DNA from: Prevotella sp.
Lineage (GTDB): Bacteria; Bacteroidota; Bacteroidia; Bacteroidales; Bacteroidaceae
NCBI GenBank assembly: GCA_017651265.1
Contig: JAGCDO010000061.1
Coordinates: forward strand, 1-49,120
Length of the DNA stretch: 49,120 nucleotides
Direction: 5' to 3'
Shown here one piece after another: positions 1 through 49,120 of the stretch (position 1 is the stretch's first letter; every line of letters begins with the position of its first letter). The translations under genes and the position numbers were made by a program. The notes under the pieces were generated by a model. The model did no database searches. It was not told where the DNA came from and worked only from the letters and a program-made list of their open reading frames with translations.

Positions 1-66
1 GTAGTTACGATGATGAAACATAAAGATCATGAGAACCCCTCATAAGCTGATTAATATCGTTAAATG

Positions 67-258
67 CTATAGAAGTGTGGTGAGCAGATTACCGTTCCCA
101 ATGACGTGGTAGTTGGAATCTACGGTCTGATCGCGGCTGGGCTCGTAATAGCCGAGGACGTGGTTGTTACTGTCGCGCAGGCACTGGCGACCGCTTAATT
201 CTGTGTCGATGTAACCAAGGACATGCTGGTTACGGTCTCGTAATGTTTTCCGGAACAT
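67..258 (-). CDS. Small three-repeat protein (beta-flower-like), unknown function
   Basis: This 63-residue protein consists of three copies of a unit of about 20 residues. The copies read LRDRNQHVLGY, LRDSNNHVLGY and VDSNYHVIGN, so the pattern is D-x-N-x-H-V-(L/I)-G. There is no signal peptide and no membrane segment. Such short D-N-x-x-(V)-(L/I)-G repeats are typical of small proteins that form beta-flower folds in Bacteroidales; that assignment is from memory and not certain. The ATG at 258 is the only good start, and a -7 box (303-310) lies about 45 bases upstream. The gene is followed by no other gene within the window. Function unknown. Confidence 0.6.
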   Translation of the reverse strand: MFRKTLRDRNQHVLGYIDTELSGRQCLRDSNNHVLGYYEPSRDQTVDSNYHVIGNGNLLTTLL

Positions 259-302
259 AAGCTTGTAGTTTTTTAGTTATTACTCGTTGTTATTAGTTTC
301 TG

Positions 303-310
303 CAAATATA
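303..310 (-). promoter_or_regulatory. Promoter -7 box for the three-repeat protein
   Basis: CAAATATA on the plus strand reads TATATTTG on the minus strand, matching the Bacteroidetes -7 consensus TAnnTTTG. No clear -33 TTTG is found 20 bases upstream, so this is a partial match. Confidence 0.4.
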
Positions 311-350
311 GGGGAAAGGTTCTATATCACCTCGTGGAACGAGCGGGGTA

Positions 351-1409
351 TTACAGGATGGGCAGGAGGTACTGCCAGATGATGTCCATGTAGGGCTGGT
401 AGAGTGAGGAGGAGGTGGTGAGCACCAATACGGCATCACGATCGGGGAAGACCATGAAGTACTGGCCTGCGAAGCCATCGGCACGGTAGGCATTGTGACG
501 ACACATCCACATCTGGTAGCCATAGCCCTGCACCCATTCGTTGTTGTTCTTGTTCAGACCGACCTTCTCCAGATCCTCGAAACGTGTGCCTGAGGGGGCT
601 GAGGGTACCTGATAGCTCGACATTTCCTTGAGCCATGCTGCAGGAACGATCTGCTTACCGTTCCACTTGCCTTTCTGCAGGAACAGCTGTCCCATCTTGG
701 CCATATCCTCGGTCTTGAGATATAGGCCCCATCCGCCGCAGTTCACGCCCGTCGGACTCTCATCCCACTGGGGACGACTGATATGCAGGGGCTTGAACAG
801 ACGGGTATCGAGATAGTCGATGAGCTTCTCGCCCGTCACCTTCTGCACGATCTCTGCCAGCATATAGGTGCCCATGGAGTTATACATGTAATATTCGCCG
901 GGCTTGTGTAACACTGGCCATGCCAGGAACGCCTTCGCCCAGTCGGACTGTCCGCGGCGGTTACACTCGGTATCATGACCGCATGTCATGGTGAGCAAGT
1001 CACGAACGGTCATGGCCTTCAGGTTCTCGCTGGGTTGTGCGGGCAGTTTGTCGGGGAAGAACTTCACCACGGGGTCGGAAAGGTTGAGCTTTCCTTCGCT
1101 GATGGCGAGTCCTACGGCCGTTGCAGTGAAGGTCTTGCTTACTGAGTGCATGGCGTGGGGCTTCTCGGCCGACTGTCCGTTGAACCATTTCTCAAACACC
1201 ACCCTGCCGTGCTTCAGGATCATGATGCTGTGAAGGGAGATGGAATCAGGCTTCACCGGTCGTGTCTTCGTGGCGTACTCAAAAGAATCTACTGCCGCCA
1301 CCACCGAGGGTAATGCGGTTGTTCTTTGCAGGTTTACAATCTCTTGTTGCGTCTTGCAGCCTGTTACCAACAGTGTTGCCAGGGCGATGAATGGGATGAT
1401 TTTTTTCAT
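351..1409 (-). CDS. Beta-lactamase-fold serine hydrolase, lipoprotein
   Basis: A 352-residue penicillin-binding-protein/class C beta-lactamase-fold hydrolase (EstB-like family). The N-terminus MKKIIPFIALATLLVTGC is a lipoprotein signal with the lipidated cysteine at residue 18, so the protein is probably anchored in the envelope. The catalytic S-x-x-K motif is SVSK (Ser89, Lys92), and the second motif is YNS near residue 176 in a YMYNSMGTYML context. The C-terminal part has GFAGQYFMVFPD, the usual third-motif region. The reading frame continues upstream to 1589 through repeat DNA, but the lipoprotein signal fixes the start at the ATG at 1409. The transcript probably begins near 1637, giving a long leader of about 230 bases that holds a dispersed hairpin repeat. 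The substrate is unknown; an esterase or D-amino peptidase role is as likely as beta-lactamase. Confidence 0.85.
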   Translation of the reverse strand: MKKIIPFIALATLLVTGCKTQQEIVNLQRTTALPSVVAAVDSFEYATKTRPVKPDSISLHSIMILKHGRVVFEKWFNGQSAEKPHAMHSVSKTFTATAVGLAISEGKLNLSDPVVKFFPDKLPAQPSENLKAMTVRDLLTMTCGHDTECNRRGQSDWAKAFLAWPVLHKPGEYYMYNSMGTYMLAEIVQKVTGEKLIDYLDTRLFKPLHISRPQWDESPTGVNCGGWGLYLKTEDMAKMGQLFLQKGKWNGKQIVPAAWLKEMSSYQVPSAPSGTRFEDLEKVGLNKNNNEWVQGYGYQMWMCRHNAYRADGFAGQYFMVFPDRDAVLVLTTSSSLYQPYMDIIWQYLLPIL

Positions 1410-1412
1410 GAC

Positions 1413-1440
1413 TTTGAACTTTGAACTTTGAACATTGAAC
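1413..1440 (+). repeat. Heptanucleotide tract (TTTGAAC)3 ATTGAAC
   Basis: Three exact TTTGAAC heptads followed by ATTGAAC, whose last unit is also the left edge of the 65-base hairpin repeat. Another TTTGAAC lies at 1518-1524. The tract is directly upstream of the serine hydrolase start. Confidence 0.85.
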
Positions 1441-1498
1441 TTTTGGAGCAGCGAGGGCCATTGTGCTTGCACGCTTGGCCGAGTCGTGACAAAAGTCA
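1434..1498 (+). repeat. Dispersed 65-base hairpin repeat, copy A
   Basis: This 65-base segment matches the reverse complement of 24586-24650 at 54 of 65 positions by eye. Both ends are identical (ATTGAACTTTTGGA at the left, GGCCGAGTCGTGACAAAAGT at the right) while 14 central bases differ. The centre forms a hairpin TGTGC-TT-GCACG enclosed by GGCCA/TGGCC, and the outer CTTTTG pairs with CAAAAG. It lies in the leader of the serine hydrolase gene. Confidence 0.8.
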
Positions 1499-1553
1499 TG
1501 GAACGAAGTGACATAACTTTGAACTTTATGATTACCTTTAAACTTTTGGGGAA

Positions 1554-1581
1554 GCAAGAGGCAAGAGGCAAGATGCAAGAG
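1554..1581 (+). repeat. Heptanucleotide tract (GCAAGAG)4
   Basis: Four consecutive heptads GCAAGAG, GCAAGAG, GCAAGAT and GCAAGAG. The same heptad recurs at 11926-11953 and, inverted, at 12005-12030. Confidence 0.85.
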
Positions 1582-1641
1582 AATACCACTGAGTAAAGTA
1601 TTCATGTATCAAACCACTTGTACTTGAAGCATACCACGTTG

Positions 1642-1649
1642 CAAAGATA
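1642..1649 (-). promoter_or_regulatory. Promoter -7 box for the serine hydrolase
   Basis: CAAAGATA on the plus strand is TATCTTTG on the minus strand. No good -33 element is visible. Use of this box gives a leader of about 230 bases. Confidence 0.5.
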
Positions 1650-1689
1650 TAAAAAAATTTTTATAGTTCCCATAATTAACTAATAATCG

Positions 1690-1721
1690 TTTGGAAATTC
1701 CAGAAAAAGTCTCTATCTTTG
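1690..1721 (+). promoter_or_regulatory. Promoter for the CE1-like esterase
   Basis: TTTG at 1690-1693 and TATCTTTG at 1714-1721 are separated by 20 bases, which matches the Bacteroidetes sigma-ABfr promoter. It lies about 90 bases before the esterase start. Confidence 0.75.
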
Positions 1722-1796
1722 CGCTGAGTAAACGTATAAGTCCTAAACGGAAGTAAGACAATTATAATGAGAACTATATTATCATCTAATTATTAA

Positions 1797-2693
<897 letters not shown>

Positions 2694-2721
2694 TCAAACC
2701 CTTAGATAGATCATAAAAAGG

Positions 2722-2757
2722 AACGAACCACCAATTTGCATTGATGGTTCGTTTTTT
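2722..2757. terminator. Bidirectional terminator between esterase and DUF4153 gene
   Basis: The stem AACGAACCA (2722-2730) pairs with TGGTTCGTT (2745-2753), followed by a T run on the plus strand. On the minus strand the hairpin is followed by TTTTTA, so it can serve both convergent genes. Confidence 0.8.
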
Positions 2758-2784
2758 AATGCGTATTGATGGTTCGTTTTTTAA
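2740..2784 (+). repeat. 20-base direct repeat duplicating the terminator arm
   Basis: ATTGATGGTTCGTTTTTTAA occurs exactly at 2740-2759 and again at 2765-2784. The first copy is the right arm of the terminator; the second encodes the last residues of the DUF4153 protein. Confidence 0.85.
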
Positions 2785-4390
2785 ATAGCTGGAAGCTGTA
2801 GGTCCTGACATCAGAAACGATGGTATCCTCGATGCAAACGCCTTCGAGCACCAACATCAGCGAGTCGTTGCGGTAAGTGAGCAGCTTCGCTGGTTGATCG
2901 AGGAGCGACTTGTCGCTACGGACAACTTTCCCGATGGGATAATCGAGCACCACATCATCATGGTGGGAAACGACTACCCGCTGGTCCCAATAGTTACACT
3001 GATAATCATCGGCTATGAGCAGGATATCATACTCGCCCAGATCAACAGGTTCCTTCCTGATATACCAATGGTCGGTTTCTACAGAATTCTGATTCTTTTC
3101 GTAGTAGAACTGAAATTCTGAGTACGGCCATTTGCCATATTGCGCCTCGAACGCCTTGGTGCCTACCCCACTGCGCACATAGTCGATGACGCTGGAGGCA
3201 TCAAAGTAGCGCTCGCACAGCAGACTGTCGCGCCTGATCTTCTCCAAATCGACTTTGTCGTAGAACTTACCCGTTTGGGCATTGACAAGGTTGAGTTCGC
3301 TGATGAGCTGCGTGAGACGCTGCTGCTGACAGCGCAGACCGACACTCTTGGCAGAGATGCCTGGGATATAGGTGAAGAGGATGATGGCCGCTGCGCAGAT
3401 GAGCGCCATGAGCTGGTACTTACGTGTTCGCTTACTGATGAGCATGAACACGAAGAGGGTCATCAACACGCCAGCCACCATGAGGTAGAAACGACTCTCG
3501 GTGAAGCTGTACAGACGGATGCGGTAGAGGGAGCCTATCCAGTACATGATGAGGGGAGGAATGGCTATGAGCGTGAAATGACGGTAGAACCAGTCGTAGT
3601 ACCGCTGACTGAGGACGGATTGTGCCACACGTCCCACCAATGCCACGGTGATGAATGCCATGACCATCCATGCCACACCGCCCTTGGGAAGATCCCACGC
3701 AAAGGCAATCTTGATGAAATAAACATAGAGGATGACGGTGTAGATGATGATGGCCGGAGAGAGGATGAAGTTCAGGATGAGCCGGAGTATCTTGAAAGGC
3801 TCCTCCACCTTGTCTTCATCCTGACGGATAAGGGTGCAGCACACCTGCGGCGTCACCACAAAGGCGATGAACTGGAAGATATACTGGAAGAGGCGCGGGG
3901 GCTCTTTGATACCGAAGATATAGAGGAAGGAGGCCGTGATGGCCAATACGGCCAGATAGAGTACGCCGGCAATGACAAATCCGAAGAACAGCTGCGTGGC
4001 TACATGGAGGGCATGAGCCGCAAAAGAACGGTTGTCCATGCGTTTATGTCCCACGATGAGCAGGATAGCTGCCAAGGCATAGGTGAATCCGAAAGCGAAC
4101 GTCCACAGGAACGGCTTCAGATTGAGCATCATCAGGGGCAGGAAGAGGAAGAACGAGGCGTAGTAGGCCCATCGGTTGACGCGATGGAGCCAGAAGGTGA
4201 GTGTGATGAGCGGGACGAACAGAAAGAGGATATCACCGTTGATGGCGCTTTCGATCTGTTTGCTCAAGGGATTATACGCCGAGGTGTTGCTATTCCACAC
4301 CGCGATAATAAAAAACGCAATGCCCAGCGCCAGTTCCACAGGGAAGCGGCGTGGACTGCTCAACAGGTTCTGCAACAGTTTCTTAATCAT
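2756..4390 (-). CDS. DUF4153-like polytopic membrane protein
   Basis: A 544-residue integral membrane protein. The first 350 or so residues hold about ten hydrophobic segments, for example VELALGIAFFIIAVW, FLFLPLMMLNL, ALAAILLIVGH and IIIYTVILYVYFI. A soluble C-terminal domain of about 190 residues follows, which probably faces the periplasm. Layout and length fit the Bacteroidales DUF4153 family, whose function is unknown. I chose the ATG at 4390 because a longer version starting at 4417 would overlap the upstream gene; that version remains possible. The last codons (KKRTINTH) are encoded by a duplicated terminator arm. It is the second gene of a pair with the 141-residue protein upstream. 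Confidence 0.7.
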   Translation of the reverse strand: MIKKLLQNLLSSPRRFPVELALGIAFFIIAVWNSNTSAYNPLSKQIESAINGDILFLFVPLITLTFWLHRVNRWAYYASFFLFLPLMMLNLKPFLWTFAFGFTYALAAILLIVGHKRMDNRSFAAHALHVATQLFFGFVIAGVLYLAVLAITASFLYIFGIKEPPRLFQYIFQFIAFVVTPQVCCTLIRQDEDKVEEPFKILRLILNFILSPAIIIYTVILYVYFIKIAFAWDLPKGGVAWMVMAFITVALVGRVAQSVLSQRYYDWFYRHFTLIAIPPLIMYWIGSLYRIRLYSFTESRFYLMVAGVLMTLFVFMLISKRTRKYQLMALICAAAIILFTYIPGISAKSVGLRCQQQRLTQLISELNLVNAQTGKFYDKVDLEKIRRDSLLCERYFDASSVIDYVRSGVGTKAFEAQYGKWPYSEFQFYYEKNQNSVETDHWYIRKEPVDLGEYDILLIADDYQCNYWDQRVVVSHHDDVVLDYPIGKVVRSDKSLLDQPAKLLTYRNDSLMLVLEGVCIEDTIVSDVRTYSFQLFKKRTINTH

Positions 4391-4404
4391 ATTCAAAAGG
4401 TGTT

Positions 4405-4830
4405 TCAAGGTTGCCAAAAGAACAGTCCGACAGATGCAGCGAGGGCAGTTAGCAGACTGATGGTTTCCTCGTTGGGATGATAGACGGTCATATAGGTGTC
4501 GTCGCTGCTGATGGTGATGAGTGCATCAGCCGATGGGAGGAGGATATAGAGCATGGTCTTGCTTGACAGGCAGTGAGTCACCATCGCCTCGATGTCGGCA
4601 GGAGCAGGATTCGTAGTCCATTCATCCCCATCGGTACTGAAAGCCATTTCCTCGTAGCAGTTCAGCTTCAGTAGAATATCAGTGAACTTGCTGTAAACAG
4701 TGTCGATACGAGGGTGCGCACGGTAGTATTCCTCGATGCTGAAATACTGACCGCCGCTACCTGCGGGCACTTGCTTGGGCAGGATGTCTATCACCCAATA
4801 GGGTTGTTCCAAATACTGTTCTGTTGTCAC
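4405..4830 (-). CDS. Hypothetical 141-residue protein
   Basis: I do not recognise a family. The protein begins MTTEQYLEQPYWVIDILPKQ, uses a GTG start, and has no signal peptide. Its C-terminal 30 residues are hydrophobic (ETISLLTALAASVGLFFWQP) and could form a membrane tail. The N-terminal motif QPYWVIDILPKQVP looks like a conserved small-domain signature seen in Bacteroidales hypothetical proteins. It lies 14 bases before the DUF4153 gene, so the two are probably co-transcribed from the promoter at 4864-4894. A joint role with the membrane protein is inference from position only. Confidence 0.65.
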   Translation of the reverse strand: MTTEQYLEQPYWVIDILPKQVPAGSGGQYFSIEEYYRAHPRIDTVYSKFTDILLKLNCYEEMAFSTDGDEWTTNPAPADIEAMVTHCLSSKTMLYILLPSADALITISSDDTYMTVYHPNEETISLLTALAASVGLFFWQP

Positions 4831-4863
4831 GACCGTTCTTCTTGATTTGTACTATTTGGATTG

Positions 4864-4894
4864 CAAATATAGTGAAATCGGCAAAATATAGCAA
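4864..4894 (-). promoter_or_regulatory. Promoter for the 141-residue protein and DUF4153 pair
   Basis: On the minus strand TTG (4892-4894) and TATATTTG (4864-4871) are 20 bases apart. The leader to the GTG start is about 30 bases. Confidence 0.65.
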
Positions 4895-4924
4895 CAATAA
4901 TATGCTAAATTTCAAAAAAAGCAG

Positions 4925-4932
4925 TATCTTTG
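4925..4932 (+). promoter_or_regulatory. Promoter -7 box for the M6 protease
   Basis: TATCTTTG matches the -7 consensus exactly. It sits over the first in-frame TTG of the reading frame, so that upstream start cannot be used; the start must be one of the ATGs at 4945 or 4951. Confidence 0.6.
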
Positions 4933-4950
4933 CTCAGTAAAAGTATGCAC

Positions 4951-6471
4951 ATGAAGAGGATTCTATTGATAGTGGTAGTCGCCATTATGGCAACAACAAA
5001 CATCTGGGCACAGCGCATAGGCTGTGTGCATGGCACGATGGAGACGCGGGCCGGCGAGAGCTATTTACTGCCCTTCCCGTTTGATTTCGACCCACAGAAG
5101 ACCTACCGGCAACCTGTGGTTCTCGTATCGTTCAGCGATGCGGATTTTTCCATGGCCGATCCTGCAGCCTACTACAACCGTATCTTCAACGAGGAGGGTT
5201 ATAACGAGGGCATGGGAAAGGGATGTGTGGCCGACTATTTCCGCGAGCAGTCGGGTGGCCGTTGCAACCTGCAGTTCGACATCTACGGACCGGTAAAGGT
5301 CAGTACCAAGGCAGGTGGACATAGGGGGCTGTATTTCGGTAATGATGCCATGAATGAAGCCCTCAGAGTGTTGTGCGAGACCGAACAGACCGACTTCTCC
5401 ATATACGACTGGGATGGCAACAACGAAGTGAACCAGGTGGTACTGGTGGCAGCAAGCTATTGTGGTAATAACACATCGGGCTATTTATGGCCTAACACAG
5501 GATACTCATCTATACTGTTGCCAGGTGGAATCAGATCAAGCAGCACCTCTATCACCTGTGAACTGTGGAAAGATGCGAGTCTGTGCGGCATCGGAACCAT
5601 CATTCATGAGTTCTGCCATGCGCTGGGTCTGCCCGATATCTATCCACAATCTCCCGCAACCGCCTTCTCGACTGTGGATGAGTGGGACCTCATGGACGGT
5701 GGAAACTATACAAACCATGGGTGGTGCCCGCCCAACCTCTCGGCCATGGAGAAGATGTATCTGGGATGGGCTTCACCTGTGGAGCTGACAGAGCCTACCA
5801 CCATCAAGGACATGAAGCCGTTGAGCGATGGCGGCGAGACCTATATCATCCGCAGTTCGGGTAACAGCGACGAATACTATCTGCTGGAGAACCGCAGACA
5901 GAAAGGGTGGGATTATGCCTGTCCGGGCAATGGACTGCTTATCTACCATGTGGACTACCTAAGAGAATCCTGGGTAAACAATAATGTGAACAACTCCGAC
6001 AGTCACTACCGTTACGACCTGTTTCATGCCGATGGAAAGAACTATAAAGACTGGGATCTGGACAACAATGGTAAGGACCCCAATAAGTGGACCACGGAGA
6101 ACTGGATACGAAACTCCTACCTGAGTACATCACCATATCCCTACTATAATAACGAGACGGGAATAACCAATGCCAGTCTTACCGACGATTCGAACCCTGC
6201 CGCAACCCTTTTCACCGCTAACGCAGAAGGAAAAAAGCTGATGGGCAAGGCCATCACGAATATACAGATTGATGATGAGGGGAATGTGTCGTTCGACTTC
6301 ATGAAGTCAGGTGAAACAGGGGTGATGGAGATAGGTGGAGATGATGCGAACATCGTGGGATGGTACGACCTTGACGGCAGACTCCTGTCTGCCCCGCCCC
6401 ACCATCCTGGTATCTACATCGTGAGATATAGTAACGGAACCAAGAAGAAATGGTTTATGCCAATAAAATAA
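4951..6471 (+). CDS. Secreted M6-family metalloprotease
   Basis: A 506-residue secreted zinc protease of the M6 (immune inhibitor A-like) family. It starts with the signal peptide MKRILLIVVVAIMATTNIWAQ. The zinc motif HEFCHALGLPD is at residues 219-229 and gives the H-E-x-x-H and downstream G-x-x-D of this metzincin-like family; DLMDGGNYTNHGWCPPNLSA follows it, as usual for M6. The last 50 residues (IVGWYDLDGRLL ... GIYIVRYSNGTKKKW) resemble a type IX secretion C-terminal domain, so release at the cell surface is plausible. ATG 4945 is an alternative start. The flavin reductase gene begins 9 bases after the stop, so the two are probably in one transcript. Confidence 0.85.
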   Translation: MKRILLIVVVAIMATTNIWAQRIGCVHGTMETRAGESYLLPFPFDFDPQKTYRQPVVLVSFSDADFSMADPAAYYNRIFNEEGYNEGMGKGCVADYFREQSGGRCNLQFDIYGPVKVSTKAGGHRGLYFGNDAMNEALRVLCETEQTDFSIYDWDGNNEVNQVVLVAASYCGNNTSGYLWPNTGYSSILLPGGIRSSSTSITCELWKDASLCGIGTIIHEFCHALGLPDIYPQSPATAFSTVDEWDLMDGGNYTNHGWCPPNLSAMEKMYLGWASPVELTEPTTIKDMKPLSDGGETYIIRSSGNSDEYYLLENRRQKGWDYACPGNGLLIYHVDYLRESWVNNNVNNSDSHYRYDLFHADGKNYKDWDLDNNGKDPNKWTTENWIRNSYLSTSPYPYYNNETGITNASLTDDSNPAATLFTANAEGKKLMGKAITNIQIDDEGNVSFDFMKSGETGVMEIGGDDANIVGWYDLDGRLLSAPPHHPGIYIVRYSNGTKKKWFMPIK

Positions 6472-6480
6472 TAAATAACA

Positions 6481-7002
6481 ATGAAAGAGATTAATTACAA
6501 GGATTTGAAGTTCAATCCGTTCAACCTTATTGGTGGTGAATGGATGCTGATAACGGCTGGTGACGAACAAAGCTGTAACACCATGACGGCCTCGTGGGGA
6601 CATCTGGGATGTCTGTGGGGGAACAACGACCCATCGGCGGTAATATATATTCGCGAATCGCGCTACACAAAGGAGTTCGTAGATAAACAGTCGTATTTCA
6701 CCCTCTGTGTGATGGACAAGTCGTTCAAGAAGCAGATGGCTTATCTGGGAAGCACCTCAGGACGTGATGAGAATAAGATTGCCAAGGCAGGACTTACTCC
6801 TGTCTATGCCGACAATTCGGTTTATTTCGAGCAGGCAAAGTTAGTGCTCGTATGCAAGAAGGTGTATGCAGCCGAGATACAGCAGAGCGGCATCATCTAT
6901 CAGGAAACCATCGACAAGTGCTACCCGCAAGGCGACTACCACACAATGTATGTAGGCAAGATCGAGAAGGTACTGGTGCGCGATGATGAATATTTAGGAT
7001 AG
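6481..7002 (+). CDS. Flavin reductase-like, FMN-binding split-barrel protein
   Basis: A 173-residue protein of the flavin reductase-like domain family. Recognisable segments are GGEWMLITAGDEQSCNTMTASWGHLG at the N-terminus (flavin-binding strand and loop), AVIYIRESRYTKEFVDKQSYFTLCVMD, and the GSTSGRDENKIAKAGLTP loop. Members bind FMN and either reduce flavin with NAD(P)H or serve as electron-transfer flavoproteins. No signal peptide is present, so it is cytoplasmic. It follows the M6 protease by 9 bases and ends in a terminator (7036-7064). Its partner is unknown, and the link with a secreted protease does not suggest one. Confidence 0.85.
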   Translation: MKEINYKDLKFNPFNLIGGEWMLITAGDEQSCNTMTASWGHLGCLWGNNDPSAVIYIRESRYTKEFVDKQSYFTLCVMDKSFKKQMAYLGSTSGRDENKIAKAGLTPVYADNSVYFEQAKLVLVCKKVYAAEIQQSGIIYQETIDKCYPQGDYHTMYVGKIEKVLVRDDEYLG

Positions 7003-7035
7003 TCGAACAAAAAATAGACTTTAACATTATTTATG

Positions 7036-7064
7036 GGGTGGACTCTTGGGTCCACCCGTTTTTT
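7036..7064 (+). terminator. Terminator after flavin reductase gene
   Basis: GGGTGGAC (7036-7043) pairs with GTCCACCC (7050-7057), followed by GTTTTTT. The loop TCTTGG carries the TTG used as -33 by the next promoter. Confidence 0.85.
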
Positions 7065-7076
7065 GTTGTACCTTTG
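7046..7076 (+). promoter_or_regulatory. Promoter inside the terminator (distal CotH promoter)
   Basis: TTG at 7046-7048, 20 bases, then TACCTTTG at 7069-7076. The -33 is in the loop of the preceding terminator. Confidence 0.55.
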
Positions 7077-7151
7077 CAGCCTTAAAAAACAATATACCAC
7101 GTATTTACTAAAAAAATTACGTTCAAAGCTATTTATTTCAATTTTTTTTCT

Positions 7152-7159
7152 TATATTTG
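7152..7159 (+). promoter_or_regulatory. Proximal -7 box for CotH gene
   Basis: TATATTTG matches the -7 consensus, about 60 bases before the start; the -33 region is only T-rich. Confidence 0.45.
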
Positions 7160-7217
7160 TAGCCGTATAATAATATACATACAAGCAACATAAGTAACAA
7201 CCATAAAAACAATTAAC

Positions 7218-10184
7218 ATGAAAAGGCTTTTTACTGCTGCTATGCTGCTGGTCATAACCACAATATCAGCCAACGCACAACTGGTAATAAACGAACTGAT
7301 GCAGTCGAATGTCGAGTGCTTCTTTGACAACGAAACCAAAGAGTTTCCTGACTCGTGGGTGGAATTATATAACAGTGGCTCCACCACTGTCAATCTCAAG
7401 GACTACAAGATAGGTACCAAAGCCGATGCCTCTAAGGCATGGGAATTGCCCGATAAGCCCGTTGCGTCCAAGGGATATGTGATTATCTACTGCGACAAGG
7501 AAGGTCTGAAGGACAACCGCCTTCACACCGACTTCCGTCTGGAGTCGGACAAGGTGGGCAATCTCTATCTTTTCAATGGCAACGAGATTGTTAACAGTGT
7601 TGAAGGCATTCCCATAATGCCGGCACCCGATGTGGCTTACGGTCGTGCGAGGGACAGCCAAGCATCGGACAATGGTGACACATGGGGCTACGAGCTGAAG
7701 CCAACACCAGGTAAAAAGAACGAAGGCGACGTCGTGGCAGCCACTCAGATCCTTGGTGCTCCCGAGTTCGGACGGAAAGGCTTTGTGAGCCACTCAGCCT
7801 TCGAATTCGATCTCACGCTGAGTAAGCCCGTACGTACTCCCGAAGGTGCCTATATCACTTACACTATGGACGGCAGCGAACCCACAGCAGAGAGTACGCG
7901 GTATACGACACCCATCCGCATCAAAACCACCAATACCGATAATAACCGTACCAAGGTGATTCGTGCCAAGGTGTTCTGCGATGGTTATCTCTCACCTGTT
8001 AGCACCGCCCAGTCGTACATCTACCATCCAAGGAAAATGAAGATTCCCATCATCTCCATCCTGACTAAAAATGCATACATATACGATAATGCGATTGGCA
8101 TCTATCCTAATAACAAAGACAAGGATCACCAGGTGGACTGGCGCCGTCCCATCAATATCGAGATGTTTATCAGCGAGAATTCAGAAAGCGTCTTCAACCA
8201 GCTCGGCGAGACCCGTATTCAGGGAGGACAGTCGCGTGCGAATAAACTCAAGTCAATGGCCATCTATGCAAACAAGCGTTTTGGTCCCAAGAATAAACGT
8301 TTCTCATACGAGTTCTTCCCCGACCAAAAGCCGGGCATAACCGAGTTTAAGTCGTTCTCCCTGCGTGATGGCGGTAACGACTTTGGTGACCTATACTTCC
8401 GCGATCTCATCATTCAGCGCACGATGGGCCCAAATACAGACCTCGACTGGCAGGCAGGCCGTCCGGCTGTTCTCTACATCAATGGCGTGTACAAGGGCAT
8501 GATCAATATCCGCGAGCGCTCGAACGAGGACAACATCTACAGTAATTACAATGAGCTTGAGGATGTAGACGAAATTGAGATTGGACATAAAACAGAGGGC
8601 AATGAAGAAAAGTACATCGAGGAGTTGAAGGAAGGTACCATGGACTTCTACGACGACTTCTGGGACTTCTATAGCAAGGAGGACAAAGAGCATAAATACA
8701 CACCGGATGATTACACCTTGGAAGGTTACGAGAAATGGATGGATGTCAGCGAGTATCTGAACGTCATGATTACGAACCTCTTCTACTGCAATATCGACTT
8801 CCCTGGCAACAACATCGTGTTCTGGCGCCCCAACAAGAAAAAATCAGGCCTACCCATGAGATGGCGCTTCATCATCAAGGACACCGACTTCGGACTGGGT
8901 CTCTACGGATGGGATCAAACCAAGAATACATCCAACACCATCGACATGATCTACAATCCAACTGGACATAGCAACTCATGGGCTTTCTCAAACCCAAAAG
9001 CCTCCCTTCTCTTCCGCAATATGATGGAAGACGACGAGGCCATCAGGGACCTGTTCATCGACAAGAGTTGCGTTTACATGGGTGACTTCATGAATGCCAA
9101 GGGAACAGGCGCCGTCATCGACGACATCATGAACAAGACTCTGGACGAGTTTGTTGCCCATCGAGCTGTGCCCGAGTATTACGTCTGGGGAGGAAGCAGC
9201 AGTAGTGAGATTACCAACAAGTTCAACGCTGCCAAGAGTTGGGTAGAAGGCAGGCCTGATAACTTCCTTCAGTACATCAGCAATCAGTACCTGAATGGCA
9301 TAGAGTTCTATCCCGTCACCATCAACAAGGAAGTAGCCACCGAAAACATACCCGACGAAGTGTATGTTAACGGCATCAAGCTCACTAAAGGTGTGTTCGA
9401 TGGCAAACTATTCCTTGACCGTGATATTACTCTCGAAGGCAATACCTCCGACGATGAAGACCAGGTAGTCACAGGATGGGAAATCAAGAAGACAACCTCC
9501 GACGGAAGAGTTGAGACGACAACTATTGACGACGGCTATCACTTCACCGTGTCCTCATGCCAGAACTACTGCATCACCCCCATTTGGGGTGAACCCAGGG
9601 TTACTATTGGTGAATATGGAGCCGTATCATTTAGCTGTACCAAGCCACTCGACTTTACCAATAGACCCGTTAAAGCTTATATCGTGACCGCAAATAACGG
9701 CAATAGTTTCATCAAAGAACGGGTGTATAAGGTTCCTGCAAATACAGGTCTCGTCATCGAAGGTGAAGAAGGTACATATACAATTCCTGTTTATAGGAGT
9801 TCTACATTCGACGACGTTACCCAAAACATGCTTCTGTCAACGGCTAAGAAATCGTTCACCGTACCTAATGATGAAAATGCTTACTACGGTCTGTTCTACT
9901 CAACAACTAAGAATAGGGTGGGCTTCAAGAAGAAGGAGCCAGGCCACATTTTCGCCAAGGGTAAGAGCTATCTATGCCTGACACAAGAGCAACATCAGGG
10001 CAAAGAATTCACCGAACTCTTCTTCGACGGAATCATCGATGGCATCGCTACCGATATCCAGGGCGCTAACAACAATAGATGGACAGACGGTCAGATTTAC
10101 AACCTGAACGGCCAGCGTGTTGACAAGAACTACAATGGTGTAATCATTGTGAACGGCAAGAAGGTGGTTAACAATCGGAAGTGA
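7218..10184 (+). CDS. Secreted CotH-kinase family protein with lamin-tail domain
   Basis: A 988-residue exported multi-domain protein. After the signal peptide MKRLFTAAMLLVITTISANA comes a lamin-tail domain (about 22-150: VINELMQSN ... DSWVELYNSG), then a chitobiase C-terminal-like beta domain (about 185-285: ITYTMDGSEPTAESTRYTTP). The CotH kinase-like domain (about 295-640) has the motifs ETRIQGGQSR, NGVYKGMINIRERS and WRFIIKDTDFGLGL, the last resembling the D-x-D metal site. The last 45 residues (IYNLNGQRVDKNYNGVIIVNGKKV) form a tail typical of exported Prevotella proteins and like a type IX secretion domain. CotH of Bacillus phosphorylates spore coat proteins; the substrate here is unknown. 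The small acidic protein gene follows within 25 bases. Confidence 0.85.
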   Translation: MKRLFTAAMLLVITTISANAQLVINELMQSNVECFFDNETKEFPDSWVELYNSGSTTVNLKDYKIGTKADASKAWELPDKPVASKGYVIIYCDKEGLKDNRLHTDFRLESDKVGNLYLFNGNEIVNSVEGIPIMPAPDVAYGRARDSQASDNGDTWGYELKPTPGKKNEGDVVAATQILGAPEFGRKGFVSHSAFEFDLTLSKPVRTPEGAYITYTMDGSEPTAESTRYTTPIRIKTTNTDNNRTKVIRAKVFCDGYLSPVSTAQSYIYHPRKMKIPIISILTKNAYIYDNAIGIYPNNKDKDHQVDWRRPINIEMFISENSESVFNQLGETRIQGGQSRANKLKSMAIYANKRFGPKNKRFSYEFFPDQKPGITEFKSFSLRDGGNDFGDLYFRDLIIQRTMGPNTDLDWQAGRPAVLYINGVYKGMINIRERSNEDNIYSNYNELEDVDEIEIGHKTEGNEEKYIEELKEGTMDFYDDFWDFYSKEDKEHKYTPDDYTLEGYEKWMDVSEYLNVMITNLFYCNIDFPGNNIVFWRPNKKKSGLPMRWRFIIKDTDFGLGLYGWDQTKNTSNTIDMIYNPTGHSNSWAFSNPKASLLFRNMMEDDEAIRDLFIDKSCVYMGDFMNAKGTGAVIDDIMNKTLDEFVAHRAVPEYYVWGGSSSSEITNKFNAAKSWVEGRPDNFLQYISNQYLNGIEFYPVTINKEVATENIPDEVYVNGIKLTKGVFDGKLFLDRDITLEGNTSDDEDQVVTGWEIKKTTSDGRVETTTIDDGYHFTVSSCQNYCITPIWGEPRVTIGEYGAVSFSCTKPLDFTNRPVKAYIVTANNGNSFIKERVYKVPANTGLVIEGEEGTYTIPVYRSSTFDDVTQNMLLSTAKKSFTVPNDENAYYGLFYSTTKNRVGFKKKEPGHIFAKGKSYLCLTQEQHQGKEFTELFFDGIIDGIATDIQGANNNRWTDGQIYNLNGQRVDKNYNGVIIVNGKKVVNNRK

Positions 10185-10207
10185 AACCAATAAGAATGAT
10201 TGAAAAG

Positions 10208-10417
10208 ATGAGAAAACAGATATATGTTGCGCCTCGCTTGGAGGTATTGCTCAATGATGCAGAAACCGTTTTAGGAAATAACGCCTATTCCATATTCGGT
10301 GATGACGAACCCGGTGTGGATTTGGGCAAGGAGAACTTCATTGTCTTTTCCGATTTCCCTGACGATGAATACACATGGGGGGACCTATGGGCGGATGTTG
10401 AAGATGAAGAAGAATAA
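10208..10417 (+). CDS. Small acidic Bacteroidales peptide downstream of cotH-like gene
   Basis: A 69-residue protein that begins MRKQIYVAPRLEVLLNDAET and ends in the acidic run WADVEDEEE. The N-terminal pattern K-x-Y-x-x-P-x-x-E-V is widespread in short Bacteroidales proteins, which follow genes for exported proteins and have variable acidic C-termini; that is my memory of the group, and their function is not established. No signal peptide or membrane segment is visible. An ATG at 10196 is an alternative start, and the reading frame also overlaps the cotH stop. Co-transcription with the CotH gene is very likely, because only about 25 bases separate them and a strong terminator follows. Confidence 0.65.
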   Translation: MRKQIYVAPRLEVLLNDAETVLGNNAYSIFGDDEPGVDLGKENFIVFSDFPDDEYTWGDLWADVEDEEE

Positions 10418-10451
10418 CCACCCATAAGAGGACAACATCTATACAATAACG

Positions 10452-10497
10452 ACGCTTCCATGCGTGATGCTAGCATCAGCATGGAAGCGTTATTTTT
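10452..10497 (+). terminator. Very strong terminator after CotH operon
   Basis: ACGCTTCCATGC (10452-10463) pairs perfectly with GCATGGAAGCGT (10479-10490); inside it TGATGC pairs with GCATCA, leaving one bulged G. TATTTTTA follows. Confidence 0.9.
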
Positions 10498-10628
10498 ATG
10501 AGCCCACGAGAGGAATTGGCTCCGCCGATCCCATACGCTCCCAGAGAGGGATTCGCGCTCGACCCGAAGGGGCGCTTTCACAAAGCGAAGCGACTGAAAG
10601 AACGTGAGAACCCGGTTCGCAGCCACAA
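10498..10628. other. GC-rich non-coding stretch after tRNA-Ser terminator
   Basis: No convincing gene is seen in these 130 bases. They are richer in GC than their surroundings and hold short hairpins such as CGCTTT-CAC-AAAGCG (about 10572-10587). AGAGAGGGATTCG at 10543-10555 repeats exactly the 3' part of the neighbouring tRNA (10673-10685). It could be a degenerate tRNA-derived repeat or an old attachment scar. Confidence 0.4.
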
Positions 10629-10658
10629 CAAAAAAAGGCATCAGAAAACTCTGATGCC
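10629..10658 (-). terminator. Terminator of tRNA-Ser
   Basis: On the minus strand GGCATCAG pairs with CTGATGCC (10637-10644 and 10651-10658), followed by a run of seven or more T. It begins 9 bases after the tRNA 3' end. Confidence 0.85.
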
Positions 10659-10667
10659 TCTTTGTTG

Positions 10668-10752
10668 CGGAGAGAGAGGGATTCGAACCCCCGGTGCCTC
10701 TCAGCACGACGGTTTTCAAGACCGTTGTAATCGACCACTCTACCATCTCTCC
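10668..10752 (-). tRNA. tRNA-Ser (anticodon UGA)
   Basis: An 85-base tRNA on the minus strand. The acceptor stem pairs GGAGAGA with TCTCTCC and ends in discriminator G. The anticodon loop is CUUGAAA, giving anticodon UGA, which decodes UCA and related serine codons. The long variable arm (about CGUGCUGAGAGGCACC) is characteristic of a class II serine tRNA. The T arm is GGGGGTTCGAATCCCTC. The CCA end is not encoded (G is followed by CAAC). The promoter is at 10874-10905, leaving a leader of about 115 bases, and a terminator follows at once. Confidence 0.95.
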
Positions 10753-10873
10753 TTCAGTCAGTGACTGGCTCTTGGTCGGAAAAGCGGTGACAAAATCAGT
10801 GCAAGCCGAACACAAAGACTGTTCTTTGCTGAGGCGAAGCCTGATTTAGCCGACGATTTCTCCAAATCGGATG

Positions 10874-10905
10874 CAAAGGTAGTGGTTTTTTCCCGAACCG
10901 CCAAA
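10874..10905 (-). promoter_or_regulatory. Promoter for tRNA-Ser
   Basis: On the minus strand TTTG (10902-10905) and TACCTTTG (10874-10881) are separated by 20 bases. It stands back to back with the next gene's promoter. Confidence 0.7.
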
Positions 10906-10920
10906 TATTTCAGAAGTTTT

Positions 10921-10951
10921 TTGTTACTTTACGAATGAATTCTTACCTTTG
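10921..10951 (+). promoter_or_regulatory. Promoter for the ketopantoate reductase-like gene
   Basis: TTG at 10921-10923, 20 bases, TACCTTTG at 10944-10951. The leader to the ATG at 10973 is about 15 bases. Confidence 0.75.
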
Positions 10952-10972
10952 CAACGGAAAAAATGAAGTGAT

Positions 10973-11884
10973 ATGAAATATGCGATTATAGGTACAGGAG
11001 CCATTGGTGGTTATTATGGCGGAAAACTGGCGAAAGCGGGAAATGAGGTTCACTTCCTGCTGCACACCGATTATGAATATGTAAAAGAGAATGGATTACA
11101 GGTAGATTCATGCGACGGCAGTTTCCATCTGGATCAAGTGAACGCCTATCAGACAACGGCGGATATTCCTCCTTGCGATGTGATTCTGGTGTGTTTGAAA
11201 TCCACTAACGAACACCTACTGCGCAACCTGCTGCCACCGATGATTCATGAGAATACCGTGGTGGTGCTGATTCAGAACGGTATCGGATTGGAGGCTGATC
11301 TGCAGACGCTCTTCCCCACCCTGCAGATTGTGGCAGGACTGGCTTTCATCTGCTCGGGAAAGGTAGGACCAGGTCATATAGACCATCAGTGCTACGGTAG
11401 CATCAACTTAGGAAACTACTCCGTGAAGGACAAGGAGCTGTTTGCAAAGCTGCTGACGGATTTCCGTAACGCAGAGATTGAGGCCAACGAGGTGGAGTAT
11501 GAGGAAGCACGCTGGAAGAAGGCCGTGTGGAATATGCCGTTCAATGGAATGACCGTTGCCCTTGACACCACCACCAACAAGCTGCTTGACAACCCCGCCA
11601 CCGAACAGCTGATACGCGACCAGATGATGGAGGTGGTGGCTGCATCAAGAGCCTTGGGCGTGGAGCATGTGGATGAAGCCTTCGTGGAGAAGATGATTGC
11701 CATGACCAAGGCCATGACACCCTATAAACCCAGTATGAAACTCGATGCCGACTTCCACCGTCCGATGGAAATTGACTACCTTTATACCCGTCCTATCCAA
11801 GAGGCTAAGAAGGCTGGATGCCCCATGCCGAAACTCGAGATGCTGGAACAGGAATTGAGGTTTATTCAGGGGAAGTATTTATAA
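10973..11884 (+). CDS. Putative 2-dehydropantoate 2-reductase
   Basis: A 303-residue NADP-dependent reductase of the ApbA/PanE family, which reduces 2-dehydropantoate to pantoate in coenzyme A synthesis. The Rossmann loop GTGAIGGYYGGKLAKAG (residues 7-23) and the LVCLKSTN segment (about 73-80) are visible. The C-terminal domain has WKKAVWNMPFNGMTV, the typical catalytic-lysine region of the family, and PSMKLDADFHRPMEIDYL. Length fits (about 300). No other pantothenate gene is adjacent, and the family contains many paralogues of different substrate, so the substrate is uncertain. It stands alone and converges with the GH43 gene. Confidence 0.75.
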   Translation: MKYAIIGTGAIGGYYGGKLAKAGNEVHFLLHTDYEYVKENGLQVDSCDGSFHLDQVNAYQTTADIPPCDVILVCLKSTNEHLLRNLLPPMIHENTVVVLIQNGIGLEADLQTLFPTLQIVAGLAFICSGKVGPGHIDHQCYGSINLGNYSVKDKELFAKLLTDFRNAEIEANEVEYEEARWKKAVWNMPFNGMTVALDTTTNKLLDNPATEQLIRDQMMEVVAASRALGVEHVDEAFVEKMIAMTKAMTPYKPSMKLDADFHRPMEIDYLYTRPIQEAKKAGCPMPKLEMLEQELRFIQGKYL

Positions 11885-11925
11885 CAAGCTTAACTTTCTC
11901 TTCGTTAGCTTTACCCTGTTTAGAG

Positions 11926-12030
11926 GCAAGAAGCAAGAGGCAAGAAGCAAGAGATATGTAATAAGTCCCAGTGACTATAACCAATGCCTATCTAATAGTG
12001 CTATTCTCTTGCTTCTTGCTTCTTGCTTCC
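11926..12030. repeat. Inverted repeat built from GCAAGAR heptads
   Basis: The left arm (11929-11954) and the right arm (12005-12030) are complementary at 24 of 26 positions, with 50 bases between. The arms consist of heptads GCAAGAA or GCAAGAG (four at 11926-11953). There is no T run, so it is not a classic terminator, although it lies between two convergent genes. Confidence 0.8.
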
Positions 12031-12058
12031 TAAAATAGAGCTACAGACACCTCTATAT

Positions 12059-14101
12059 CTAGTTAATCAAGAATATCTTTGTCTGACCATTGTAGGTGGC
12101 CTTGATGGTGGCACGACCTTCAACGATAGGACTGATGTCGAACTTCACACCAGGCACATCGGATGTGGCGGTGAGCTTACTGTTATTCTTCAGCGGACCA
12201 TACACCTGATAGCGGTTCTGCTCAGCATAGCCGTTCTGGGCGTTGAAGCGTACTGGTGTTGAAGGAATAGTCAACGCCTTACCATCGGCAGTGATAGTAA
12301 CCTGTGGTACTTTGGGATTTGTCTCTGGAACAGACTTAGAGAAGCTGATGCCGTGGAGGTCGAACAATCCCTGAGGACGCTGCGGACCTTGCGGACGACG
12401 GCCACCAAACTGCGGACGACCTTGCTGGGGCTGCTGAACATCGGGACCTTCAACAACGAGATAGATTGCGTGCTTACCCTTCAGTCCTTCAACATCAGGA
12501 ACAACAATACTGTAGTATCCTTCTTGCTGAGCTGGATTTCCCGTCACATCAAGTGTACCAATCTTCTTACCCTTCCATGGATCATCGAGAAGAATGTGAA
12601 TCTTGAAGTTATCCTTGACAGTGGGTGTCAGATTCAGGTTCAGAACTGGCTTATCACCCTTCTTAATACCCTCGAAAGCCTTCACACCCTTGGTGTCTTT
12701 AGCCAATCCACCGAAACCGAAGTACTTGAAGCCGATGATACCACCGTTCTGAATACCGGCGAGATCCATCGAGTTGTTCCATACATCGTGATTGTCCTGC
12801 ATCCAGTCGTTTGAGCCCGGACCATATACAAAGCAGGCGTAGCCGGCACTATAGTAGGCATAGGGCGGCAGACCGAAGATCTGGAAGCCCTCACTGGTAA
12901 CCTCAGCACCTGTATATTCATTACCGTCGCTGGCCTTGGCTGTCCACACATTATCTTTCTTATAGGGATCGTAGCCTGAAATGGTAACCTTTCCCCCCTC
13001 GGCCACTGGCTTCTTGTCCCATGTGATCTTCACAGGAGCCACCATGGTTTGACGGGCATTACCGAAGCCACGCGGCGGACGGTGATAGAATACATACCAC
13101 TGACCGTTGATCTCCTGCAGTGAGCCATGGGTGTTATGAGCGAAATTGGTGGTGATGAGCTTTGAGCCATCCTCGTTCGGAACCACACCACGCGAATCGA
13201 CCAGCACGCCACCTGAACGCCACGGTCCTAAGGGAGAATCGCCATAGGCATAGCGAAGGGCTGAGTTGGTGTTGCCTAAGCCATATTCCTTTCCGCTGTA
13301 GCCAGAGAACACCATGACATATTTGTTACCCACCTGACGGATGGAAGAAGCCTCGAAGAAATTGAAGTCGAGCGGATCCTGTCCTTCATAGAGTGCCTTA
13401 TATTCGCTACCCGCCTTGTCGAGCAACCTTCCGTCGGCACTGCTGGCAGGGATGAACGGGTCAATAGCCTCTGTTCCCTCACGCTGTGAATACATGGTCT
13501 TCTGGTCGAGCTCAACAGCAGTAGAGTGCTGGAAGCCATAGAACACATAGGCGCGAAAACCAATGTCGTAGTCCTTATCCTTCTTATCGGTGATGTTCTC
13601 AATGAACACCGACGGGTCGAAGTCGATCAACGAGCCTGGAACACACTGACGACCATCCTCGGTGAGGTTAATCGGTGTAAAGGGACCGTTGGGGCGGTCG
13701 CCTTTGCAAACCATCGGAGTGCGGCGCCATCCGCGGGAATGCGGATAGAGATAGTAAGTTTTTTTACCGGTCTTCTTATCCTTCACCTCCACCAGATCAG
13801 GAGCATACATCGTGTCCCACTGTCCATCTATATAATAGGTAAAGATAGGACCCTCGTCGCGCCACTGACTCAAGTCTTCTACAGGAGCCGACCACATTCG
13901 GATGTCAGGACCGCAGTAGGCGGAGTAGTTCACATCGTGCGAACCGATGATATAGGCACGGAACTTTCCGGGGTTGTCCGGATCTTCAAAAACACGGGGT
14001 TCGCCATCAGGCACATGCTCCCACAAAGGGAGATAAGGATTCTGTGCGCTGAGTGTCATCACAGTCAGCAGCAACAGGAACAACATAGATTTTCTTTTCA
14101 T
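12059..14101 (-). CDS. Secreted GH43-family glycoside hydrolase
   Basis: A 680-residue exported enzyme with signal peptide MKRKSMLFLLLLTVMTLSAQ. The N-terminal five-bladed propeller of glycoside hydrolase family 43 fills about residues 20-360. Candidate catalytic acids are the aspartate of GEPRVFEDPDNP (base), the aspartate of MYAPDLVEV (modulator) and the glutamate of FFEASSIRQVG (acid). A later HGSLQEINGQWYVFYHR segment is typical of the family. A carbohydrate-binding-like beta domain follows, with a proline/glutamine/glycine-rich insertion (about residues 585-605), then a short C-terminal domain. GH43 enzymes release arabinose or xylose from hemicellulose; which one is not clear. The reading frame starts upstream inside the -7 box, so I took the ATG at 14101. 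Confidence 0.85.
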   Translation of the reverse strand: MKRKSMLFLLLLTVMTLSAQNPYLPLWEHVPDGEPRVFEDPDNPGKFRAYIIGSHDVNYSAYCGPDIRMWSAPVEDLSQWRDEGPIFTYYIDGQWDTMYAPDLVEVKDKKTGKKTYYLYPHSRGWRRTPMVCKGDRPNGPFTPINLTEDGRQCVPGSLIDFDPSVFIENITDKKDKDYDIGFRAYVFYGFQHSTAVELDQKTMYSQREGTEAIDPFIPASSADGRLLDKAGSEYKALYEGQDPLDFNFFEASSIRQVGNKYVMVFSGYSGKEYGLGNTNSALRYAYGDSPLGPWRSGGVLVDSRGVVPNEDGSKLITTNFAHNTHGSLQEINGQWYVFYHRPPRGFGNARQTMVAPVKITWDKKPVAEGGKVTISGYDPYKKDNVWTAKASDGNEYTGAEVTSEGFQIFGLPPYAYYSAGYACFVYGPGSNDWMQDNHDVWNNSMDLAGIQNGGIIGFKYFGFGGLAKDTKGVKAFEGIKKGDKPVLNLNLTPTVKDNFKIHILLDDPWKGKKIGTLDVTGNPAQQEGYYSIVVPDVEGLKGKHAIYLVVEGPDVQQPQQGRPQFGGRRPQGPQRPQGLFDLHGISFSKSVPETNPKVPQVTITADGKALTIPSTPVRFNAQNGYAEQNRYQVYGPLKNNSKLTATSDVPGVKFDISPIVEGRATIKATYNGQTKIFLIN

Positions 14102-14128
14102 TTTGTAAGTAAGTTTTGGATTTTTGTG

Positions 14129-14136
14129 CAAAGGTA
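14129..14136 (-). promoter_or_regulatory. Promoter -7 box for GH43 gene
   Basis: CAAAGGTA on the plus strand is TACCTTTG on the minus strand, about 28 bases before the ATG. The -33 region is weak. Confidence 0.55.
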
Positions 14137-14262
14137 ATCAATTTGTCAGACATGCTTTTTACTAATTGTTTCTTATTCTTTCGTTATTGTTACGAACAAC
14201 GGTAGAAACACTCATTCCAAGGGGTCTGCACAATAAAATCGTGGAAAGGTGCGTTATTGTTT

Positions 14263-16677
14263 ATGATGATACGAAGAATGTGCTTCATCCTGATGTGTCT
14301 GCTCCTGACATCGCTCGGTGTGCAGGCACAGAGTTTTACGCTGCAAGGTAAGGTGACCGATCAGGACAACAACCCTGTAGAGCTGGCCACTGTGTCGGTA
14401 TGGAAACAGGGGAAGGTGGCCATGACTAACCTGAAGGGAGAATTCAGTATGACGCTTCAGAGTGCTGACAGCGTGGAGGTTAAGTTCTCTATGATAGGTT
14501 ACAAGACCAAGACCCGTGTGCTGCGCCGACCACAAGGAAAGCAGACACTGCAGATCCAGCTGTTCGACGAGAGTAAGGAGCTGGGCGAGGTGGTGGTTAC
14601 GGAAAGAATCAGACAGACCGGCAGTACGCAGCAGCTTGACAAAAAGGATATCCAGAACGCCCCGTCGGCCACGGGTAATGCCGTGGAGGAGATGATTCAG
14701 GGACAAGCAGGCGTGAGTACGCACAGCGAACTGTCGAGTCAGTATAACGTTCGTGGAGGATCGTTCGACGAGAACTCTGTATATATCAATAATGTGGAAG
14801 TGTACCGTCCCTTCCTGGTACGCAGCGGTCAGCAGGAAGGACTCTCGGTGATCAATCCCGACATGGTGGAGAAGATCGGGTTCTCCACGGGTGGTTTCGA
14901 GGCTAAGTACGGCGATAAGATGTCGTCGGCCCTGGATATCCAATACAAACGTCCAAAGAAGTTCGAGGCCACCGCATCTGCCAGTCTGCTGGGTGCCAGC
15001 GCCTTCGTGGGCTTCGCCAACAAGAAGCTGACATGGAGCAACGGACTGCGTTACAAGACTACCCGCTACCTGCTGGGAACGATGGAGACGAAGGGTGAAT
15101 ACCAGCCCAACTTCCTGGATTACCAGACCTACCTCACCTACCAGCCCAACCAGCGGTGGAGCATTGAACTGATAGGTGATATCGCCGATAACCATTATCA
15201 GTTCGACCCGGAGGATCGTGAGACGAAGTTCGGTACCATGGAGAATGTGAAGTCGTTCCGCGTCTATTTTGATGGATGGGAGAAAGACCTCTTCCGCACG
15301 TATTTCGGTACCTTGAACATTACCCGCCATATCACCAACGACACCCATCTGTCGCTGATATACTCCACGTTCTACACCGATGAGCAGGAACGTTATGATA
15401 TTCAGGGACAGTACTGGCTTACTCAGACCGAGACAAGTGAGAACCTGGGCGTGGGTACCTATATGGAGCATGCGCGTAACTACCTGAAAGCCAACGTGCA
15501 GAGTTTCAAACTGATGCTGAAGCAAAAGGTGAAAAAACACGACCTGCAGACAGGTATTACCTATAAGATTGAACGGGTGAAGGAGTCATTAAGGGAATAT
15601 GAGATGCGCGACTCCAGCGGCTATAGCATCCCCCATACGGGTAAGGACCTGAATATGATCTATACCCTCGATGCAAGGAACGAGCTTCGTGCCAATCGAC
15701 TGGAGGTGTATGCGCAGGACACCTACCGCTTTACCAGTCCTGGCGAGCATACCCTGTTCACCTTGAACTACGGCGTGCGTTTCTCGCATTGGAACTTCAA
15801 CAGGGAGAGCTTAGTGAGTCCGCGCCTTTCTTTGGGCATCATCCCCGCCTTCAACCATGATGTCACCCTGCGCTTTGCCACCGGACTCTATTATCAGGCG
15901 CCATTCTTCAAGGAACTGCGTGATACATCGACCGTTAACGGCATTACCTACGCTACTTTGAACGAACGCGTGAAGAGTCAGCGGTCTATCCATTTCATTG
16001 CCGCCTACGAACAGCGGTTCAAGATGCTCGACCGCCCCTTCCAGTTCACAGCAGAAGCCTATTATAAGCTGCTCAACAACCTCGTGCCCTACACCGTGAA
16101 CAATGTGAAGATAGTCTATGATGCCAGTCAGCAATGCGGCGGTCATGCCATGGGTCTCGACCTGAAGCTCTATGGTGAGTTCGTGCCGGGCAGCGACTCG
16201 TGGCTTACCTTCTCGCTGATGGACACGAAGATGAAGATCAACGGTAAGCAGATTCCGTTGCCCACCGATCAGCGATGGGCCATGAACCTGTTCTTCACCG
16301 ATTACTTCCCCGGTACCGACCGCTGGAAAATGTCGCTGAAGCTGGCCTTTGCCGACGGTCTGCCGTTCAGTACGCCGCACAAAGGACTCGACAAGATGCC
16401 TTACCGCGCACCTGCCTACAAACGTGCCGACATCGGTATGAGCTATCGTCTGATCGGTCGTTCCAATATCGAGTCGCCCTACCCCATCACTACACCTACC
16501 ACACCTGCCAGCAAATGGGTGAAGAACGTGTGGCTGGGCATCGACTGCCTGAACCTCTTCGGCATCAACAACGTGAACTCGTATTATTGGATTACCGACG
16601 TAACCAGTCAGCAATACGCCGTTCCCAACTATCTTACTGGACGTCAGGTCAATGTGCGCGTTCTCGTAGAGTTTTAG
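14263..16677 (+). CDS. TonB-dependent outer-membrane receptor
   Basis: An 804-residue outer-membrane receptor. Signal peptide is MMIRRMCFILMCLLLTSLGV followed by QAQ. A carboxypeptidase-regulatory-like domain fills about residues 22-110 (TLQGKVTDQDNNPVELATVSV). The plug domain begins near residue 125, with SSQYNVRGGSFDENSVYINNVEV, and the 22-strand barrel follows, ending in the aromatic NVRVLVEF. It imports a substrate using TonB energy, but there is no SusD partner nearby, so it is not an obvious Sus pair; a metal, vitamin or oligosaccharide ligand is open. Starts with ATG 14263; an upstream TTG (14257) is unlikely. No clear -7 box was found in the gap shared with the GH43 gene. Confidence 0.85.
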   Translation: MMIRRMCFILMCLLLTSLGVQAQSFTLQGKVTDQDNNPVELATVSVWKQGKVAMTNLKGEFSMTLQSADSVEVKFSMIGYKTKTRVLRRPQGKQTLQIQLFDESKELGEVVVTERIRQTGSTQQLDKKDIQNAPSATGNAVEEMIQGQAGVSTHSELSSQYNVRGGSFDENSVYINNVEVYRPFLVRSGQQEGLSVINPDMVEKIGFSTGGFEAKYGDKMSSALDIQYKRPKKFEATASASLLGASAFVGFANKKLTWSNGLRYKTTRYLLGTMETKGEYQPNFLDYQTYLTYQPNQRWSIELIGDIADNHYQFDPEDRETKFGTMENVKSFRVYFDGWEKDLFRTYFGTLNITRHITNDTHLSLIYSTFYTDEQERYDIQGQYWLTQTETSENLGVGTYMEHARNYLKANVQSFKLMLKQKVKKHDLQTGITYKIERVKESLREYEMRDSSGYSIPHTGKDLNMIYTLDARNELRANRLEVYAQDTYRFTSPGEHTLFTLNYGVRFSHWNFNRESLVSPRLSLGIIPAFNHDVTLRFATGLYYQAPFFKELRDTSTVNGITYATLNERVKSQRSIHFIAAYEQRFKMLDRPFQFTAEAYYKLLNNLVPYTVNNVKIVYDASQQCGGHAMGLDLKLYGEFVPGSDSWLTFSLMDTKMKINGKQIPLPTDQRWAMNLFFTDYFPGTDRWKMSLKLAFADGLPFSTPHKGLDKMPYRAPAYKRADIGMSYRLIGRSNIESPYPITTPTTPASKWVKNVWLGIDCLNLFGINNVNSYYWITDVTSQQYAVPNYLTGRQVNVRVLVEF

Positions 16678-16709
16678 CACTATATTTTTGGAATAATTAA
16701 GCATCCATA

Positions 16710-16741
16710 TTTGGCGCATTGGAAAATAATACGTACCTTTG
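16710..16741 (+). promoter_or_regulatory. Promoter of the methylmalonyl-CoA operon
   Basis: TTTG (16710-16713), 20 bases, TACCTTTG (16734-16741). Leader about 33 bases to ATG 16780. Confidence 0.8.
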
Positions 16742-16779
16742 CGCCAACTATTTTATTCACGCTAATTATTTCATTCATC

Positions 16780-17184
16780 ATGAAGATTTCACACATCGAA
16801 CATTTAGGAATTGCAGTCCAGAGCATTGAAGAGGCTCTGCCGTACTTCAAGGAAGTACTGGGACTGGAGTGTTATGCTATTGAAACGGTGGAAGACCAGA
16901 AAGTGAAGACCGCCTTCTTGAAGTGCGGTGAGGTAAAACTTGAGCTGCTGGAGCCGACATCTCCTGAGAGCACTATCCAGAAATGGCTCGACAAAGGTAA
17001 CAAGGGAGTACATCATGTAGCTTTCTGCATCGAGGACGGTGTGGCTAATGCCTTGGCAGAAGTTTCCGAGAAGGGCGTACGCCTGATCGACCAAGCTCCT
17101 CGTAAAGGTGCCGAGAACCTGAACATCGCTTTCCTGCACCCGAAATCTACTTGCGGAATCCTGACCGAACTCTGTGAGCACTAA
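16780..17184 (+). CDS. mce: Methylmalonyl-CoA epimerase
   Basis: A 134-residue VOC-fold enzyme that interconverts R- and S-methylmalonyl-CoA in the succinate-propionate pathway. Starts MKISHIEHLGIAVQSIEEAL, with the metal ligand His in the first strand (HLGIAV), and later GVHHVAFCIEDGV (second His) and the C-terminal glutamate of CGILTELCEH. The length is usual for the family. A longer frame reaches into the promoter and is discarded. It leads an operon with the carboxyltransferase, a small subunit and a biotin carrier protein, whose combination fits methylmalonyl-CoA decarboxylation to propionyl-CoA. Confidence 0.92.
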   Translation: MKISHIEHLGIAVQSIEEALPYFKEVLGLECYAIETVEDQKVKTAFLKCGEVKLELLEPTSPESTIQKWLDKGNKGVHHVAFCIEDGVANALAEVSEKGVRLIDQAPRKGAENLNIAFLHPKSTCGILTELCEH

Positions 17185-17230
17185 TTTTCACAAATAGTCT
17201 TTTTAGGCAATTTGTCCAATTCATAAAACA

Positions 17231-18796
17231 ATGAGCAAACAATTAGAAAAGATCAAGAATCTTATCGCCAAGCGTGAGCAGGCTCGCCTTGGCGGTGGCG
17301 AGAAAGCCATTGAGAAACAGCATGCACGTGGTAAATACACTGCCCGTGAGCGTATTGACATGCTGCTCGACGAAGGAAGTTTTGAGGAAGTTGACATGTT
17401 CAAGCTTCACCGCTGCACCAACTTCGGTATGGAGAAGAAACAGTTCCTGGGCGACGGTGTCGTTGCCGGTAGCGGAACAATTGATGGTCGGTTGGTATAT
17501 GTCTTCGCACAGGATTTCACCGTAAACGGTGGTTCTCTGTCTGAGACCATGGCAGAGAAGATCTGCAAGGTGATGGACCTCGGTATGAAGATGGGTGCTC
17601 CCGTGATCGGTATCAACGACTCTGGTGGTGCACGTATCCAGGAAGGTATCAACGCCTTGGGTGGCTACGCTGAGATCTTCGAGCGTAATATCCTGGCATC
17701 AGGTGTAATCCCGCAGATCAGCGGTATCTTCGGTCCTTGTGCAGGTGGTGCTGTATATTCTCCCGCCCTCACCGACTTCACCTTGATGATGGAGAACACA
17801 TCATATATGTTCCTGACCGGTCCGAAGGTGGTGAAGTCAGTAACAGGCGAGGATGTTGACCAAGAGCACTTAGGTGGTGCCAGCGTACACTCTACCAAGA
17901 GTGGTGTGACACATTTCACCGCATCTACTGAGGAAGAGGCTATCGAGATGATCAAGACGCTCTTGAGCTATATCCCCAGCAACAATATGGAGCAGGCTCC
18001 GCTGAAGGAGTGCACAGACCCCATCAACCGTATGGAAGACAGTTTGAACGAGATTCTGCCCGACGATCCGAACCAGGCATACGACATGTACAAGGTGATT
18101 GGTGCCGTGGTGGATAACGGAGAGTTCTTCGAGGTTCAGCCTAAGTTCGCCAAGAACATCATCGTAGGTTTCGCCCGTTTCAACGGTCAGAGCGTAGGTA
18201 TCGTAGCTAACCAGCCTTCTTGCTATGCTGGTGTGCTCGACGTGAACGCCAGTCGTAAGGGTGCTCGTTTCGTACGTTTCTGCGATGCTTTCAATATTCC
18301 TATTGTATCACTGGTTGACGTTCCCGGATTCCTTCCCGGAACAGGTCAGGAGTACAACGCCGTCATCCTGCACGGAGCTCAGTTGCTCTATGCTTACGGT
18401 GAGGCCACAGTACCTAAGGTAACCGTTACCCTGCGTAAGAGCTATGGTGGTAGCCATATCGTGATGGGCTGTAAGCAGCTCCGCACCGATGTCAACTACG
18501 CTTGGCCGAATGCTGAGATCGCCGTGATGGGTGCCTCTGGTGCCGTTGCAGTGCTCTATGCTAAGGAAGCCAAGGCCAAGAAGGAAGCTGGCGAGGATGT
18601 ACGCGCATTCATTGCCGAGAAGGAAGAGGAGTATTCAGATCTCTTCGCTAATCCGTATCAGGCAGCCAAGTATGGCTACATCGACGACGTGATTGAGCCG
18701 CGCAACACCCGCTTCCGCATCTGTCGTGCTCTGGCACAGCTGGCCACCAAGCGCCAGGGTCTGCCGGCTAAGAAGCACGGTAACATTCCGATGTAA
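17231..18796 (+). CDS. mmdA: Acyl-CoA carboxyltransferase (methylmalonyl-CoA decarboxylase alpha)
   Basis: A 521-residue carboxyltransferase of the propionyl-CoA carboxylase beta / MmdA family. It shows [19 protein letters not shown] near the start, the crotonase-type oxyanion region [10 protein letters not shown] (about 128-137), and [15 protein letters not shown] and [13 protein letters not shown] in the second domain. The enzyme transfers carboxyl between biotin and (methyl)malonyl-CoA. The neighbours (mce upstream, a biotin carrier and an MmdE-like protein downstream) favour the decarboxylase role over carboxylase. No biotin carboxylase gene is near. Sits 46 bases after mce. Confidence 0.88.
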
Positions 18797-18819
18797 TAGG
18801 TGAAATAAAACAAATCATT

Positions 18820-18978
18820 ATGGGAAAAGTCAATAACGAAGTGTATGCCGCTATCGCTCTTGCCATGCATGAGTTCCAAGGCAACAACGTGCACGATAAG
18901 GAAACAGGCATCATCACCATCAAGGAGCACCACACCGATTGGGCTTCACGCATGCTGACCATGACCCAACATCCTTAA
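18820..18978 (+). CDS. MmdE-like 52-residue subunit of the decarboxylase
   Basis: A 52-residue protein reading MGKVNNEVYAAIALAMHEFQ at its start, with HHTDWASRMLTMTQHP at the end. The pattern AAIA.A.HEFQG ... DWASRMLTM.Q.P resembles the soluble C-terminal tail of OadG/MmdD delta/gamma subunits. In Veillonella the small epsilon subunit MmdE (about 55 residues) is homologous to just that tail, and the arrangement here, between the carboxyltransferase and the biotin carrier, is what one would expect. There is no transmembrane anchor. The gap to each neighbour is about 14-23 bases, so it belongs to the operon. Confidence 0.7.
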   Translation: MGKVNNEVYAAIALAMHEFQGNNVHDKETGIITIKEHHTDWASRMLTMTQHP

Positions 18979-18992
18979 AACAAACAAACATT

Positions 18993-19433
18993 ATGAAAGA
19001 ATACAAGTATATTATTAATGGGACGGAGTATCAAGTCACCATCGGTGACATTGTCGAGAACATCGCCAACGTAACTGTCAATGGTGAGGATTACAAGGTA
19101 GAGATGGAGAAAGAGCCGGAACCTGAGAAGAAGAAGGTTGTCGTCAAGACTGGCGGCGCTGCTGCCCAGGCTGCTCCTGCTGCCGCTGCAGCCCCTGCTG
19201 CCAGCGGACCTGTCAACACCTCCAATGCCCTGAAGGCACCACTGCCGGGCGTCATCATCGATGTAAAGGTAGCCGTTGGCGACACCGTTGCCGCTGGCGA
19301 TACCGTTGTCGTTCTCGAAGCCATGAAGATGGCCAACAACCTCGATGCCGAGAAGGGCGGAAAGGTAACAGCCGTTCTGGTGAAAGTAGGCGACAGTGTC
19401 ATGGAAGACACCCCACTTGTTGTCATCGAATAA
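18993..19433 (+). CDS. mmdC: Biotin carrier protein of acyl-CoA decarboxylase
   Basis: A 146-residue biotin carrier. The first 55 residues (MKEYKYIINGTEYQVTIGDI) form a small beta domain, and an alanine/proline-rich swinging linker follows (about 62-88). The lipoyl/biotinyl domain has the biotinylation motif EAMKM at about residues 110-114 in VVVLEAMKMANNL. The lysine is expected to carry biotin and to shuttle CO2 from methylmalonyl-CoA. It ends the operon, with a terminator immediately after. The start at 18993 is chosen because the longer frame overlaps the preceding gene. Confidence 0.88.
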   Translation: MKEYKYIINGTEYQVTIGDIVENIANVTVNGEDYKVEMEKEPEPEKKKVVVKTGGAAAQAAPAAAAAPAASGPVNTSNALKAPLPGVIIDVKVAVGDTVAAGDTVVVLEAMKMANNLDAEKGGKVTAVLVKVGDSVMEDTPLVVIE

Positions 19434-19456
19434 CCTTTCATAAGGAACCATTATTC

Positions 19457-19490
19457 AAAGGCACGAGGTCTCGCACCCCGTGCCTTTTTT
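19457..19490 (+). terminator. Terminator of the methylmalonyl-CoA operon
   Basis: AAAGGCACG (19457-19465) pairs with CGTGCCTTT (19479-19487), followed by T residues. It shows that the operon ends without an mmdB gene. Confidence 0.85.
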
Positions 19491-19590
19491 GTATGTATTC
19501 TTAGTCTCTTTCTCATCTTTGTGGAGTGCTGTATTCCTCTGAAAACACGTTAAAGAAACAAAAAGTCACGGCTATGTGGATTTTTTTTTG

Positions 19591-19598
19591 TATCTTTG
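19591..19598 (+). promoter_or_regulatory. Promoter -7 box for GT5-like gene
   Basis: TATCTTTG; the 20-base-upstream region lacks a clear TTTG. Leader about 45 bases. Confidence 0.55.
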
Positions 19599-19647
19599 CA
19601 CATAATTTGCGAAGAGAGTGCATCTCTGCATCAAAAAAAGAATCATC

Positions 19648-20472
19648 ATGAAGGCAAAGAAGGTATTATTCATCAATCAGGAGATAACCCCGTATGTTCC
19701 CGATAGTGAATTGTCACTGCTCGGACGAAACCTCCCTCAGGCCATTCAGGAGAAAGGCTATGAGATTCGCACGTTCATGCCCAAATGGGGAAACATCAAT
19801 GAACGACGCGGTCAGTTGCATGAAGTAATCCGTCTTTCGCGCATGATGCTGATCATCGATGAGACCGACCATCCGCTGATCATCAAGGTAGCCTCGATTC
19901 CGCAGACGCGCATTCAGGTGTACTTCATCGACAACGATGACTATTTCACCAAGCGACAGATGGAGGCTGATGAGAACGGTGAGGAATATAGCGACAACGG
20001 TGAGCGTGCCATCTTCTTCGCCCGCGGCGTACTGGAGACGGTGAAGAAACTGCGCTGGGTGCCCGATATCATCCACTGTCAGGGTTGGATGAGCGCCGTG
20101 ATTCCACTGTATATCAAGACCGCTTATCACGAGGAGCCTTCGTTTGCTAATACGAAGGTTATTACCTCGCTCTGCAGCAAGGAACTGAAGAACGATCTGG
20201 GTGAGCGCTTCAAGGACTGCATCGTATTCAAGGATGCTAAGCGAGAGTTGCTCGATGCCTATAAGGATCCGTTCGACTTTGCCGAGCTGAGTAAGTTGGC
20301 CATCGACTATTCGGATGGTGTGGTGGAAGCTGGTGACAAAGTGAACCCAGAACTTGTGCAGTATGCCATCGACAAAGGAAAGCCTGTGATGCGCTATCCA
20401 GGCGAAGAGAATATCAGTGAGCCGTACGACCTGTTCTACGATGAGGTGTATGGCGACGAGATTGAAGGATAA
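19648..20472 (+). CDS. Glycogen/starch-synthase-like N-domain protein (GT5 N-half only)
   Basis: A 274-residue protein similar to the N-terminal Rossmann half of glycogen/starch synthases (GT5), beginning MKAKKVLFINQEITPYVP. It keeps LGRNLPQAIQEKGYEIRTFMPKWGNINERR and the DIIHCQGWMSA segment, but the place of the K-T-G-G-L ADP-glucose motif reads VPDSELSLLGRNLPQ. The GT1-like C-terminal half is absent, which is about 200 residues shorter than real synthases. It is followed 13 bases later by the DUF4270 gene. Bacteroidales have this short form often next to DUF4270 and pantothenate genes. It is unlikely to be a catalytic glycogen synthase; function unknown. Confidence 0.75.
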   Translation: MKAKKVLFINQEITPYVPDSELSLLGRNLPQAIQEKGYEIRTFMPKWGNINERRGQLHEVIRLSRMMLIIDETDHPLIIKVASIPQTRIQVYFIDNDDYFTKRQMEADENGEEYSDNGERAIFFARGVLETVKKLRWVPDIIHCQGWMSAVIPLYIKTAYHEEPSFANTKVITSLCSKELKNDLGERFKDCIVFKDAKRELLDAYKDPFDFAELSKLAIDYSDGVVEAGDKVNPELVQYAIDKGKPVMRYPGEENISEPYDLFYDEVYGDEIEG

Positions 20473-20485
20473 TAATTTTGATTCA

Positions 20486-21991
20486 ATGAAAGCAAGATTT
20501 CTGGCAGGACTGGTGCTGCTTGTGATGGCACTGACATCCTGCGATGAGACAACAGAGACGATCGGTTCGTCACTCACGGATAACATGGACTTCCTGAAGA
20601 TTACCACAGACAGTTTCAAGGTAACTTCACGCTCCATCATTGCCGATTCTGTCCTTTCACGCAACGCTATGGGGTATCTCGGCAGGATCAAAGATCCTGA
20701 GACGGGTGCTTATGTAACAGGCGACTTCATGGTGCAGTTCAATTCCATCGACACGAAGGCGTTCCCCGTGCAAGACAGTATCATGAGCAGAATCAACGGT
20801 GAAGTGGTAGCCGACTCCTGTATTGTCAACCTCTACTATAGCAACTTCTTTGGTGATTCACTCTCTACCATGAAGCTCACCGCCTATGAGATGGCGAAGC
20901 CCTTGGAAGAGAACATGATGTATTACTCGAACTACGATCCCTTCGCCAACGGTTATATCCGCGAGGATGGCATCAAGGTTGATAAGGTGTTCACACTGGC
21001 CGACCAAAATGTGGACGATAGTTTGCGCACCACAGCCGACTTCCTGCCGAGCATCCACCTTGCGCTGAACGATCCTTATACCGACAGCGAAGGTAAGACA
21101 TACAACAATTTCGGTACGTATGTGATGCGTAAGTACTTCGAGAACCCGAACTATTTCAAGAACTCATATCAGTTTGTGCATCATGTATGTCCGGGCTTCT
21201 ACGTCAAGATCAAGGACGGAACAGGTGCCATGGCTTATGTGAACATCAGCTGGATGGTGGTCTATTTCAAGATCAAGGATGAGGACGGTAATGAGGAAGT
21301 GGGACGAACATCCTTCTCAGGAACAGAAGAGGTGCTGCAGACCACCCGTATCACCAACGACCAGCGGTCGATTGAGCGTCTGGCCAGCGACAACAGCTGT
21401 ACCTATATCAAGAGTCCGGCAGGTATCTTCACTGAGCTCACGCTCCCCGTTGACGAGATTATCAATAATCACGAGAACGATACGCTGAATACAGCACGTC
21501 TGTCGCTGACGAAGATGATAGACTGGAGTGACTCAGATTACAAGTTCAACCTGCCCACCTATCTGCTCATGGTTCCCAAAGACAGTCTGTACACCTTCTT
21601 CGAGAAGAACAGTCTGCCGAACAACATCACCTCTTATGTAAAGGAGCGCGACCACACGTCCATCAGCACCGGTAGTAGCTACTATAGTCAAAGGGTGATC
21701 AAGAAGTACAAGGACAGCTATACCTTCGATAATATCTCCAACCTGATTCGTCACATGGCGGAGGCAAAGAAGAAGGGTGGCAGCGATTATACCATCACGC
21801 ATCCCAACTGGAACAAGGTGGTAATCGTGCCGGTTACAGTGAATACCACGACGACTACCAGCGGCGGTACTGCCATCAGTAGGGTGATGAACGACATGTC
21901 ACCCACCAGTCTGCGCCTGGTAGGCGGCAGCGAGAATGTAAATGGCGACATCCACATCAGCGTGATCTATAGTAAGTTCTCGAACAAATAA
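20486..21991 (+). CDS. DUF4270 lipoprotein
   Basis: A 501-residue lipoprotein. The signal is MKARFLAGLVLLVMALTSC with lipidated Cys19. The body is a beta-rich mixed domain characteristic of the DUF4270 family (motifs SSLTDNMDFLKITTDSF near the start, YLGRIKDPETGAYVTGDFM). Function of the family is unknown; exposed location in periplasm or outer membrane is inferred from the lipobox. The upstream frame overlapping the GT5-like gene is not used; ATG 20486 lies 13 bases after the preceding stop. It is followed 8 bases later by a 42-residue gene. Confidence 0.8.
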   Translation: MKARFLAGLVLLVMALTSCDETTETIGSSLTDNMDFLKITTDSFKVTSRSIIADSVLSRNAMGYLGRIKDPETGAYVTGDFMVQFNSIDTKAFPVQDSIMSRINGEVVADSCIVNLYYSNFFGDSLSTMKLTAYEMAKPLEENMMYYSNYDPFANGYIREDGIKVDKVFTLADQNVDDSLRTTADFLPSIHLALNDPYTDSEGKTYNNFGTYVMRKYFENPNYFKNSYQFVHHVCPGFYVKIKDGTGAMAYVNISWMVVYFKIKDEDGNEEVGRTSFSGTEEVLQTTRITNDQRSIERLASDNSCTYIKSPAGIFTELTLPVDEIINNHENDTLNTARLSLTKMIDWSDSDYKFNLPTYLLMVPKDSLYTFFEKNSLPNNITSYVKERDHTSISTGSSYYSQRVIKKYKDSYTFDNISNLIRHMAEAKKKGGSDYTITHPNWNKVVIVPVTVNTTTTTSGGTAISRVMNDMSPTSLRLVGGSENVNGDIHISVIYSKFSNK

Positions 21992-21999
21992 CCCTCGCG

Positions 22000-22128
22000 A
22001 TGGCAGATAACTATCTGGAACGACATCAGGAGGACTATGAGGTCAGAAAGGCGGAATGGCTCAGGAAGAGGAAACATCTTCCCAAGCTGAAGAAAAAGCT
22101 GGAGCGCCCTGACGACGAAGCGTTATAG
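22000..22128 (+). CDS. 42-residue charged protein, unknown
   Basis: A tiny, strongly charged, probably helical protein, MADNYLERHQEDYEVRKAEW at its start and KLKKKLERPDDEAL at its end. It begins 8 bases after the DUF4270 stop and ends 6 bases before the convergent pcrA stop. Similar short MADNYLE-type proteins are common in Bacteroidales, which is my memory and not proof. No domain is known to me. Confidence 0.55.
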   Translation: MADNYLERHQEDYEVRKAEWLRKRKHLPKLKKKLERPDDEAL

Positions 22129-22134
22129 AGCGCC

Positions 22135-24573
22135 CTACCCTATGACCTTGTATTTGGCAAATTTCAACAGCAACTGTTTGGTACCCGCATGACGGAACTG
22201 GACAGTTGCTTTTGTATTCTCACCCGTTCCCTCTACCTTGACAACGGTGCCCACACCAAAGCGCTCATGCTCGATGGTGTTTCCTTCGACAAGCGGTGCC
22301 TTTCCACCTGCGGGAGCAGATGCGCCAGATGATTTACCCACCACATCAGACACCCGTCTGAGATTCCCTCCTGCCGCCGTGAATGTGCGTTTGAAACGAC
22401 TGGAGAACGGATCTGTTGGTGTATCCTCATGGTGACCTGCGATGCGCGGCTTGGGGTCGGCCTTGAACTGGGAAGCCACAGGATTGGCATTCTGCCAGCG
22501 ACGCCCGTCGGAATAGCCACCAAATGGTTTCCTTGAAGGCGCGTCGAACAGTCCGCCACCCACTTCCTCCTCAACCTTCAGGAGGTTAGGATCGATATCG
22601 TATACGAACCTACTGGGTGTGTCAAACTCCATCTTTCCGTAGCGCCAGCGGTTCTTGGCACAGGTAAGGATACAATGTTTCTCGGCACGTGTGATGGCCA
22701 CGTATAGCAACCGCCGCTCCTCTTCCAGCTCACGCTTGGAGGTGGTGCTTAGCGGACTAGGGAAGATGTTCTCTTCCAAGCCCACTACAAAGACTGTAGG
22801 AAACTCCAAACCCTTGGCGCTATGAACGGTCATCAGCGTTACACGCTGCGCATTCCCTGTATCGTCATCACTATCCAGATCGGTCATCAGCGACACCTCC
22901 TGCAGGAAATCCGTCAACGACACCTCCTGCTCCAGTCCTTCCTCCCTACGCCCTTGCACAAAGTCCTGCATACCGCTGAGGAATTCCTCCAGGTTCTCCT
23001 GTCGTGCCAAAGCCTCTGGCGAAGTATCGCCATATAAATCGGCTGAGATCCCGCTGACCTTGATAATCTCCGATCCCAACTCATAAGCATCCGTAGTAGT
23101 CATCTTCTCCATGAAGCTACTGATCATTTCACAGAAATGCTGCAGCTTGGTCTGTGTTCCCTTGTTCACATCCAGCTGGTACTGAACAGGGTGGCATATC
23201 ACGTTCCACAGACTAGTTTGGTTATTCATCGCACACGCAGCAATCTTCCCTACGGTAGTGTCACCGATTCCCCTTGCCGGGTAGTTGATGATACGTTTTA
23301 CCGCCTCCTCGTCATCGGGATTGGCCACCACGCGGAAATAAGCGATGATATCCTTGATCTCCTTGCGCTGGTAGAAACTCAGACCGCCATATATTCTATA
23401 AGGTATATTCTCCTTACGGAACACCTCCTCGAAACTACGACTCTGGGCATTGGTACGATAAAGAATGGCAAAGTCGCTATAGGCCGCCTTCTCCTCGCGT
23501 CTGATGCGCTTGATGTCGTTACATACAATGATCGCCTCCTCCTTGTCGCTGTAGGCAGGCTTGAAGATCAGTCGTTCACCTTGATCGTTCTGACTATACA
23601 CATCCTTGTGTATCTGTCGTTCATTCTTCCTGATCAGACTGTTGGCTGCCTGAACGATATACTGCGTACTGCGATAGTTCTGTTCCAGTTTGAACAGCTT
23701 GGTACCATCGTATATCTGCTGGAAGTCGAGAATATTATCGATGTTCGCGCCGCGGAATCCATAGATGCTTTGTGCATCATCCCCTACCACGCAAACATGC
23801 TGATGCTCACGCGTGAGCTGATAGACGATGCGCTGCTGCACCGAGTTCGTATCCTGATACTCGTCGACCAATACGAAACGGAAACGATCAGCATACTGCT
23901 GTCGCACCTCCTCATGTTCATTGAACAGCGTGTACGTCTGTGTAAGCAGGTCGTCAAAGTCCATGGCGTTCGCCTGTCTGCACCGCGCACAGTAGGCAGA
24001 ATAGATGGCACTGATGGCCGGCATCCTTGCCTCGCGGTCGTGCTCCAACGCATCCTTGTCGTTGGCATAGAGATCGGGCAGTATCAGGTGGTTCTTCGCC
24101 ATGCTGATACGATGGTGAACCGTGGCCGACTTATACACCTTATCATCGAGATTCATCTCTTTGATGATGCTCTTGATAAGCGATCTGCTATCACTCTCAT
24201 CATAAATCGTGAAGTTGGAAGAATAGCCGATGCGCTCAGCCTCCCTTCTCAGGATCCTTGAGAAAATGCTATGGAACGTTCCCATATAGAGATAACGGGC
24301 AGTCTGCTCCCCCACCAGCTGTCCTATACGGTTTCTCATCTCCTTGGCCGCCTTGTTGGTAAATGTCAGCGCCAAGATATTCCATGGCATCATCCCCCGC
24401 TCCAGCAGGTACGCTATCTTGTAGGTCAGCACGCGCGTCTTTCCCGACCCGGCACCGGCAATCACCAGTGACGGACCGTCGATATATTCCACCGCCTTGC
24501 GTTGACTCTCATTCAAGTCACAGGAATCAAGTTTCAAGTTACAAGTATTTTCTGTCAATTTGTCAATTTTCAA
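22135..24573 (-). CDS. pcrA: ATP-dependent DNA helicase PcrA/UvrD
   Basis: A superfamily 1 helicase of about 800 residues for DNA repair and removal of recombination intermediates. Motif I AGAGSGKTR, motif II LVDEYQDTN, QNYRST (motif IV) and TVHSAKGLEF (motif V) are present, and a tudor-like C-terminal region (EHERFGVGTVVKVEG) that binds RNA polymerase in PcrA. The first ATG is absent: the open frame begins as TTA AAA TTG after a stop, and only TTG codons (positions 24573, 24558, 24537, 24516) precede the conserved LNESQRKAV. The true start is one of these. The N-terminal 20 codons fall in repeat-derived DNA. Downstream partner of mtgA, no own promoter seen. Confidence 0.9.
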   Translation of the reverse strand: MKIDKLTENTCNLKLDSCDLNESQRKAVEYIDGPSLVIAGAGSGKTRVLTYKIAYLLERGMMPWNILALTFTNKAAKEMRNRIGQLVGEQTARYLYMGTFHSIFSRILRREAERIGYSSNFTIYDESDSRSLIKSIIKEMNLDDKVYKSATVHHRISMAKNHLILPDLYANDKDALEHDREARMPAISAIYSAYCARCRQANAMDFDDLLTQTYTLFNEHEEVRQQYADRFRFVLVDEYQDTNSVQQRIVYQLTREHQHVCVVGDDAQSIYGFRGANIDNILDFQQIYDGTKLFKLEQNYRSTQYIVQAANSLIRKNERQIHKDVYSQNDQGERLIFKPAYSDKEEAIIVCNDIKRIRREEKAAYSDFAILYRTNAQSRSFEEVFRKENIPYRIYGGLSFYQRKEIKDIIAYFRVVANPDDEEAVKRIINYPARGIGDTTVGKIAACAMNNQTSLWNVICHPVQYQLDVNKGTQTKLQHFCEMISSFMEKMTTTDAYELGSEIIKVSGISADLYGDTSPEALARQENLEEFLSGMQDFVQGRREEGLEQEVSLTDFLQEVSLMTDLDSDDDTGNAQRVTLMTVHSAKGLEFPTVFVVGLEENIFPSPLSTTSKRELEEERRLLYVAITRAEKHCILTCAKNRWRYGKMEFDTPSRFVYDIDPNLLKVEEEVGGGLFDAPSRKPFGGYSDGRRWQNANPVASQFKADPKPRIAGHHEDTPTDPFSSRFKRTFTAAGGNLRRVSDVVGKSSGASAPAGGKAPLVEGNTIEHERFGVGTVVKVEGTGENTKATVQFRHAGTKQLLLKFAKYKVIG

Positions 24574-24585
24574 TTTTAACTACGT

Positions 24586-24650
24586 TGACTTTTGTCACGA
24601 CTCGGCCAATCAAGTAAACTTGTTGGCTCTCGCTGTTCCAAAAGTTCAAT
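24586..24650 (-). repeat. Dispersed 65-base hairpin repeat, copy B
   Basis: Matches copy A (1434-1498) at 54 of 65 positions. Its central stem is CAAGT-TT-ACTTG, base-paired although the sequence differs from copy A. It starts inside the last codons of mtgA (its ATTGA includes the TGA stop) and reaches to within 13 bases of the first possible pcrA start. Heptad-like ATTGACA/TTGAAAC sequences continue into pcrA. Confidence 0.8.
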
Positions 24651-25383
24651 TCTTATAAATTCCTCCATCCACCGTACTCGGATCAACAACCTGCCCTTCC
24701 TTCGGCAGAATCGGTATAAACTTCATCTGTTTCATAATAGCATACTTACGTTTCACCATGTAGTCGGAAGGATACTTCGACGAGTACACCCTGGGATTAG
24801 GCAGGGTGGCCGCTATCAAGGCGCAGTTGGCACGGGTGAGTTCCTTGGCAGAACAGTTGAAATGCTCTTGCGCCACCGCCTCCACACCATAGATGCCATC
24901 CCCCATCTCTATCGAGTTCAGATAGACCTCCATGATGCGCTGCTTACTCCACATCAGTTCGATGAGCACAGTGAAATACGCCTCCAAGCCCTTGCGTACC
25001 CAAGTACGACCCGGCCATAGGAACACGTTCTTGGCGGTCTGCTGACTGATGGTGCTGGCGCCTAACATGCGCTTGCCCGTCTTGTTCCGCTTGGTGGCCT
25101 TCTCGATGGCCTTGTAGTCAAAGCCATGATGCTTCAGGAACCGCTGGTCTTCGCTGGCCATCACCGCCACAGGCATACTGGGTGACATCTTCTCCAACGA
25201 CACCCAGTGGTGCTTGAGTTTCAGGTCCTTCCCCTCCTGATGCTGCTCAGCCAGACGGATGAACATCAGAGGGGTGAAGTACACAGGAACAAACCTAAGC
25301 ACTATTACAGAAAGAATGGTGGAGGCAAAGAATGCCACCACCATCCATTGAATAAGTTTTCTTATACCTTTAATGATCTTCAT
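24646..25383 (-). CDS. mtgA: Monofunctional biosynthetic peptidoglycan transglycosylase
   Basis: A 245-residue GT51 enzyme that polymerises lipid II into glycan strands. One N-terminal membrane helix (about 12-34) anchors it. The donor/acceptor motifs are MASEDQRFLKHHGFD (catalytic Glu near residue 77) and GASTISQQTAKNVFLWPGR, then the RIMEVYLNSIEMGDGIYG motif. Length fits MtgA (about 240). It overlaps the ompA-like gene by one base (TAATG), implying translational coupling. Its TGA stop is within the left edge of the 65-base repeat. Confidence 0.92.
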   Translation of the reverse strand: MKIIKGIRKLIQWMVVAFFASTILSVIVLRFVPVYFTPLMFIRLAEQHQEGKDLKLKHHWVSLEKMSPSMPVAVMASEDQRFLKHHGFDYKAIEKATKRNKTGKRMLGASTISQQTAKNVFLWPGRTWVRKGLEAYFTVLIELMWSKQRIMEVYLNSIEMGDGIYGVEAVAQEHFNCSAKELTRANCALIAATLPNPRVYSSKYPSDYMVKRKYAIMKQMKFIPILPKEGQVVDPSTVDGGIYKN

Positions 25384-26102
25384 TACTGAAGTGTGCCATT
25401 GTTAGCGGCGTCGATCATTGCCTGGCTCGGGAAGAGGTAAACCTCTACACGACGGTTCTGCTGACGACCAGCTGCAGTTGAGTTGTCGGCAACGGGATCA
25501 GACTCGCCGAGACCCTCGACACTCTTGATCTGGCTGCTGCTTACACCCTGACCATTGAGGTACTTCTGTACGCTCTGGGCACGCTGCAGAGACAGAGCCT
25601 CGTTCTTCTGAGCGCTCTGAGCAGCTGTAGAATTCTTCCAGCCCTGGTTGTCGGTATAACCCTTGATGGCAACGTCAGCATCGTTGTTCTGCTTCAGCAC
25701 GTTAGCAAACTCTGTCAGAGAGTTCTTGGCAGCAGCCTGCAGTGTAGCACTGCTTGACGGGAACAGAATACCAGAATCGAAGGTAACCTTCACAGCCATG
25801 GTCTGACCATTAGCATCGGTGATACCCTCAACCTTTGCATTCTCAACGGCAGCGGCAGCAGCCTTTGCCTTATCCATCTTCTTACCAATCAGCACACCAG
25901 CGGTTGCACCAACAGCTGTACCGATAGCAGCACCAATAGCTGTGCTCTTTGTGTTATGACCGATTACCTGGCCAAGGATTCCACCTAAGGCAGCACCACC
26001 GGCGCCACCAAAAATACCACCTTTAGCAGTGTTGCTCATACCACAACCTGCTAACAGAAACATGGAACAAAGTCCCAGAACAGATACTTTTAAATTCTTC
26101 AT
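25383..26102 (-). CDS. OmpA-family lipoprotein with glycine zipper
   Basis: A 239-residue peptidoglycan-binding lipoprotein, YiaD-like. Signal MKNLKVSVLGLCSMFLLAGC with Cys20 lipidated. A glycine-zipper region (GGAGGAALGGILGQ ... AIGAAIGTAVGATAG) covers about 30-75. The OmpA domain (about 110-232) has TDNQGWKNSTAAQ ... NEALSLQRAQSVQKYL and QQNRRVEVYL with the peptidoglycan-binding Asp and Arg residues. It anchors the outer membrane to the wall. Coupled to mtgA by a one-base overlap. Promoter 26158-26187. Confidence 0.88.
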   Translation of the reverse strand: MKNLKVSVLGLCSMFLLAGCGMSNTAKGGIFGGAGGAALGGILGQVIGHNTKSTAIGAAIGTAVGATAGVLIGKKMDKAKAAAAAVENAKVEGITDANGQTMAVKVTFDSGILFPSSSATLQAAAKNSLTEFANVLKQNNDADVAIKGYTDNQGWKNSTAAQSAQKNEALSLQRAQSVQKYLNGQGVSSSQIKSVEGLGESDPVADNSTAAGRQQNRRVEVYLFPSQAMIDAANNGTLQ

Positions 26103-26157
26103 GTCTTTAAGTTTTTTAGTTTAAAAATGAGTGTCTGTAATTTCTACTTAATCGTTG

Positions 26158-26187
26158 CAAAGATAATGGAAATTTCTGAATTACCAA
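26158..26187 (-). promoter_or_regulatory. Promoter for ompA-like/mtgA/pcrA operon
   Basis: On the minus strand TTG (26185-26187), 19 bases, TATCTTTG (26158-26165). Confidence 0.65.
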
Positions 26188-26260
26188 GAAAAATAAGTAT
26201 TTTTTATACTTAGAACCGATAAGATTCAAGTAGAACGAAGGGATTTCGCTTTTTTTTTCG

Positions 26261-26268
26261 TATTTTTG
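26261..26268 (+). promoter_or_regulatory. Promoter -7 box for proS
   Basis: TATTTTTG with a T-rich upstream but no clear TTTG at -33; start is 21 bases further. Confidence 0.5.
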
Positions 26269-26288
26269 CAGCCGAAAATTGAAACAAT

Positions 26289-27770
26289 ATGGCAAAAGAA
26301 CTAAAAGAATTGACAAAACGTGCCGACAACTATAGTCAGTGGTACAACGACCTGATCGTAAAGGCCGACCTCGCTGAGCAGTCGGCAGTGCGCGGCTGTA
26401 TGGTCATCAAGCCCTATGGCTACGCTATCTGGGAGAAGATGCAGCATCAGCTTGACCTGATGTTCAAGGAGACAGGTGCACAGAATGCCTACTTCCCCCT
26501 GCTCATCCCCAAGTCGTTCCTCTCCAAAGAGGCAGAGCATGTAGAAGGCTTTGCCAAGGAATGCGCCGTGGTGACACACTATCGCTTGAAGGCTACTGAA
26601 GATAAGAGTGGTGTGGTGGTTGATCCCGCTGCCAAGTTGGAGGAAGAATTGATTATCCGTCCTACGAGCGAGACCATCATCTGGAACACATATAAGAACT
26701 GGATCCAGTCGTGGCGCGACCTGCCCCTGATGTGCAACCAGTGGTGTAACGTGATGCGCTGGGAGATGCGTACACGTCCTTTCCTCCGTACCAGTGAGTT
26801 CCTCTGGCAGGAAGGTCATACGGCTCATGCCACCCGTGAGGAGGCTGAGGAGGAAGCACAGAAGATGCTGAAGGTATATGCCAAGTTCGCAGAGGAATGG
26901 ATGGCTGTTCCCGTTGTACAGGGTGTAAAGAGCGAGACCGAGCGTTTCGCCGGTGCCCTCGACACCTACACCATCGAGGCAATGATGCAGGATGGTAAGG
27001 CACTGCAGAGCGGTACATCGCATTTCCTCGGACAGAACTTCGCGAAAGCGTTTGAAGTGACATATCTGAATAAGGACAACAAGCCTGAATATGTGTGGGC
27101 CACATCGTGGGGCGTATCCACCCGACTCATCGGTGCACTGATCATGACGCACAGTGATGATAACGGACTCGTGCTTCCGCCGCGCCTCGCTCCTATCCAG
27201 GTGGTTATCGTTCCTATTACCAAGGGAGCCGACCAGCTGGCAGGTATCAGCGAGCGACTGCAGCCTGTCATCAATGAGCTGCGTCAAGCAGGTATTACCG
27301 TGAAGTATGATGATGCTGACAACAAGCGTCCGGGCTTTAAGTTTGCCGACTATGAGCTCAAGGGCGTTCCCGTACGTCTCGTTATGGGCGGTCGTGACCT
27401 GGAGAACGGCACCATCGAAGTGATGCGCCGTGACACACTGGAGAAGGAGACACGTCCTATTGAAGGTATCGTACAGTATGTGGAGCAGCTCCTGGAGGAT
27501 ATCCAGCAGAATATCTTCAAGAAGGCCAAGGACTACCGCGATGCCCGTATCTACGAGTGCGACAACTACGAGGAGTTCAAGGAGCGCGTGAAAGACGGCG
27601 GCTTCTTCCTCTGCCACTGGGACGGCACTGCCGAGACCGAAGCACAGATCAAGGAAGAAACTCAGGCTACCATCCGCTGCGTGCCCTTTGGTGTTGAGCA
27701 GACTCCCGGCACCGATATGGTATCAGGCAAACCTGCTAAGTACCGCGTGATTATCGCCCGCAGCTACTAA
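26289..27770 (+). CDS. proS: Prolyl-tRNA synthetase (archaeal/eukaryotic type)
   Basis: A 493-residue class II synthetase that attaches proline to tRNA-Pro. Motif 2 is [29 protein letters not shown] and motif 3 the [23 protein letters not shown] segment. The anticodon-binding domain begins near residue 290 ([15 protein letters not shown]). Length and lack of the bacterial insertion domain place it in the archaeal/eukaryotic-like ProRS type, which is usual in Bacteroidetes. Terminator at 27804-27833. Confidence 0.95.
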
Positions 27771-27803
27771 TATTATAATAAGGTACACGTACTATAACAA
27801 AAT

Positions 27804-27833
27804 GAGGATGCTCCATTAGCATCCTCTTTTTTT
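27804..27833 (+). terminator. Terminator after proS
   Basis: GAGGATGCT (27804-27812) pairs with AGCATCCTC (27818-27826), loop CCATT, then seven T. Confidence 0.92.
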
Positions 27834-27861
27834 GATGGGAAAACCTATGGTTTTAAGCAGG

Positions 27862-27966
27862 AAGGCTGATTGGACATCGTTACAAGGCTGATTGAAGTAA
27901 GTTATCAGCCTGATAAGTGGGTGTTATCAGCCTGATAAGTGGGTGCAACCAGCCTTATTGGAAACC
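27862..27966 (+). repeat. Five-unit array with exact 22-base period
   Basis: Units start at 27862, 27884, 27906, 27928 and 27950, each 22 bases after the last. Their first 11 bases are AAGGCTGATTG, AAGGCTGATTG, CAGCCTGATAA, CAGCCTGATAA and CAGCCTTATTG; the remaining 11 vary, three of the four complete units ending in TTAY. The third and fourth units are nearly identical. It lies between two terminators, so it is not expected to be transcribed strongly. Confidence 0.85.
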
Positions 27967-27973
27967 AATAAAA

Positions 27974-28001
27974 AGAGGGTGAGAAAAACTCACCCTCTTT
28001 T
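27974..28001. terminator. Bidirectional terminator before ppiD-like gene end
   Basis: AGAGGGTGAG (27974-27983) pairs with CTCACCCTCT (27989-27998), T run on the plus side and, on the minus side, TTTTTATTGG. Confidence 0.85.
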
Positions 28002-28025
28002 GTGTATGTTTGTAACACTTGTTCT

Positions 28026-30173
28026 TTAGAAGAACAGGTAGCGATTGTCGGTGATATTGGCCTTCATGATGAGTTCCTGCATGAAGTTACCTGCACGCTG
28101 CAATGCCTTCTGCTGAGCCTGCTGCTCGTACTTCTTTGCATCATACTTGCTGTCAGCACGACGAGTCTGGTCAAGCACCTGTACGAAGTAGATACCTGCA
28201 TTACCCTTGATGGGTCGCGGACAGAAAGCACCCTTCTTGGTACCTGCCACAGCACCACTCAGTGCGGGTTCGCTGGCACCGGTTTCCTGTACAAAGGCAG
28301 GAGCAGCGAAGGTGATCTGATCTACGCGAACCACCTGTCCACCCTTATTACGGGCATCGGCCATGTTCTTCACGTTCTTCACGTCGGCAAGGATCTTCTC
28401 GGCCTTCTTGTCCTTCAACACCTCAGACTTGAGGTAGCTCTTCAGGTCCTCGTTCTTCTCATAGTTGAGATAACCCTTACCATTGACATTGTTGAGGGCT
28501 ACAACCAAGAGGTGGTCGTTGTTACCACACTCATACAGCGGTGATACGCTACCCTGCTTGCCTTCAAACACCCACTTCAAAGCATCACGTGTGGCGGGGA
28601 TGCCGGCGATGTAATGCTCAGAGTTGCGCACGCCCTGACGATCCTGCACCTGATAGCCGTACTTGGCAGCATTCTTCTGAAGCTCATCCAATGACTGGCT
28701 CTCGCTCACGAACTGTGAGAACTTGTTATATGCTGCATTGTAGGTATCCTTTGAGAATTCGATGGTCTTCTTGATAACGGCTGCCACATACTTTGTGTTC
28801 ATACCTGTACGACCAGTTACCTGAATGATCACGTTACCGTTGGTCATCTCAAGGTTATTGAGGGCGTTAACAGCTGCAGTGTTCAAAGTATTGATATACT
28901 TACGGGTATCGGCATCCATGGAAGGAGCAGACTCGTACTCACGACTGGTCATCCAAGTCTTCTGACCGGTCTGACCGTACTTCTTGGCAAGTGCCTCGAA
29001 ATCGGCACCACCCTGCAGAGCCTGATAGATACTATCGGCAGCCTTACGGGTGTCAGAGAGCTCAGGACGAGCCACCTGAATGATACGGAACTCGATAGAG
29101 TCGGCCAACTGCTGCTTAGAGAACAGCTTCACCACGTTCAGCGTGTTATCCTCCTTGTTCTCGATAGGAGCAGATGTGCTACCTACTGAGAGAGAGTCGA
29201 GGCGTGCTGCGATATCATGCGGGAACGCAGAGCGTGTGAGAGGAACGCCCAGATAAGGAACGAGTGATGCGCTCTTGCGGATGATCTCTGTAGGATCATC
29301 AGATGTAACCAGCTGGTCACGCAACTCCTGGATATTCTTGTTGATAGCGGCACGGTCAGCTGCGCTTGCAGTTACCTGTACATCCACGAACTTGATATCG
29401 CGTGACTCCTCTATCTGCTTGAAGCGCGGCTTCAACTCCTCGTACTTTGCCTTGATGTCGGCATCGGTTACTTCCACCTTATTGTCGTTGATCTTGCTAT
29501 AGGGGAAGGCAACGAGGTTGACAGAGTTCTCAAGAGTCTCGTCTGTATAAGCCTGCTGTGCCTCGATGGGGTTAGACAGGAGACAAGCACCTAACAGGGC
29601 CTGATACTTCTGCGCCAACAGCTGCTGACGGATGTTCTTCTCGAGGAACGTCCAGTAGTTATAAAGACTGCGATACTGCTCAGCCATCTGTGCATCGGTC
29701 TTCTTGGCCTTGTCGTACTCAGCCAGGAACTGCTTCAGTGAATTAGCATCGAAACGACCAGTCTGCTGGTTCACAAACGGTGTCTGCAACAACATGGGGT
29801 TTGTACCCTCCTGAAGCAACTGCTGCATCTCCTCGTCAGTTACGGTGAGACCCAGTTTCTCGGCTTCAGCACCGATGACCGTGTTCTGGATGAACTGGTT
29901 CCATACCATATCCTTCACCTGGTTAGTCTCAGCATCGGTGAGGTTGTCACGACCCTGAGTCATCTTGATGACGTCTGTGTACTCATCAACAAGATCCTGG
30001 TATTCCTGTACATCGATTTTTTTACCTAACACTTCGCCTACGCGCTGACGCTCCTGGTTCTTGAGAGAATCGCAAGAGCGGAACAGCTCCTCGGCAATGA
30101 ATGCGAAAAGGGCCAATCCGATTACCGTTACAAGGACCGGACCCCAGCTTCTGATTTTTCCAATTGCTGCCAT
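28026..30173 (-). CDS. PpiD-like SurA/parvulin membrane chaperone
   Basis: A 715-residue periplasmic chaperone with N-terminal membrane helix (SWGPVLVTVIGLALFAFIAE). A SurA-N-like domain covers about 35-230, and a parvulin-type peptidyl-prolyl isomerase domain lies near 345-455 (FRIIQVARPELSDTRKAADS ... DFEALAKKYGQTG). Further parvulin-like and dimer-forming segments follow. It probably assists folding of exported outer-membrane proteins at the inner membrane. Sits downstream of the outer-membrane protein/LptC/GldE-like genes but has its own promoter at 30260-30292. Whether it is catalytic is unclear. Confidence 0.85.
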   Translation of the reverse strand: MAAIGKIRSWGPVLVTVIGLALFAFIAEELFRSCDSLKNQERQRVGEVLGKKIDVQEYQDLVDEYTDVIKMTQGRDNLTDAETNQVKDMVWNQFIQNTVIGAEAEKLGLTVTDEEMQQLLQEGTNPMLLQTPFVNQQTGRFDANSLKQFLAEYDKAKKTDAQMAEQYRSLYNYWTFLEKNIRQQLLAQKYQALLGACLLSNPIEAQQAYTDETLENSVNLVAFPYSKINDNKVEVTDADIKAKYEELKPRFKQIEESRDIKFVDVQVTASAADRAAINKNIQELRDQLVTSDDPTEIIRKSASLVPYLGVPLTRSAFPHDIAARLDSLSVGSTSAPIENKEDNTLNVVKLFSKQQLADSIEFRIIQVARPELSDTRKAADSIYQALQGGADFEALAKKYGQTGQKTWMTSREYESAPSMDADTRKYINTLNTAAVNALNNLEMTNGNVIIQVTGRTGMNTKYVAAVIKKTIEFSKDTYNAAYNKFSQFVSESQSLDELQKNAAKYGYQVQDRQGVRNSEHYIAGIPATRDALKWVFEGKQGSVSPLYECGNNDHLLVVALNNVNGKGYLNYEKNEDLKSYLKSEVLKDKKAEKILADVKNVKNMADARNKGGQVVRVDQITFAAPAFVQETGASEPALSGAVAGTKKGAFCPRPIKGNAGIYFVQVLDQTRRADSKYDAKKYEQQAQQKALQRAGNFMQELIMKANITDNRYLFF

Positions 30174-30212
30174 TTCTTATTATTTGTTTTATTGTTATTA
30201 TTCTCTTTTCAT

Positions 30213-30229
30213 CCCTCCTAAAAGGAGGG
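30213..30229 (-). other. Leader hairpin of ppiD-like mRNA
   Basis: CCCTCCT (30213-30219) pairs with AGGAGGG (30223-30229); on the minus strand the hairpin stands between the promoter and the start of the ppiD-like gene. Confidence 0.5.
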
Positions 30230-30259
30230 GGTTCTCTGCGGATTACCGCTAACAGCCGA

Positions 30260-30292
30260 CAAAATTACAAAAAATCTGTCAATTACTTGCAA
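30260..30292 (-). promoter_or_regulatory. Promoter for ppiD-like gene
   Basis: On the minus strand TTG (30290-30292), 22 bases, TAATTTTG (30260-30267). Spacing is 2 more than usual. Confidence 0.4.
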
Positions 30293-30313
30293 GAATCTTG
30301 TAAAAAAGTTGAA

Positions 30314-31609
30314 TTATTCAATCACTTTCAGTTTCACCAGCTCGATTTTGGTCTGCGTATTCTTGATGATACGGAACTCGAAGTGCCCGATTTTCACCAC
30401 CTCGTTCAGTTTGGGGAAACTCTGGTAGTCGTGCAGGATCAGTCCGCCAACCGTCATATATTCCTCACTCTCAGGTAGGTCGAGGTCGAACAATTCATTC
30501 ACCTTGTCGATTTCAAGACGTGCCGACAGCAGATATTCATGATCGCCTATTTGCTTGGCGGTATAGTTGGAATTATCGTGTTCGTCCTCGATATCGCCGA
30601 AGATCTCTTCCACAATATCCTCGAGCGAAACGATGCCGCTGGTACCACCGAACTCATCCACCACGATACCCAGTGATTTCTTCTGTTGCAGGAACATCTG
30701 CATCATCTTACGTGCGGTCATGGTTTCAGGTACGAAGGGCATCTCACGGATCAGTGATGCCAGGTCCCACGGTTGTTTGCCCTGGTCAGGCTGTCCCATC
30801 ACGCGGAACATATCCGAGGAATGTACATAGCCGATGATATGGTCGATATCCTCATGATAAACAATGATTTTCGACTTACCGTTCTCCACGAAAGCCGCCA
30901 TCAGGTCGTCGGCAGAGCAGTTATCTTCTACCGCACAGATCTCTGTTCGCGGCACCATACAGTCGCGCACCTTTGTATCGGCAAAGTCGAGCGCGTTCTG
31001 GAAGATCTTCACCTCATCCTCAATCTTCTCATCATCACCTGCCTTCTCGATAGACGACTGCACCCAGTAGTCGAGATCCACCTTGCTGAATCCTTCATCC
31101 TGTCCTTCCTTCCGTATCTTAACACCTAAGATGCGCAGCAGTGCCTTCGACAGGAAGGTGCTAAAACGCGAAATGGGCCATAGTAAGATATAGCAGATAA
31201 AGGCCGGGAAGGCAAAGACCGTTAGCAAACGGTTGGGGTTACTCTTGAAAAATGTCTTCGGCAGGAACTCACCGGTAAAGAGCACGATGAGTGTAGAAAG
31301 AATAGTATCGGCAGGAACAGTGAATGCCGCATCGAAGCCACGGAAGATGGTATTGTCGAAAAACTTCGCGATGAGAATACCATAGACCACCAATGCAATA
31401 TTGTTTCCCACCAACATCGTACTGACGAAGTTGTTGGGATGACGGTAGAACACACTGAGAGGTCGCGCTGCAAACCCCGCCTTGTCTTTATCCACCTCTG
31501 CCTGCATGCGGTTGCTGGATATGAAAGCGATCTCCATTCCTGAGAAGAAGGCGGAGAACACCATGGCTACCAGGATGCCGATAATGAGTGGCAAATCTAT
31601 TTCAGACAT
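30314..31609 (-). CDS. GldE-like CNNM/CBS-domain membrane protein
   Basis: A 431-residue protein with a DUF21/CNNM membrane domain of three or four helices (about 1-190), two CBS domains (about 205-330, VRDCMVPRTEICAVEDNCSADD and FVPETMTARKMMQMFLQQKKS) and a CorC/HlyC C-terminal domain (about 345-430). The family includes GldE of gliding Bacteroidetes and magnesium-cobalt exporters, often called hemolysins. In this gliding-free order it is probably a metal-linked or unknown membrane factor. It sits 5 bases after lptC, so the two are co-transcribed. Confidence 0.82.
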   Translation of the reverse strand: MSEIDLPLIIGILVAMVFSAFFSGMEIAFISSNRMQAEVDKDKAGFAARPLSVFYRHPNNFVSTMLVGNNIALVVYGILIAKFFDNTIFRGFDAAFTVPADTILSTLIVLFTGEFLPKTFFKSNPNRLLTVFAFPAFICYILLWPISRFSTFLSKALLRILGVKIRKEGQDEGFSKVDLDYWVQSSIEKAGDDEKIEDEVKIFQNALDFADTKVRDCMVPRTEICAVEDNCSADDLMAAFVENGKSKIIVYHEDIDHIIGYVHSSDMFRVMGQPDQGKQPWDLASLIREMPFVPETMTARKMMQMFLQQKKSLGIVVDEFGGTSGIVSLEDIVEEIFGDIEDEHDNSNYTAKQIGDHEYLLSARLEIDKVNELFDLDLPESEEYMTVGGLILHDYQSFPKLNEVVKIGHFEFRIIKNTQTKIELVKLKVIE

Positions 31610-31614
31610 GTTGA

Positions 31615-32295
31615 TTAATAATATGACTTGGCCTTGGCACCTGTTGGCTGGCGTTTCATTGATTTCACGCTGTCGGGTGCACTGAGAATCGTGTCGCCCG
31701 CGTTGGTACCCAGACCATCCTTTCCTTTAACGAATGAGCCTTTAGAGTTTGATATCGTGTAATGTGACAAATCTTGGAAATTATCGTCGCTCAGGAAGTA
31801 GGTTCCTTGCATCTCCCGTTCAGGAGTGACGATACGTGAGAACTTATTACTGTACATCTCGTGCCGTTCTTGATCCCAGAACAGTTCCTCGCTAGTGAAT
31901 ACCAATCCCGCCTTGGTGCGGATTCTCACCCTACCTCGCAGTTCCCACTTCTTCTGTTCAAAATAATTATAAGCGGTATCGGCTTGAATATAAGCCTCCA
32001 CGTGGAATTTCTCGTCGAACTGCTCCAGGAAGATACCCTTGTCGAAGGTCCACACCTTGGGGTTCCTCACCTCGTTGTAATCCCATCGTTCCGTTACGAT
32101 ACGGTACTTGATCACACCCGAGTCGCTCATCAGCATGTTCACGCCATAGGTAGTCATGAGCGAAGCTGAGTCGCGTGGATAGATGGGCGGTGCAATATGC
32201 TCCTTGCTCTCCTCACACGACCATAATGTCATGCTCAGGAAAAAGCCTCCTATGAGCCAACCCAGGAACCGGTTTATCGAACGCTGCACATCCAT
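31615..32295 (-). CDS. lptC: LPS export periplasmic protein LptC
   Basis: A 226-residue inner-membrane-anchored LptC that passes lipopolysaccharide to LptA. After MDVQRSINRFLGWLIGGFFL comes the hydrophobic anchor ending LWSC, which may even be a lipobox. The periplasmic beta-jellyroll reads IKYRIVTERWDYNEV ... FHVEAYIQADTAYNYFEQKKWELRGRVRI ... SEELFWDQERHEMYSN, the LptC/OstA-like pattern. Start at 32295 is chosen; GTG 32325 is an alternative. The previous gene ends at 32332, 36 bases before this start. Confidence 0.82.
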   Translation of the reverse strand: MDVQRSINRFLGWLIGGFFLSMTLWSCEESKEHIAPPIYPRDSASLMTTYGVNMLMSDSGVIKYRIVTERWDYNEVRNPKVWTFDKGIFLEQFDEKFHVEAYIQADTAYNYFEQKKWELRGRVRIRTKAGLVFTSEELFWDQERHEMYSNKFSRIVTPEREMQGTYFLSDDNFQDLSHYTISNSKGSFVKGKDGLGTNAGDTILSAPDSVKSMKRQPTGAKAKSYY

Positions 32296-32331
32296 CTGCG
32301 AACCTATACTGTCATCACTCCGCACCAAAGG

Positions 32332-33654
32332 TTATCGTACCTTCCACTTGGCGAACCAACGCTCGTTGAAGGTAATACCGATATTGATGCGGAACGTGTT
32401 TTCTACAAGCAGTCCTTTGTCAGCCGACCGTCTTGACCACTGTCCTGAGATATTCAGCATGGAACGGTCGTTCCACGCATTCAGGATAGGAATACCGAAA
32501 CCGGCGCTCACAGAAAACTCCTTCGGTCCGTCAACCCCATTAACTTTATAATAAGGTGTAGCATAGGAAGCACCTACACGGTAGCGAACCCTGTTGAGGA
32601 AACCGCGCATATAAGGACCTTTGCAATACTCTCCTCCCACGGTTACCTGATGACGGTCCATGAAATAATCCTTGTTCAATGCGTACGAGGGTACATCGTT
32701 CACTACCTTGTATTCAGGATAGGACACCCCACTCCACTGCATCAGCGTGTAGTCGGCTCCCACCTTCAGCTGGTTATTGTGCTGCAGCACGAATCCTGCG
32801 CTGTAGGTATTCGGCATCTTCAGTCCGTCTTCAATGGTATAAGTAGTAGGATTAACCACACCTGTAGAACTGTTGGTACTGGTAACGACACACTTGGGAT
32901 CAGCTCCCAAGGAATGCGACGGACTATAGGAAGCACCTATCGTCACCACGTCTTTCTTACCCAGTGCCTGTCGGTACTGCATACCGAAGTTCATGCGCAG
33001 ACTGTTAGCCGTCATGGAATACTCCTTGGTCAAGGTGTTGATGGCTGTGTTCTGCGACAGTGTACCATTACTCATGGTATAGTAAGCATTCTGAATCGAT
33101 CGTGTGATATCACCCCATACATACCCGATGTTTGCACCCAGCGAGAAGCCACATATCGGTTCCCAGCCAGCACCTGCATACACCTGATGGAAGCCACCTG
33201 ATCCAGAATAGGTGTTTTGGAAATAGGTGGAATTATCGGCATTCAGTGACTCAATTGATGAATAGTTATACCCCACGTTGGTCAGAGGCAGGATACCCAA
33301 GCTCATACCGAGGTGCTTAGCCATACGGAAAGCAACGGTGGCATATTCGAAATCAGCGTTCTTGGCGTTCTTCTTGACTCCGTTCTCACTGTAATTGGTA
33401 ATCTGTCCCGACATGCCCACATCAAAAATAAGAGAGAGAGAGTCGGTGGCAGAATAGCTGGCGGGATTGAGGAAGTTCACCTGAGTGCCTTCGCGGAAGC
33501 CCTGAGCGAGTCCGTTCATACCGCGGTTGAAGCCGCCAGACTGGTCGGCTAACACACCCAGACCGTAATACGAATAAGGAGAATTAGTACCACTTTGGGC
33601 ACTGGCTGCTATCGTCATCGCCATCAGAACGATGGCACTGCATATTTTTTTCAT
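32332..33654 (-). CDS. Outer-membrane beta-barrel protein (FadL/OMPP1-like)
   Basis: A 440-residue outer-membrane protein with signal peptide MKKICSAIVLMAMTIAASAQ. It starts SGTNSPYSYYGLGVLADQSG and has GFREGTQVNFLNPASYSA, the start typical of Bacteroidetes OMPP1/FadL-like barrels. The final residues are NERWFAKWKVR. Transport of a hydrophobic molecule is a family guess. It leads the operon with lptC and the GldE-like gene, an arrangement usual in Bacteroidales. Confidence 0.75.
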   Translation of the reverse strand: MKKICSAIVLMAMTIAASAQSGTNSPYSYYGLGVLADQSGGFNRGMNGLAQGFREGTQVNFLNPASYSATDSLSLIFDVGMSGQITNYSENGVKKNAKNADFEYATVAFRMAKHLGMSLGILPLTNVGYNYSSIESLNADNSTYFQNTYSGSGGFHQVYAGAGWEPICGFSLGANIGYVWGDITRSIQNAYYTMSNGTLSQNTAINTLTKEYSMTANSLRMNFGMQYRQALGKKDVVTIGASYSPSHSLGADPKCVVTSTNSSTGVVNPTTYTIEDGLKMPNTYSAGFVLQHNNQLKVGADYTLMQWSGVSYPEYKVVNDVPSYALNKDYFMDRHQVTVGGEYCKGPYMRGFLNRVRYRVGASYATPYYKVNGVDGPKEFSVSAGFGIPILNAWNDRSMLNISGQWSRRSADKGLLVENTFRINIGITFNERWFAKWKVR

Positions 33655-33688
33655 GACCTGTTCGAATCTTCTATGAATTATTAGCGTG

Positions 33689-33696
33689 CAAAGATA
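33689..33696 (-). promoter_or_regulatory. Promoter -7 box for the outer-membrane protein operon
   Basis: CAAAGATA on plus, TATCTTTG on minus, about 35 bases before the ATG; no good -33. Confidence 0.5.
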
Positions 33697-33799
33697 AGGA
33701 AAAAAAACGAAACGACCGCACTCTTGTAGGGAATATAAACAATATTTACCTATTTTAATACTATGTACATGCTGTTTACAGAGGGTTTTTCGATGAAAA

Positions 33800-33831
33800 T
33801 TTGGTGGAATAAGAATAAATAAGTACCTTTG
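33800..33831 (+). promoter_or_regulatory. Promoter for lnb-like gene
   Basis: TTTG (33800-33803), 20 bases, TACCTTTG (33824-33831). Its -7 box ends only 4 bases before the GTG start at 33836. Confidence 0.8.
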
Positions 33832-33835
33832 CGAC

Positions 33836-35056
33836 GTGAAAAGATTTTATCAACTATTATCTCTTGTCACCGTCTTTGTGCTATCCTTGAACGCAAAGGC
33901 GCAAAACACTGATTCCATGATGATTAGCAGAATGGATTCGGTGGAAATCAGTCTGCTCACTTGCTCCCCTCACGAAGCGGTTTACAGTCTGTACGGTCAT
34001 ACCGCCATTCGCATCAACGACCTACGGAACGGTGAGGACTTGGCTGTGAACTACGGGTTGTTCTCTTTCGAAAAACCCCATTTCGTATTACGATTTGTCT
34101 TTGGGCTGACCGACTATGAAATGGGCATTGAACCGTTTGAATCTTTCTGCCGACAGTACCGCTACTACGGAAGCAGTGTGACGCAACAGGTGTTGGACCT
34201 GACAAACGAGGAGAAATGGAACATCGTCAAGGCTGTCAACATCAACTATATGCCCGAGAACAGCGTGTATAGATACAATTACTTCTATGACAATTGTACC
34301 ACACGGGCTGTGGATATGCTGACTACCCACCTGGCAGATGCCCATGTGGTGTTCGAGGGAGAACAGCAGAAATACCCGTCGTTCCGCGAGATGGTTCACG
34401 GCTGCCTGCCACACCACCCTTGGAACTGCTTCGGTAATGATATGCTACTTGGGGTAAAAGCCGACTGTAAGACCACCCTTCGAGAGCATCAGTTCCTGCC
34501 GGCAAATGCCATGGACGACTTCCGTCATGCCATGATTGTAGGACAGGATGGCAGTAACCGACCGCTTGTCTTGCGCGAGGAAATCGTCGTACCCGAGGGA
34601 ACACAGGATGCCTGGAAGGACTTCCCCTTATCACCCAAGGATGTATTCCTCATTATGCTGGCTATTACAGTGCTCATCACCTTACTGGAAGCCTATACAA
34701 AAAAGGTATTATGGGGCTATGACGCCCTACTGATGCTGTTATGTGGCTTGGCAGGTATCGTACTCTTCCTGATGCTGTTCTCGCAGCATCCTACGGTACG
34801 GATCAATCTGCTGTTGCTGTTACTGAACCCCCTACCCCTTTTCTTCATCTGGAGAATGGTAAGACGTGCCAGGAAGAGGTTGCCCGACCGACAGTATGCG
34901 GGGTGGATCATCCTGATCTGTCTGTTCTTCATTGGGGGAATATGGCAGCACTATGCCGAGGGCATCTTCCTTCTGGCATCATCTTTGCTAATAAGAAACG
35001 TGTGGTGCTTATTGCGCCAGCGAAAATATACGACAAGACCATCTGTAAGTGAATAA
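33836..35056 (+). CDS. lnb: Lnb-like lipoprotein N-acyltransferase (DUF4105)
   Basis: A 406-residue protein of the DUF4105/Lnb family. The signal peptide is MKRFYQLLSLVTVFVLSLNA. The periplasmic domain carries YGHTAIRI (His55) and YDNCTTRAVDML (Cys154), a Cys-His pair as in papain-like enzymes, and four C-terminal membrane helices (about 265-390). In Bacteroides, Lnb was recently shown to N-acylate lipoproteins, so the same role is inferred here, in an organism with many lipoproteins. It starts with GTG at 33836, no ATG being available before the signal peptide, and may be leaderless. It overlaps the next gene by 8 bases. Confidence 0.75.
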   Translation: MKRFYQLLSLVTVFVLSLNAKAQNTDSMMISRMDSVEISLLTCSPHEAVYSLYGHTAIRINDLRNGEDLAVNYGLFSFEKPHFVLRFVFGLTDYEMGIEPFESFCRQYRYYGSSVTQQVLDLTNEEKWNIVKAVNINYMPENSVYRYNYFYDNCTTRAVDMLTTHLADAHVVFEGEQQKYPSFREMVHGCLPHHPWNCFGNDMLLGVKADCKTTLREHQFLPANAMDDFRHAMIVGQDGSNRPLVLREEIVVPEGTQDAWKDFPLSPKDVFLIMLAITVLITLLEAYTKKVLWGYDALLMLLCGLAGIVLFLMLFSQHPTVRINLLLLLLNPLPLFFIWRMVRRARKRLPDRQYAGWIILICLFFIGGIWQHYAEGIFLLASSLLIRNVWCLLRQRKYTTRPSVSE

Positions 35057-36497
35057 ACGACCCTTCACATCGGCCCTGCTCATCCTTATCGCTTCAGCGG
35101 TACAGGCACAGATTGCACAGCAAGTCCCACGACTCGTTGTGAACATTGCCATTGACCAGTTGAGCACCGACTATATAGAAGTCTTCGCTCCTTATTTCGG
35201 AACAGAAGGGTTTAAGAAACTCCTTGACAAAGGAAAGGTATACGAGAACGCGGAATACCCGTTCTCGCCTACTGATCGTGCATCAGCCATCGCCACCATA
35301 GCTACTGGCTCATCACCTTTCTACCACGGAATCATCGGAACAAGATGGCTTGACAGAAACAGTCTGCGACTGACCGGGTGCACGGATGATCAGCAGTATA
35401 GTGGTGTCTTTACCACCGACAAGGCTTCCCCAAAGAACCTTCTGACATCCACTATCGGCGATGAATTAAAGGTGTCTACGGCAGGGAAGGCCATTGTCTA
35501 TGCCATTGCCCAAGAGAAAGATGCTGCCATTTTGTCGGCCGGACATGCGGCAGATGGGGCATTATGGAAAGACACCTATACCCAGAACTGGTGCAGCTCA
35601 AGCTATTATCTGAAAAAGACGCCCGCTTGGCTTGCTGAATATAATACGACAGAAGGCAGTAAGAAAAAGAAGACCGAGTTTCAGGAACTGACAGATCTGA
35701 CCAACCTGGCTGTCCTATGCATTGAAAAGACGGGCATGGGCACAGACAATGTGACCGACATGCTGAACATCACACTGGACGCCGGTCCTGATCTGTCTGG
35801 AAAGAAAGCAACCGACTGGCAGAGCAGTATGGCCCAGACCTACATGAATCTCGACCGTCAGCTGGCTGATCTTGTAGCAACCATCGAGAGTAAGGTCGGT
35901 TCCCCCAATGTCACTTTCTACCTTACCGGTACAGGATATGTAGAAGATCCTATAGACGACTACCGTCATTATGGTGTTCCTGCAGGTACCTTCTATATCA
36001 ACCGGACAGCCAACCTGCTGAACATGTATCTCGGTGCCCTTCATGGCAGCGACAAATATGTGGAAGGCTGTAGCAGGAATCATATCTACCTGAACCTGAA
36101 ACTCATCGAGCAGAAACGACTGAAACTGAGTGAGATCCTCGCAGAATCACAGTCGTTCCTCCTGCAATGCGACGGGGTTTTGAATGTTTTCACCAGTGAG
36201 AGTCTTTTGCGATCAGGACAAGGCGAGACACAAAAGATCCGCAACGGCTATCATGCCAGTGTCGGCGGGAACCTGCTGGTGGAGACCGTTCCCGGATGGC
36301 AGGTGTATAACGAAGACACTCAAGAAATCAATCAGACCAGTCTGAGGAATATCGCTTTCCCGATCATTATCTATGGAGCAGGTATTCATGCACAGAAAAT
36401 CTCTACGCCAGTAACCGTTGACCGTATTGCGCCAACGATTGCCAAGAGTATCCATATCCGTGCACCAAATGCGTGTGCCGTCCTACCCCTTCAGTAA
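35049..36497 (+). CDS. Alkaline-phosphatase-superfamily protein with degenerate metal sites
   Basis: A 482-residue exported protein with signal peptide MNKRPFTSALLILIASAVQA. The fold is that of the alkaline phosphatase/nucleotide pyrophosphatase superfamily: IAIDQLSTDY (Asp36) and SPTDRASAIATIATG with Thr75 in the nucleophile position. However the later metal-ligand motif, normally T-x-DHG, reads YLTGTGYVED (291-300), and the usual DxxxH stretch reads LDAGPDLSGKK. Two metal sites thus look lost, so it is probably a pseudoenzyme or a changed-activity member. GTG start overlaps the lnb-like gene by 8 bases. Its own role may lie in envelope or lipid biology, judged from the partner. Confidence 0.8.
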   Translation: MNKRPFTSALLILIASAVQAQIAQQVPRLVVNIAIDQLSTDYIEVFAPYFGTEGFKKLLDKGKVYENAEYPFSPTDRASAIATIATGSSPFYHGIIGTRWLDRNSLRLTGCTDDQQYSGVFTTDKASPKNLLTSTIGDELKVSTAGKAIVYAIAQEKDAAILSAGHAADGALWKDTYTQNWCSSSYYLKKTPAWLAEYNTTEGSKKKKTEFQELTDLTNLAVLCIEKTGMGTDNVTDMLNITLDAGPDLSGKKATDWQSSMAQTYMNLDRQLADLVATIESKVGSPNVTFYLTGTGYVEDPIDDYRHYGVPAGTFYINRTANLLNMYLGALHGSDKYVEGCSRNHIYLNLKLIEQKRLKLSEILAESQSFLLQCDGVLNVFTSESLLRSGQGETQKIRNGYHASVGGNLLVETVPGWQVYNEDTQEINQTSLRNIAFPIIIYGAGIHAQKISTPVTVDRIAPTIAKSIHIRAPNACAVLPLQ

Positions 36498-36523
36498 ATC
36501 AACAGCAAGTTACTCCGTCTCAG

Positions 36524-36552
36524 CATAAAAAAACAAAATTTGTTTTGTTATG
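36524..36552. promoter_or_regulatory. 29-base palindrome overlapping the secA promoter
   Basis: From CATAAAA to TTGTTATG the segment is a near-perfect inverted repeat with a TT-like centre; it overlaps the -33 element of the secA promoter. It could be an operator, or the terminator of the gene before. Confidence 0.55.
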
Positions 36553-36574
36553 CACTCAACTTTTCGTAACTTTG
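36543..36574 (+). promoter_or_regulatory. Promoter for secA operon
   Basis: TTTTG (36543-36547), 19 bases, TAACTTTG (36567-36574). Leader about 35 bases. Confidence 0.7.
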
Positions 36575-36614
36575 CACACTCATTCATTAAGATAAAAAAT
36601 AATATAATATAAAA

Positions 36615-39600
36615 ATGGGAATTAATAATTTCTTAAAGTCATTGTTTGGCGACAAGTCAACACGTGACATGAAGCTGATTCAGCCGCTCGTAGAGAAGGT
36701 GAAGGCAGCCTATCCTGAGGTACAGGCACTGAGCAACGATGAGCTCCGTGCCAAGACCAAGGAGATTCAGAAGTATGTACAAGATTCGGCCAAAGAGCAG
36801 AAGGAACAGATCGATGCACTGAAAGCGAAGATTGAGGACACGCCGATTGATGAGCGTGAGGTGATCTTCAACGAAATAGACAAGCTCGATAAAGAGGCCT
36901 TGGAGATCTATGAGAAGGCACTTGACGAGGTGATGCCGGTAGCCTTCAGTATCGTAAAGGAGACAGCACGTCGTTTCGCAGAGAATGAGGAGACCATTGT
37001 CACCGCCACGGATTTCGACCGTGAGCTGGCTGGCGATCCTGCCAAGGACTTCATCACCATCGACGGTGACAAGGCTATCTACCATAATCACTGGACCGCA
37101 GGAGGTAACGACCTGAAGTGGGAGATGATCCACTATGACGTTCAGCTCTTCGGTGGTGAGGTGCTCCATCAGGGAAAGATCGCCGAGATGGCAACGGGTG
37201 AAGGTAAGACTCTCGTGGCTACCCTGCCCGTGTTCCTGAATGCGCTCACCGGTAACGGTGTGCATGTGGTGACCGTGAACGACTACCTGGCCAAGCGTGA
37301 CTCCGAGTGGATGGGACCGCTCTATATGTTCAACGGACTAAGTGTTGACTGTATCGACAAGCACCGTCCTAACTCTCCGGAACGCCGCAAGGCTTATCAG
37401 GCAGATATCACCTTCGGTACGAACAATGAGTTCGGTTTCGACTATCTTCGTGACAATATGGCTATTTCACCAGCCGACCTGGTTCAGCGCCGACACAACT
37501 ACGCCATCGTCGACGAGGTCGACTCCGTGTTAATCGACGATGCCCGTACGCCGTTGATCATCTCTGGTCCTGTACCCAATGGTGACGACCAGATGTTCGA
37601 GGAATATCAGCCCCTCGTAGAAAAACTCGTAGGCGTACAGCGACAGCTGGCTACCCAATTCCTGGCCGATGCCAAGCAGAAGATTGCCGAAGGAACCAAG
37701 CTGATGGAAGAAGGCAAGAAGAAGGAGGCACAAGAACTGCTCGACGAGGGTTTCCTGAGTCTGTACCGTTCACATAAATCACTCCCCAAGAACAAACCGC
37801 TCATCAAGTTCCTCTCTGAGGACGGTATCAAGAGCGGTATGCTCCGCACGGAGGAGATCTATATGGAGAACAACAACCGCAGAATGCCTGAGGCCATCGA
37901 GCCCCTGTATTTCGTGGTGGATGAGAAACTGAACTCCTGCGACCTGACCGATAAGGGTACGGCATGGCTCTCCAAACAGGTGAACAACGACCAGTTGTTC
38001 GTGCTGCCCGATATCACCACTGAACTGTCGGCCTTGGAGAACGAGAATCTCAGCGAAGAGGAGCGTATCCAGAAGAAGGACGACCTGCTCTCTCACTATG
38101 GTGTACAGAGTGAGCGTGTCCATACCTTACAGCAGTTGCTCAAGGCATACACCATGTTCAACAAGGATGATGAATATGTCGTGATGGACGGTGAGGTGAA
38201 GATTGTGGATGAGCAGACAGGACGTATCATGGAAGGTCGTCAGTGGAGCGATGGTCTGCACCAGGCTATCGAGGCCAAGGAGCATGTGAAGGTGAAGGAG
38301 GCTACACAGACTTTCGCCACCATCACCCTGCAGAACTACTTCCGTATGTATCACAAGCTGGCTGGTATGACCGGTACGGCCTCAACGGAAGCAGGAGAGT
38401 TCTGGGATATCTACAAGCTGGATGTGGTGGAGATTCCCACCAACCGTCCGGTAATCCGTAACGACCAAGACGACCGTATCTATAAGACGGCTCGTGAGAA
38501 ATACAATGCCGTGATCGAGGAGATCGAGGAGATGCGCAACGCGGGTCGTCCTACCCTGGTAGGTACCACCTCTGTGGAGATCTCAGAATTGCTCTCCCGT
38601 ATGCTGAACCTGCGTCATATCCCCCATCAGGTGCTGAACGCTAAACTGCACCAGAAGGAGGCCGATATCGTGGCTAATGCCGGACAGAGCATCGATGGTA
38701 AGGGTGCTGTAACCATCGCCACCAATATGGCTGGTCGTGGTACCGATATCAAGCTTTCTCCTGAGGTGAAGGCGGCAGGCGGTCTGGCCATCATCGGTAC
38801 AGAGCGTCACGAAAGTCGTCGTGTTGACCGTCAGCTGCGAGGCCGTTCCGGTCGTCAGGGAGACCCCGGTAGTTCAGTGTTCTACGTTTCTCTTGAGGAT
38901 AAGCTGATGCGCCTCTTCGGTAGTGAGCGTATCGCCAAGGTGATGGACCGTCTGGGTGTTGAGGACGGTGAGCGTATCGAGAGCGGTATGATGACCAAGA
39001 GTATCGAGCGTGCCCAGAAGAAGGTGGAGGAGAACAACTTCGGTATCCGTAAGCGCTTGCTGGAGTACGACGACGTAATGAACAAACAGCGTACCGTTGT
39101 TTATGAGAAACGCCGTCACGCCTTGATGGGTGAGCGTATCGGAATGGATATCGCGAACATCATCTGGGACCGTGTGGTGAACATCATCGAGACCAACGAC
39201 TATGAAGGATGCAAGGAAGAATTCCTGAAGATCCTTGCCATGGAATGCCCGTTCAGCAGTCAGCAGTTCATCGAGGAACCGCATGAGAACCTCGAAGAGA
39301 ACGCTTTCCAGCTGGCTATGGAGGCCTTCAAGCGCAAGACCGACCGTATTCAGGCTGTGGCTAATCCGGTCATCAAACAAGTATATGAGAATCAGGGCTC
39401 ACAATATGAGCGCATCATGGTTCCCGTTACCGACGGCAAGCGGATGTACAATATCGCCTGCGACCTGAAGGAAGCATACGACACAGAGAGCAAGAGCGTG
39501 GTGAAGCAGTTCGAGAAGAGTATCCTGCTGCATATCATCGACGACTGCTGGAAAGAGAACCTCCGTGCCCTCGATGAGCTCCGTCATAGCGTACAGAACG

Positions 39601-39980
39601 CCAGCTACGAGCAGAAAGACCCGTTGGTGATCTTCAAACTGGAGAGTGCCAAGCTGTTTGACGACATGGTGGATGAGATGAACAACAAGATTGCCAGCAT
39701 CCTGATGCGCGGACAGATTCCTGAGATCCAGCAGGATGAGGTACGTGAGGCTGCTCCTGAACAGCACTCCAGACGTTATAACGAGCAGAAAGCCGATATC
39801 CAGGAGGAGCAGATGGTTGACCGCAACCAGCAGGCTGCCGCTCAGCATGACACCCGTGAGACTGCCCAGCAGGTGAACCGCGTTCCCATCCGCAAGGACA
39901 AGATGCCTGGACCAAATGATCCCTGTCCCTGCGGAAGCGGTAAGAAATTCAAGAAATGCCACGGTCGTGGAATCGTATAA
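36615..39980 (+). CDS. secA: Preprotein translocase ATPase SecA
   Basis: A 1121-residue SecA, the motor that drives preproteins through SecYEG. Walker A is [14 protein letters not shown] (about 191-204), the DEAD box is [20 protein letters not shown] (about 297), and the second nucleotide domain shows [16 protein letters not shown] and [20 protein letters not shown]. The tail has the zinc-binding SEC-C motif [14 protein letters not shown] (about 1103-1116). The length is about 220 more than E. coli SecA, normal for Bacteroidetes with inserts after the DEAD box. It starts an operon with an ABC ATPase, a 5'-nucleotidase and NudC. Confidence 0.97.
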
Positions 39981-39991
39981 ACCATCAAAAC

Positions 39992-40747
39992 ATGAAAATC
40001 GAAGTATCTGATCTGAAAAAAACGTTTGGTGAGAAGACTGCCGTTGACATTCAGCAGTTCACCATTCAAAAGGGTGATTTGTTAGGACTTGTAGGAAACA
40101 ACGGTGCGGGTAAGACCACCTTCTTCCGTCTGATCCTCGATCTGCTGAAAGCTGACAATGGACAGGTGTTGATAACCCTCCCTGCACAGACGTCCGAGAC
40201 CGGTGAGGTTGGCGAAGAAATCACTATCAATCCGGTCAACAGCGAAGAGTGGAAGAAATATACCGGTGCGTATATCGACGAAGGTTTCCTGATCGACTTC
40301 CTCACCCCCGAAGAGTATTTCTATTTCGTGGGAAAGGTGAACGGCATGTCGAAAGAGCAGGTAGACGAACGGTTGAAAGATTTCGAGCATTTCATGGGAG
40401 GAGAAGTGCTGGGACAGAAGAAGCTCATCCGTAACCTCTCCGCAGGAAACAAGCAGAAGGTGGGTATCATCTCCACCTTGCTGAACAAGCCGAAGCTCGT
40501 GATCCTTGATGAGCCCTTCAACTTCCTCGACCCGTCGAGTCAGAACATTCTGAAGCACAAGCTGAAGGAGTATAACCAGGAAACGGGCTCTACCATTCTG
40601 ATCAGTAGTCATAACCTGGCACACACCGTGGATGTGTGTCCTCGTATTGCCCTGCTGGAGCAAGGTGTCATCATACGCGACCTGCAGAATGAGAACGGCA
40701 GTGCTGAGAAGGAGTTGGAAGAGTACTTCGACCGCGACGACAATTAA
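39992..40747 (+). CDS. ABC transporter ATP-binding protein
   Basis: A 251-residue ABC-2-type ATPase. Walker A is GNNGAGKTT (about 34-42), the signature LSAGNKQKVGI, Walker B LVILDEPFNFLD, and the H-loop SSHNLAHTV. The Q-loop region reads YIDEGFLI, as in BcrA-like ATPases. A 15-residue insertion (LPAQTSETGEVGEEI) sits after the first strand following Walker A. No permease lies next to it; the partner may be elsewhere. It follows secA by 11 bases and is followed by the 5'-nucleotidase after 18 bases. Confidence 0.85.
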   Translation: MKIEVSDLKKTFGEKTAVDIQQFTIQKGDLLGLVGNNGAGKTTFFRLILDLLKADNGQVLITLPAQTSETGEVGEEITINPVNSEEWKKYTGAYIDEGFLIDFLTPEEYFYFVGKVNGMSKEQVDERLKDFEHFMGGEVLGQKKLIRNLSAGNKQKVGIISTLLNKPKLVILDEPFNFLDPSSQNILKHKLKEYNQETGSTILISSHNLAHTVDVCPRIALLEQGVIIRDLQNENGSAEKELEEYFDRDDN

Positions 40748-40765
40748 CCCCTTACACATATCCTT

Positions 40766-42499
40766 ATGAAAAGACTGTTCATGTTGTGCCTTGCGCCATG
40801 GCTGTTTCATTTTTCTATTATGGCCCAGACAAAAGATGTTACCATCAGGGTAATTGAAACCAGTGATGTCCACGGGTGTTTCTTCCCGTACGACTTCATC
40901 AACAACGCCCCCAAAAAAGGATCGCTGGCCCGCGTTTCCACCTATGTGGATTCCCTCAGGGCCATCTACGGTGAGAACCTCTTGCTTTTCGACAACGGGG
41001 ACATCTTGCAAGGACAGCCTACCTGTTACTATTGCAACTATGTGAAGCCGGAGATGGAGAATGTGGCGGCTAAGGTAGTGAACTACCTGAAATACGATGC
41101 AGAGACCATTGGCAACCACGACATCGAGACAGGACATGCAGTCTATGACAAATGGATTCGTGAAGTAAAATGCCCGATGTTGGGAGCCAACATCATCGAC
41201 ACGGCAACCGGTAAGCCCTATCTCCCACCCTATGCCATCTTCGATCGTGAAGGAGTAAGGATTGCGGTCATTGGCATGCTCACGCCTGCCATTCCCAACT
41301 GGCTCCAAGAGAGTCTGTGGAGCGGTCTGCGTTTCGAGGAGATGACAGCCTGCGCCCGCTACTGGGTAAACCATGTAAAGAAGAACGAGCAGGCAGATGT
41401 CATCATCGGTCTGTTCCACTCAGGAAGAGAGGGAGGTATAACAACCGATGAGTACGAAGAGGATGCCTCACTGAGAGTAGCTAAGGAAGTACCTGGGTTC
41501 GACCTGATTCTCTACGGTCATGACCACACGAAGCACCAGGACATCATTACCAACGACGAGGGAGGCATTGTTGTATGCCTCGACCCGTCGAGCGTAGCCC
41601 TGATGGTGTGCGATGCAGAGATCAAGGTATCGATGAAAGATGGACGGGTCTTTGACAAGCAGGTGACAGGACAGGTGGTCAGCGTGGCCAACCTCCCCAT
41701 CGACGAACAGTTCATGGACCATTTCGAAGCAGATATCGATAGTGTCTATAACTACGTCAACCGCAAGATCGGTGTATTCAAGAAGGCCATCTATACCCGC
41801 GATTGCTATTTCGGTAGCAGCGCCTTCTGTGATTTCATCCATAACCTGCAGTTGCAGATTACGGGTGCCGACATTTCTTTCAACGCTCCGCTCACCTTCG
41901 ATGAAGTGATTGAAGCAGGTGATGTGAAGGTAAGCGACATGTTCAATCTCTATAAGTATGAGAACCAGATCTATGTCATGAACCTCACCGGTGAGGAGGT
42001 GCGGAAGCATCTGGAGATGAGTTATGACCAATGGGTGAACACCATGACCTCACCCGATGACCATATCATGTTGCTCAACGATGATGCTAAGGGCGACCAG
42101 CAGCGGTTCGGCTTCAAGAACCTGGCGTTTAACTTCGACAGTGCAGCAGGTATCGACTATGAGGTGGATGTCACCAAGCCCGACGGACAGAAGGTGCGCA
42201 TCCTGCGCATGAGCAACGGACAGCCCTTCGATGAGCACAAGACCTATAAGGTGGTGCTGAACAGCTACCGCGGTAATGGCGGTGGCGAACTGCTTACGAA
42301 AGGTGCCGGCATTCCGCACGAAGAGCTGAACAACCGCATCATCTACAGAAGCGAGCGTGACCAGCGATACTACCTGACGAAAGAGATTGAGAAGCAAGGG
42401 GTATTGGAACCCCAGGCCAACAACAACTGGCGATTCGTTCCCGAGGAGTGGACCAAACCGGCCCTGGCTCGCGATCGTCGTTTAATCTTTGGTGAATAA
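40766..42499 (+). CDS. Secreted 5'-nucleotidase/metallophosphatase
   Basis: A 577-residue exported enzyme. Signal peptide MKRLFMLCLAPWLFHFSIMA. The dinuclear metallophosphatase motifs are ETSDVHG, FDNGDILQGQ and ETIGNHDIE, with GLFHSGREGG and YGHDHTKHQD. The C-terminal substrate-binding domain (about 340-560) has the 5'-nucleotidase-typical INFDSAAGIDYEVDVTKPDG-like part and NSYRGNGGGE. It hydrolyses nucleoside monophosphates or cyclic nucleotides in the periplasm. It is followed 7 bases later by nudC, suggesting linked nucleotide salvage. Confidence 0.88.
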   Translation: MKRLFMLCLAPWLFHFSIMAQTKDVTIRVIETSDVHGCFFPYDFINNAPKKGSLARVSTYVDSLRAIYGENLLLFDNGDILQGQPTCYYCNYVKPEMENVAAKVVNYLKYDAETIGNHDIETGHAVYDKWIREVKCPMLGANIIDTATGKPYLPPYAIFDREGVRIAVIGMLTPAIPNWLQESLWSGLRFEEMTACARYWVNHVKKNEQADVIIGLFHSGREGGITTDEYEEDASLRVAKEVPGFDLILYGHDHTKHQDIITNDEGGIVVCLDPSSVALMVCDAEIKVSMKDGRVFDKQVTGQVVSVANLPIDEQFMDHFEADIDSVYNYVNRKIGVFKKAIYTRDCYFGSSAFCDFIHNLQLQITGADISFNAPLTFDEVIEAGDVKVSDMFNLYKYENQIYVMNLTGEEVRKHLEMSYDQWVNTMTSPDDHIMLLNDDAKGDQQRFGFKNLAFNFDSAAGIDYEVDVTKPDGQKVRILRMSNGQPFDEHKTYKVVLNSYRGNGGGELLTKGAGIPHEELNNRIIYRSERDQRYYLTKEIEKQGVLEPQANNNWRFVPEEWTKPALARDRRLIFGE

Positions 42500-42506
42500 T
42501 ACTACA

Positions 42507-43280
42507 ATGAACAGATATTGGTTTGTTTTCTGTAAAACGGATCTTCTTTTAGAGAAACTCCCCGACGGCACCTATACCATTCCCTATGGTGAAGAGCCGC
42601 CTGTTGAGGTGAAACCCTGGAACACCATACATAACATCACCCCTTTTGAGGATGCAGAGGTGAAAACCTTCCGCATCGACGCGCCCGTCACGAATCATCC
42701 CAAGTTTGAGATGTGCGGACTGCGTGCCTCGTTCAATAAGATTTCCCGCGACCTGTACCTCAAGGCAGGAAAGTGTCAGGAGATTCTCTACTGGGACATG
42801 AACACGCAGTTCTGCGGTGTCTGTGGAGCACCGATGAAGATGCACACGGAGATTTCCAAACGCTGCGAGCACTGCGGAAAAGAGGTATGGCCGCAATTGG
42901 CTACGGCCGTTATCGTTCTCATTCATAAAGGGGATGAGGTGTTGTTGGTACATGCGAAGAACTTCCAGCGCGACTTTTTCGGACTGGTTGCTGGATTCGT
43001 GGAAACGGGTGAAACACTGGAACAGGCTGTGGAACGCGAAACCTTGGAGGAAACAGGTATCCATATCCGTAACATCCGCTATTTCGGCAGTCAGCCATGG
43101 CCCTATCCCTGCGGTCTGATGGTGGGTTTCCAGGCAGAATACGACTATGGTGAAATCCATTTGCAGCACTCGGAGCTCTCGGCTGGCGGTTGGTTCAAAA
43201 AAGAAAACCTTCCCGACATTCCGGAAAAACTCTCCATTGCACGTATGCTGATAGATAACTGGCTGAACAGCAAAAAATAA
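42507..43280 (+). CDS. nudC: NAD+ diphosphatase NudC
   Basis: A 257-residue Nudix enzyme that splits NAD(H) and can decap NAD-RNA. The zinc-ribbon CGVCGAPMKM ... CEHCGK is at about 106-130. The Nudix box is GFVETGETLEQAVERETLEE (about 165-185, then TGI). The SQPWPYPCGLMVGF motif is close to NudC's SQPWPFPxS. Start ATG 42507, 7 bases after the nucleotidase stop; the frame's upstream portion overlaps it and is dropped. Confidence 0.93.
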   Translation: MNRYWFVFCKTDLLLEKLPDGTYTIPYGEEPPVEVKPWNTIHNITPFEDAEVKTFRIDAPVTNHPKFEMCGLRASFNKISRDLYLKAGKCQEILYWDMNTQFCGVCGAPMKMHTEISKRCEHCGKEVWPQLATAVIVLIHKGDEVLLVHAKNFQRDFFGLVAGFVETGETLEQAVERETLEETGIHIRNIRYFGSQPWPYPCGLMVGFQAEYDYGEIHLQHSELSAGGWFKKENLPDIPEKLSIARMLIDNWLNSKK

Positions 43281-43283
43281 TCC

Positions 43284-43305
43284 ATGAGATTATTGCATGT
43301 CTCAT
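43284..43305. promoter_or_regulatory. Inverted repeat around the -33 of the ThiE-like promoter
   Basis: ATGAGA (43284-43289) and TCTCAT (43300-43305), 10 bases apart, flanking ATTG at 43292. Possible operator. Confidence 0.35.
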
Positions 43306-43323
43306 AAATTATTCCTAATTTTG
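43292..43323 (+). promoter_or_regulatory. Promoter for the ThiE-like/prs operon
   Basis: ATTG (43292-43295), 20 bases, TAATTTTG (43316-43323). Leader about 20 bases. Confidence 0.6.
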
Positions 43324-43343
43324 CAGACAAATAGGAAAGACGA

Positions 43344-43952
43344 ATGAAACTCGTTCTCATAACAAAGCCCACATTCTTTGTGGAAGAAGACAAAATCATC
43401 GCGTCACTCTTTGAGGAAGGGCTCGACAACCTACACTTGTACAAACCTGACTCTTCCCCGATGTATGCAGAGCGACTGCTTTCCCTATTGCCTGAAGATT
43501 ACTACCGCAAGATCACGGTACACGACCATTATTACCTGAAAAGCGAGTACCATCTGGCAGGTATCCATATTGAACACCCTGAAGATCCTGTACCCGAGGG
43601 CTACCGTGGGCGTTTTTCCCGTACCTGTCTGGAAATCGATCAGTTGAAAGCGGCCAAGAAAAAGGCCGAGTATGTTTTCCTGAAGTATATCTTCCACAGT
43701 CAGAGTGAAAAAGACGCTGAGGGTTCCTTCACCGAGGAACAGCTTAGGGAAGCTTCACGTAAAGGACTCATCGACCGTCATGTCTATGCGTTAGGAGGCA
43801 TGAACCTCAACAATATCAAGTACGCCAAGGACCTCGGATTCGGCGGTGTGGTGATTTGCGGAGACCTCTGGAACCGGTTCGACATCCACAACCAGCAGGA
43901 CTATCGGGAACTGATCAGCCATTTCGAGAAACTGCGCAAAGCGGTAGGATAA
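43344..43952 (+). CDS. ThiE/TenI-like TIM-barrel protein
   Basis: A 202-residue protein with the fold of thiamine phosphate synthase. The start MKLVLITKPTFFVEEDKIIA and KITVHDHYYLKSEYHLAGIHI match ThiE strands, and ALGGMNLNNIKYAKDLGFGG and VVICGDLW resemble the phosphate-binding end. But the substrate-binding H-x-G-Q-x-D motif is IHIEHPEDP, so the Q/D site is not conserved. It may be a TenI-like thiazole tautomerase or an unrelated relative. No thi genes or TPP riboswitch are nearby. Confidence 0.7.
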   Translation: MKLVLITKPTFFVEEDKIIASLFEEGLDNLHLYKPDSSPMYAERLLSLLPEDYYRKITVHDHYYLKSEYHLAGIHIEHPEDPVPEGYRGRFSRTCLEIDQLKAAKKKAEYVFLKYIFHSQSEKDAEGSFTEEQLREASRKGLIDRHVYALGGMNLNNIKYAKDLGFGGVVICGDLWNRFDIHNQQDYRELISHFEKLRKAVG

Positions 43953-43986
43953 GATAATGACACTCTATAATAATTGATGATTATAT

Positions 43987-44925
43987 ATGATTGACACCAA
44001 TTCTTTTATGGTATTCTCAGGTACTGCCACCAAGTACCTCGCAGAACGTATATGCCAAAGTCTGGGATGCCCGCTGGGCAAACTGATCATGACGAAGTTC
44101 TCTGACGGTGAGTTCGCAGTATCTTATGAACAGTCTATCCGTGGTCGTGACGTCTTCCTCGTACAGAGCACCTTCCCCAGCTCCGACAACCTGATGGAGT
44201 TGCTGCTGATGATTGATGCCGCCAAACGCGCCTCAGCCAAGAGCATCAATGCCGTTATTCCTTATTTCGGCTGGGCCCGCCAGGACCGTAAGGACAAGCC
44301 CCGTGTAAGCATCGGTGCCAAATTGGTGGCTGATCTGCTGAGCGTGGCCGGCGTTGACCGAGTGATTACCATGGACCTCCATGCCGATCAGATTCAGGGA
44401 TTCTTCGACATCCCTGTCGATCACCTCTACGCCTCTGGTGTGATCCTCCCCTATCTGCAGAGTCTGAAGCTCAAGGACCTGGTGATTGCTTCTCCCGACG
44501 TAGGTGGTTCCAAGCGCGCCAACACCTATGCCAAATTCCTGGGCGTACCCCTGGTGCTATGCAACAAGACCCGTGCCCGTGCTAACGTAGTGGCTACGAT
44601 GCAGATCATCGGTGACGTGAAAGACAAGAATGTGGTCATCATCGACGATATGGTAGATACTGCCGGAACCATCACCAAGGCAGCCGATATCATGATCGAG
44701 GCTGGTGCTAAGAGTGTACGGGCCTGTGCCAGTCACTGCGTGATGAGCGGTCCTGCCAGCGACCGTGTGCAGAACTCTTCACTGGAAGAGATTGTCTTCA
44801 CCGACTCCATCCCATACGCACAGCGCTGTCCCAAGGTGAAACAGTTGTCAGTGGCTGAGATGTTCGCCGATACCATTCGTCGCGTTGTCGAAAACAAGAG
44901 CATTAGCGACCAATATATTGTATAA
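43987..44925 (+). CDS. prs: Ribose-phosphate pyrophosphokinase
   Basis: A 312-residue PRPP synthase that makes phosphoribosyl pyrophosphate from ribose 5-phosphate and ATP. Visible motifs are MTKFSDGEFAVSYEQSIRG near the N-terminus, PYFGWARQDRKDKPRVSIGAK (ATP loop), TMDLHADQIQGFFDIPVDHL and the PRPP-binding VVIIDDMVDTAGTI. Length fits (about 310). It is 34 bases after the ThiE-like gene and 15 before DUF4491. Confidence 0.95.
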   Translation: MIDTNSFMVFSGTATKYLAERICQSLGCPLGKLIMTKFSDGEFAVSYEQSIRGRDVFLVQSTFPSSDNLMELLLMIDAAKRASAKSINAVIPYFGWARQDRKDKPRVSIGAKLVADLLSVAGVDRVITMDLHADQIQGFFDIPVDHLYASGVILPYLQSLKLKDLVIASPDVGGSKRANTYAKFLGVPLVLCNKTRARANVVATMQIIGDVKDKNVVIIDDMVDTAGTITKAADIMIEAGAKSVRACASHCVMSGPASDRVQNSSLEEIVFTDSIPYAQRCPKVKQLSVAEMFADTIRRVVENKSISDQYIV

Positions 44926-44940
44926 TTCCGGAAAGATCTC

Positions 44941-45348
44941 ATGGAACTGCACTTCACAGGAATAATCATTGCGGTATGCACGTTTCTGATTATCGGACTC
45001 TGTCACCCGCTTGTCATCAAACAGGAGTATTACTCTGGAACGAAATACTGGTGGGTATATCTATTGATCGGTATTGTCTGTATCTGTCTGGCATTCATCG
45101 TACCCAACTGGTTCGCCTCTGAAAAGACCGGTATCAGCGTGTCAGCCATTCTGGGTGTCACAGGGGCTTCCTTCCTTTGGGGAATCGGTGAGCTGTTTGC
45201 CCAGAAGAAACGTGTTCAGAAGGGATGGTTCCCCATGAACCCGAAACGAAAGCACGAATACGAAGGCATGGCCAGCGACGAGAGTCTGTGCCCTGTCTGC
45301 AAAGATGCGAAGAAGCACCCTGCTAACTATAAAGACCTCCCGTCATGA
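44941..45348 (+). CDS. DUF4491 membrane protein
   Basis: A 135-residue protein with three predicted membrane segments (IIIAVCTFLIIGLCHPLVI, WWVYLLIGIVCICLAFIVP, ISVSAILGVTGASFLWG) and a cytoplasmic tail with two cysteines (CPVCKDAKKHP) near the end. This fits the DUF4491 family, function unknown. Overlaps rlmH by 4 bases (ATGA), so the two are translationally coupled. Confidence 0.82.
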   Translation: MELHFTGIIIAVCTFLIIGLCHPLVIKQEYYSGTKYWWVYLLIGIVCICLAFIVPNWFASEKTGISVSAILGVTGASFLWGIGELFAQKKRVQKGWFPMNPKRKHEYEGMASDESLCPVCKDAKKHPANYKDLPS

Positions 45349-45815
45349 AGACGGTGCTGATATTGGTCGGCAAGACCGTCAACAAACACATCGGTGCATG
45401 TGTTGACGACTATGTGGAACGCCTCGGTCACTACATGCCTTTCGAGCTCATCACCATTCCCGAACTGAAGAACAACAAAAACCTGAGCGAGGAACAACAG
45501 AAAGAACGGGAAGGTGAACTGATCCTGAAGCAGGTGCAGGAACAGGATTTCGTAGTGTTGCTCGACGAGCATGGTAAGGAACTGCGCAGCATCGAGTTCG
45601 CCACATGGATTCAGAAAAAACAGCAGACCGTCAGACGACTGATCTTCGTCATCGGCGGTCCTTATGGTTTCTCTCCTGCCGTCTATCGGCGTTGCAACGA
45701 ACAGCTGTCACTCTCCAAGATGACATTCTCACACCAGATGGTGAGAATGATTTTCGTTGAACAGCTATACCGTGCCTGCACCATTATCAAAGGAGAGCCC
45801 TACCACCACGAATAG
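45345..45815 (+). CDS. rlmH: 23S rRNA (pseudouridine1915-N3)-methyltransferase
   Basis: A 156-residue SPOUT-family methyltransferase that modifies pseudouridine 1915 of 23S rRNA. The trefoil knot contains LDEHGKELRSIEFA, FVIGGPYGFSPAVYRR and LSLSKMTFSHQMVRMIFVEQLYRA near the C-terminus, characteristic of RlmH. Length is typical (about 155-160). Overlaps DUF4491 by 4 bases. Confidence 0.95.
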   Translation: MKTVLILVGKTVNKHIGACVDDYVERLGHYMPFELITIPELKNNKNLSEEQQKEREGELILKQVQEQDFVVLLDEHGKELRSIEFATWIQKKQQTVRRLIFVIGGPYGFSPAVYRRCNEQLSLSKMTFSHQMVRMIFVEQLYRACTIIKGEPYHHE

Positions 45816-45894
45816 TTTTGTGTCAAAAAGCATTCTATTTGTATAATTCTTCCTATTTTTGAAGACAAGCTAACAAGAAAAGACGTAATATTGT

Positions 45895-45902
45895 TACCTT
45901 TG
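45895..45902 (+). promoter_or_regulatory. Promoter -7 box for uxuA
   Basis: TACCTTTG, 30 bases before the ATG; another -7-like TATTTTTG lies at 45854. No good -33. Confidence 0.5.
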
Positions 45903-45932
45903 CAAACAACTTAAGAATCATAGACTGTATTT

Positions 45933-47186
45933 ATGGAAAGAACATGGAGATGGTTTGGCAAGAAAGACAAGATCACCCTTGCCATGCTAAGACAAATCGG
46001 AGTAGAAGGTATTGTAACAGCCTTGCATGATGTACCTCTTGGTGAGGTATGGACCCGCGAAAAGATTCGCGATCTGCGAGAGTATATTGAAAGCTACGGC
46101 ATGCGGTGGAGTGTGGTTGAGTCGCTGCCTGTAGTAGAAACCATCAAATATGGCGGACCCGACCGCGACCAGCAGATCGAGGTCTATAAGGAGAGTCTGC
46201 GCAACCTCTCGGCAGAGGGCATCCACACTATTTGCTATAACTTCATGCCTGTGCTCGACTGGGCACGAACGGATTTGCTGCATGCTAATCCCAACGGCTC
46301 CACGAACCTGTACTTCAACTATGCTGAGTTTGCCTACTTCGACATCTATATCCTGAAGCGTGAAGGTGCCCGCGAAGAATGGGCGAAGTTCCAATTCCCC
46401 GAAAGTGTAGGCAAAGGACGGAATGTCCTGGCTGAAGCAGATGAACTGGCCAAGACCATGACGCCCGAGAAGGATCACCAGTTGGTAGAAACCATCATCA
46501 TCAAGACACAAGGCTTTGTCAGTGGAAACTTCAGTGAGAACGACGATGCTCCCATCCAAAAATTCCGCGACTTCCTCGACCTTTACAAAGGTATCGACAA
46601 GGCTCAGCTCCGTGCCAACATGAAGTATTTCCTGGAGGCTATCATGCCTACCTGCGAAGAATGTGACATGAATATGTGCGTTCATCCCGACGACCCCCCC
46701 ATCGAGATCCTCGGTCTGCCGCGCATCGTCCGTACAGAAGAAGATATCCAGTGGTTCCTCGATGCAGTACCCAACAAGCACAACGGTCTTACCTTCTGTG
46801 CCGGCTCACTCTCAGCTGGAGCCTATAACAACGTAGTGGAGATGGCTAAGAAGTTTGCGCCGCGCACCCATTTCGTACACCTCCGCTCCTGTCATATCTT
46901 CCCCAATGGCGACTTCACCGAAGCATCGCATCTGGGCGGTCGTGCCGACCTTATCGAGCTCGCCCGCATTTTCGAGCAAGAGAACCCACAACTCCCGATG
47001 CGTGTCGACCATGGTATGACCTTCACCGACGAGCCCGGCGGCATCATGGACGAATCTAGTCATGGACATAATGCGGGCTACACCCTTTTGGGACGTATGT
47101 TCGCACTCGGACAGGTGCAGGGAATCCTCGCCACCGTCGACCGCGAGTTGGGCATTGAATACAAGCAGCCCGGGTTCTTCGATTAG
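45933..47186 (+). CDS. uxuA: Mannonate dehydratase
   Basis: A 417-residue enzyme that dehydrates D-mannonate to 2-keto-3-deoxygluconate in glucuronate degradation. It starts MERTWRWFGKKDKITLAMLR, typical of UxuA, and holds MNMCVHPDDPPIEILGLPRI, FCAGSLSAGAYNNV, HFVHLRSCHIF and RVDHGMTFTDEPGGI with the metal ligands (His, Cys, His, Asp). Length is slightly above the E. coli protein. It is followed by uxuB after 48 bases that hold a repeat. Confidence 0.93.
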   Translation: MERTWRWFGKKDKITLAMLRQIGVEGIVTALHDVPLGEVWTREKIRDLREYIESYGMRWSVVESLPVVETIKYGGPDRDQQIEVYKESLRNLSAEGIHTICYNFMPVLDWARTDLLHANPNGSTNLYFNYAEFAYFDIYILKREGAREEWAKFQFPESVGKGRNVLAEADELAKTMTPEKDHQLVETIIIKTQGFVSGNFSENDDAPIQKFRDFLDLYKGIDKAQLRANMKYFLEAIMPTCEECDMNMCVHPDDPPIEILGLPRIVRTEEDIQWFLDAVPNKHNGLTFCAGSLSAGAYNNVVEMAKKFAPRTHFVHLRSCHIFPNGDFTEASHLGGRADLIELARIFEQENPQLPMRVDHGMTFTDEPGGIMDESSHGHNAGYTLLGRMFALGQVQGILATVDRELGIEYKQPGFFD

Positions 47187-47197
47187 AAGACTATTTA

Positions 47198-47233
47198 GCC
47201 CATTAACCTTATTAAGCCCATCAACCCCATTAA
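47198..47233 (+). repeat. Two 18-base direct repeats before uxuB
   Basis: GCCCATTAACCTTATTAA (47198-47215) and GCCCATCAACCCCATTAA (47216-47233) match at 15 of 18 positions. They end one base before the uxuB ATG. Confidence 0.8.
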
Positions 47234-47234
47234 A

Positions 47235-48821
47235 ATGAAACTTACAGATATATTCACCGGCAATTACAATGCCGCAGCATGGGAAGCCAAAGGCTACCAG
47301 CTTCCTCAGTTTGACATCAAGGCAGTGCGCGAAAAGACTGCCAAGGAACCCACATGGGTACACTTCGGTGGAGGTAACATCTTCCGCGCCTTCCCCGCAG
47401 CCATTCTCAACGATGCATTGAACACGGGCAAGTACGACCGTGGTGTGATCGTTGCAGAAACCTTCGACTTCGAGGTCATCGACAAGGCATACACACCTTA
47501 TAATAATTTCTCGCTGTTGGTTAGTCTGCAGTCAACAGGCACCATCGAGAAGAAGGTCATCGCCTCGGTAACAGAGGCCTTGAAGGCAGATTATCAGTTT
47601 AACGACTGGAACCGTCTTGTGGAAATCTTCAAGAACCCCACGTTGCAGATGATCTCCTTCACCATCACGGAGAAAGGCTACACCTTCAACGAGGCCGACC
47701 TGGCTCGCGGCATGAAGCCCATCTTCGCCATGGGTAAGGTAACAGCACTGCTGTACGAACGCTTCAATGCCGGACTCCTACCCCTTACCATCCAGTCGAT
47801 GGACAACTGTTCGCACAACGGCGATAAGGTGAAAGCCGGTGTCTTCGCCTATGCTGAACGCTGGGTGAACGACGGACTGGTTCCTGCTGCCTTCCTCGAC
47901 TATCTGAAGGATGAGACAAAGATCACCTTCCCCTGGTCGATGATCGACAAGATCACTCCCCGTCCCCATGAGAAGGTGAAGGAAATGCTGGCTGCCGACG
48001 GCTTTGAGGATAATGACTATATCGAGACAGAGAAGCACACCTTCACGGCGCCTTTTGTGAATGCTGAGGAAGTGCAGTATCTTGTCATCGAAGACAACTA
48101 TACCAACGGTCGACCGCCACTCCATCTGGGCGGCGCTCTCTATACCACCCGCGAGACTGTTGACCAAGTGGAGACCATGAAGGTGACAACCTGTCTGAAC
48201 CCGCTTCACACCGCTATGGCTATCTATGGCTGCATGTTGGGCTACACCCTGATCAGTGCTGAGATGGCCGATGACGACCTGCGTTCATTCATCCAGAAAA
48301 TCGGTTATATGGAAGCCATGCCCGTGGTTACCGATCCTGGTGTACTGAACCCCTACGAGTTTATTGGGGCCGTCATCAACCGTCGTCTTCCCAACCCCTT
48401 CATGCCCGATGCTCCCCAGCGAATCGCATCAGATACCAGTCAGAAACTGCCCATCCGCTTCGGCGAGACCATCAAGAAATACATTGCCCGCGGTCTGGAC
48501 ATGTCGAACCTCATCCTTATCCCCCTCACACTGGCTGGCTATGCCCGCTATCTGAAGGGTATTAAGGACGACGGAACGCCGTTCACTCCTTCACCTGATC
48601 CACTGTTGGAAGAACTGCAGGCCATCGTTGCTCCGCTGGAAATCGGAAAGAAAGACCAGGACTACAGTTGTCTGCGCCAGCTCTACAGCAGGAAGGACAT
48701 CTTCGCTGTTGATCTCTACGAGGCCGGTCTTGGCGAGCAGATTGAAGGAATGGTCAAGGAACTCTATGCCGACTTCGGTGCAGTCCGTGCCACCTTACAT
48801 AAATATGTATCGGCGCGATAA
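47235..48821 (+). CDS. uxuB: Fructuronate reductase (mannitol dehydrogenase family)
   Basis: A 528-residue long-chain dehydrogenase of the mannitol dehydrogenase family. It shows WVHFGGGNIFRAFPAAILND (Rossmann loop), QSMDNCSHNGDKVKAGVFAY and a C-terminal NPLHTAMAIYG. In the uronate pathway it reduces D-fructuronate to D-mannonate, the substrate of UxuA; the neighbour supports that over mannitol. It is 40 residues longer than E. coli UxuB. Ends before terminator 48847-48884. Confidence 0.85.
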   Translation: MKLTDIFTGNYNAAAWEAKGYQLPQFDIKAVREKTAKEPTWVHFGGGNIFRAFPAAILNDALNTGKYDRGVIVAETFDFEVIDKAYTPYNNFSLLVSLQSTGTIEKKVIASVTEALKADYQFNDWNRLVEIFKNPTLQMISFTITEKGYTFNEADLARGMKPIFAMGKVTALLYERFNAGLLPLTIQSMDNCSHNGDKVKAGVFAYAERWVNDGLVPAAFLDYLKDETKITFPWSMIDKITPRPHEKVKEMLAADGFEDNDYIETEKHTFTAPFVNAEEVQYLVIEDNYTNGRPPLHLGGALYTTRETVDQVETMKVTTCLNPLHTAMAIYGCMLGYTLISAEMADDDLRSFIQKIGYMEAMPVVTDPGVLNPYEFIGAVINRRLPNPFMPDAPQRIASDTSQKLPIRFGETIKKYIARGLDMSNLILIPLTLAGYARYLKGIKDDGTPFTPSPDPLLEELQAIVAPLEIGKKDQDYSCLRQLYSRKDIFAVDLYEAGLGEQIEGMVKELYADFGAVRATLHKYVSAR

Positions 48822-48846
48822 AGGAAATGAAATAATTACCTCTTGC

Positions 48847-48884
48847 CCACCCTTCTTCCATGACTGGTAGAAGGGTGGTTTTTT
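48847..48884 (+). terminator. Terminator after uxuB
   Basis: CCACCCTTCT (48847-48856) pairs with AGAAGGGTGG (48869-48878), followed by TTTTTT. Confidence 0.9.
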
Positions 48885-49002
48885 GTTTGACGTTTTCACT
48901 CCCAGCGTTTAAGGAACCGGGAATTTTAATGCAAAATGGTGTATAATTATTTAACCCCGTTACCCTTACCAGTACTCCACCCCTAAAGAGTTCTTGGAAA
49001 GA

Positions 49003-49034
49003 TTTGGCTGTTAAGATTTATTGTTGTATCTTTG
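49003..49034 (+). promoter_or_regulatory. Promoter for the terminal lipoprotein gene
   Basis: TTTG (49003-49006), 20 bases, TATCTTTG (49027-49034). Leader about 33 bases to the ATG. Confidence 0.75.
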
Positions 49035-49067
49035 CAACCAAATAGTATTATTAAATAACATCATCTT

Positions 49068-49120
49068 ATGAAAAAGCTATTATTATCTTTTGCAGTTATG
49101 GCATTATTTACAGCATGCAA
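49068..49120 (+). CDS. Lipoprotein, 5' end only (cut by window)
   Basis: Only the first 17 complete codons are inside the window: MKKLLLSFAVMALFTAC followed by the first two bases of the next codon. This is a clear lipoprotein signal with the lipobox cysteine at residue 17. The rest lies outside, so its function cannot be told. A perfect promoter precedes it. Confidence 0.75.
   Translation, partial: MKKLLLSFAVMALFTAC

Follow-up and report, generated by a model that had tools for sequence, protein, structure and literature searches.

The window, a 49,120-nt stretch that makes up contig C60 of a Prevotella draft genome (3.16 Mb in 69 contigs, 94% complete), holds two inverted copies of a short palindromic repeat (Table 1). 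Copy 1 overlaps a minus-strand ORF with a PF00144 domain. A lipoprotein-like start follows residue 64 of the stop-to-stop version of this ORF, which places copy 1 upstream of the gene and antisense to it. Copy 2 lies on the minus strand like both of its neighbours. Its first base completes the TGA stop codon of the upstream transglycosylase gene, and the listed start of the downstream UvrD-type helicase gene, 24573, is probably too early. Intergenic 7-base tandem arrays are found in the window at 1411-1443, 1554-1581, 11922-11953 and 12007-12029, with the units ACTTTGA, GCAAGAG and TCTTGCT.

The initial annotation had placed the two copies correctly; they are 83% complementary over 65 nt (54/65). 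It described differences confined to a 14-base centre between identical ends. The differences are indeed concentrated there (nine positions), but two fall outside the centre. The centres pair as it proposed, TGTGC with GCACG and CAAGT with ACTTG, with three Watson-Crick exchanges and one change from wobble to Watson-Crick, and the GCCA/TGGC and CTTTTG/CAAAAG stems are present. We revised the ends of the element for both copies. The annotation had missed the 3' mini-hairpin, which is unusually long in copy 1, and the copies that lie in frame within genes.

Table 1. Coordinates of the repeat copies, their predicted structural parts and the neighbouring features (window positions unless a locus is named).
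Feature	Position	Strand	Basis
Copy 1, AA start to end of long 3' mini-hairpin (end approximate)	1438..1514	+	R1 match 1431-1512, alignment A1; end read from sequence
Copy 2, 69 nt (manual count)	24578..24646	-	R1 match 24572-24653, ORF list
P1, outer variable stem, 1439-1445 with 1490-1496	1439..1496	+	pair counts, RNA fold
Two tandem G.A motifs of copy 1, 1446-1447/1488-1489 and 1453-1454/1481-1482	1446..1489	+	RNA-fold register, joint states in 171 copies
Link of the G.A motifs in copy 1, 1448-1452 with 1483-1487, 1455 with 1480, 1456 bulged		+	same register
P3 (1457-1460 with 1476-1479) and P4 apical hairpin (1462-1466 with 1469-1473), 3'-side bulge	1457..1479	+	pair counts
H2, 3' mini-hairpin, GTCA/TGAC in copy 1, overlapping the P1 foot	1495..1512	+	sequence; H2 covariation on A3
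Heptamer array, ACTTTGA x4.7, running into copy 1	1411..1443	+	repeat search
Short AATTGACA-type array, period 8, just 3' of copy 2	24553..24576	-	repeat search
Stop-to-start ORF with PF00144 domain	351..1589	-	ORF list, Pfam; start inferred
Transglycosylase gene, upstream of copy 2	24646..25383	-	ORF list, Pfam
UvrD-type helicase gene, downstream of copy 2	22135..24573	-	ORF list, Pfam
Type B copies	L115:4432-4528, L127:2562-2645, L117:10251-10289, L123:1228-1314, L113:2370-2451

The genome search suggested by the initial annotation returned far more than two copies, and pairing is kept in them. A 35-base core with at most three mismatches matched the genome of the window 22 times and its reversed control pattern never, well in excess of chance. 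With the 65-mer, blastn found 28 places (E<1e-5), and a covariance model built from 28 copies (R1) gave 51 matches at E<=1, of which 45 reach E<=1e-4, a sister type among them. Within the genus 109 of 150 genomes matched (E<=0.01), with 1 to at least 30 matches per genome, and some rumen Prevotella genomes carry copies by the dozen. A second model from 118 copies (R2) matched at least 27 of 294 Bacteroidales genomes (E<=0.001), in at least 21 of 178 genera, and in a survey of 296 genomes of the phylum the genome of the window alone; these two surveys used stricter filters and their counts are lower bounds. The core pattern was found in at least 115 contig stretches, and the 80 listed are mostly from MAGs of the rumen or of ruminants more widely, assigned to Prevotella and other Bacteroidales. 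Contigs in IMG/VR contained the core in 32 stretches and gave 46 model matches to both types. Several copies each are found on large contigs filed there as viral, up to 145 kb (L402, L404, L414, L419, L420, L422). Ten proteins of IMG/VR contigs scanned per library gave one weak PHROG match and one Pfam match (DNA methylase). The 65-mer had no match among plasmid and phage records. Rfam gave no match at gathering score in the window, and none at E<=10 for nine loci. The literature we found holds no description of the repeat, although with most subscription journals beyond the reach of the search this supports novelty only weakly. The element is apparently an undescribed family of roughly 70-base folded repeats.

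Folded singly, the window copies reach z values of -1.28 (DNA) and -1.71 (RNA) for copy 1, and -2.71 (DNA) and -3.26 (RNA) for copy 2. The single-sequence fold of copy 1 is unremarkable, and the structural case rests on the comparison of many copies. Two false pattern matches (L022:1726-1813, L006:2007-2094) were dropped before the first alignment; the 181 rows of alignments A1 to A3 reduce to 163 unique copies, 150 with a recognisable core and 144 with the mini-hairpin. From these sequences we predict a single-strand fold composed of a variable outer stem, two tandem G.A motifs, a variable apical hairpin and the 3' mini-hairpin. In A3 (118 rows, 109 distinct) standard pairs occupy 92.9% of 2366 cells, both sides change at 18 of 22 pairs, and 345 double-change cells compare with 81.6 (sd 7.1) in shuffles, counts that lean toward the structure because A3 was fitted to that of R1. 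When the partner is slid, pairing in A3 falls to 25-40%. The plain MAFFT alignment A1 is 93.2% paired, with 48 double-change cells against 14.1 shuffled. In the mini-hairpin, too, the sequence varies and pairing is maintained (A3). The selection on structure proposed initially is thus supported by strong covariation across many dispersed copies.

The constraint acts on the sense strand, to which the fold belongs: mismatches in the variable stems are G.A in 87 cases and C.T in 3. Tandem G.A jointly replaces two adjacent P1 pairs in 32 of the 109 rows, against a mean of 13.7 and a maximum of 23 in shuffles. RNA folding suggested the two tandem G.A motifs in the middle of the element, and 171 copies support this model, with G.A at 9.66 in 159 copies and A.G at 10.65, G.A at 16.59 and A.G at 17.58 in all 171; a further 46 of the 217 distinct rows fall outside the type A expression used for this count. 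Pair 18-57 is G-C in 163 copies and A-T in 5. This register superseded the first register of P2, on which models R1 and R2 had been built.

Compensatory change, as the initial annotation understood it, stands as far as the strong covariation is concerned, but a stepwise course is not borne out. Wobble pairs are scarce (37 cells against 1728 Watson-Crick). A close relative, G094, is 98% identical to the genome of the window over 2.2 kb around copy 2, and at one of eight orthologous pairs between the two genomes the apical hairpin and left arm differ as a block. At the remaining orthologous pairs the element shows nothing more than single changes, of which that in L008 disrupts a base pair. Given the scarce wobble pairs and the one block change, part of the covariation may reflect exchange or arm copying and not stepwise selection, and copy-to-copy exchange or arm copying probably contributes to it. 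The same two observations would be expected of neutral quasi-palindromes, with arms made by template switching, copies made by recombination in short tandem arrays and no selection on the fold. We regard this origin as very unlikely, since template switching gives perfect arms, and not paired G.A/A.G units or mismatches that are kept in 171 of 171 copies.

The unit starts with AA in 141 of 150 copies, and the mini-hairpin is followed by AA in 106 of 144. The commonest length is 69 nt (56/144), followed by 72 nt (18/144), and 93 of the 144 lengths are divisible by 3 (binomial 2e-14 against one third, ignoring relatedness). Copies are found in intergenic heptamer arrays, at stop codons, beside tRNAs and in frame within genes, and some sites are occupied in one genome and empty in its relatives. 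A peptidase U32 gene is occupied in G094 and empty in the genome of the window (72 nt by manual count, in a short heptamer array). In an amidohydrolase gene the element is present in two genomes (69 nt), one of them with two tandem copies, and missing from 28 homologous loci. In an NtrC-type regulator 72 nt lie within the receiver domain in G106 and G032, with G040, G072 and G081 lacking them. G094 shows a bare heptamer array at a fourth, intergenic site where the genome of the window carries the element. Dispersal and presence or absence between close genomes agree with the mobile, REP-like hairpin that was suggested initially, although no insertion was caught in progress. Head-to-tail tandem copies also occur elsewhere (L095:1300-1720, G049:C215:14610-14855, G342:C3:238255-238418), one pair within a gene.

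MITEs share their ends with a parent IS and duplicate the target site on insertion. At the three in-gene sites no clear duplication goes beyond AA: the U32 and NtrC sites show AA at most, and the amidohydrolase tandem is also compatible with a 6-base repeat, AACGTC. The flanks of copies have a period of 7, and the 7 bases on either side of the unit are alike in 36 of 142 copies, compared with 7.4 in shuffles (maximum 17). The occupied and empty pairs show no 7-bp target duplication, and we therefore read the likeness of the flanks as insertion into pre-existing heptamer arrays. The idea, prompted by L015 and L095, of a left P1 arm copied from the target finds no support at the U32 and NtrC sites. 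The array association and the tandem copies would also suit the neutral quasi-palindromes discussed above, but two of the three in-gene insertions lie outside arrays.

Among the 163 unique copies, 22 lie in sense within stop-to-stop ORFs of at least 200 codons. We scanned 25 copy-holding ORFs with Pfam (E<=1e-5); L095, L052, L170, L221 and others lay outside the scan, as did the antisense ORF of L021. Seventeen ORFs were matched, 16 with the copy in sense and one antisense. The latter is the ORF of window copy 1, where the copy precedes the lipoprotein-like start, and the copy in the antisense ORF of L021 likewise precedes such a start. The ORFs without a match comprise five sense (L092, L166, L178, L201, L211) and three antisense cases (L177, L182, L209). 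The sense bias has a probability of about 2e-5 for 16/17 (hand arithmetic) and of 4e-5 for 15/16; L184 is under Pfam's own cut-off. Stop codons do not explain the bias, because antisense frames are no less often open than sense frames (262 and 202 times in 144 copies). In seven of the 16 sense ORFs (L088, L110, L174, L215, L102, L204, L216), and probably in L192, domain sequence flanks the insert on both sides; in the rest the insert lies toward one end, and the true start is uncertain in L105 and L108. Proteins apparently gain peptides of 23-24 residues from the element. The 22 in-ORF sense copies use two reading frames, so no single peptide is favoured.

Between co-directional genes the orientation is biased as well, with 27 sense against 8 antisense copies when both genes are within 150 bases (p 0.002) and a weak bias of 38 against 22 over all distances (p 0.05), in counts that use genes called by a simple ORF rule and leave out 22 edge copies. 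In another genus, three genomes carry the element immediately 5' of a tRNA-Gly gene and oriented with it (L358:1501-1586, L364:1501-1596, L368:1501-1586), two of them with a further tRNA-Gly gene on its other side; the mini-hairpins of these copies differ and their pairing is kept. The excess of sense copies in genes and operons suggests that transcripts carry the fold too, as RNA. The element might instead be a cis-acting regulatory or processing RNA, such as a leader, spacer or terminator-like stem-loop, that is functional and not selfish. The strand-specific fold, the operon bias and the copies beside tRNA-Gly genes would fit, but we consider such a role unlikely in view of the in-frame copies within many unrelated genes, the common divergent and convergent gene contexts (19 and 15), the presence or absence between close genomes, the patchy range and the absence of an Rfam family.

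A link to a TnpA-REP type transposase, proposed by the initial annotation, found no support: the genome of the window has no Y1 transposase match at E<=0.001, although in a 94% complete draft such a gene may have been missed. A REP of the classical kind, moved by a Y1 tyrosine transposase (the RAYT/REPtron system), would likewise be a small multi-copy palindrome, often just past stop codons, sometimes in genes and without target duplication, and Y1 genes are present in 87 of 150 genomes of the genus. The element-rich genomes G049 and G018 have a Y1 match, but the element-rich G094, G063, G032 and G047 have none. Of 20 stretches around Y1 genes two had an R1 match (E<1e-4), 2-3 kb from the gene, and these two had been chosen for a known nearby element. 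Other palindromes stand beside the gene in three of the five Y1 regions searched for repeats, and the A3 columns contain no conserved GTAG tag. A classical REP is improbable, and on the evidence gathered the element does not count as a RAYT-linked REP, a verdict kept provisional by the draft state of the genome. Some Y1 genes of the genus have palindromes of their own, of a GGGGACGG type (L306:6074-6253, L312:1379-3870, L311:2396-3398), in what looks like a separate REP/RAYT system.

The same genome contains a sister repeat of similar build, type B (GATTAAGYGAG...CGAGCGTGAG). Its shorter signature, AAGYGAG...CGAGCGTGAG, accounts for 18 of the 217 rows and has the second G.A motif in common with type A. 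Four type A copies apparently occupy apical loops of type B hairpins (L119:4930-5016, L113:5993-6079, L118:791-877, L121:2338-2424). The reverse strand of type B resembles a Bacteroidetes promoter, TTTG, about 20 bases and TACCTTTG.

Several known systems invite comparison. Integron attC sites have RYYYAAC/GTTRRRY ends and belong to cassette arrays with an integron integrase. In cyanobacteria, small dispersed repeats form hairpins within 7-base tandem arrays, as our element does in heptamer arrays, but they are shorter and belong to another phylum. Rickettsia palindromic elements (RPE) reportedly go back to Ogata in 2000 and 2002. RPE are palindromic and dispersed, between genes and in frame in unrelated genes (PMC10969869, PMC3733652), about 150 bp long and in ten families of Rickettsia (PMC10969869). 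Our element likewise is a dispersed palindrome with copies in intergenic positions and, in frame, in unrelated protein genes, and no enzyme is known for either. It differs in being about 69-75 nt long, in its tandem G.A motifs and mini-hairpin and in being found only in Bacteroidales among the genomes searched. GTAG- and CGTC-tagged REPs are described in PMC3733652 as small palindromes of 20-40 bp, often downstream of genes and some inside them. The CGTC type has one 8-9 bp stem, a CGTC tag and a CCA-like tail, lacks a dedicated transposase and is reported from Bacteroidetes among five phyla (PMC3733652). Our element is also a small palindrome often after genes and sometimes within them, but it is longer and has G.A motifs in its interior, an outer stem and one more hairpin; its unit length and A3 columns depart from the CGTC REPs, as defined in that source, in size, stem and tag. 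It behaves like RPE, with a smaller and different build, and we place it with the coding-compatible mobile palindromes.

Our favoured reading, held with somewhat better than even confidence, is a mobile palindromic repeat that is non-autonomous, belongs to Bacteroidales and reaches its highest abundance in rumen Prevotella; an enzyme would be supplied in trans. The two tandem G.A motifs would let this enzyme recognise the single strand in its folded form and insert a copy. The stems would be free to change so long as pairing persists, and unit lengths divisible by 3 together with open frames would let in-gene insertions survive. The fold in transcript RNA might either select the orientation or take part in the spread. 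A bolder and highly doubtful version is that the element spreads as RNA, the folded RNA being inserted into mRNAs or tRNA precursors before AA and the product returning to the genome. Such a route would account for the preferred sense orientation, both in genes and among tRNAs, for a fold specific to one strand, and for the missing clear target duplication and recognised DNA transposase. If true, the element would be a selfish RNA, retained in mature mRNA and translated with it.

In-frame selfish repeats in protein genes have already been reported for Rickettsia and for scattered REPs (PMC3733652, PMC10969869). As a mobile repeat, the element described here would be selfish DNA of an uncommon sort, tolerated inside proteins. 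It can mislead the annotation of genes and RNAs in rumen metagenomes. Since the family is plentiful in an order of bacteria common in the gut, close genomes differ in its presence and relatives offer empty sites, its ends, frame rules, orientation and enzyme become testable.
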